A stretch of DNA of 35,255 nucleotides. Source: Candidatus Dormiibacterota bacterium (GTDB lineage: Bacteria > Chloroflexota > Dormibacteria > Aeolococcales > Aeolococcaceae). Below are positions 1 through 35,255 of the stretch, piece after piece. The position numbers and the translations under genes were made by a program. The notes under the pieces were generated by a model. That model was not told the origin of the DNA. It saw only the letters and a program-made list of their open reading frames with translations, and did no database searches. The stretch covers positions 1 through 35,255 of the forward strand of contig DASXNK010000144.1 in the NCBI GenBank assembly GCA_036495095.1. Reading direction: 5' to 3'. How positions within the stretch are numbered: position 1 is the stretch's first letter; each line of letters begins with the position of its first letter.

Positions 1-549
1 GCCGGCCTGGTCGGCGCCCGGGTGGTGGAGATCCCGGTCAACCACCGCCCCCGCACCCGCGGCACCAGCAAGTACGGGATCTCGCGCACCGTGCGGGTGA
101 TCCTCGACCTGCTGACCGTCAAGTTCCTGCTGAAGTACCTGTCCCGCCCGATGCAGTTCTTCGGGCTGCTCGGCCTGATGAGCTTCGTGCTCGGCTTCTG
201 CTCGCTCGCCGGCCTGCTCATCGAGAAGGCGGTGTCCGGGGTCGGCCTGGCGGAGCGGCCGCTGATGATCCTCAGCGTGCTCCTGGTCATCCTCGGGGTG
301 CAGTTCCTCTCGATGGGACTGCTCGGTGAGCTGCTCACCCGCATCTACCACGAGGTGGGCCAGCGGCCCCCGTACGTGATCCGTCGCACCGCCGGCATCG
401 ACGCCGACGCCGACCGGGTTGCCGATCCGGTGGCCGCGCTCGCCGGCCAGGGCCCGTCCGGGGTGACCATCGACGTCGACGACGACGACGTGGAGCTGCC
501 CGCGCGCGAGCTGCGCGGCCGGGGAGGACGCCTGCGCCCGGTCGGCTAG
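1..549 (+). CDS. Polyprenyl-phosphate sugar transferase (GT2, DPM/GtrB-like), C-terminal part
   Basis: Only the C-terminal part is present; the reading frame is open to the first base, so the start and the DXD catalytic region lie outside the window. The visible part has the HRxRxxGxSKYG block and a DL...YL.RP segment that in GT2 dolichol/undecaprenyl-phosphate mannosyl- or glucosyltransferases join the catalytic domain to the membrane part. Two hydrophobic segments follow (roughly residues 52-76 and 87-112 of the visible part), as in GtrB/DPM1-like enzymes. They load a sugar onto a polyprenyl phosphate at the inner membrane face. The tail is odd: about 60 residues ending in a run of Asp and a basic stretch. 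The product could feed the GT39-like enzyme at 27369-28946; that link is inference. Sugar and lipid specificity cannot be read. Confidence 0.85.
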   Translation, partial: AGLVGARVVEIPVNHRPRTRGTSKYGISRTVRVILDLLTVKFLLKYLSRPMQFFGLLGLMSFVLGFCSLAGLLIEKAVSGVGLAERPLMILSVLLVILGVQFLSMGLLGELLTRIYHEVGQRPPYVIRRTAGIDADADRVADPVAALAGQGPSGVTIDVDDDDVELPARELRGRGGRLRPVG

Positions 550-583
550 GAGCCGGCCTGCAACGTCTCGGACAGCCGCCTGC

Positions 584-610
584 GGTGGAGACCCGACCGG
601 GGTCTCCACC
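584..610. terminator. Perfect 11-bp hairpin between convergent genes
   Basis: Arms at 584-594 and 600-610 are perfectly complementary, with a 5-nt loop. The hairpin lies between the stop of the glycosyltransferase (+) and the stop of purE (-), so it could end transcripts from both sides. There is no T-tract on either strand, so classical intrinsic termination is uncertain. Confidence 0.5.
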
Positions 611-624
611 CGCCGGCCCCTCCG

Positions 625-1128
625 CTAGCCGCCGGCCTCGAATCCCTCGGGGAGGCGCACCTTGCCGCGCATGGCGGCGCGCACCCGCTCCACCGCCGCG
701 GCCACGGCGGGGTCGCCGAGGGCGAGGATGCGGGCCGCCAGGTGGCCGGCGTTGCGCGCCCCCATCTCCCCGACGGCGACGGTGGCCACGGGGACGCCCG
801 GCGGCATCTGCACGATGCTCAGCAGCGCGTCGAAGCCGTTCAGCGGTGTCCCGGTGAGGGGAACGCCGATCACCGGCAGGGGGGTGAGGGCGGCGAGCAC
901 GCCGGGCAGCGCCGCGGCGGCGCCGGCCCCGGCGACGAGCACCCGCAGTCCGCGCCCCGGGGCGGTGGCAGCGTAGCGCTGGAGCACGTCGAGGGCGCGG
1001 TGGGCGGAGATCACCGCGGTCTCGTGGCCGATGCCGTAGTCCTCGAGCACCTCCGCGCAGCGTTGCATCGCCGCCGCGTCGCTCTCGCTTCCCATGACGA
1101 TGCCGACCCGCACCGGGGCGCCGCTCAC
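625..1128 (-). CDS. purE: N5-carboxyaminoimidazole ribonucleotide mutase (PurE)
   Basis: PurE converts N5-CAIR to 4-carboxy-AIR in de novo purine synthesis. The 167-residue length fits class I PurE. Visible motifs are GSESD (residues 13-17), SAHR (41-44, with the catalytic His43), and the long block LPVIGVP...LLSIVQMPPGVPVATVAVGEMGARNAG. One residue is odd: the usual GGAAHLPG loop reads GAAAALPG, so the conserved second His is Ala at position 73. The GTG start overlaps the purD stop as GTGA (1125-1128), giving translational coupling as the last gene of guaB3-guaA-purD-purE. No purK is adjacent. Family assignment is secure; full activity is less certain because of the Ala73 substitution. Confidence 0.93.
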   Translation of the reverse strand: MSGAPVRVGIVMGSESDAAAMQRCAEVLEDYGIGHETAVISAHRALDVLQRYAATAPGRGLRVLVAGAGAAAALPGVLAALTPLPVIGVPLTGTPLNGFDALLSIVQMPPGVPVATVAVGEMGARNAGHLAARILALGDPAVAAAVERVRAAMRGKVRLPEGFEAGG

Positions 1129-2435
1129 CGGCCCGCCGCTCCGGGCGCCGCGGCCACCTGGGCACCGGCGGGGTCGGCGATGTCACCGCGGTGCTGCATC
1201 CCCTCGAAGCGCACCCGCCCGAGGTTGGCGTAGGCGCGCTCGCGCGCGGCCGCGATGGTGTCGCCGCGCGCGACCACGGTGAGCACCCGCCCGCCGGCGG
1301 TGCGCACCGTCCCGTCGGGATCGCGGCGGGTGCCGGCGTGGAAGAGGAGGGCGTCGCCGTCGAGCGCCTCCAGGCCGGTGATCGCGTCGCCGCCGCGGAC
1401 GCTGCCCGGGTACCCGGCGGCGGCGGCGACCACGCCCACGGCGGCGCCGGCGAGCGCCCGCGCCCTGCCCCCCTCGAGCCCGCCGCGGGCGCAGGCGGTG
1501 AGGAGGTCGAGCAGGTCCTCGCCGAGGAGCGGCAGCACCACCTGGGTCTCGGGGTCGCCGAGGCGGGCGTTGAACTCCACCAGGCGCGGGCCCGCGTCGG
1601 TGAGCATGAGCCCGGCGTAGAGACAGCCCCGGAAGGGCGTGCCCTGGGCGCGCAGTGCGGCCACACAGGGCTCCACGAAGCGCCGCAGGGCGTCGTCGAG
1701 GGTGGAATCGGGGTCGAGCCCGGCGGGCGGCGCGTAGGCGCCCATGCCGCCGGTGTTGGGCCCCCGGTCGCCGTCGTGGATGCGCTTGTAGTCGCAGGCG
1801 GGAGCGAGCGCCCGCACCGAGTCGCCGTCGCTGAGGGCGAGGACGCTCACCTCCCGGCCGCTCATCCGCTCCTCGACGACCACCCGGGTGCCTGCCTCGC
1901 CGAAGCGGCCCTCGAGCAGGCAGGCGTCGATCGCGGCCCGGGCGGCGGCGGCGTCGTCGCAGACGGTCACCCCCTTGCCCAGGGCGAGCCCGTCGGCCTT
2001 CACCACGCAGGTGCCGAGCTCGGCGGCGAAGCCGTGGAGACGGTGACGGTCGTCGACGCCGCCGGCCTGCCAGGCGGCGGTGGGGATGCCCGCGCTGCCG
2101 GCGAGGAGCTTGGTGAACTCCTTCGACGACTCCACCCGCCCCGCCGCGCGGGTGGGACCGAACACCGCGATGCCGCGCTCGGCGCAGCCGTCGGCGAGGC
2201 CGGCCGCGATCGCCCCGTCGGGACCGATGACCACCAGGTCGACCTCGCGCTCGACCGCCAGCCGTACCATCGCGGGGACGTCGTCTGCGGCGACGGCGAC
2301 GTTCTCGGCGAGCCCGGCGGTGCCGCCGTTTCCCGGCGCGCAGATCAGCTCGGTGCCGGGGTGCCGCGCGCATCCCCAGGCCAGCGCGTGCTCCCGGGCG
2401 CCGGAGCCGGCGATGAGGACCCTGGTCACTCCCAT
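1125..2435 (-). CDS. purD: Phosphoribosylamine-glycine ligase (GARS)
   Basis: PurD is an ATP-grasp enzyme that joins glycine to phosphoribosylamine, the second step of purine synthesis. The protein is 436 residues, normal for the family. It has the N-terminal GSGAREHAL motif (residues 10-18), the [11 protein letters not shown] nucleotide loop, PNTGGMGAY, and the metal-binding [12 protein letters not shown] block. The reading frame runs further upstream, inside guaA, but the ATG at 2435 directly precedes the family's conserved first strand and is the natural start. It overlaps the guaA stop by 10 nt, so the two are probably translated together. The C-terminus carries about 20 extra Ala/Gly-rich residues of no evident function. 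Confidence 0.96.
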
Positions 2436-4015
2436 TCGATCGTGGAGGGAGGCTTGCTGCTGATGTCGTAGACCACGCGGTTCACGCCCTGCACCTCGTT
2501 GACGATGCGCCGCGAGATGGCGCCGAGGACGTCGTAGGGCACCTTCGCCCAGTCGGCGGTCATGCCGTCGTCGCTGGTCACGATGCGGATGGCGACGACG
2601 TTGGCGTAGGTGCGCCCGTCGCCCATCACCCCCACCGACGAGATCGGCGTCAGGATCGCGAAGGACTGCCACACCTCGCGGTAGAGACCGCTGCGCTTGA
2701 TCTCGTCGATGACGATCCAGTCGGCGGCGCGGAGGGTCTCGAGGCGCGCGCGGGTGACCTCGCCGATGATCCGGATCGCCAGCCCGGGGCCGGGGAACGG
2801 CTGCCGCCACACCAGGTCCTCAGGGAGACCGAGCGCGAGCCCCACCCGGCGCACCTCGTCCTTGAAGAGGTAGCGGAGCGGCTCGACCAGCTCGAAGCGC
2901 AGGTCCTTGGGGAGTCCGCCGACGTTGTGGTGGGTCTTGATCGTCCGCGCGCCGTGGGTGTCCCGAGCGGTGGACTCGATGACGTCCGGGTAGAGCGTGC
3001 CCTGGGCGAGGAAGTCGACCTGACCGAGCCGGCGCGCCTCCTGCTCGAAGACCTCGATGAAGGTGCGCCCGATCGCCCTGCGCTTCTCCTCGGGGTCGAC
3101 CACCCCGGCGAGCGCGGCGAGGAAGCGATCGGTGGCGTCGACGTGGACGAGGTCGATGTGCCGCTGCCGCGACATGACGTCGATGACCCGGTCGGCCTCG
3201 GCGCGGCGGAGCAGGCCGTTGTCGACGAAGACGCAGACCAGCTGGTCGCCGATCGCGCGGTGCACCAGCGTCGCCGCCACCGCCGAGTCGACGCCGCCGC
3301 TGAGCGCGCAGAGCACCCGGCCGTCGCCCACCCGCGAGCGCACGTCGGAGACCGCCATCTCGATGAAGGACGAGGGCTCCCAGGTGCCGCTGCAGCCGCA
3401 GACCCGGTAGAGGAAGTTGCGGAGCACCTCGCGGCCGAGCGGGGTGTGCACCACCTCGGGGTGGAACTGGATGCCCAGCCGTCCCGCCGGGCCCGCCATC
3501 GCCGCGCAGGGCGAGTTCAGCGAGTGGGCGACGGCCCGGAAGCCCGGCGGCAGCCTGGTGATGACGTCGCCGTGCGACATCCACACGGGCAGCTCCGCGG
3601 GCAGCCGCTCGAAGAGCCCGCCGACCTCGTCGACCACCAGCGACGCGAGCCCGTACTCACGCCGGGTCGCCGGCTCGACGGCGCCGCCGAGGTCCTGGGC
3701 GAGCAGCTGCATGCCGTAGCAGATGCCCAGGATGGGCAGCCCGAGGTCGTAGATCCCGGGGTCGGGACGGGGCGCGCCGGGCTCGTACACCGACGCCGGC
3801 CCGCCGCTGAAGATGAGGCCGCGCGGCTTGCGGCGGCGCACCTCCTCGGCGCTCACCGTCCCCGGCAGCAGCTCGCAGTACACCTTCGCCTCGCGCACCC
3901 GGCGGGCGATCAGCTGGCTGTACTGGGAGCCGAAGTCGAGCACCAGCACGGTGTCGTGCGCGGCGGCCACCGGCGCGAGGGCGGCGAGACCGCTGCCGCC
4001 GGCGACCACGGTCAT
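2426..4015 (-). CDS. guaA: GMP synthase, glutamine-hydrolysing
   Basis: GuaA aminates XMP to GMP using glutamine and ATP. At 529 residues it has both modules. The class I amidotransferase has its nucleophile in GICYG (Cys99) and the His-Glu pair in FHPEV. The ATP pyrophosphatase has the SGGVDS P-loop, and the C-terminal dimerisation domain ends in the typical KPPSTIEWE. The N-terminus carries about 20 extra residues before the first strand ([15 protein letters not shown]), so a later start is possible. The ATG shares one base with the guaB3 TGA (TGATG at 4013-4017), indicating tight coupling. It follows guaB3 and precedes purD, as expected for a guanine-synthesis operon. Confidence 0.97.
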
Positions 4016-5175
4016 CAGGCGCCCATGCCCACGCGCTGGGCGCGCTGCTCGGTCTTGCCCTCGGTCTTGATCGACGGCGCGATCACCATCTCGGTGTCCT
4101 GGAACTCGCGGATGTTGCGGGCCCCGCAGACCCCCATCGCGCTCTTCAGCGCGCCGACCAGGTTCATGCTGCCGTCGTCGACGTGCGCCGGCCCGAAGAG
4201 CACCTCCTGGAGGGCGCCCTTGACGCCGGTGCGGATGCGCGTTCCCCGGGGCAGGTTCGGATCGGGCGTGGCCATGCCCCAGTGGTTGCCGTGGCCCGCC
4301 GCCTCCTCGGTGGCGGCGAAGATGGAGCCGATCATCACCGCGTCGGCGCCGCTCGCGAACGCCTTGGTGATGTCGCCGCCGATGCGCATGCCGCCGTCGG
4401 TGATGATCGCCACCCGCTCGCCGCTCCGTCGCAGGTGGTCGTCACGGGCGGCCGCGCAGTCGCTGGTGGCGGTCACCTGGGGCACACCCACTCCCAGCAC
4501 CGCGCGAGTGGTGCAGGCGGCGCCGGGGCCGACGCCCACCAGCAGCCCCCGGATCCCGGTGTCCATCAGCTCGAGGGCGGTCGCGTAGTCGACGCAGTTG
4601 CCGACCACGACCGGGATGTCGAGCGCCTGGGTGAGCTCGCGGAACGAGAGCTGGCGGTACGACCTGCTCACGTGCCGGGCGGTGAGCACCGTCCCCTGCA
4701 CGACGAAGACGTCGGCGCCGGCCTCCTGCACCAGCGGCCCCCGCCTTTCGGCGTGGTTGGGGATCGAGGAGACCGCGCAGCGCACCCCGCCGTGCTTGAT
4801 CTGCTCGATCCGCTGGCCGATCAGCCCGTCCTGCACCGGCGCGGTGTAGAGCCTCTGCAGGAGCAGGTTGATCTGGTCCGGTGGGGTGTCGGCGATCTCC
4901 AGCAGGACCTCGGTGGGATCCTCGTACCGGGTCTGCAGGCCGTCGAGGTTGAGCACCGCGAGCCCGCCGAGTCGCCCCATGGTGACCGCGAAGCGGGTGT
5001 CGACCACACCGTCCATGGCGGCCGCCAGGATGGGGAGGTCGAAGGTCGAGCCGTCGAGCTGGAAGGAGACGTCGATCTCAGCCGGGTTGATGGTCACCGT
5101 GCCGGGAACCAGCGCCACCTCGTCGAAGCCGTAGGCGCGCCGTGCCCGCTTCCCTCGTCCTAGCTCGAACTCCAT
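4015..5175 (-). CDS. guaB3: GuaB3-type IMP dehydrogenase (no CBS domains)
   Basis: The protein is a 386-residue TIM barrel of the IMPDH/GMP reductase superfamily. It lacks the roughly 120-residue CBS pair that canonical GuaB carries, and it has the GuaB3-type N-terminus ([20 protein letters not shown]). The catalytic loop reads [11 protein letters not shown] with the Cys nucleophile, followed by the phosphate-binding [10 protein letters not shown] and GS motifs. Cyanobacterial GuaB3 has been reported to act as an IMPDH; many genomes carry it beside a normal guaB. Here it heads an operon with guaA, which argues for IMP-to-XMP activity. A GGAGGT ribosome site lies 4 nt before the ATG. A strong hairpin in the leader may regulate it. 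Confidence 0.9.
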
Positions 5176-5216
5176 GAGACCTCCGGTGCGACGATCGCGC
5201 CCGCGCGCCCCAGGGT

Positions 5217-5278
5217 CTCGGGAATGCGACGAGCGCCCAGCGCAGCGGTGGGCTGCGCTGGGCGCTCGTCTCCCCGAG
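5217..5278 (-). promoter_or_regulatory. Strong leader hairpin upstream of guaB3
   Basis: A perfect 18-bp inverted repeat (5228-5245 with 5253-5270, 7-nt loop) is extended outward by ctcggg/cccgag (5217-5222 with 5273-5278) across small asymmetric bulges. It lies 42 nt upstream of the guaB3 ATG and has no T-tract on either strand. It could be a 5'-leader structure controlling the purine operon or a processing/termination site after the sortase gene. It matches no purine, PRPP or ppGpp riboswitch that I recognise. Confidence 0.55.
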
Positions 5279-5346
5279 GAGCCGGCGAGGTCCTCACCGG
5301 CAGGGGCATGCGCTGCACTTCGTCATGGCCATCCAGGTGGCAGCAG

Positions 5347-5352
5347 AGCATA
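5347..5352 (-). promoter_or_regulatory. Possible extended -10 for the guaB3 operon
   Basis: On the minus strand the sequence reads TGG-TATGCT, an extended -10 pattern about 170 nt upstream of guaB3. No convincing -35 is present at normal spacing. If used, the transcript would include the whole leader hairpin at 5217-5278. Confidence 0.3.
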
Positions 5353-5432
5353 CCAGACAGCCCGCCCGAGGGTCGGTGACCGCACCCCATGTTGTGCCTG
5401 CCAACCCACGCACCCACCAGATGTGGTAGGGC

Positions 5433-6602
5433 TCAGGGGGTGGGTGAGGCGGCCGGCGACGGCTTCGGCGTGGGCGTCGGATCGGGCGTCGGCGGAGGCG
5501 TCGGAGGGAACGGCGTCGGCGTCGGCGCCGGCGACGGAGTGGGCAGTGGCGTCGTCGGCGGCCCCGGCGGCGGCGTCGGGGCGGGTGCCGGGGTCGGAGC
5601 CGGAGTCGGAGCCGGAGTCGGGGCCGGCTTCGGGGAGGGCGACGGCGTCGGCTTCGGCGACGGCGTCGGGGAGGGAGTCGGCCTCGGCGTCGGCGCCGGG
5701 GTCGGCGTCGCGGTGACCACCGGGAACGGCACCGAGGCCGCGGTCGGCGCGGGCGTGGCCGGGGTGGTGGTCGGCTTGTCGGTGAGCACCGCGCGCCAGA
5801 CGATCCGGTTGTAGTCCTGGAACCAGGGGGTGCAGGTCACCAGGGTGAGCTCGGCATCGTCGGTCGGCCCCAGCTGGGTGACCCTGTCGGGGGCGAGCAC
5901 CTGGCTCGCCGTCACCCGGTAGTGCCACACCCGGCAGTTGCGGTCCTGGACCTCGATGGGGTCGCCGGGGTGGAGCTGGTCGATGTTCTGGAAGTGGGGC
6001 TCGCGGTGGAAGGCGATGATGTCGTTGCCCATCTCACCGGGGGCCGCGGAGCCGTGGTAGTGGACCATCGAGCGCTGCAGCAGGAGGTCCCAGCCGCCGT
6101 CGCCGGCGACCCCGGAGTAGCCGTACTGCTTCAGGCTCGGGAAGCTGACCAGCGCGTAGGACTCGGCCGGGCTGGAGTTGCCGCAGGTGCCCACCGCGGC
6201 GGCGTCGGCGGTATCGGGCAGACCGCCCACCAGCGCCTGCGACCCGCCCTTGTTCCACTGCGCCAGGGCGTTGTCGTCCGCCCTGCCGCGGTTCTGCACC
6301 CCCAGCAGCGGGATCGCCACGATGCCGATGCCGGTGGCGATGAGCGCCACCCCGCCGAACGAGAGCAGGTGGCGCGGCTGCGGCCGGCCCAGCCGGGGAT
6401 GGGGCACGCGCCGGTCCAGCCACCAGGCGACGACCAGCAGCGGGGTGACCGCCGCGAGCAGCAGCCCACCCAGCCGAGCGCGTCGCAGCCGCCACGGGGT
6501 GGGCACGTCCTCGGCCACCACACGGGCGAGCTCGCCGATCTCCTGGTAGTCGGCGGCGAGCTGCTCACGCATGCCGGGCCAACCCTTCCTCTCGGTCGCC
6601 AT
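5433..6602 (-). CDS. Membrane sortase (class D/E-like) with C-terminal Pro/Thr repeat tail
   Basis: This transpeptidase would anchor secreted proteins to the cell surface. Residues 1-44 are probably cytoplasmic; hydrophobic segments at about 45-62 and 81-102 place the catalytic domain (about 135-275) outside. Active-site residues are visible: His199 in IIAFHRE, Cys257 in LTLVTCTP, and Arg266 in [19 protein letters not shown] matches the conserved sortase entry strand. After the domain comes about 110 residues of almost pure Pro/Thr/Ala/Ser in TPxP units, which sortases normally lack and which may span or grip the wall. I chose the ATG at 6602 over an upstream TTG because a -10 lies 7 nt before it. 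The nearest likely substrate is the LAPTS protein at 14962-15627. Confidence 0.88.
5440..5765. repeat. Low-complexity Pro/Thr-coding repeat tract
   Basis: Short degenerate repeats of the type ggcgtcgg / gtcggagccgga (plus strand) encode the sortase TPxP tail. The most regular part is around 5590-5635, where 12-nt units recur almost unchanged. Such tracts can vary in length by slippage and are prone to assembly error. Confidence 0.75.
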
Positions 6603-6609
6603 CGCGTCC

Positions 6610-6615
6610 AAGGTA
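6610..6615 (-). promoter_or_regulatory. -10 element of the sortase gene, leaderless geometry
   Basis: TACCTT lies 7 nt upstream of the sortase ATG, with TTGCCG 16 nt before it as a possible -35. This spacing would place transcription initiation at or next to the A of ATG, and no Shine-Dalgarno is present. Confidence 0.5.
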
Positions 6616-6681
6616 CACCGCTGTCACGGGCCGGCAACCAGCCGCCACCGTTTCGTCACCGGGCCGGGCGCGGGACCCCGG

Positions 6682-7725
6682 TCAGCCCCGCCGCACACCC
6701 TGGACCAGCCGCGGCCGGCCGGGTCCCGGCACCTCGGGCTCGCCGCCGCTCACCAGCGCCGCCACGGCCTCCCCTCGGCGGCCGCGGGCGTAGTCGTGGA
6801 GCACCTCGCAGCTGCCCCGCCGCGGCTCCCAGCCGAAGCTCTCGCGGAGCCTGGCGATGTCGACGACGCGGCCGTACTGGATGAGGCGGAGCAGGTGGGG
6901 CGGCCAGTCGAGCAGGCCCGCGCGGCGCAGCGCCAGCGCCGCGAGGCTCCCGCCCACCGGGGGGATCACGGGGAGGCAGCGACGGCCCAGGATCCTGGCC
7001 GCCTGCGAGAGGATCACCACCCCCGGTCCGGAGACGTTGTAGGCGCCCGGGTGGCTCTCGACGGTGGCGCGGTAGAGCGCCTCGACCGCGTCCTCCTCGT
7101 GGAGGAACTGCAGCCGGGGGTCGAAGCCGAGCACGGTGGGAACCGCGGGGAGGCCGAAGTACGCCTGGAAGGGGGTCTGGAGCAGCGGGCCGAGCACGTT
7201 GGTGAAGCGGAGCACGGTCACCGTCGCCCCCGGCTGGCGGAGCGCGAAGTCGCGGACGTACGACTCGACCTCGACGATGTCGCGGCTGAAGGCGTCCTGT
7301 GGCGGGGTCCGCCGGGTCATGTCCTCGGTCCACACCGAGGGGTCGTCGGGCTCGCTCCCGTAGATCGCGGTGCTCGACTTCACCAGCAGCTTGCGCACCG
7401 GGCTGTCGGCGCCGCTGCACGCCGCCAGCAGGTTCATGCTGCCGATCACGTTGGTCTCGTGCGCCACCCGGGCGCTGGTGCGCCGCGGGTCGACGATCAG
7501 GTTGGTGTGCACCACGGTGTCGATGCCGAGGGCGCGCACCAGCTTGCCGACCAGGCTGTGGCGGAGGTCGGCGCGGATGAAGTCGGTGCGGGCGAGGTCG
7601 TGGGCGGGCTCGCGGACGTCGATGCCCACGATCTGCTCGACCATGGGGTCGGCCTCGAGGCGCTGGGCGAGCTCGTAGCCCCAGAACCGGCTGATCCCGG
7701 TGATGAGGACCCGCTGGCGGCGCAT
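6682..7725 (-). CDS. Extended SDR / NAD-dependent epimerase family protein, Rv0501-like
   Basis: The protein is 347 residues with the N-terminal Rossmann fold (VLITGISRFWG) and SST-A-IYG in the position of the substrate-binding SST..YG motif. The catalytic YxxxK of extended SDRs is absent: the aligned stretch reads AFSRDIVEVE, with Phe for Tyr and Ile for Lys. From memory, mycobacterial Rv0501 (called galE2) has the same overall layout and also Phe at that place, so this is probably a family trait, not decay. UDP-galactose epimerisation by the standard mechanism is therefore doubtful. The ATG at 7725 follows a GGGGAG ribosome site; the frame extends upstream without family similarity. A C-terminal helical region of about 60 residues closes the protein. 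Confidence 0.8.
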   Translation of the reverse strand: MRRQRVLITGISRFWGYELAQRLEADPMVEQIVGIDVREPAHDLARTDFIRADLRHSLVGKLVRALGIDTVVHTNLIVDPRRTSARVAHETNVIGSMNLLAACSGADSPVRKLLVKSSTAIYGSEPDDPSVWTEDMTRRTPPQDAFSRDIVEVESYVRDFALRQPGATVTVLRFTNVLGPLLQTPFQAYFGLPAVPTVLGFDPRLQFLHEEDAVEALYRATVESHPGAYNVSGPGVVILSQAARILGRRCLPVIPPVGGSLAALALRRAGLLDWPPHLLRLIQYGRVVDIARLRESFGWEPRRGSCEVLHDYARGRRGEAVAALVSGGEPEVPGPGRPRLVQGVRRG

Positions 7726-7752
7726 CTGTCTCCCCTGGGCGCTGATCCGGCG

Positions 7753-7758
7753 ATGGTA
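7753..7758 (-). promoter_or_regulatory. Possible extended -10 for the SDR gene
   Basis: TGG-TACCAT on the minus strand lies 27 nt upstream of the ATG at 7725, leaving room for the GGGGAG ribosome site. No clear -35 is present. Confidence 0.35.
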
Positions 7759-7879
7759 CCAGCGCCCTCTCCGCGCGCCCCTTCGAGTTCGGCGTGTCGG
7801 TTCCAGAAGGGTCCTGTAACCACCCCGTGGCCGTGCCCTGTACTCCGTTGCGATAGCTCCGTTCGCACACTTTGCACTG

Positions 7880-8671
<792 letters not shown>

Positions 8672-8725
8672 CCCCCGGCCTCCGGTGGGGGATCCGTGAG
8701 GCTGCGGTTCTGCCACCGTGTCGTC

Positions 8726-8753
8726 ACCCGGGGAGGCCACGCCTCCCCCGGGT
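8726..8753. terminator. Hairpin at the convergent ends of the regulator and dehydrogenase genes
   Basis: Arms 8726-8737 and 8741-8753 pair over 12 bp with one bulged base and a 3-nt loop. The hairpin touches the stop codon of the dehydrogenase (-) and lies about 55 nt after the regulator stop (+). No T-tract follows, so it is a candidate bidirectional terminator only. Confidence 0.45.
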
Positions 8754-10003
8754 CACGGATAGATGCCCCGTACCTCGGTGGCCCTCGCCACCCGGTCGAC
8801 CGCGACGCGGTAGGCGGCGTCGCGGAGGCTGATGCCGTGCTCGGCGGCGGTGCGGCCGACGTGGTCGTGGGCGCGGCGCATCACGTCCTCGAGGCGGCGC
8901 ATCACCTCGCGTTCCTCCCAGAAGAGCGCCTGCAGGTCCTGCACCCACTCGAAGTACGAGACCACCACGCCGCCGGCGCTGGCGAGGATGTCGGGGATCA
9001 CCACGATGCCGGCGGCGTCGAGCACGGGGTCGGCGTCGGGGGTGATGGCGGCGTTGGCGCCCTCGGCGATGAGACGGGCGCGCACCCGTCCGGCGTTGCC
9101 GGCATGGATCTGCGCCTGCACCGCGGCGGGGACGAGCACGTCGACCTCGAGCTCGAGCACGTCGGCGGGACCGATCACCTCGCCCGCGCCGCTCTCCGCG
9201 ACGCTGCCGCCGCCGCGCACGTGGGCGGCGAGCGCGGGCACGTCGAGGCCCTCGGGGCGGTGCACGCCGCCGCGACTGTCCGTGACCGCGATCACTCTGA
9301 GCCCCGCCTCGGCGAGGCTCAGCGCGCACTCCGCGCCCACGTGCCCGAAACCCTGGAGCGCCACCGACGCGCCCACCGGGTCGATGCCGAGCTCCTGGAG
9401 TGACCACAACGTGACCATCGTCAGCCCGCGGGCGATCGCGGAGTCGCGGCCCGCCGTGCCACCGATGTCGATCGGCTTGCCGGTGACCGCGGCGGGCACC
9501 GAGTAGCCGGCGTTCATGGAGATGGTGTCCATCATCCAGGCCATGATCTGCGGCGTCGTCCCCATGTCGGGCGCGGGGATGTCCTTCTCGGGACCGATGA
9601 GGAGCGCGATCTCGGTGGTGAAGCGGCGGGTCAGCCGCTCCAGCTCGCCGATGCTGAGCCGGCGGGGGTCGCAGATCACCCCGCCCTTGGCACCGCCGAA
9701 GGGGAGGTCGACGACCGCCGACTTCCAGGTCATCACCATCGCGAGAGCGCGGATGTCGTCGACGGTGAGCCACGGCGCGTAGAGGATGCCGCCCTTGGCC
9801 GGGCCCCGGACGATGTTGTGCTGCACCCGGAAACCGGTGAACACCGTGTGGCTGCCGTCGTCGAAGGCCACCGGGAAGTGGACGACGAGCTCGCGCTTGA
9901 TCTCGCGGAGCACCGCGCGGATGCCGCCGTCGAGCCCGAGAGCGGCGGCGGCGGCGTCGACGCGGCGCTGCGCGTCGGCGAAGGCGGAGGTGGTGGAGGC
10001 CAC
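8753..10003 (-). CDS. gdhA: Glu/Leu/Phe/Val dehydrogenase (probable glutamate dehydrogenase)
   Basis: The enzyme would catalyse NAD(P)-linked oxidative deamination of glutamate, or the reverse amination. It is 416 residues, the length of the hexameric small-subunit GDH family. Seen motifs are the substrate-binding GPAKGG (67-72) and Lys94, the catalytic Lys106 in PFGGAKGGV, Asp146 in PAPDMGT, and a Rossmann GFGHVG turn near residue 218. Leucine dehydrogenase is less likely at this length, but residue-level specificity cannot be fixed by eye. It starts 5 nt after the stop of the PhaR-like gene, so the two form an operon. Cofactor preference is not readable. Confidence 0.92.
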   Translation of the reverse strand: MASTTSAFADAQRRVDAAAAALGLDGGIRAVLREIKRELVVHFPVAFDDGSHTVFTGFRVQHNIVRGPAKGGILYAPWLTVDDIRALAMVMTWKSAVVDLPFGGAKGGVICDPRRLSIGELERLTRRFTTEIALLIGPEKDIPAPDMGTTPQIMAWMMDTISMNAGYSVPAAVTGKPIDIGGTAGRDSAIARGLTMVTLWSLQELGIDPVGASVALQGFGHVGAECALSLAEAGLRVIAVTDSRGGVHRPEGLDVPALAAHVRGGGSVAESGAGEVIGPADVLELEVDVLVPAAVQAQIHAGNAGRVRARLIAEGANAAITPDADPVLDAAGIVVIPDILASAGGVVVSYFEWVQDLQALFWEEREVMRRLEDVMRRAHDHVGRTAAEHGISLRDAAYRVAVDRVARATEVRGIYP

Positions 10004-10008
10004 AGCGC

Positions 10009-10536
10009 TCAGTCCCGGCCGCCGGGCGGCCGCGTGCGCGGCGACGTCTCGCCGAGGGCGGCGTCGAGCGCGTCGACGCGCGCGGCGAGCTCGTCCACCC
10101 GCCGTCCCAGCGCCTCGACCTCCTCGGCGGTGGCGATGTTCAGGTTGTGCAGGCCGGTGGTGACGACGTCGTCGACGCGGCTCTCGAGATGCTGGGTGGT
10201 GCTCGCCAGGCTGTCGGTGGCGCGCTGCCGGAGCTCGCGTGGCAGCGCCAGCGAGGCGCGCACCATGGCGATGAGCTGCTCGCCCCGCTCGCGCACCGCG
10301 TCGACGAGCAGGGGCTCGGGCTGCGGCCCCCGGCGCTGGCGCTCGAGGTCGAGCAGGATCTGGCTCAGGGTCACCGCGGTGATGTCCTCGCCGCTGGTCC
10401 GATCGACCACCCGGACGTCGTGGCCCTCGCGCAGCAGCTCGGCGATCACGTCCAGGGTCACGTAGCGGCGTGAGTGGGTGTCGTAGAGCTTGCGGTTGGC
10501 GTACTTCTTGATGACGTGCGTTTCCAGCGCCCGCAC
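10009..10536 (-). CDS. PhaR-like regulator fused to a phasin-like coiled coil
   Basis: Residues 8-62 match the PHB-accumulation regulator (PhaR) N-terminal domain: IKKYANRKLYDT...RYVTLDVIAELLREG..VRVVD..SGEDIT..TLSQI. In proteobacteria this domain binds DNA and PHA granules and represses phasin genes. The C-terminal part is helical, and NIATAEEVEALGRRVDELAARVDAL (about 133-157) resembles the PTxxExxALxRRVExL signature of phasins. It therefore looks like regulator and phasin-type coiled coil in one protein. The GTG start at 10536 is preceded by GGGGGAGG; a CTG three codons in, with GAGGAG before it, is an alternative. It heads an operon with the dehydrogenase and is divergent from the histone-like gene. 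Domain call is firm; a PHA role is inference because no PHA synthase is present. Confidence 0.82.
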   Translation of the reverse strand: MRALETHVIKKYANRKLYDTHSRRYVTLDVIAELLREGHDVRVVDRTSGEDITAVTLSQILLDLERQRRGPQPEPLLVDAVRERGEQLIAMVRASLALPRELRQRATDSLASTTQHLESRVDDVVTTGLHNLNIATAEEVEALGRRVDELAARVDALDAALGETSPRTRPPGGRD

Positions 10537-10558
10537 TCCTCTATTCGGGCCTCCCCCG

Positions 10559-10585
10559 ATCGGCGCCGACTATACGGGAGCCGAT
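10559..10585 (-). promoter_or_regulatory. -10 (TATAGT) of the PhaR-like operon inside a 6-bp inverted repeat
   Basis: TATAGT (10569-10574, minus strand) matches the -10 consensus at five of six positions and lies about 32 nt before the GTG start. It is flanked by atcggc (10559-10564) and gccgat (10580-10585), an inverted repeat that could be an operator, perhaps for self-repression. No good -35 is seen. Confidence 0.45.
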
Positions 10586-10802
10586 GGCCGTACGCCCATC
10601 CACCCGCTGTCGCAGCGCCCGCGCGACCCGGTGCGCCCGGTCCCGCGGTCCCGGCGCGCGGTCGCCGCTGTGCTCGCGGTGTGCACCGTCGCGACCTCGC
10701 GGCGCGCACAGGCAGACCCCCGAGACCGCCGGCCAGTCGTCACCGCGACGGTGTGCGCGCAGTCGCGGCGGCGCCGGCGCCGGCGGTCGGAAGCACCCTG
10801 GT

Positions 10803-10831
10803 TTGACATTGCTGTGTACATCGACCATGCT
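10803..10831 (+). promoter_or_regulatory. Sigma-70-type promoter of the histone-like gene
   Basis: A perfect TTGACA (10803-10808), a 17-nt spacer and CATGCT (10826-10831) lie about 100 nt upstream of the ATG. It is the best -35 in the window, standing out in AT content from its surroundings, and suggests strong expression. Confidence 0.6.
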
Positions 10832-10931
10832 ATGCGCGAACTGCACAGGGCAGCGTGTTTTCTCCACGTCCTGTCAGATACGCGAACCGTGGCGATCGCC
10901 TGACGATCGCACCATCGGAGGCCCAGCAAAC

Positions 10932-11774
10932 ATGGCGAGGACTAGACGGACGACGGGGGTACCCGCAACCGTCACGCGGACTGTGAAGCGCGTGACCGGG
11001 ACCACCCGCAGAAGCGCCCCCGGGGGTGACCTGGTGAAGGCGGTCCAGGGTCTGGTGAAGGCACTTCCCATCTCCGATCTCGACAAGCGTCTTGCCGCAC
11101 TCGAGAAATCGGTGCAGCGGCTCGAGAGCGAGATCCGCAAGGCGGTCGAGCGGATCGGTGGAGCGGTGCGCCGCGGCACCGGCGCCACCGCCACGACTGC
11201 ACGCCGCGCCACCACGACGACGGCGCGCCGGGCGACTGCGGGCACCACGCGGCGGACGACCACCGCTCGCGCCACCGGCACCCGCGCCACCGGCACCCGC
11301 GCCACCGGCACCCGTGCCACCGGCACCCGTGCCACCGGCACCCGCGCCACCGGCACCCGTGCGACCGGCACCCGTGCGACCGGCACCCGGGCGACCGGCA
11401 CCCGCGCGACCGGCACTCGCGCCACCAGCACCCGGGCGACCGGCACCCGCCGCACCACCGCCACCACGGCGGCGAAGCCGGCGGCCACCCGGCGCACCAC
11501 CACCCGGCGCGCCGCCGCCACCACCGCGACCGCCGCGCCGAAGCCGACCACCCGTCGCACCAGCACGCGGCGCGCCGCGGCCGCCACGGCGGCCGGGAGC
11601 ACCACGCCGGCGACGACCACGCGCCGCACCGGCACCCGCCGCGCCGCGGCCACCGCCACCGCGGCGAGCACCGCGCCGAAGCGCGCCACCACCCGCCGGG
11701 GCACCCGTCGCAGCGGCACCACCGCGGCGGCTCCGCTGCCCGCGGCGCCGACGGCACCCGCGACGACCTCCTGA
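10932..11774 (+). CDS. Histone-H1-like / PhaF-like basic repeat protein
   Basis: This 280-residue protein is Arg/Thr/Ala-rich and strongly basic. A short basic N-terminus is followed by a helical, coiled-coil-prone segment (about 33-77, SDLDKRLAALEKSVQRLESEI). Then come twelve ATGTR units (114-173; one is ATSTR) and a degenerate tail of TTRR, RRAAATTA and AAKPxxTRR stretches. The layout, a helical head plus a disordered cationic tail, recalls PhaF and AlgP, whose AAKP-type tails bind DNA, but Arg replaces Lys almost throughout. GGAGG lies 10 nt before the ATG. A nucleoid-associated role is inferred from composition. Facing a PhaR/phasin-like gene supports a PhaF-type role in granule-nucleoid attachment, but plain chromosome compaction is equally possible. 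Confidence 0.8.
   Translation: MARTRRTTGVPATVTRTVKRVTGTTRRSAPGGDLVKAVQGLVKALPISDLDKRLAALEKSVQRLESEIRKAVERIGGAVRRGTGATATTARRATTTTARRATAGTTRRTTTARATGTRATGTRATGTRATGTRATGTRATGTRATGTRATGTRATGTRATGTRATSTRATGTRRTTATTAAKPAATRRTTTRRAAATTATAAPKPTTRRTSTRRAAAATAAGSTTPATTTRRTGTRRAAATATAASTAPKRATTRRGTRRSGTTAAAPLPAAPTAPATTS
11271..11450 (+). repeat. Tandem 15-bp repeat, 12 copies (ATGTR units)
   Basis: Twelve consecutive copies of a 15-bp unit, consensus gccaccggcacccgc, run without interruption through 180 bp. Variation is mostly at third codon positions (c/t/g), so the array is recent enough to be in register yet not identical. Copy 11 encodes ATSTR. In-frame length means gain or loss of units keeps the protein open. 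Confidence 0.95.
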
Positions 11775-11798
11775 GGCCCTGAGACCCTCGGGGACCGA

Positions 11799-11838
11799 GC
11801 AGCCCTCGCCCATCGGGGCGGGGGCTGCTGTCGTTTCA
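11799..11838 (+). terminator. Intrinsic terminator after the histone-like gene
   Basis: A 12-bp GC stem (11799-11810 with 11817-11828, one G-U pair in RNA, 6-nt loop) is followed by tgtcgtttc, a weak U-rich stretch. It lies 25 nt after the stop codon and is the most classical terminator in the window. Confidence 0.7.
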
Positions 11839-11858
11839 GGCCGCAGCAGCGGCGCCGG

Positions 11859-12938
11859 CTACCCCGCGGGGCGCGGACGTGCGGCGGCGCAGTCGCGCAG
11901 CACCGTCCGCAGCACCCTGCCGGCACGGCGCACCGCTCCGGCGTCGACGCCGAGATGGGTCATGCAGCGGAGCAGCTGAGGGTCCATCACCGAGGCGAGC
12001 ACGCCCTGGGCGGCGGCCCGTTCCGCCACCTCGACCGCCGCTGCCGCGGTCTCGAGCAGGACGATGTTCGTCGGCACCGCCGGGCGGATCACCCGCACCC
12101 CGGGGGCGTCGCTGAGCAGGTCGGCGAGCAGGCGGGCGTGAGCATGGTCCTCGGCGAGCCGGTCGACGTTGTGCTCGAGCGCGTGGAGTGCGGCGGCGGC
12201 GATGACCCCAGCCTGGCGCATCCCTCCGCCGAGCCGCTTGCGCCAGCGCCGGGCCTCGTCGACGGTCTCGACGGCGCCGGCCAGCGCCGAGCCCACCGGT
12301 GCGCCGAGGCCCTTGCTGAAGCAGACCGAGACGCTGTCGCAGTGCTCCACCAGGCTGGCCGCGGGGCAGTCGAGGGCGATCGCGGCGTTGAAGATGCGCG
12401 CTCCGTCGCAGTGCACCGCAATGCCGTGACGGTGGGCCGCCTCCGCCGCCTCGGCGACCGCGGAGGCGGGGACGGCGAGGCCGCCGCGACGGTTGTGGGT
12501 GTTCTCCAGGGCGAGCAGACGCGAGCGCGGGTGATGGATGTTGGGGAGGCGCACCGCGGCCTCCACCATCGCCGAGGTGGGCACCCCGCCGGAGGCCGCG
12601 ACGGTGCGCAGCTGCACTCCGGCGACCACCGCCGCGCCCGCCACCTCGTACACGACCAGGTGGGCCTCGGCGTCGCTGATCACCTCGTCGCCGGGGCGGG
12701 TCTGCGCCGCCACCGCACAGAGGTTGGCCATCGTGCCGCTGGGGACGTACAGGGCGGCGGCCTTGCCGAGCATCGCCGCGATGGTCTCCTCGAGGCGGCG
12801 CACGGTCGGGTCCTCGCCCCAGACGTCGTCGCCGACCTCCGCCTCCGCCATCGCCCGTCGCATCGCCCGGTCGGGGACGGTGAAGGTGTCGCTGCGGAGA
12901 TCGACGCGGCTCTCAGGCATGGGACGGAATAGTCTCAC
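11859..12938 (-). CDS. ltaE: L-threonine aldolase (PLP enzyme)
   Basis: The enzyme cleaves L-threonine or allo-threonine to glycine and acetaldehyde. It is up to 359 residues, near the family norm. Motifs are VDLRSDTFT (12-20), the DDVWGEDPT block (37-45), AEAHLVVYE (90-98), the cofactor-binding HCDGARIFNA (176-185), and the PLP lysine Lys209 in CFSKGLGAPVGS. The longest reading frame begins with GTG at 12938, 3 nt after the upstream cyclase stop. The ATG at 12920 (MPESRVDLRSDT) fits the family N-terminus as well, and neither has a strong ribosome site. It is the last gene of the group starting at 15627, which is an unexpected partner for a cyclase. Confidence 0.9.
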   Translation of the reverse strand: MRLFRPMPESRVDLRSDTFTVPDRAMRRAMAEAEVGDDVWGEDPTVRRLEETIAAMLGKAAALYVPSGTMANLCAVAAQTRPGDEVISDAEAHLVVYEVAGAAVVAGVQLRTVAASGGVPTSAMVEAAVRLPNIHHPRSRLLALENTHNRRGGLAVPASAVAEAAEAAHRHGIAVHCDGARIFNAAIALDCPAASLVEHCDSVSVCFSKGLGAPVGSALAGAVETVDEARRWRKRLGGGMRQAGVIAAAALHALEHNVDRLAEDHAHARLLADLLSDAPGVRVIRPAVPTNIVLLETAAAAVEVAERAAAQGVLASVMDPQLLRCMTHLGVDAGAVRRAGRVLRTVLRDCAAARPRPAG

Positions 12939-12941
12939 GGG

Positions 12942-14960
12942 TCACGCCGCGCTGATCCGTCCCCGAGTGAAGCGGACCCGGTTGCGGCCCTCGCGCTTGG
13001 CCTCGTAGAGGGCGGCATCGGCGCGCTCCAGCAGCCGCTCGGCGCCGCCACCACGGACCTCGGGGAAGGCGACGCCGCCGATGCTGACCCCCAGCCGGAT
13101 CGGGGCGCGCGCGGCTCCCACCCGCACCTCCACCGCGGTCACCGCGGCCCGGATCTTCTCGGCCACGTCGCGGGCGTCGCGCCCCCGGGTATTGGCCATG
13201 ACGATCACAAACTCGTCGCCGGAGAGGCGGGCGGCGAGATCGGAGCGGCGGATCGTCGACGACAGGGTGCGAGCGAAGGCCCGGAGCGCCTCGTCGCCGG
13301 CGGCGTGGCCGTGGGTGTCGTTGATCTCCTTGAGCCGGTCGAGGTCGAGCATCAGCACCGACAGCGGCGCGTTGGCCCGCTCGGCGATCGCCAGCTGCCG
13401 CTCCAGGTGCTCGACCAGCGAGCGCCGGTTCGGCAGCCCGGTGAGCGGGTCGGTGCTCGCCTCCATGGTGCGCACCGAGAGGATGCGGTCGCGCTCGACC
13501 GCGAGCGCCAGCCGCTCGGCGGCGTCGGCGAGCTGCACCCGGTCGGCGTCGATGAAGCCGCGGGGACGGTCGGCGATGACCACCACCCCGCGAAGCCCGC
13601 TGCCCATGAGCAGCGGCGCGGCGCAGAGCCGTCGCATCCCGCAGCGGGCCTCCTCGCTCTCCGCCGGGGCCACCCGCTCCACCGTGTTTCGCTGGCGCAG
13701 CGCCGCGACCTCGCCGACGGGACCGTCGCCGAGCAGCCGCCGGGCGTCGGGACGGTCGAGCCCGACGTGGCAGACGTACGGGCCGGGCAGATCGCCGCCG
13801 TCGATCACCACCATCGCCGAGACCGCGCGGGTGGTGGCGATCAGCTGCCGGCAGACCGCCTCCAGCCGCTCCGGCAGCGGCCGCGGGGCGTCGAGGTGGG
13901 TGGCCACGGCGGCGCGCGCCTCGGCGCCCTTGAGCATCTGCCAGTGGCGGGTGAAGAAGTGGCCCGTGACCAGCAGGAGGATGATCACGATCGACACCCA
14001 GCTGATCACCAGCCCGGGGGTGATGAGCGCGCCGGGATCGAGCACCACCGGGCTGAGCAGCAGCAGCCGGTTGCCGTCGCCGAGCAGCGAGGCCGCCACC
14101 GCGAAGCGGCCGCCGTCGAGGTCGACGGTCTGCGCGCCGGGGAGCGAGACCGCCCGGGAGAGCTCCGCGGGCAGCGGCTCGCCGGCGCCCACCAGCCGGC
14201 CGGCGATGCGCCCCCCGACCACGTAGCGGTGGTCGCGGACGATCGCCACCTGGGGCTGGTCGGTGCCGGCGCTGCGCAGCTCGAGGGCGAGGTCGTCGAC
14301 GATGTTCGGCTGGGCGACGACCACGGTGAGCCCGGTGGGGATCCCCGCCGGGGTGCGCACCGGGTAGGTGGCGAACATCCAGGGCACGCCGTCGTCGGGG
14401 TTGCCGGCGAAGGGCGGAGGCGCCACCGCCTGGCGGGAGAGCCAGCGCGCCAGCGCCTCGCCGTCGCCGAGCAGCGCCCCGGCGCGGGCCACCATGGCGG
14501 CGGCGGGGATCCCGTTCACCGTTCGGGTGACGATGAGGACACCGGCGCCGCAGGCCTCGGGGACGGCGGGCAGCGACGCCGCGGAGGCGCGGCAGCCCTG
14601 GGCGGGGGCGGAGCTGACCGGGGCGCCCGGCCCCCCCGTCGCCGGCTCCAGCTCGCCGGAGAGGCGGGTCACGAAGGTGCCGAGCGCGGCGACGTCGGCG
14701 GGGCTGTCGCCGGTCTCGCCGAGCTGGAGCGAGGTGGCGCGGGCGAAGCCCACCAGCGACCGCTGCTCCTGGTGGAGCAGGTTCGCGGCCACCGACGCCT
14801 TGTCGGCGGCGCGGCCGGTGGCCACCTCGTTGGCGATGCGGCGCGCCTGCTGGAAGGGCACGTAGGCCGACACCGAGGCGATGAAGAGCGCGAAGACGCC
14901 CACCACCAGCGGGAAGAGCGTGAAGAAGGAGGCACGCCGCAGCAGCTCGGGACGCCGCAC
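12942..14960 (-). CDS. Membrane diguanylate cyclase: extracytoplasmic sensor, GAF, GGDEF
   Basis: This 672-residue signalling enzyme would make cyclic di-GMP from GTP. A membrane helix at 12-33 and another at about 312-334 enclose a roughly 280-residue external sensor region. A GAF-like domain follows (about 360-490), then a GGDEF domain (about 500-667) opening with DPLTGLPNRRSL. The active loop reads SGDEF (580-584), a variant seen in active cyclases; the product-binding inhibitory site RxxD is intact (RRSD, 571-574). DLDRLKEINDTHGHAAGD carries the metal Asp. No EAL domain is present. The start is GTG, one base after the stop of the LAPTS surface protein, so the two are co-expressed. The ligand of the sensor cannot be read. 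Confidence 0.92.
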   Translation of the reverse strand: MRRPELLRRASFFTLFPLVVGVFALFIASVSAYVPFQQARRIANEVATGRAADKASVAANLLHQEQRSLVGFARATSLQLGETGDSPADVAALGTFVTRLSGELEPATGGPGAPVSSAPAQGCRASAASLPAVPEACGAGVLIVTRTVNGIPAAAMVARAGALLGDGEALARWLSRQAVAPPPFAGNPDDGVPWMFATYPVRTPAGIPTGLTVVVAQPNIVDDLALELRSAGTDQPQVAIVRDHRYVVGGRIAGRLVGAGEPLPAELSRAVSLPGAQTVDLDGGRFAVAASLLGDGNRLLLLSPVVLDPGALITPGLVISWVSIVIILLLVTGHFFTRHWQMLKGAEARAAVATHLDAPRPLPERLEAVCRQLIATTRAVSAMVVIDGGDLPGPYVCHVGLDRPDARRLLGDGPVGEVAALRQRNTVERVAPAESEEARCGMRRLCAAPLLMGSGLRGVVVIADRPRGFIDADRVQLADAAERLALAVERDRILSVRTMEASTDPLTGLPNRRSLVEHLERQLAIAERANAPLSVLMLDLDRLKEINDTHGHAAGDEALRAFARTLSSTIRRSDLAARLSGDEFVIVMANTRGRDARDVAEKIRAAVTAVEVRVGAARAPIRLGVSIGGVAFPEVRGGGAERLLERADAALYEAKREGRNRVRFTRGRISAA

Positions 14961-14961
14961 C

Positions 14962-15627
14962 TCAGCGCCCCCTGCGGAGCAGGCGCAGGGTCATCGCCGC
15001 GCTGGCGAGCGCCACCGAGCCGAAGCCGAGGACCAGGACGGACGTCGGCGCCAGCTGGGCGGCGTAGCTCTGGGGCACCGGCACCAGCGACGGGGTGAGC
15101 CAGATCGGCGGCGGCACCGGGAGCGCCTGCGGGACGTGCGGGCGCGGCGTCCCGGTCGCCACGGCGGCGGGGCCGGTCGCCACCGCGGGCCGGGGCCGGG
15201 CGGTCGCGGCCGGCGTGGCGGTGAGCGGCGCGACCGGCGGGGGCGGACGGCTCGCCACCAGGGTGGGTGCGGGCGTGGACACCGGGCAGGGTGTGGCGAC
15301 CGGGTCCGACAGCCGGCGACGGGCGGTGCCCGCGGCGGCGCTGCGCACCGAGGGAGACGGGCACGTGGACACGCCCCCCTGCCGGTCCGGCCGCGGGGTC
15401 GCGGTCGGGGCGGGCGTGGCCCGGGGCGGGTCGTCGGCGAGCACGGGGGGGCGGCCGATCGCGGGGATGGCGAGCCCCGCCGGTCGCGCCGGCCAGGGTT
15501 CGACCGACGCGGACACGGCGGCGGCGAACACGCCCGCCGCGACGGCGGCGCTCAGCGCCAGCGCCAGCGCCGTGATCGACCGCAGCAGACGCCCCATCCA
15601 CACCGGCGAGACCGAACCGGTGGTCAT
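14962..15627 (-). CDS. Pro-rich secreted protein with sortase-type C-terminus (LAPTS)
   Basis: No family recognised. The 221-residue product starts with a basic N-terminus and a hydrophobic segment (about 14-41) that could be a signal peptide or anchor. A low-complexity Pro/Ala/Thr middle follows, with only two cysteines. The end looks like a cell-wall sorting signal: LAPTS (192-196), an 18-residue hydrophobic stretch (197-214) and a basic tail RLLRRGR. Class E sortases recognise LAxTG; here Ser replaces Gly. A sortase gene lies at 5433-6602. If it is not sorted, the protein is simply anchored at both ends. The ATG at 15627 has AGAGG 8 nt upstream. It leads the operon with the diguanylate cyclase, so it may be part of that sensor's surface context. 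Confidence 0.7.
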   Translation of the reverse strand: MTTGSVSPVWMGRLLRSITALALALSAAVAAGVFAAAVSASVEPWPARPAGLAIPAIGRPPVLADDPPRATPAPTATPRPDRQGGVSTCPSPSVRSAAAGTARRRLSDPVATPCPVSTPAPTLVASRPPPPVAPLTATPAATARPRPAVATGPAAVATGTPRPHVPQALPVPPPIWLTPSLVPVPQSYAAQLAPTSVLVLGFGSVALASAAMTLRLLRRGR

Positions 15628-15704
15628 GCGACGACCTCTCGCCGCGATCGCCGGCGAGCCCCGACCCGCCCGATCGTGACCTTCCGGTGACGAGAGGCAG
15701 GGGG

Positions 15705-15710
15705 TAGTCT
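15705..15710 (+). promoter_or_regulatory. -10 element (TAGTCT) with leaderless geometry
   Basis: TAGTCT ends 7 nt before the ATG at 15718, so the expected transcription start coincides with the start codon. No well-placed Shine-Dalgarno is present. Confidence 0.45.
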
Positions 15711-15717
15711 TGGCCCC

Positions 15718-16290
15718 ATGCCTCCGGTGGTGATCACCTTCAACGACGGCGAGGTGCTGTGGGCCGACACCCCCACCATCGGCTTCGACCTGCCGGTGAT
15801 CGAGGCGGAGATCCGCAACGTCGACTCCAACAGCGAGCGGGCGCTGCTGCCGCTGGCGGCGATCCGCCAGCTGATGGTCGGCGAGGTCCGCGCCGCTCCA
15901 CCGTCCGAGACCCTCGCGGGATGGGACAAGGCGGCCTTCCACTTCCTCGACGGCCACGTTCTCCGCGCCTGGCTGGGACCCGAGGTGCGCCTCGGTCCCC
16001 ACGGCGGGGTCTGGGAGCTGGTCGAGCACGGCACCGCCGAGCTGGAGCTGCGCACCATCGCGGTGCCCTGGACGTCGCTCAAGGGCGTTTTCCAGATCCG
16101 CCAGTGGGACAGCCGGCCCGCCGGTGAGCGCGCCGCCCGTGCGGCCGGGGAACCGGTGCACCTGGAGAACATGATCCGGGTGCTCGCGGAGCGTGAGGCG
16201 CGCGCCGCCGAGCCCCGGGGACCGCGCTCCGAGACCTCGCTGGCGCAGCGGCTCCAGCGCGCGCGTGACCGCGGCGACGGGGCTCCGTGA
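15718..16290 (+). CDS. Unknown cytosolic protein with two related beta-rich halves
   Basis: The 190-residue protein has no signal peptide or membrane segment. Two parts look like copies of one small domain. Residues 3-54 begin ITFNDGEVLWAD and end PLAAIRQLMVGEV; residues 72-129 begin FHFLDGHVLRAW and end VPWTSLKGVFQIRQW. The shared pattern is F-x-x-DG-x-VL, then P-x-x-x-(I/L)-(R/K)-x-(L/V). It resembles DUF6982-type proteins (dG.v..g ... lKaVF.v), found near signalling genes; this match is from memory and tentative. The C-terminal 60 residues are charged and probably helical. Function unknown. It lies 76 nt upstream of the flippase gene, which has its own -10. Confidence 0.75.
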   Translation: MPPVVITFNDGEVLWADTPTIGFDLPVIEAEIRNVDSNSERALLPLAAIRQLMVGEVRAAPPSETLAGWDKAAFHFLDGHVLRAWLGPEVRLGPHGGVWELVEHGTAELELRTIAVPWTSLKGVFQIRQWDSRPAGERAARAAGEPVHLENMIRVLAEREARAAEPRGPRSETSLAQRLQRARDRGDGAP

Positions 16291-16350
16291 CCGTCGCGTG
16301 ACATCCGGCCACGGGCCTGCCACGGCCGGGAACGGCACGCAGGCGCGTGA

Positions 16351-16356
16351 TAGGGT
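16351..16356 (+). promoter_or_regulatory. -10 element (TAGGGT) before the flippase gene, leaderless geometry
   Basis: TAGGGT lies 10 nt before the GTG at 16367. Transcription would start a few bases before or at the GTG, leaving no room for a ribosome site, and none is seen. Confidence 0.45.
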
Positions 16357-16366
16357 TGCCCGCAAC

Positions 16367-17410
16367 GTGTCTCTGCGCGCTCCCGCCGACGCCGCCGCTC
16401 CCTCGCTGCGCTCCCGGCTGCTGACCCCACGGACCGCCCTCTCGCTGGGCGCCACCGTGCTCATCATCGGGCTCGCGATCTGGCGCGCACCGGTGAACTG
16501 GCACGACGTGGGCAGCGCGATCCGCCATGCGGACCTCCGTCTGTACCTGGCCGGCATCGCCGCGTACTACCTCTCCTTCCTGGCGCGCACCCTGCGCTGG
16601 CAACTGCTCCTGCGCAACGCCGGTGAGCGCTGCCCGGCGGGTCCCCTGTACTCGACCCTGCTGGTGTCCTTCTTCGTCAACTGCGTCGTGCCCGCCAAGA
16701 TGGGAGACGTCTACCGCGCTTTTCTCCTGCGCACCCGGATGGGCGTGGGGGCGATGAAGGGCTTCGGAACGATCATCGCCGAGCGCCTCCTCGACCTCTT
16801 CGTGCTCATGGGCCTGCTCGTCGTCGCCGCGGTGGCGACCTTCGGCAGCCGCGTCCCCCACCAGTTCGTGCCCGCGCTCATCGCCGGTGCCGTGCTCTGC
16901 ACCATCGCCGCCGGCGGGCTGGTGGTGATGGGCCTCGGCCGCGGCCGCCGGCTGCTGCGGCTGCTCCCCGTGGGAGTGGTGCGCCGCTACGAGAGCTTCC
17001 GCCTCGGCACCATGAGCTCGTTCGGGCGCTGGCCCGAGGTGCTCCCCCTCTCGGTCCTGGTGTGGGCGCTCGAGGCGACCCGCCTCGCCTTCGTGGTCTA
17101 CGCCCTCGGCTACAGCAACCTGCTCACCCCCCGCCACTTCGTGCTCGTCGCCCTGGTGGCGGCGCTGCTCACCACCGTGCCCTTCACCCCCGGCGGCATC
17201 GGCCTCGTCGAGGCGGGCATGGTGGGGGTGCTCGTCGCCATCGACCCGCATGTCACCCAGACGGTGGCCGCGTCGATCGCCCTGCTCGACCGCAGCATCA
17301 GCTACGGCAGCCTGGTGGTGGTCGGCTGCGTCGTCTTCGCCCTCACCCACATCCGCGTCCCCAAGGTGGCGCCGCAGGCCCAGCCGCTCGTCGACAAGCC
17401 CGGCGGATGA
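16367..17410 (+). CDS. Flippase-like membrane protein of the YbhN / MprF N-terminal family
   Basis: This 347-residue protein has about seven or eight hydrophobic segments and belongs to the lysylphosphatidylglycerol-synthase transmembrane (UPF0104) family. Family blocks are AYYLSFLARTLRWQLLL, NCVVPAKMGDVYRAFLL with the conserved GD..R, and VPFTPGGIGLVEAGM near the C-terminus. Members flip or handle lipid-linked substrates; there is no aminoacyl-transferase domain, so it is not a full MprF. The start is set at the GTG at 16367, because upstream codons have no family match and a -10 lies there. It overlaps the epimerase gene as ATGA, so the pair probably acts together in envelope glycan or glycolipid production. 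The exact substrate is unknown. Confidence 0.85.
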   Translation: MSLRAPADAAAPSLRSRLLTPRTALSLGATVLIIGLAIWRAPVNWHDVGSAIRHADLRLYLAGIAAYYLSFLARTLRWQLLLRNAGERCPAGPLYSTLLVSFFVNCVVPAKMGDVYRAFLLRTRMGVGAMKGFGTIIAERLLDLFVLMGLLVVAAVATFGSRVPHQFVPALIAGAVLCTIAAGGLVVMGLGRGRRLLRLLPVGVVRRYESFRLGTMSSFGRWPEVLPLSVLVWALEATRLAFVVYALGYSNLLTPRHFVLVALVAALLTTVPFTPGGIGLVEAGMVGVLVAIDPHVTQTVAASIALLDRSISYGSLVVVGCVVFALTHIRVPKVAPQAQPLVDKPGG

Positions 17411-18339
17411 GGACGCTGGTCACCGGCGGAGCCGGCTTCATCGGCTCCACCCTGGTCGACGCGCTGCTCGCCGCCGGCCACGAGGTGACCGTGCTCGACG
17501 ACCTCTCCCGGGGACGCCGCGAGCAGGTCGGCGCCGGCGCCCGGCTGGTGGTCGGCGACGTCGCCGGGCCCACCGCCCGGGAGGCGCTGCTCGCCGCCCG
17601 CCCCGAGGTGGTGTTCCACGAGGCCGCGCAGATCGACGTGCGCCGCTCGGTGGCCGAGCCGCTGCTCGACACCACCATCAACGTGCTCGGCACCGTGAAC
17701 CTCCTCCAGGGCTGCGTCGACGCGGGCGTGCGCCGGGTGGTCTTCGCCTCCAGCGGCGGCGCCATCTACGGCGACACCGAGGTCGTCCCCACCCCCGAGA
17801 CCCATGCCGCCAACCCGGCCTCGCACTACGGCGCCGCCAAGCAGTGCGGCGAGGCGTACGGCGGCGTCTACCGGCTGCTCTACGGGCTCGAGTTCGTGGC
17901 CCTGCGCTACGCGAACGTCTACGGCCCCCGGCAGGACCCCCATGGCGAGGCCGGGGTGGTCGCGATCTTCGCGGAGAGGCTGCTCGCCGGCCGGCCGGCG
18001 ACGATCAACGGTGACGGCGGGCAGACCCGCGACTACGTCCACGTCGACGACGTGGTCGCCGCCAACCTGCTCGCGATGGAGACCCCCCACCCCGGCGCCT
18101 ACAACGTCGCCACCTCGGTGGAGACCGACGTCACCACCCTGTTCGGCCACATCGCCCGCGCCTGCGGCAGCGACGCCCCACCGCTCCACGGACCGGCCAA
18201 GCCGGGCGAGCAGCGGCGCTCCTGCCTCGAGGTGCGCCTCGCCGCCGAGCGCCTCGGCTGGCGGCCGCGGGTCGGCCTCGCCGAGGGGCTCGCGAACACC
18301 GTCGAGCACTTCCGCCGGGCGACCGCAGCCCGCAGCTAG
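17407..18339 (+). CDS. galE: NAD-dependent sugar epimerase, UDP-glucose 4-epimerase-like
   Basis: The protein is a 310-residue extended SDR with an intact active site. It has TGGAGFIGS (6-14) for NAD, the SSGGAIYG serine motif, YGAAK as catalytic YxxxK, and the substrate-side RYANVYGPRQDP and RDYVHVDDV. It would interconvert UDP-glucose and UDP-galactose, or the N-acetyl or uronic forms; the family cannot be split by eye. The ATG overlaps the flippase stop (ATGA at 17407-17410). The gene contrasts with the SDR at 6682-7725, which lacks YxxxK. Its TAG stop shares CTAG with the stop of the convergent gene at 18336. Confidence 0.9.
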   Translation: MRTLVTGGAGFIGSTLVDALLAAGHEVTVLDDLSRGRREQVGAGARLVVGDVAGPTAREALLAARPEVVFHEAAQIDVRRSVAEPLLDTTINVLGTVNLLQGCVDAGVRRVVFASSGGAIYGDTEVVPTPETHAANPASHYGAAKQCGEAYGGVYRLLYGLEFVALRYANVYGPRQDPHGEAGVVAIFAERLLAGRPATINGDGGQTRDYVHVDDVVAANLLAMETPHPGAYNVATSVETDVTTLFGHIARACGSDAPPLHGPAKPGEQRRSCLEVRLAAERLGWRPRVGLAEGLANTVEHFRRATAARS

Positions 18340-18854
18340 ACGACCCCGGCGGGGGCGGCGCCGAGCGCGCTCGCGGCCGCCTCCATGCAGCGCCCGGCGT
18401 GGTCGCGCAGCGCCGACACCGCATCCCGGACCCCCGGGTTCTCGCGGTAGCTCCCGCCCTCGAGCATCCGGCACGCCCAGCTCTCGTCCTCGATCGCGGC
18501 GGTGAGCAGGATCCGCACCGAGCCGAGCACCTCGAGCTCGTCGCCGGCCGCGCTCACCTCGATCTGGGCGAGCTGCTGCCGGTAGCCGGTGAGCTTCTTG
18601 CGCACCTCGGCGCCGATCTCGACGAGCGGGTCGCCGGGCGTGCGCGACTGCCCCGGCATCGCCACCGGGACCGGCCGAGGCCGCTCCAGCAGGGCGTCGA
18701 GCTCGGTGATGCGCTCCGCGGTGTACCCGGAGATCCGCTGCAACAGCTGCCGGTAGTCCTCAGCGGGCACCGGCTCGTGGCCGCCGCCGAGCGCGCGGAA
18801 GCTCCCGTAGAGGACGGCCAGGACCACGAGCAGGACGATGGCGTAGGTGAGCAC
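18336..18854 (-). CDS. Small single-pass membrane protein, unknown
   Basis: No family recognised. The 172-residue product starts with a hydrophobic segment (about 2-22) and then a soluble, mostly helical domain rich in Leu, Glu and Arg. Two cysteines lie in the C-terminal half (EDESWACRMLEGG and HAGRCMEAA). The composition is that of a real globular protein and not of a shadow frame. It starts with GTG 27 nt after the IF-1 stop, so it is probably co-transcribed with infA. Its stop and that of the convergent epimerase overlap completely in CTAG. Confidence 0.7.
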   Translation of the reverse strand: MLTYAIVLLVVLAVLYGSFRALGGGHEPVPAEDYRQLLQRISGYTAERITELDALLERPRPVPVAMPGQSRTPGDPLVEIGAEVRKKLTGYRQQLAQIEVSAAGDELEVLGSVRILLTAAIEDESWACRMLEGGSYRENPGVRDAVSALRDHAGRCMEAAASALGAAPAGVV

Positions 18855-18881
18855 GACCCGCCGCCCGCCGACGCCCCGGGG

Positions 18882-19190
18882 CTACTTGTAGCGGAAGGTG
18901 ATGCGGCCGCGGCTCAGGTCGTACGGACTGAGCTCGACCCGGACCCGGTCGCCGATGAGGATGCGGATGTAGAACTTGCGCATCTTCCCGGAGGTGTAGG
19001 CGAGCACCTCCTGCCCGGTCTGCAGCTTCACCTTGAACATCGCGTTCGGAAGCGGCTCGACCACGGTGGCGTCCATCTCGATCGTCTCTTCCTTGACCTC
19101 GGCGACGACCGCGTTCGCGGCGGCGTTGGGGTCACGGCGACGTGCGGGGCGGCGGCGGGCACCGCCGGGACGGGATGGACGACGCGCCAA
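18882..19190 (-). CDS. infA: Translation initiation factor IF-1 with basic N-terminal extension
   Basis: The last 70 residues are a textbook IF-1 OB-fold: [39 protein letters not shown] and [20 protein letters not shown]-1 blocks the ribosomal A site during initiation. Usual length is about 72 residues; here 102 because of about 32 extra residues rich in Arg and Pro ([19 protein letters not shown]). I chose the TTG at 19190, since GAGGTG lies 6-7 nt upstream; a GTG at 19199 in the same frame has no ribosome site. A shorter internal start cannot be excluded, but no ATG or GTG with a ribosome site is evident. The gene is outside any ribosomal-protein operon. Confidence 0.9.
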
Positions 19191-19221
19191 GACAGACACC
19201 TCAGAACCGGGTAACTGCCGG

Positions 19222-19231
19222 AGCGTAGCAT
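19222..19231. promoter_or_regulatory. Overlapping divergent -10 elements (infA and the secreted protein)
   Basis: On the minus strand TACGCT (19222-19227), preceded by TG as an extended -10, would drive infA with about a 25-nt leader. On the plus strand TAGCAT (19226-19231) lies 9 nt before the ATG at 19241, a leaderless geometry. The two hexamers share two bases, so RNA polymerase could not occupy both at once. Confidence 0.45.
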
Positions 19232-19240
19232 GACGTCGCG

Positions 19241-19945
19241 ATGTCGCAGCAGGCCACGAGCCGCCGGACCGGCGCGGTGGTCGCACGCCTGCGCCCCGTC
19301 GCCGCTGCCGCGGCGCTGCTCGGAGCGGTGCTGCTGGTGCCCCTGGTGCGGATGGTGCCGGGCGACGGCGCCACCCCGCTGGCCCTCGACGCCTACCTCC
19401 CGCAGCACCCCGGCGAGCGGCTGACCTACCGCCTCAACGGCTCGCTGCGCGCCACCGTCGAGCTGCGCCTCGCCTCGCGACGGATCACCGCCGGGGTGCC
19501 CACGCTCTCGCTGGAGCGGCTCGACCCGCCGGCGGGGGCGACGGTTCTCCCCTTCGGCCTCAGCGGCGGCACCGTGCGGGTCGAGGGCGACACCGTGGTG
19601 CGCACCGCCGAGGGGGGCACGGTGCGCGACCTCGTCGGCCCGGTCGCCCCGGGGCGGACCTGGACCGACAGCCGCCGGGTCGCCGCCACCGGCGGCGCCG
19701 GGACGACCTTCACGGTGACCGAGGACCGCACCCTGCTGGGCCCCGCCGCGCTCGACGAGCCCGCCGGGCACCTCGACCACTGCCTGGTGGTCGAGGTGGT
19801 CTCCCGTGCCACCTCCGCGGGCGGCTCGGCGGCCACCGCGGGAGCGACGCTCTGGTACTGCGAGGGTGTCGGCCTGGCCCGGGCGGTGCTCCGCGGCGGC
19901 GGCTCCGGGGACACCGTCGACCTGGTGGCGGTGACCGGCCGGTGA
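19241..19945 (+). CDS. Secreted or membrane-anchored beta-rich protein, unknown
   Basis: The 234-residue product has a basic N-terminus, a hydrophobic segment (about 17-37), and then an external domain of alternating hydrophobic residues typical of beta sheet. It opens with [26 protein letters not shown]. Two cysteines (near LDHCLVV and LWYCEGVGL) could form a disulphide outside the cell. The W-Y-x-E-GVG-L ending recalls proteins that follow a DUF3108-like or lipocalin-like beta design, but I cannot name the family. It is divergent from infA with overlapping promoters and convergent with the lipoprotein gene 4 nt away. Confidence 0.65.
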
Positions 19946-19949
19946 GCGG

Positions 19950-20318
19950 TCAGTGGGCGGGCGGCTGGGGGCTGCCCGGGTTCTGACCGCCGCTCGAGCC
20001 GGCGGAGCCGGCGGAGCCGTGGTGCACCGCGCTGCCCCTGCCGGACCTGCCCGCGGAGCTGGCGCTGCCGGGGACGATCTTCGACGGGTCGATGCTGGGC
20101 AGCGGCCCCAGCGGGGGCGGCGTGATCATCGGGAGGGCGGCGTGGGTCGCCACCGGGGGCAGGGTGACCGGGGCCGCGGTGGCGACCGCGGGCGTCGAGA
20201 CCGCCTCCGGCGTGGCCGCCGCCGGCTGGGTGGCGACCGCCCCCTGGCAGCCGGCGAGGGCGAGCAGCGCCACCGCGATCACCGCGATGCGCGCCGGCCG
20301 CTCCGGTGCTCTGGACAC
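19950..20318 (-). CDS. Small Pro/Ser/Ala-rich lipoprotein
   Basis: The 122-residue product begins with a basic stretch, a hydrophobic run (about 11-21) and a lipobox LAGC with Cys25, so it should be lipidated and surface-exposed. The rest is low-complexity: TPEAVSTP and PPPLGPLPS stretches, then a Gly/Ser/Arg tail. No domain is visible. The GTG at 20318 is preceded by GGGAGGGAGGA, an excellent ribosome site; longer open frames upstream run antisense through metH and are rejected. A 16-bp palindrome lies just upstream, shared with the metH promoter region. Confidence 0.7.
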   Translation of the reverse strand: MSRAPERPARIAVIAVALLALAGCQGAVATQPAAATPEAVSTPAVATAAPVTLPPVATHAALPMITPPPLGPLPSIDPSKIVPGSASSAGRSGRGSAVHHGSAGSAGSSGGQNPGSPQPPAH

Positions 20319-20330
20319 TCCTCCCTCCCA

Positions 20331-20346
20331 TCGGACCGCGGTCCGA
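20331..20346. promoter_or_regulatory. Perfect 16-bp palindrome, candidate operator
   Basis: tcggaccgcggtccga is a perfect 16-bp palindrome in the 114-nt region between the lipoprotein gene (-) and metH (+), 12 nt from the lipoprotein start and 86 nt from metH. It fits the size of a dimeric repressor site. No known regulator motif was recognised. Confidence 0.45.
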
Positions 20347-20404
20347 CACCTCACTGACGTGCGGCGGAGGCCGGACCTTGCACGGCTGGAGGAAGGACCA
20401 CCGG

Positions 20405-20410
20405 TAGAAT
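20405..20410 (+). promoter_or_regulatory. -10 element (TAGAAT) of metH
   Basis: TAGAAT matches the -10 consensus well and lies 22 nt before the ATG. GGAG at 20422-20425 is the ribosome site. A TTGCAC upstream is 21 nt away, too far for a normal -35. The leader is too short for a cobalamin or SAM riboswitch. Confidence 0.5.
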
Positions 20411-20432
20411 CGGATACCCCCGGAGCCTTCCC

Positions 20433-23400
20433 ATGACCGAGTCCACCTCCGCCCCCACCGCCGCCTCCCGGTACCTCGCCGCGCTGCGGTCGCGGGTGCT
20501 GGTGGCCGACGGCGCCATGGGGACCAGCCTGCAGAGCCACGAGCTCACCGCCGACGACTTCGGCGGCCGCGAGGGCTGGATCGACGGCCTGGTGCTCCAC
20601 CGCCCCGACCTGGTCGGCGGCATCCACCGGTCCTTCCTCGAGGCCGGCTGCGACATCGTCGAGACCTGCACCTTCCAGGCCACCCGGCTGCGCCTCGCCG
20701 AGTGGGGCGCCCCCGAGCGCACCCACGAGCTCAACGCCACCGCGGCGGCGCTGGCGCGCTCGGTCTGCGACGAGTTCGCCACCGCCGAGCGCCCCCGCTT
20801 CGTCGCCGGCAGCATCGGGCCCACCGGGTTCCTGCCGTCGTCCGACGATCCCTCGCTCGGGAACATCACCTTCGAGGAGCTCGTCGAGGCCTTCCGCGAG
20901 CAGGCCCGCGGCCTCGTCGAGGGCGGTGCCGACCTGCTGATCATCGAGACCGCACAGGACATCCTCGAGGTGAAGGCCTCGATCCACGGGGCGCGGCGCG
21001 CCTTCGCCGACCTGGGACGGGCGCTGCCGATCCAGGCCCAGGTCACCCTCGACACCTCGGGCCGAATGCTGCTCGGCACCGACATCGGCGCCGCCCTCGC
21101 CATCCTCGAGGGACTGCGCGTCGACGTGGTCGGGCTCAACTGCTCGACCGGGCCCGAGCACATGCGCGAGCCCATCCGCCACCTCTGCGCCCACACCCGG
21201 CTGCCGATCGCCTGCATCCCCAACGCCGGGCTGCCCCTCAACGTCGAGGGACGCGCCGTCTTCCCGCTCCAGCCGGTGCCGATGGCCGAGGCGCTCGAGG
21301 GCTTCGTCCGCGAGATCGGGGTGAACGTGGTCGGCGGCTGCTGCGGCACCACCCCGGAGCACATCCGCGAGCTGGTGGCGCGGGTGGGCGGCGCCGCCCC
21401 GCGCCCCCGCGAGGACGTGGACGACGCGCCGCGGCTGGCGAGCAGCATCCGCAGCGTGGCCCTCCACCAGGTGCCGGCGCCGCTGCTGATCGGCGAGCGG
21501 GTCAACGCCCAGGGCTCGCGGAAGATGAAGCGGCTGCTGCTCGCCGACGACTATGACGGCATCCTCGAGATCGCCCGCGAGCAGGTGGAGAGCGGCGCCC
21601 ACACCCTCGACGTGCAGGTGGCGCTGACCGAGCGCACCGACGAGTCCGAGCAGATGCGCGTGCTCACCAAGAAGCTGCAGATGAGCGTCGAGGCGCCGCT
21701 GGTCTTCGACACCACCGAGGCCGACGTGGTCCGCACCGCGCTGGAGACGTACCCGGGCCGGCCGGTGGTGAACAGCATCAACCTCGAGAGCGGCCGGGGC
21801 CGCTGCGACGCGGTGCTGCCGCTGGTGCGCGACCACGGCGCCGCGGTGATCGCGCTGACCATCGACAACTCAGCCGACGTCGGCGGGATGGCGAAGACCC
21901 GCGACACCAAGCTGCGGGCGGCGCGGCGCATCCACGAGATCGCCTGCGGCGAGTACGACCTGCAGCCCCACCAGCTGCTCTTCGACGCGCTCACCTTCAC
22001 TCTCGCCACCGGCGACCCGGAGTGGATCGACTCGGCGGTCGAGACCATCGAGGGCATCCGGCTGATCAAGCGCGAGCTGCCCGGGGTGCTCACCACGCTG
22101 GGGCTGAGCAACGTGTCGTTCGGGCTCTCGGCGGCGGCGCGCCCGGTGCTGAACAGCGTCTTCCTGTACCACTGCGTCGCCGCCGGTCTCGACACCGTGA
22201 TCATCAACCCCGCCCACGTCGTCGCCTACGCCGACATCCCCACCGCCGAGCGGGAGCTCGCCGAGGACCTGGTCTTCAACCGGCGCTCCGACGCCCTCGC
22301 CAGGTTCATCACCTTCTACGAGGCGAACAGCAGCGGGCAGCAGCAGGCCGAGCGCGCCGATCCCTTCGAGGGGATGGCGCCGCCGCAGCGGATCCACGCA
22401 CAGATCCTGCAGCGGCGCAAGGAGGGCATCGAGGAGCAGATCGACCTGGCGCTGCGGGAGCGCAGCCCGGTCGCGGTGATCAACGAGATCCTCCTCCCGG
22501 CGATGAAGGACGTCGGCGACCGCTTCGGCGCCGGCGAGCTGATCCTCCCCTTCGTGCTCCAGAGCGCCGAGGTGATGAAGCGCGCCGTCGGTCACGTCGA
22601 GCAGTTCCTCGACCGCAAGGAGGGGGTCACCAAGGGGACGGTGGTGCTCGCCACCGTCTACGGCGATGTCCACGACATCGGCAAGAACCTGGTGAAGACG
22701 ATCCTCAGCAACAACGGCTACACCGTGCACGACCTCGGCAAGCAGGTGCCGGTCAACACCATCATCGAGAGGGCGGTCGAGGTCGAGGCCGACGCCATCG
22801 GGCTCAGCGCGCTGCTGGTGAGCACCAGCAAGCAGATGCCCGCGTGCGTGGGCGAGCTCGACGCCCGCGGCCTGCAGTTCCCGGTGATCATCGGCGGCGC
22901 CGCCATCAACCGCGGCTTCGGCCGGCGCATCCTCCTGCTCGACGGTGACCGCGGCTACCACCCCGGCGTGTACTACTGCAAGGACGCCTTCGAGGGGCTG
23001 GACACGGTCGACCAGCTCGTCGACCCGGCGCGGCGCGGCCCCCTGCTGGAGCGCATCCGCGAGGAGGCGCTGACCTTCCGCGATGCCGAGGCGAGGCGGG
23101 CCAGGGAGCGCGCCGCCGCCCCGGTGGTGGCGGTGCCCGACCGCAGCGCGGTGCGCCGCGACGCGCCCGTGCCCACGCCGCCGTTCTGGGGGGCGCGGGT
23201 GCTGCGCGGCATCCCCATCGACGAGGTGGTGCCCCACATCGACCGGAACTCGCTGTTCAAGATGTCCTGGCAGTTCCGCGGCATCCGCGACCCCGAGGAG
23301 TGGGAGCGGCTGCTGCGCACCGAGCTGGAGCCGCGGCTGGCGCTCTCCATCGCCGAGGCGCGGAGCGACGGCCACCTCGACCTCCAGGCCGCGTACGGCT

Positions 23401-23975
23401 ACTGGCCGGCGCTGGCCGATGGCGACACCGTGCTCATCTATGCCCCCGATGAGGCCGAGCGGGTGGTCGCCCGGCTCACCTTCCCGCGCCAGCCCGGGCA
23501 GCACCGGCTCTGCCTCGCCGACTACCTGCGGCCGGTCTCCGAGGCGGGCGGCGAGCGCGACGTGATCGCCCTGCAGCTCGCCACCACCGGGCCGCGCGCC
23601 TCCGAGCTGTCCGAGGCGCTGCAGCGCGAGGACCGCTACGACGACATGCTCCGGGTCCACGGCTTCGCCACCCAGATGGCCGAGGCCACCGCCGAGTACG
23701 TCCACCGGCGCATCCGCACCGAGCTCGGCCTCGGCGACGACCAGGGCCGCCGCTACTCCCCCGGCTACGCGTCCTGCCCCGACCTCGAGGGCAACCGGGT
23801 GCTGCTGGAGCTGCTGCCCGCGGCCGAGGTCGGCGTCACCCTCACCGACGCCGCCCAGCTGGTGCCCGAGCAGTCCACCGTGGCCTTCGTGATGCACCAC
23901 CCCGAGGCCCGCTACTTCGACCTCCACCGGGCAGCCGCCGCCGCCCCCGCACTCGCCCAGGAGGACCGGACGTGA
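20433..23975 (+). CDS. metH: Cobalamin-dependent methionine synthase
   Basis: MetH transfers a methyl group from methyltetrahydrofolate to homocysteine via cobalamin. All four modules are present in 1180 residues (E. coli 1227). The homocysteine domain (about 15-320) has zinc ligands Cys237 in GLNCSTG and Cys303/Cys304 in GGCCGTTPEH. The pterin-binding barrel spans about 350-630 (LIGERVNAQGSRKMK, PLVFDTTEADV). The cobalamin cap and Rossmann domain span about 650-870, with the B12-His motif DVHDIG at 745-750. The C-terminal reactivation domain ends with RYSPGYASCPDLEGN, the SAM-binding RxxxGY..CPD pattern. It is coupled to a small NTF2-fold gene by a GTGA overlap. Confidence 0.97.
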   Translation: MTESTSAPTAASRYLAALRSRVLVADGAMGTSLQSHELTADDFGGREGWIDGLVLHRPDLVGGIHRSFLEAGCDIVETCTFQATRLRLAEWGAPERTHELNATAAALARSVCDEFATAERPRFVAGSIGPTGFLPSSDDPSLGNITFEELVEAFREQARGLVEGGADLLIIETAQDILEVKASIHGARRAFADLGRALPIQAQVTLDTSGRMLLGTDIGAALAILEGLRVDVVGLNCSTGPEHMREPIRHLCAHTRLPIACIPNAGLPLNVEGRAVFPLQPVPMAEALEGFVREIGVNVVGGCCGTTPEHIRELVARVGGAAPRPREDVDDAPRLASSIRSVALHQVPAPLLIGERVNAQGSRKMKRLLLADDYDGILEIAREQVESGAHTLDVQVALTERTDESEQMRVLTKKLQMSVEAPLVFDTTEADVVRTALETYPGRPVVNSINLESGRGRCDAVLPLVRDHGAAVIALTIDNSADVGGMAKTRDTKLRAARRIHEIACGEYDLQPHQLLFDALTFTLATGDPEWIDSAVETIEGIRLIKRELPGVLTTLGLSNVSFGLSAAARPVLNSVFLYHCVAAGLDTVIINPAHVVAYADIPTAERELAEDLVFNRRSDALARFITFYEANSSGQQQAERADPFEGMAPPQRIHAQILQRRKEGIEEQIDLALRERSPVAVINEILLPAMKDVGDRFGAGELILPFVLQSAEVMKRAVGHVEQFLDRKEGVTKGTVVLATVYGDVHDIGKNLVKTILSNNGYTVHDLGKQVPVNTIIERAVEVEADAIGLSALLVSTSKQMPACVGELDARGLQFPVIIGGAAINRGFGRRILLLDGDRGYHPGVYYCKDAFEGLDTVDQLVDPARRGPLLERIREEALTFRDAEARRARERAAAPVVAVPDRSAVRRDAPVPTPPFWGARVLRGIPIDEVVPHIDRNSLFKMSWQFRGIRDPEEWERLLRTELEPRLALSIAEARSDGHLDLQAAYGYWPALADGDTVLIYAPDEAERVVARLTFPRQPGQHRLCLADYLRPVSEAGGERDVIALQLATTGPRASELSEALQREDRYDDMLRVHGFATQMAEATAEYVHRRIRTELGLGDDQGRRYSPGYASCPDLEGNRVLLELLPAAEVGVTLTDAAQLVPEQSTVAFVMHHPEARYFDLHRAAAAAPALAQEDRT

Positions 23976-24379
23976 CCGTCATCGACAGCTTCCGCACCGC
24001 CATCGAGACCGGCGACCGGGGCGCCGCCACCGCGGGGTTCGCCGCGGACGTGGTGCTCCACAGCCCCGCGGTGATCTCCACCGACTACCGTGGCCGCGAC
24101 CTGGTTGCACAGATCACCGGCATGGCGATGCAGACCCTGAGCGGCATCCGCATCACCGACGAGCTGCACGGCGGGGGCGGCGACACCCACGCCCTGGTCT
24201 TCGAGGGAAATGTGGGCGACGAGCCGGCGCAGGGCGTCTTCCACCTCGCCACCCGCGACGGCGAGATCGTCGGCCTCACCCTGCTGCTGCGCCCGCTGCG
24301 CGCGGTGCAGGCCTTCGTCGAGACGATGCGCTCGCACGGCGCGCAGCCCGCCATCGACCACGCCCGCGGGGTGCGCTGA
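23972..24379 (+). CDS. NTF2-fold (SnoaL-like) small protein
   Basis: The 135-residue protein has the SnoaL-like pattern: an N-terminal helix (IDSFRTAIETGD), FAADVVLHSPAV, the GRDLVAQITGMAM segment, then beta strands (ALVFEGNVG, GVFHLATRDGEIVGLTLLLRP). Members include polyketide cyclases, ketosteroid isomerases and many proteins of unknown function. The pocket residues do not allow a reaction to be named. The GTG start lies inside the metH stop (GTGA, 23972-23975) with GGAGG 7 nt upstream, so it is translated with metH. A role in methionine metabolism is not evident. Confidence 0.8.
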   Translation: MTVIDSFRTAIETGDRGAATAGFAADVVLHSPAVISTDYRGRDLVAQITGMAMQTLSGIRITDELHGGGGDTHALVFEGNVGDEPAQGVFHLATRDGEIVGLTLLLRPLRAVQAFVETMRSHGAQPAIDHARGVR

Positions 24380-24390
24380 GCGACGGCCGG

Positions 24391-25227
24391 TCAGCCGATC
24401 AGCTCACCGAGCATCGACATGGTGAGGAGGGCGCGGAAGACGGTGGCGTAGTCGTCGGCGGCGAAGCGCAGGGTGCGCCCGGCGGTGCGCTCGACCCCGG
24501 GGATGGTGGACGCGTAGTCGGCCGCGAGGGTGGTGGTGGTGTCGCACTCGAGCAGGTACGGAGGGGTGACCCGATAGGGCTCGACGTCGCCGCCGATGGC
24601 CCGGGTCAGGCCCTCGTGGACCGCGTTCTCGATGCGCTCCCGAGCCACCGATGGGTGCAGGCAGTAGGCGGCCCCGCTGCCGAATGCGGCCTTGGTCGCC
24701 ACCGTCTGGAGCTTGGGCCCGAGCACCGCGATCGCCTCCGCGCAGGTGGCCTCGTCACCGCTCACCATCACCACGGGGACGCCGTGGTGCCCGGCGAGCC
24801 CGGCGTTGAGGGTGGTCTCGGTCTGGCGGACGCCGTTGAGGCGCACCGCGCGGAACATCCGCCGGGACAGGGTGTGGTCGAGGATCGCGGGGGCCGAGCC
24901 GGCGCCGGCGTGGTAGCCGATCAGGCAGCAGGCGCCGAAGCGGCTGGTGATCCCCGCCATCGAGGCGAACGGCTTGGGGTAGCCGACGCTGCACTCCACC
25001 CGCGGGTCGAGGGTCTCGAGGTCGAGGTTGTTCATGCGGCCGTGGGCGTCGTTGACGATGATCCGCTGCGCGCCCGCGGTGATCGCGCCGCCCACCGCGG
25101 CGTTGGCCTCGCCGGTCATGAGCCCGCAGGCCCGGCGGTAGGCACGGCCGGCGCCGACGTCGTCCACCTGCGCGAGGTCGACCACGCCCGCGACCCCCTC
25201 GAGGCCCACCGAGATGTACACGTCCAT
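24391..25227 (-). CDS. M55-family D-aminopeptidase (DppA-like), one zinc ligand replaced
   Basis: Members of peptidase family M55 remove N-terminal D-amino acids and may recycle wall peptides. The 278 residues align with Bacillus DppA throughout. From memory of DppA, the ligands are Asp8, Glu10, His60, His104 and Glu133, with catalytic His115. Here Glu10, His62 (NDAHGRMNN), His106 (GYHAGAG), Glu137 (ETTLN) and His118 are kept. The first ligand is lost: the N-terminal SVDxEG motif reads SVGLEG, with Gly at position 8. A two-zinc site would be incomplete, so activity may be altered or use one metal. It is convergent with the NTF2-fold gene; no transporter is next to it. Confidence 0.88.
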   Translation of the reverse strand: MDVYISVGLEGVAGVVDLAQVDDVGAGRAYRRACGLMTGEANAAVGGAITAGAQRIIVNDAHGRMNNLDLETLDPRVECSVGYPKPFASMAGITSRFGACCLIGYHAGAGSAPAILDHTLSRRMFRAVRLNGVRQTETTLNAGLAGHHGVPVVMVSGDEATCAEAIAVLGPKLQTVATKAAFGSGAAYCLHPSVARERIENAVHEGLTRAIGGDVEPYRVTPPYLLECDTTTTLAADYASTIPGVERTAGRTLRFAADDYATVFRALLTMSMLGELIG

Positions 25228-25268
25228 ATGGAACCGGGACTATGCCGCGCGGAGGCCCGGTCTGGGGG

Positions 25269-25571
25269 TCAGTCGCGGTAGCGCTGGATGCGCTGGTCCT
25301 CGGCGGAGCGCTCGCGCCGGTAGAGGGCGCAGGTCTGCGGGTCGCTCACGCACGGCGGCACCGGATGGCGGCCGGTCCAGGTGTGGGTGCGCCGGTCAAC
25401 GTGGCAGTCGGCCTTGAACCGGGTCAGCCAGCCGAAGGGGCCCGCCTTCTCCCGGATGATCTGCTCCAGGTAGGGGCAGCGCTGCCGCGGTGGCAGGGCG
25501 CGGCGGCCCGGCGTCTCGGGCGCGGGCTCGGAGTCGCGGCGGCGGGGCGGAGGCGGGGGCTCGGCGCGCAC
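25269..25571 (-). CDS. Small four-cysteine protein, unknown
   Basis: No family recognised. The product is 100 residues: a disordered Pro/Arg/Glu-rich first third, then a compact part with four cysteines (32, 56, 74, 81). It also has His57 and a good spread of aromatic residues (CPYLEQIIREKAGPFGWL), which is unlike a shadow frame. The cysteines could bind a metal or form disulphides; no signal peptide is seen, so a metal site is favoured. It starts with GTG 24 nt after the stop of the CheY-like gene and may be its co-transcribed partner. Confidence 0.6.
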   Translation of the reverse strand: MRAEPPPPPRRRDSEPAPETPGRRALPPRQRCPYLEQIIREKAGPFGWLTRFKADCHVDRRTHTWTGRHPVPPCVSDPQTCALYRRERSAEDQRIQRYRD

Positions 25572-25595
25572 CCTGTGACTGTGTTCCCTGTGAGG

Positions 25596-25961
25596 CTAGT
25601 TGTCGAGCATCGCCTGGATGCGCGCCGCCAGCTCCTTGATCTTGAACGGCTTGCCGAGGGTCTCGACGTTGCCGTAGGCCTCGAGCTTGGGGGCCGTGGT
25701 GGGGTTCACCAGCGCGCTCACCACCAGAACCCTGGGCTCGTCACCGTGCTCGGAGCGGATCCGCTCGAGCACCTGGGAGCCGCTGAGCTCGCCGGGGAGC
25801 ATGAGGTCGAGGAGGATCAGGTCGGGCCTGAACTCACCGAACAGCTGCAGACCCTCGTCGCCGGACTTCGCCACCTTGACCTCGTATCCCTCCATCGTGC
25901 ACAGCAGGGACTCGATGTCGGCGAGGGCGTAATAGTCCTCGATGATCAGAACCTTCTTCAT
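25596..25961 (-). CDS. Single-domain CheY-like response regulator
   Basis: The 121-residue protein is a receiver domain alone. It has the acidic pair Glu8/Asp9 in IIEDYY, the phosphorylated Asp52 in LILLDLMLP, Ser82 in the switch position and Lys104 in GKPFKIKEL. There is no output domain and no kinase next to it, so it would act by protein-protein contact or in a phosphorelay. The ATG at 25961 begins the canonical first strand (MKKVLIIED); an upstream TTG in frame adds five residues and is less likely. It sits behind its own extended -10 and leads into the four-cysteine gene. Confidence 0.92.
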
Positions 25962-26015
25962 CTCGCAACCGGGCAAAGGGGCGGGCGACGGAGACGTTCC
26001 GTCGAGGGCGATCCG

Positions 26016-26021
26016 ACTATA
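26016..26021 (-). promoter_or_regulatory. Extended -10 (TGA-TATAGT) of the receiver gene
   Basis: On the minus strand TG-A-TATAGT lies 54 nt before the ATG at 25961. The nine bases TATAGTCGG are identical to those of the PhaR-like promoter at 10566-10574. No clear -35 is present. Confidence 0.45.
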
Positions 26022-26086
26022 TCACGGGGTCTGCGGACCTCCAGAGGCCTTCACGCAGTGTGCCGGTCTCGCGAGCCGGCCGTGAC

Positions 26087-26109
26087 CGCGCCGTCACAGT
26101 CACGGCGCG
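26087..26109 (-). terminator. Hairpin after the thiolase gene
   Basis: An 8-bp perfect stem (26087-26094 with 26102-26109, 7-nt loop) lies 22 nt past the thiolase stop. A second GC-rich inverted repeat follows at 26062-26080. No T-tract is present, so termination is likely but not proven. Confidence 0.4.
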
Positions 26110-26130
26110 ACGCGCACTGAAAGCCCCGAT

Positions 26131-27297
26131 TCAGACGTCGCGGTCGATGATCGTGGCGGTGCCAATCCCCCCGCCACAGCACATCGTCTCCAGCCCCAGC
26201 TGGCGGTCGGTGCGCTCCAGCTCGTGGAGCAGGGTGGTCATCAGCCGCGCCCCGGAGGCGCCGAGCGGGTGGCCGAGGGCGATCGCCCCGCCGTTGACGT
26301 TGACCCGGTCCATGTCGGGGTGATGGGACCGCTCCCAGGCGAGCACCACCGGGGCGAACGCCTCGTTCACCTCGAAGAGGTCGATGTCCGACAGCTGCAG
26401 GCCGGCGCGGGCGAGCACCTTCGCGGTCGCGGGGATCGGGCCCTTGAGCATCGTCACCGGGTCGACGCCGACCACCGCCTGGGAGCGGATCCGCGCCCGC
26501 GGGGTGAGGCCGAGCTCGGCCGCCTTCTCGGCGGACATCAGCAGCAGCGCGGCGGCGCCGTCGGTGATCTGCGAGGAGTTGCCGGCATGGCAGACGCCGT
26601 CCTGCTTGAACGAGGCCTGCAGGGCGGCGAGCGTGTCCACCGTCGTCCCGGGGCGGATGCCCTGGTCCTGCGAGACCACGCGGCCGTCGCCGTTCTCGCC
26701 GACCACCAGCGGGGCGATCTCACGGTCGAAGCGTCCCTCCGACTGCGCCCGGGCGGCGCGGCGCTGCGACTCGGCGGCGAACTCGTCGGCGTGGCGGCGG
26801 GTGATGCCGAACTCGTCGGAGATCATCTCCGCGGCGATGCCCTGGCTGACCAGGTTGTACTGCTCGAGCAGCTCGGGCGGGAACGGCGTGCCCGGGCCCT
26901 GGATGACGGTGGCTCCCATCGGCACCCGGCTCATGCTCTCCACCCCGGCGGCGATCGTGATGTCGCACACCCCGGACTGGATGAGGTTGGCGGCGAAGTG
27001 CACCGCCTGCTGCGAGGAGCCGCACTGCCGGTCGACGGTGGTGGCCGGGACCTCGACGGGGAAGCCCGCGAGCAGCACCGCCTGCCGGGCGATGTTCACC
27101 GCCTGCTCGCCGGTCTGCATCACGCAGCCGAAGATGACGTCGTCGACGATGGCGGGGTCGAGACGCGCGCGGCTGACGACCTCGCGCAGCACGTGGGCGG
27201 CGAGCTTGACTGCATGGACATCGCGGAGTTCACCGTTCTTCAGGTTGCCGCGGCCCAGCGGTGTGCGCACCGCCTCCACGATCACGACGTCGGTCAT
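26131..27297 (-). CDS. Thiolase (acetyl-CoA C-acyltransferase)
   Basis: The enzyme condenses or cleaves acyl-CoA by Claisen chemistry. It is 388 residues with the acyl-accepting Cys92 in [11 protein letters not shown], the [17 protein letters not shown] block with the catalytic His, and the C-terminal CCGGGIG with the second Cys. The QCGSSQQA signature is of the kind seen in actinobacterial degradative thiolases (FadA5/FadA6-like), and differs from the NQLCGSGLRA type of biosynthetic PhaA. Fatty-acid or sterol-like side-chain breakdown is thus the better guess than PHA synthesis. GGGGAG lies 9 nt before the ATG at 27297; the frame runs on upstream into the next gene without similarity. Confidence 0.93.
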
Positions 27298-27368
27298 GCC
27301 CTCACTCCCCGTGTCCAAGGTTCCTGGTCGAACCATAGCAGCGAGGCGCGAAACGGCGTCCTTGCCGG

Positions 27369-28946
27369 TCAGCGACGGTAGACCTGGACCAGCACCACGC
27401 TGCTGCTCTCCGGCCCGGCCAGGGAGAACACCGGCGACCCCACCGTCGCGGTCTCCTCGAAGAGCGGCTGCGCGCCCGCCGGCGGCTGGTCGCCGGGGGC
27501 GAGCACCAGCAGGTCGCCGGGGTGGGCGTCGTCGCCCATGCGGTCGGGCGCGGTCAGCTCCACCCCCACCGAGGCGAGCCCCCGGCGGACGTAGTCGCCG
27601 GGGTCGGGACGGAGCTGGAAGAGGGCCTGGATGTAGGGCTGGTCGAGAGTGGTGGAGAGGTGCACGAGGTGGCCGGCGGACTGGTCGTGGGCGCGCTGGA
27701 TGGCGTCGAGCTCGCCGGTGTCGAAGGCGCCGAGCGCCCGGCCCGGCCAGTCGGCGAAGAGGTCGCGCTCGAAGGCCGCCGCCTCGCCGCCGGCGGCGAG
27801 CAGCAGCACCAGCGCCGCCACCCGCAGCCGCCGGTCGAGCAGGGTGGGGAGCAGCACCGCCCATCCCAGCACCGCGATCACCAGCAGGAAGGGCAGCATC
27901 GCCGAGGCGCGGAGCGCGTGCGGGGTGCCCTCGGCGGTGAGCGCCGCCGGCACCGGGGCGATCAGCAGCCCGCCGAGCAGCAGGCGGTGCAGCGGGCTGC
28001 GGAGGTGGCGCAGGCAGGTGGCCACGCCGAGCAGCACCGCGGGCAGCGAGGCGAGCAGCAGCATCCCGCCGAAGCCGGTGTTGTGCCGGGGGTTGGAGTC
28101 GCCGTGGGTGGCGAGGAAGGGGGCGCCGACGTAGGTCGCGTAGTTGCGCACCAGGCGCTGCACCGCCACCAGCGGCGAGGGGTGGTCGGCGGTGATGCTC
28201 AGCGACGCGAAGCGGCCGGTGAGCGCACCCGGGTGGCCCTGCGACCAGACCGCCAGCACCAGGTAGGCGGCGGCGACCGGGACGATCACCGCCAGGGTCT
28301 CGGAGCGACGCCGCCGGGGCAGCAGCACGGCGAGGAGCAGCACGGTGAGAATGGCGACGAGCAGCCGCCCGGTGCTGTACGCGTAGATCGAGACCCCGAG
28401 GGCGACCCCGGCGCCCAGGCCCCAGGGCACCCCGCCGTCCTCGAGCAGGTGGACCAGGCAGAGCAGCGCCACCGAGAGCGCCAGCACCATCGAGATCACC
28501 TCGAAGCCGACCCGTCCCTCCGCCGCCAGCCAGGGGGTGAGACCGGCGCTCAGCACCGTCGCAAGCAGCACCGGCCGGCTCCTGGTCAGCCGCCAGGCGG
28601 TGGCCGCGGCGGCGGCGACCACGCCGAGGCTGCAGAGCGCCGCGGGCAGCCGCTCGGTCGCCGGGGTCAGCGGCAGCACCCACGTCAGCGGCGCCAGCAG
28701 GTAGACGTAGACCGGGTTCTTGTACTCCCCGAAGGCCTCGAAGAAGAGGGGGAGCCGGGCGCCGTGCTCGTCCAGCCCGGTGTGGGCGACCGCCCAGGCG
28801 TTGTAGCCGATCGAGGCCTCGTCGCTGTACAGGCCGGGGGGGGCGCTGCCGAGGCCGAGCAGGTGGAGGAGCACGATCCCGGCCACCGCCGCCCCCAGGG
28901 CCAGCCGCCAGGGGTCCCGCAGCCGCGACGCGCCGGCTGCGCTCAC
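27369..28946 (-). CDS. Multi-pass glycosyltransferase, GT39/ArnT-like
   Basis: The 525-residue protein has about ten hydrophobic segments and the GT-C layout. The first external loop carries the acidic motif in GLYSDEASIGYNAW, and EYKNPVYVYLLAP follows as in Dol-P-Man-type and ArnT-like transferases (GT39, PMT_2 family). These enzymes take a sugar from a polyprenyl phosphate on the outer membrane face and put it on protein, lipid or glycan. A C-terminal soluble domain of about 130 residues ends the protein. The donor could be made by the GT2 enzyme at 1-549; this is inference. The GTG start overlaps the stop of the amidotransferase gene as GTGA (28943-28946), which fixes the start within a much longer open frame. 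Confidence 0.85.
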   Translation of the reverse strand: MSAAGASRLRDPWRLALGAAVAGIVLLHLLGLGSAPPGLYSDEASIGYNAWAVAHTGLDEHGARLPLFFEAFGEYKNPVYVYLLAPLTWVLPLTPATERLPAALCSLGVVAAAAATAWRLTRSRPVLLATVLSAGLTPWLAAEGRVGFEVISMVLALSVALLCLVHLLEDGGVPWGLGAGVALGVSIYAYSTGRLLVAILTVLLLAVLLPRRRRSETLAVIVPVAAAYLVLAVWSQGHPGALTGRFASLSITADHPSPLVAVQRLVRNYATYVGAPFLATHGDSNPRHNTGFGGMLLLASLPAVLLGVATCLRHLRSPLHRLLLGGLLIAPVPAALTAEGTPHALRASAMLPFLLVIAVLGWAVLLPTLLDRRLRVAALVLLLAAGGEAAAFERDLFADWPGRALGAFDTGELDAIQRAHDQSAGHLVHLSTTLDQPYIQALFQLRPDPGDYVRRGLASVGVELTAPDRMGDDAHPGDLLVLAPGDQPPAGAQPLFEETATVGSPVFSLAGPESSSVVLVQVYRR

Positions 28947-29716
28947 CCCCCGACCGCGGAGCGGGGGTAGGTCGAGGGCCCCTCCCGCCTGCGGTGGGCG
29001 GCGTCGACCAGGGCGGTGAACAGCCGGGCGGCCCACGCCTCGGTGGCGCAGTGCTCCTCGGGATGGCACTGCACCCCGATCACGAAGCCACGGCCGGGCA
29101 TCTCCACCGCCTCGGCGAGCCCGTCCGGGGAGCGGCCCACCACCCTGAGCCCGTCGCCGACCCGGCGCAGCGCCTGGTGGTGGATGCTGTTGACCCCGAC
29201 CACGGTGGCCTGGAGGACGCTGGAGAGCAGGCTGTCGGGCTCGAGGACCATGGGGTGGATCACCTCGGTGCGCGGGATCCCCGAGGCCTCGGCGTCGTGG
29301 CCGGGGTCGCCCGCCCCCTGGGCCACGATGTCCTGCCAGAGCGAGCCGCCGCGGACCACGTTGAGCAGCTGACAGCCCCGGCAGATGGCGAGCACCGGCA
29401 GGTCGGTCGCGAGCGCGCGTTCCAGCACCGCCGCCTCGGTGGCGTCGAGGTCGGCGACCCACTCGGTGTGGCAGCCCTCGCAGGGCTCCTCGCCGTAGCG
29501 GCGGGGCTCGACGTCGGGGCCGCCGGGGAGCAGCAGCGCGTCGCAGGCCTCGAGCAGGACCACCGCGCCGGCGGGGTCGCGCAGCGTGGGGATGGGCAGC
29601 GGCACCGCACCGGCGCGCTCCACGGCGTCGCTGTACACCCGGTTGACCAGCAGCCGCTCGGGGTGGCCCTCGTGGGTCACCGGCCGCAGGGTGATCCCGA
29701 CCACGACAGGACGCAA
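28943..29716 (-). CDS. Class I glutamine amidotransferase-like hydrolase (PuuD-like)
   Basis: The 257-residue protein belongs to peptidase family C26, near gamma-glutamyl-gamma-aminobutyrate hydrolase (PuuD). Motifs are LLLPGGPDVEPRRYGEEP (62-78), the nucleophile Cys112 in AICRGCQLLNV, NSIHHQAL, and the His-Glu pair in GVQCHPEEH. It would cleave a gamma-glutamyl amide bond. No other putrescine-pathway gene is adjacent, so the natural substrate is open. The start is TTG at 29716 with GGAGG 8-9 nt upstream, a clear ribosome site. Overlap with the membrane glycosyltransferase suggests co-expression, though no joint pathway is obvious. Confidence 0.9.
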   Translation of the reverse strand: MRPVVVGITLRPVTHEGHPERLLVNRVYSDAVERAGAVPLPIPTLRDPAGAVVLLEACDALLLPGGPDVEPRRYGEEPCEGCHTEWVADLDATEAAVLERALATDLPVLAICRGCQLLNVVRGGSLWQDIVAQGAGDPGHDAEASGIPRTEVIHPMVLEPDSLLSSVLQATVVGVNSIHHQALRRVGDGLRVVGRSPDGLAEAVEMPGRGFVIGVQCHPEEHCATEAWAARLFTALVDAAHRRREGPSTYPRSAVGG

Positions 29717-29773
29717 CTTCTCTCCTCCGGGCGCCGACGCGCCCCATGGTAGGGGGGCCTCCCCCGCCGCACT

Positions 29774-31651
29774 CTATCGGGCCTCTCGCGCGCGGAGGCG
29801 GCGCAGGTCGCCGACCCGCACCGTCACCCGGCCGGCGTCCAGGGTCTCCAGCAGGGGGACGACCACCCGGCGGGTGGCGCCGACGGCGTCGCGGATCTGG
29901 GCGACGGTGGCCTCGCCGTGGGCGCGCAGGTGGTCCTCGACCCGCTCGCGGGCCGCCGAGTACACCGGCCCGGCGAGGACCACGTCGGCGGAGAGGCGCA
30001 CCGCCCGGCCGTCGTCGAGGAGCAGCCGGAGCAGTCCCGGGGTGAGGCCGGCGGCGCGCAGCTCGGCCATCGGCGGGGGGTCGAGGCCGCGCTCCGCGAG
30101 CAGCGCCAGCACCGCGTCCACGGCCCGCTGAGCGGTGCCGGAGACGCTGCGCCCGCGCCCGGCGAGGGCGACGCAGCCGTCGGCCTCCTCGAGGGCCCCC
30201 TCGCCGCGGAGGCGGTGGGCGACGTCCGCGGAGAGCGGGCCGGGGAGACCCAGCCGGCTGCGCCACTCCTCGCGCGGCATCCCCGGGCGCAGCGGCTCGG
30301 CGTCGTGGTAGGCGCCGAGCACCGCCGCCGAGGTGCGCCGCAGCTCCTCCCACCGCCCCGCGGCGAGCAGCCGCCGGCCGAGCCGCACCAGCTCGTCGCC
30401 GAGGCCGGCGAGGAGGGCGTCGACCTCGCCCCGACCCGCGCCCGCCGCCCGCGCCAGCGCCGCCGGCTCGGCGCCGAGCCGCTGCCGCGCGAGCAGCTCG
30501 AGGAGCAGCGCGCGCAGCCCTCCGGTCTCCAGCCGGGACAGGGCCGCCGCCACCCCGGGGTCGCGGCGGCGGTGGCGGCGGGGGGCGGCGTCGAGCACCA
30601 CCCCACCCCCCAGGGTCGCCTGCGGGGACATGCGCCGCACCACCAGCCGGTCGCCGGGGGCGGCCGCCAGCGGCGCGGCGAGCTGGAGCTGGGCGTGGCC
30701 GGTCTCGCCGGGCCCGAGCTCCACGCCCTCGAGCAGCCACACCCGGGCGGCGACCTCCGCGGTGCCGAGGTGCACCGAGACGGTGGCGTTGTGGCGGATC
30801 CCCGCGGGGGCGTCGGCGAGCGCCTCCAGGCGGATGTCGAGCCGCCGCACCGGCGCCATCGCGGCGGGGGCCACCAGTGCCATCCCCCGGCCGAGCTGGG
30901 CACGCTCGACCCCGGCGAGGTTGACCGCGGTGCGGCCCCCCGGCTCGACCCGCTCCAGCCGCTCGCCGTGCCGCTCCAGCCCGCGGATCCGCGCCCGCAG
31001 CCCGCCGGGCAGGATGCCGACCTCGTCACCGGCGTGCAGCGCCCCGGTCTCCAGAGTTCCAGTCACGATCGGCCCGAACCCGGGGAGCGCGAAGGCGCGG
31101 TCGACGAAGAGCCGCGGCCGGCCGCGGTCGACCCGCGCCGGAGCCGCCGCCAGCGCCGCCTCGACGGTGCGGCCGAGCTCGTCGAGACCCTCGCCGGTGA
31201 GCGACGAGCAGGGCACCACCGGCGCCCCGCGCAGCGGCGACGCCGCGATCACCTCCTCGACCTCGGCGCGGGCGAGGGTGAGCACGTCGTCGTCGACGAG
31301 GTCGCACTTGGTGAGCGCCACCACTCCGTGCCGCGCCCCCAGCAGCCCGCAGATCGCGAGGTGCTCGCGGGTCTGGGGCATCACCCCCTCGTCCGCCGCC
31401 ACCACCAGCAGGACCAGGTCGATCCCCTGCGCCCCGGCCACCATGGTGCGCACGAAGCGCTGGTGCCCGGGCACGTCCACCACCCCGACCCGCTCGCCCG
31501 ACGGCAGCGTCCAGGCGGCGAAGCCCAGCTCGATGGTCATCCCCCGCCGCTTCTCCTCGGCGAGCCGGTCGGGGTCGGTGCCGGTGAGCGCCAGCACCAG
31601 CGACGACTTGCCGTGATCGACGTGCCCCGCGGTACCGACAACGAGGTTCAT
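29774..31651 (-). CDS. selB: Selenocysteine-specific elongation factor SelB
   Basis: SelB brings Sec-tRNA to UGA codons marked by a SECIS hairpin. At 625 residues it has the whole family plan. The GTPase has G1 GHVDHGKSS (9-17), G2-like RRGMTIELGF, G3 DVPGH and G4 TKCD. Domains II and III follow, and four winged-helix repeats lie in the last 250 residues. The GMTIELGF and VDHGKSSL segments separate SelB from EF-Tu. It lies downstream of selA and a Nudix gene on the same strand. tRNA-Sec and selD are not in the window, and no UGA-containing selenoprotein gene was recognised here. Confidence 0.95.
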   Translation of the reverse strand: MNLVVGTAGHVDHGKSSLVLALTGTDPDRLAEEKRRGMTIELGFAAWTLPSGERVGVVDVPGHQRFVRTMVAGAQGIDLVLLVVAADEGVMPQTREHLAICGLLGARHGVVALTKCDLVDDDVLTLARAEVEEVIAASPLRGAPVVPCSSLTGEGLDELGRTVEAALAAAPARVDRGRPRLFVDRAFALPGFGPIVTGTLETGALHAGDEVGILPGGLRARIRGLERHGERLERVEPGGRTAVNLAGVERAQLGRGMALVAPAAMAPVRRLDIRLEALADAPAGIRHNATVSVHLGTAEVAARVWLLEGVELGPGETGHAQLQLAAPLAAAPGDRLVVRRMSPQATLGGGVVLDAAPRRHRRRDPGVAAALSRLETGGLRALLLELLARQRLGAEPAALARAAGAGRGEVDALLAGLGDELVRLGRRLLAAGRWEELRRTSAAVLGAYHDAEPLRPGMPREEWRSRLGLPGPLSADVAHRLRGEGALEEADGCVALAGRGRSVSGTAQRAVDAVLALLAERGLDPPPMAELRAAGLTPGLLRLLLDDGRAVRLSADVVLAGPVYSAARERVEDHLRAHGEATVAQIRDAVGATRRVVVPLLETLDAGRVTVRVGDLRRLRAREAR

Positions 31652-31700
31652 GCCTCGGGACGGTACCGCCGACCGCTGCCGCGGCGTCGCCCCGCGTCAC

Positions 31701-32261
31701 TCAGGGACGGCGGCGACGGAGCCCCCGGCGGCGGCGGGCGGACCGGAGGGCATCCACGGCGGTCGCCACCCACCTCATCCCGAAGAAGAGCACGTGCCGG
31801 GGGGTGACCGACTGGACCCGGTACACCGGGGAGGCCCCGGCGGCGGCGGCGAGCGCGTCCACGGCCCGCTGGCGGAACCAGGGGAAGATGGTCGGCGGCA
31901 GCGCGTCCGGCGCGAACCAGCGGGTGCGCACCGCCTCGATGGTGCGCCGGGGGCGGCCGCCGCTCAGCGTCCCCCAGTAGACGGCGTCGCCGCCGCGGCG
32001 GAGGCCGTCGAACGAGTAGACGCCGGCCAGTCCGCCGACGGTGGCCTGGAGGCCGGTCTCCTCCTCGGCCTCCCGGGCGGCGGTGGCGGCGGGGTCCTCG
32101 CCGGGCTCGCAGTGCCCGCCGGGGAGCTCCCAGCCGGGCGGCCAGGGGCGCAGCTGGAGCAGCACCCGGCCGTCGCGGACGATCGCCAGCTGGGCGCCGT
32201 GGATGGCGTGGTCGCGGTCGCCGAGGCGCAGCCGGAAGGCCGGCGCCCGGGGGGCGCTCAG
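31701..32261 (-). CDS. Nudix hydrolase between selA and selB
   Basis: The Nudix box is complete: G-x5-E-x7-REAEEETGL, beginning at PGGHCEPGED. It hydrolyses a nucleoside diphosphate linked to another group; the substrate is not readable. The first standard start is GTG at 32165 (154 residues), but that would remove the first strand of the fold. In-frame upstream codons encode HGAQLAIVRDGRVLLQL, exactly what precedes the box in this family. The only upstream start is CTG at 32261, which forms a CTGA overlap with the selA stop, matching the ATGA/GTGA overlaps of neighbouring genes. I therefore give the 186-residue form. The C-terminus is Arg-rich. Confidence 0.82.
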   Translation of the reverse strand: MSAPRAPAFRLRLGDRDHAIHGAQLAIVRDGRVLLQLRPWPPGWELPGGHCEPGEDPAATAAREAEEETGLQATVGGLAGVYSFDGLRRGGDAVYWGTLSGGRPRRTIEAVRTRWFAPDALPPTIFPWFRQRAVDALAAAAGASPVYRVQSVTPRHVLFFGMRWVATAVDALRSARRRRGLRRRRP

Positions 32262-33664
32262 CGCTCCGGTTCCGGCGGGGTGCCATGGACCCGCTCCCAG
32301 GCGGCCCGGACCTCCCGCAGCAGCTCGGCCACCTCGTCCGGCGCCACCGTGCGGGGATCCAGCCAGACCCGGCCCGCCTCGGCGCGGGCGATCACCGGCG
32401 GCTCACCGGCGCGGAGCGCGGCGAGGAGGCGGCCGCTGGGGCCGGGGAGGGTGACGCAGGTGGTGGGCAGCGAGGTCCCCGGCAGCGAGCCCCCGCCCAC
32501 CTCGGAGCGGGCCGGGGCGACCTCCGCGGGGACACCGCCGGCGCGCAGCGTCCACGCCCAGCTGCGCGCCTCCGCCTCGATCGCGTCGGGGTCGAGGCCG
32601 AGCATCCGCTCCACCGGCACCGCCTCGCCCGCGGTGCCGGCGAGGTGGGCCGCGAGGGTGGCGCCGAGCCCGGCGAGCACCATCTTGTCGGGCCGGACGG
32701 CGCGCATCAGCGGGTGGCGGCGGAGCCGGGCGACGAGGTCGGCGCGGCCGGCGATCAGCCCCGCCTGGGGGCCGCCGCAGAGCTTGTCACCGCTGGCGGT
32801 GACCAGGTCGGCCCCGGCGGCGAGGACGGCCTCGAGCACCGGCTCGCCGGCGAGCCTCTGGTCGACCGCGGCGGGGTCGCGGAGCGCGCCGCTGCCGGCG
32901 TCCTCGAGCAGCAGCAGGCCGTGGTCGCGGGCGACGGCGGCGCAGCCGGCGGTGCTGGCCCGCTCGGTGAAGCCGACGATCGTGAAGTTCGAGGGGTGGA
33001 CCCGGACGATGGCGGCGGTGCGCGGAGTCACCGCGGCGGCGTAGTCGGCGGCGCGGGTGCGGTTGGTGGTGCCGACGTCGACCATCCGCGCGCCGCTCAG
33101 CCGCATCACCTCGGGGATCCGGAACCCGCCCCCGATCTCCACCGCCTCGCCGCGCGAGACCAGCACCTCGCGCCCGCGGCAGAGGGCGCTCAGCATCAGC
33201 AGCACCGCGGCGGCGTTGTTGGTGGTGACCAGGGCGTCCTCGGCGCCGCAGAGGGTGGCGAGCAGCGGCGCGACGTGGTCGTGGCGGGAGCCCCGGGCGC
33301 CCCGCCCGAGGTCGTACTCGAGGTCGCTGTAGCCCGAGGCGACGGCGACCGCGGCCCGCGCCGCCGCCCCCAGCGGCGCCCGGCCGAGGTTGGTGTGCAC
33401 CACCACGCCGGTGGCGTTGAGCACCCGGTGCGGCCCGGGCTCGAGGCGGAGGTGCAGCCAGGCCGCGGCCGCCCCGGCGAGCGCCGCATCGTCGCCGTGC
33501 ACCGAGGCGCCGGCGCGGCGGGCGGCCCGCTCCTCGTCGAGCACCGCGCGGGCGGCGCGCACCACCGCGGGATGCGACCCGCGCCACCGCTCCAGCAGGG
33601 GATGGGAGGCGAGGCGATCGACCGCGGGCAGGTTGCGGGCCGGCGCCGCACCGGCCCGGGTCAT
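32258..33664 (-). CDS. selA: L-seryl-tRNA(Sec) selenium transferase
   Basis: SelA is a PLP enzyme that turns Ser-tRNA(Sec) into Sec-tRNA(Sec) with selenophosphate. The protein is 468 residues (E. coli 463). Motifs are NATGVVVHTNLGRAPL near residue 83, TTNNAAAVLL, the PLP lysine in ASGDKLCGGPQAGLI, and the C-terminal PPVIAR. The N-terminal ARNLPAVDRLASHPLL helix of the family is present right after the ATG at 33664. That ATG overlaps the stop of the M50 protease gene as ATGA (33661-33664), which rules out the longer upstream frame. It is followed by the Nudix gene and selB. Confidence 0.95.
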   Translation of the reverse strand: MTRAGAAPARNLPAVDRLASHPLLERWRGSHPAVVRAARAVLDEERAARRAGASVHGDDAALAGAAAAWLHLRLEPGPHRVLNATGVVVHTNLGRAPLGAAARAAVAVASGYSDLEYDLGRGARGSRHDHVAPLLATLCGAEDALVTTNNAAAVLLMLSALCRGREVLVSRGEAVEIGGGFRIPEVMRLSGARMVDVGTTNRTRAADYAAAVTPRTAAIVRVHPSNFTIVGFTERASTAGCAAVARDHGLLLLEDAGSGALRDPAAVDQRLAGEPVLEAVLAAGADLVTASGDKLCGGPQAGLIAGRADLVARLRRHPLMRAVRPDKMVLAGLGATLAAHLAGTAGEAVPVERMLGLDPDAIEAEARSWAWTLRAGGVPAEVAPARSEVGGGSLPGTSLPTTCVTLPGPSGRLLAALRAGEPPVIARAEAGRVWLDPRTVAPDEVAELLREVRAAWERVHGTPPEPER

Positions 33665-34413
33665 CCCGAGGACAGCACGTTGAAGAGGCTGACGAAGCCC
33701 CCCGCGGGCAGGTAGTCCGGGGTCACGAAGGTACGGTAGAGGAAGTCCTGGAGGTTGGTGAACAGCGAGGCCAGGGGATTGACGGTTCCGCCGAACAGCT
33801 GGGGCAGCAGGAACAGCAGCCCGATGGCGGCGAACCACACCACCTGCCGGTTCTGGTCCATCCAGTCGAAGACCCCGGGAATGACGCCGCCGAGCAGCCC
33901 GCGGAACACCATGTAGCCGTCGATGCCGGGGATCGGCAGCATGTTGAAGACGAAGAGCACGACATTGATGAAGAACCCCTGCATCAGGAACCAGTAGAGG
34001 ATCACCGACCCGCCGCCGTGGCCGAACTGCTGGTTGATCCCCCCCGCCTCCCCCGGCAGCTGCGGATCGCTGAGGATCTGCAGGTGCATGGCGGCGAGGA
34101 ACACCACCGCGAGGAACAGGTTGGTGAGCGGGCCGGCCGCGGCGACCACCCCCTGCTGCACCCGGGTGCGCACCACATAGGGGTTGAACTGCACCGGTTT
34201 CGCCCAGCCGAAGCCGACGGTGAGGAGCAGGCCGAACCCCAGCGGGTCGATGTGCTTGCGGGGGTCGAGCGAGATCCGGCCCTGCGCGCGCGGCGTGCTG
34301 TCGCCGTAGCGCACCGCGACGACGGCGTGGGCGAGCTCGTGGAAGGTGAAGCCCATCACCAGCCCGGGCAGCGTGTAGAGGACGAAGCTGAGGTAGATCT
34401 GCCAGCGCTCCAT
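33661..34413 (-). CDS. Site-2 protease family (M50) membrane metalloprotease
   Basis: This 250-residue polytopic protein has the zinc motif HELAH (25-29) in the first helix and the third ligand Asp165 in NMLPIPGIDGY, as in compact M50 proteases without PDZ or CBS domains. It has about five or six hydrophobic segments. Such enzymes cut membrane-bound regulators inside the bilayer; the substrate is unknown. The ATG at 34413 starts right before the first helix; the frame upstream overlaps the preceding small gene and is unlikely to be used. It is followed by selA with a 4-nt overlap, an unusual partner, so co-transcription may be positional only. Confidence 0.9.
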   Translation of the reverse strand: MERWQIYLSFVLYTLPGLVMGFTFHELAHAVVAVRYGDSTPRAQGRISLDPRKHIDPLGFGLLLTVGFGWAKPVQFNPYVVRTRVQQGVVAAAGPLTNLFLAVVFLAAMHLQILSDPQLPGEAGGINQQFGHGGGSVILYWFLMQGFFINVVLFVFNMLPIPGIDGYMVFRGLLGGVIPGVFDWMDQNRQVVWFAAIGLLFLLPQLFGGTVNPLASLFTNLQDFLYRTFVTPDYLPAGGFVSLFNVLSSG

Positions 34414-34417
34414 GGGG

Positions 34418-34648
34418 CTACTCGACCTCGACCCTGACCGGGCGGCGGCGGGTGGCGGCACCGTCGGCGCCGGCGCGGTGACGGCGGTGGTGCTCGACGG
34501 TGACCTTCACCGCCAGCAGCAGCTCCCGCTGGGCGTTGAGCAGGTGGATCTGCGCCTCGGGAGGCAGCAGCTCGTTCACGGTGGAGCCCATCAGCTGGCC
34601 CGCCTCACCGAGCAGGCGGCAGGGGCACGCCCGGCACTGGTCGCTCAG
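34418..34648 (-). CDS. CxxCPC mini-protein downstream of ArsA-like ATPase
   Basis: No named family, although actinobacteria have small proteins of similar design next to ArsA-like genes (from memory). The product is about 76 residues: an N-terminal CRACPC cluster, then an amphipathic helical part (PPEAQIHLLNAQRELLLAVKVTVEHH) and a basic Arg-rich tail. The cysteines suggest a metal or disulphide site. The only start that keeps the cysteines is CTG at 34648, in a CTGA overlap with the ATPase stop, with GGGAG 9 nt upstream. An internal ATG would give a 57-residue form without the cysteines. Tail and helix make a nucleic-acid or membrane partner role possible, but no function is claimed. Confidence 0.55.
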   Translation of the reverse strand: MSDQCRACPCRLLGEAGQLMGSTVNELLPPEAQIHLLNAQRELLLAVKVTVEHHRRHRAGADGAATRRRPVRVEVE

Positions 34649-35255
34649 CTCCTGGCACTCCCGAACACCACCCGGAGCATGCCCTCCTCGAGCTTGGCGG
34701 AGGTGACCGTCTTGCCCTTCAGCACCCGCGGCAGCGAGATCTCGCGCTTGTAGGGGCCGACGGTGACGTACAGCTCGCCCTCGCGGTGGGTGACGTTGAG
34801 CTCGTCGCGGCCGACGAAGGGGAGGTGGAGCAGCAGCTCGTACTGGGAGCCGTTCTTGCGCACCCGCTGGGGGACCTCGTGGTAGAGGATCGCCGACGGG
34901 TCGCTGTCGCCGAAGATCGACTCCGCCATCTCGGCGAGGCTGTCGATGCCGACCACCTCGTGGTCGAACAGCCGGGTGCGCATGATCGGCACCGGCGCGA
35001 AGGCGGTGTCCACCATCTCGCCGTAGCGGGTCTGCGCCTCGCGCCAGGCGTCGAAGTAGCGGTCGGTGACCTCGGGGGGGAGCACGCGGTTCACCACCAC
35101 CAGGTCGGTGAGGTAGTCGTAGAGGCTCAGGTACGTGAAGGCCCGCTGTGCCTCCTTGATGACCATCTTCTCGAGGTTGAGCACGATGCGCACGGTGCAC
35201 ACCCGCGGGTCGCCGAGCACGCCCTTCATCCCCTCGAGGTCGAGGAGCAGGTCCT
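34645..35255 (-). CDS. ArsA-family ATPase with HSP20-like domain, C-terminal part
   Basis: The gene runs off the window; about 203 C-terminal codons are visible and the P-loop lies outside. The visible ATPase part has TVRIVLNLEKMVIKEAQR and DYLTDLVVVNRVLP, the Asn-rich guanine/adenine-side elements of ArsA/GET3-type enzymes. After about residue 125 of the visible part comes a beta-rich domain (YELLLHLPFVGRDELNVTHREGELYVTVGPYKREISLP) matching the ArsA_HSP20 domain, an alpha-crystallin-like fold. Such fusions in high-GC bacteria have no proven arsenite role and may be targeting or chaperone-type ATPases. It is followed by the CxxCPC gene, the M50 protease and selA. Confidence 0.88.
   Translation of the reverse strand, partial: DLLLDLEGMKGVLGDPRVCTVRIVLNLEKMVIKEAQRAFTYLSLYDYLTDLVVVNRVLPPEVTDRYFDAWREAQTRYGEMVDTAFAPVPIMRTRLFDHEVVGIDSLAEMAESIFGDSDPSAILYHEVPQRVRKNGSQYELLLHLPFVGRDELNVTHREGELYVTVGPYKREISLPRVLKGKTVTSAKLEEGMLRVVFGSARS

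Follow-up and report, generated by a model that had tools for sequence, protein, structure and literature searches.

We found that the window, by which we mean the whole stretch of 35,255 nucleotides analyzed, encodes a PhaR-type regulator back to back with a protein carrying a long cationic tail, and that this divergent pairing recurs in relatives of the same class, most of which have no PHA synthase detectable by profile search. Our preferred reading, to which we assign a probability of about one half, is that the two genes represent an inherited inclusion–nucleoid regulon of the class that is uncoupled from PHA, and that the regulatory link between them may have been lost in the window itself.

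The window corresponds to contig C144 of a genome (G000) of 4.4 Mb that is assembled into 216 contigs; the closest relatives bearing a name are soil genomes labeled 'Chloroflexi' or Dormibacterota. Here, we refer to the family of this genome as f1 and to a sister family of the same class as f4. The genomes compared are mostly metagenome assemblies, some of them incomplete (G001 and G002 are 68% and 67% complete, respectively, and G010 is 93% complete), and gene absences rest on profile searches. Because several loci from two collections belonged to the same genome, counts are given per distinct PhaR protein; because an iterated profile of the partner head drifted into PhaR C-termini, pair counts were taken from the seed-only profile.

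The locus and its two proteins

Both genes lie where the preliminary description of this DNA had placed them, within the following arrangement:

8753–10003 (−): glutamate dehydrogenase, downstream of phaR; syntenic in relatives
10009–10536 (−): regulator of the PhaR type with a C-terminal phasin-like helical fusion; 175 aa, starting at GTG
10066–10233 (−): phasin-like segment of the regulator, PF05597 positions 69–124, helical in the model (profile match, AlphaFold2)
10339–10515 (−): PHB_acc_N (PF07879) DNA-binding domain of the regulator, including the KKYANRKLYDT block (profile match, AlphaFold2)
10537–10931 (no strand): divergent intergenic region, 395 bp
10803–10834 (+): TTGACA-N17-CATGCTATG, the tail-gene promoter; shared by relatives that have no PhaR
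10917–10921 (+): ribosome-binding site of the tail gene, GGAGG
10932–11774 (+): cationic-tail protein, 280 aa; f1-wide ortholog
11025–11183 (+): helical head or short coiled coil of the tail protein, GGDLvKAVQGLVKALPisDLdKRLaaLEKSVqRLEsEirKA (profile, AlphaFold2)
11184–11771 (+): disordered Arg/Thr/Ala-rich tail (composition, AlphaFold2)
11268–11450 (+): tandem array of a 15-bp unit in 12.2 copies, encoding ATGTR repeats
11859–12938 (−): threonine-aldolase-like PLP enzyme; syntenic in relatives

The suggestion that a PhaR N-terminal domain and a phasin-like segment are merged in one protein proved right. PF07879 matched residues 8–66 of the regulator (E = 3.7e-25, 88.2 bits; cut-off 25), and PF05597 matched residues 102–157 (E = 1.7e-8, 35.0 bits; gathering cut-off 28.8), the latter being the sole PF05597 match in a whole-genome profile search of G000. 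Ten residues, K10, Y12, N14-R15-K16-L17-Y18, Y25, D51, and T53, were invariant in 48 sequences. Such PhaR–phasin fusions are not peculiar to the window but occur across several phyla.

PF05597 scored above its curated cut-off in all three f1 genomes with PhaR and in the f4 PhaR genomes tested, and known PhaR proteins bind PHB and are titrated by it (PMC12542648, PMC12849132). Both points speak against the possibility, unlikely in our estimation, that the C-terminal helices are a mere oligomerization coiled coil and that the protein binds DNA as an ordinary regulator without any surface for inclusions. What agrees with a simple coiled coil is that the PF05597 alignment is confined to the C-terminal part of the profile, that the regulator scored below the cut-off of TIGR01837 and reached 72.3 bits on the TIGR01848 equivalog (cut-off 109.45), and that its AlphaFold2 model (mean pLDDT 75; about 86–97 for residues 1–60) was of low confidence at residues 70–130. 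Profile and fold searches of the PDB with the regulator model returned coiled-coil or insignificant matches only.

The divergent protein also has the helical head and long cationic repeat tail previously attributed to it. The tail consists of 197 residues, including 37 Arg and 3 Lys, no Asp or Glu, and 68% Ala/Thr/Pro. AlphaFold2 (mean pLDDT 54) placed helices at residues 12–25, 32–44, and 47–109, with the best confidence around 51–80, followed by low-confidence coil and an unstructured tail; a short coiled coil followed by a disordered cationic tail was thus seen in both the sequence and the model. This positively charged tail should bind DNA. The K/R content was 20% in the window tail and 31–44% in most complete f1 tails, which carry repeats resembling AKRAT or KTTAR. 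At two f1 loci, L169 (from 3583) and L170 (from 5095), the tail protein contains AT-hook-like RKRGRPVGSGKK (an RKRGRP stretch). The window head matched no Pfam family, PF05597 included, in profile searches, and its hhalign comparisons with f4 heads and with the PhaR C-terminus were not significant (12% and 1%, respectively).

The tail gene starts at ATG 10932, preceded by GGAGG, and this start is kept in relatives; the upstream ATG at 10584 was rejected as a start. The strong TTGACA promoter reported for this gene held in part: the −35 element (10803–10808) is real and kept in nearly all f1 genomes, but the −10 element, CATGCT after a 17-nt spacer, departs from the sigma-70 consensus, and a promoter scan reported no promoter at the tail gene. 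Genomes that lack PhaR retain TTGACA-N17-CATGCTATG as well, and we therefore regard it as a promoter rather than a PhaR site. Another candidate, CTGCACAGGGCAG, lies upstream of the tail gene and resembles PhaR sites; we discarded it as an operator because it is not conserved in G010 and because the promoter block around it is conserved without PhaR.

Conservation of the pair

PhaR was present in 3 of the 25 f1 genomes checked (G000, G001, and G010) and stood back to back with the tail gene in all three. From f4, we collected 47 loci with 35 distinct PhaR proteins, and a divergent helical-head gene lay beside every one (35/35). The f4 partners nearly always end in a cationic Ala/Thr/Arg/Lys tail, which was clearly less cationic at L021, L022, and L064; the partner at L048 was read in part only. 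An hhalign comparison (93%, E = 4.4e-8) showed homology between their head and the C-terminal half of the PhaR fusions, and the f4 partner combines a phasin-like head and a cationic tail on one chain, with a phasin match below the Pfam cut-off. The f1 and f4 loci share their synteny, with an epimerase and glutamate dehydrogenase on one side and the aldolase on the other. Additionally, f1 and f4 PhaR were adjacent in a tree of 48 sequences with moderate support (92/69), a placement in keeping with vertical descent.

A profile search with the f1 head detected the tail gene in 31 of 32 f1 genomes, most of them without PhaR, and in these PhaR-free genomes the gene occupied the same locus, adjoining glutamate dehydrogenase. 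This family-wide occurrence, together with the promoter block that is kept without PhaR, indicates that the f1 tail gene is independent of PhaR. It also feeds the strongest rival explanation for the window, namely that the tail protein is a nucleoid-associated protein of the lineage, H1/AlgP-like and with an oligomerizing head, and that PhaR is an unrelated neighbor by inherited gene order. We take this explanation seriously, although we hold the odds to be against it. The glutamate dehydrogenase–aldolase locus is the same when PhaR is absent, conservation of the tail promoter does not depend on the presence of PhaR, no TRACGC-RNY-GCRTTA operator was found in the window, and AT-hook-like stretches occur in the tails of L169 and L170, all of which suit an independent nucleoid protein. 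Conversely, such a protein beside an unrelated neighbor would not lead one to expect the invariant f4 pairing with a PhaR-type palindrome between the genes, the phasin-like head of the f4 partner, or the fact that f1 PhaR, where present, is always beside the tail gene (3/3). Under our preferred reading of an inherited regulon, the window would have retained the proteins and their divergent order, while its tail protein, which has its own family-wide promoter and no recognizable operator, would probably be a largely independent nucleoid-associated protein.

A candidate operator in the sister family

The palindrome TRACGC-RNY-GCRTTA was found in 35 of the 35 distinct f4 intergenic regions (the last R being C in a few), where it directly overlaps a −10-like TTAgAAT/TTATAAT before phaR. 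Conservation was 0.96 in its arms but 0.48 in the 35 bases that precede it and 0.59 in the 20 that follow, and shuffling predicted 0.002 loci per set; since the f4 sequences are related, this conservation weighs less than independent cases would. Published PhaR sites include YTKNTGCRNYGCANMAR in R. eutropha (PMC12849132), CTGCNNNGCAG in R. sphaeroides (PMC12542648), and TG[N]TGC[N]3GCAA in H. seropedicae (PMC3206438), and their GC-N3-GC center is matched by the GC-RNY-GC center of the f4 palindrome. The same motif stands twice before phaR in the Acidobacteria locus L086 and, less perfectly, in L087.

Genome-wide, the motif occurs only a few times per f4 genome, and a reversed control pattern gave few hits. 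A recurrent second f4 site lies in the promoter of a protein of 149–199 aa with a short basic C-terminus (L120 999–1472, L124 1010–1549, L130 1564–2058, L132, and L141); these proteins have no Pfam match and are unannotated. This second operator target was not found in f1 by a search run without a positive control. Identical perfect palindromes, TAACGCGTCGCGTTA, occur at G010:C12:275226-275240 and G267:C7:637226-637240, in two different families and away from phaR.

In the window, allowing up to three mismatches, TRACGC-RNY-GCRTTA gave fewer matches than in shuffled sequences and none in the intergenic region; the equivalent search of the G010 region had the same outcome, and no such operator was found between the genes in G001. 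The earlier idea that a nucleoid-binding tail may sit on a separate partner of the regulator fits f4 well, with its homologous head and the palindrome between the genes; for the window, the searches turned up neither an operator nor demonstrable phasin similarity in the head.

The f4 arrangement is best explained as an inclusion–nucleoid regulon not tied to PHA. In such a regulon, the free regulator, with its PhaR DNA-binding domain and phasin-like helices, would sit on the operator; when inclusions are present, it would move to their hydrophobic surface, and repression would be released. The divergent partner, a helical protein with a cationic tail, would coat or bridge DNA, and in f4 its phasin-like head suggests that it probably coats or bridges the inclusion as well.

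PHA synthase and neutral-lipid genes

PhaR is known as a PHA-granule sensor. A classical PHA module, in which PhaR senses PHA and the tail protein acts as a PhaF tail sharing out PHA granules, has in its favor the PhaR-type and phasin domains and the association of PhaR with phaC in a draw of 301 genomes from the phylum (21 with both, odds ratio 8.2). The statement in the preliminary description that no PHA synthase is present is true of the window but not of the genome, since our whole-genome search detected two phaC genes on other contigs of G000, a class I-like gene beside a CoA ligase and a class II-like gene. These, too, would suit a PHA module, yet neither lies near the PhaR/tail pair. 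The class I-like PhaC (L006 4352–7279) has an Arg/Ala/Thr/Pro-rich C-terminal extension (TRTPARRTTRRRAA...).

Within the class, however, the distribution of phaC was contrary to what such a module would require. Profile searches detected phaC in 0 of the 17 f4 PhaR genomes, where the class III model gave only trace scores in three genomes (19.8–21.3 bits), nor was it found in G010, which has the pair and is 93% complete, or in G001, at 68% completeness. Among the seven f1 genomes with phaC, only G000 has PhaR. In the same draw from the phylum, phaC accompanied PhaR in 1 of 19 genomes inside the class and in 20 of 33 outside it (Fisher p = 8e-5). Additionally, sequence comparison did not identify the window head as a phasin. 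Because most relatives with the pair are without a detectable PHA enzyme, a PHA-granule link is probably not the explanation, and we judge a classical PHA module to be distinctly unlikely. Conserved pairing, phasin similarity at 10009–10536, and phaC in the genome, on which the preliminary description had staked its granule module, were all present; as a general function, the module was not supported, given the absence of detectable phaC from the f4 PhaR genomes and G010 and the occurrence of the f1 tail gene mostly without PhaR.

The inclusion need not consist of PHA, since most relatives with the pair are without a PHA synthase and many have WS/DGAT. WS/DGAT was present in G000 (two genes), G001, G010, and 11 of the 17 f4 PhaR genomes; this co-occurrence, counted among PhaR genomes only, is no more than a hint of a neutral-lipid link. 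Neither phaC nor WS/DGAT was detected in the remaining 6 of 17, so no single inclusion type fits all. We advance one more specific version tentatively, as possible but doubtful: PhaR of this class would have been rewired off PHA, such that the fusion, acting through TRACGC-RNY-GCRTTA, governs its own gene and those of phasin-like proteins with cationic tails, which in turn link an inclusion other than PHA, probably of neutral lipid, to the nucleoid. Since the PhaR pair occurs in 18 genomes without a detectable PHA synthase, members of this family may well be able to sense surfaces other than PHA, and an annotation as 'PhaR' alone does not mean PHA in this class. The genes, operator, and proteins form a testable set for asking how storage inclusions might be connected to the chromosome in slow-growing soil bacteria.

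Comparison with known systems

The regulator shares the PHB_acc_N domain with all its core residues with known PhaR proteins (R. eutropha, R. sphaeroides, S. meliloti AniA, and H. seropedicae PhbF), and the f4 palindrome likewise has the PhaR-type center and lies over a promoter, at genes for a phasin-like protein and PhaR. It differs from them in that the C-terminus of the fusion matches PF05597 instead of the usual PhaR C-terminal domain, in its TIGR01848 score (72 bits against the cut-off of 109), and in that the fusions of this class are mostly found in genomes without detectable phaC.

A precedent for an inclusion–nucleoid link is PhaF (PMC3574117), which in Pseudomonas putida combines a phasin, a leucine zipper, and a cationic DNA-binding tail. 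The window tail protein resembles it in that a short coiled coil leads into a long, disordered tail of cationic repeats, but it has no detectable PHA-binding phasin helix, its cationic residues are almost only Arg (in ATGTR repeats), and the phasin-like segment and cationic tail are split over two proteins in the window.

MLDSR/MLDS provides a precedent on lipid droplets (PMC5504291). In Rhodococcus jostii RHA1, a DNA-binding lipid-droplet protein is adjacent to a droplet-titrated regulator, and the window similarly has a regulator next to a cationic-tailed protein; by analogy, its regulator might also be drawn off DNA by an inclusion. The inclusion in that system is neutral lipid, for which G000 has its two WS/DGAT genes. 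There are also differences: MLDSR has an XRE-type HTH unrelated to PHB_acc_N, its genes form one operon whereas those of the window are divergent, and the window pair is not a member of that system. If the rewiring proposed above is true, the arrangement would be an independently evolved counterpart of the actinobacterial MLDSR/MLDS, built from the PhaR family.

AlgP and histone-H1-like bacterial nucleoid proteins share with the window protein a helical head, a low-complexity cationic tail, and presence regardless of PHA genes. Unlike these, the window head is family-specific, belongs to no Pfam family, and in some genomes is encoded beside a PhaR-type gene.

Related genes are also arranged in other ways. 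In Acidobacteria, L087 7980–8672 and L101 7980–8672 each encode a PhaR–phasin fusion with a Lys-rich tail on one chain, with a phasin-like gene downstream; from its sequence, this protein is a natural fusion of the three putative functions that are split in the window. In other Chloroflexota (L010, L023, L028–L037, L066, L099, L110, L112, and L114), a phasin-like gene immediately precedes phaR in the same orientation, in place of a divergent tail gene.
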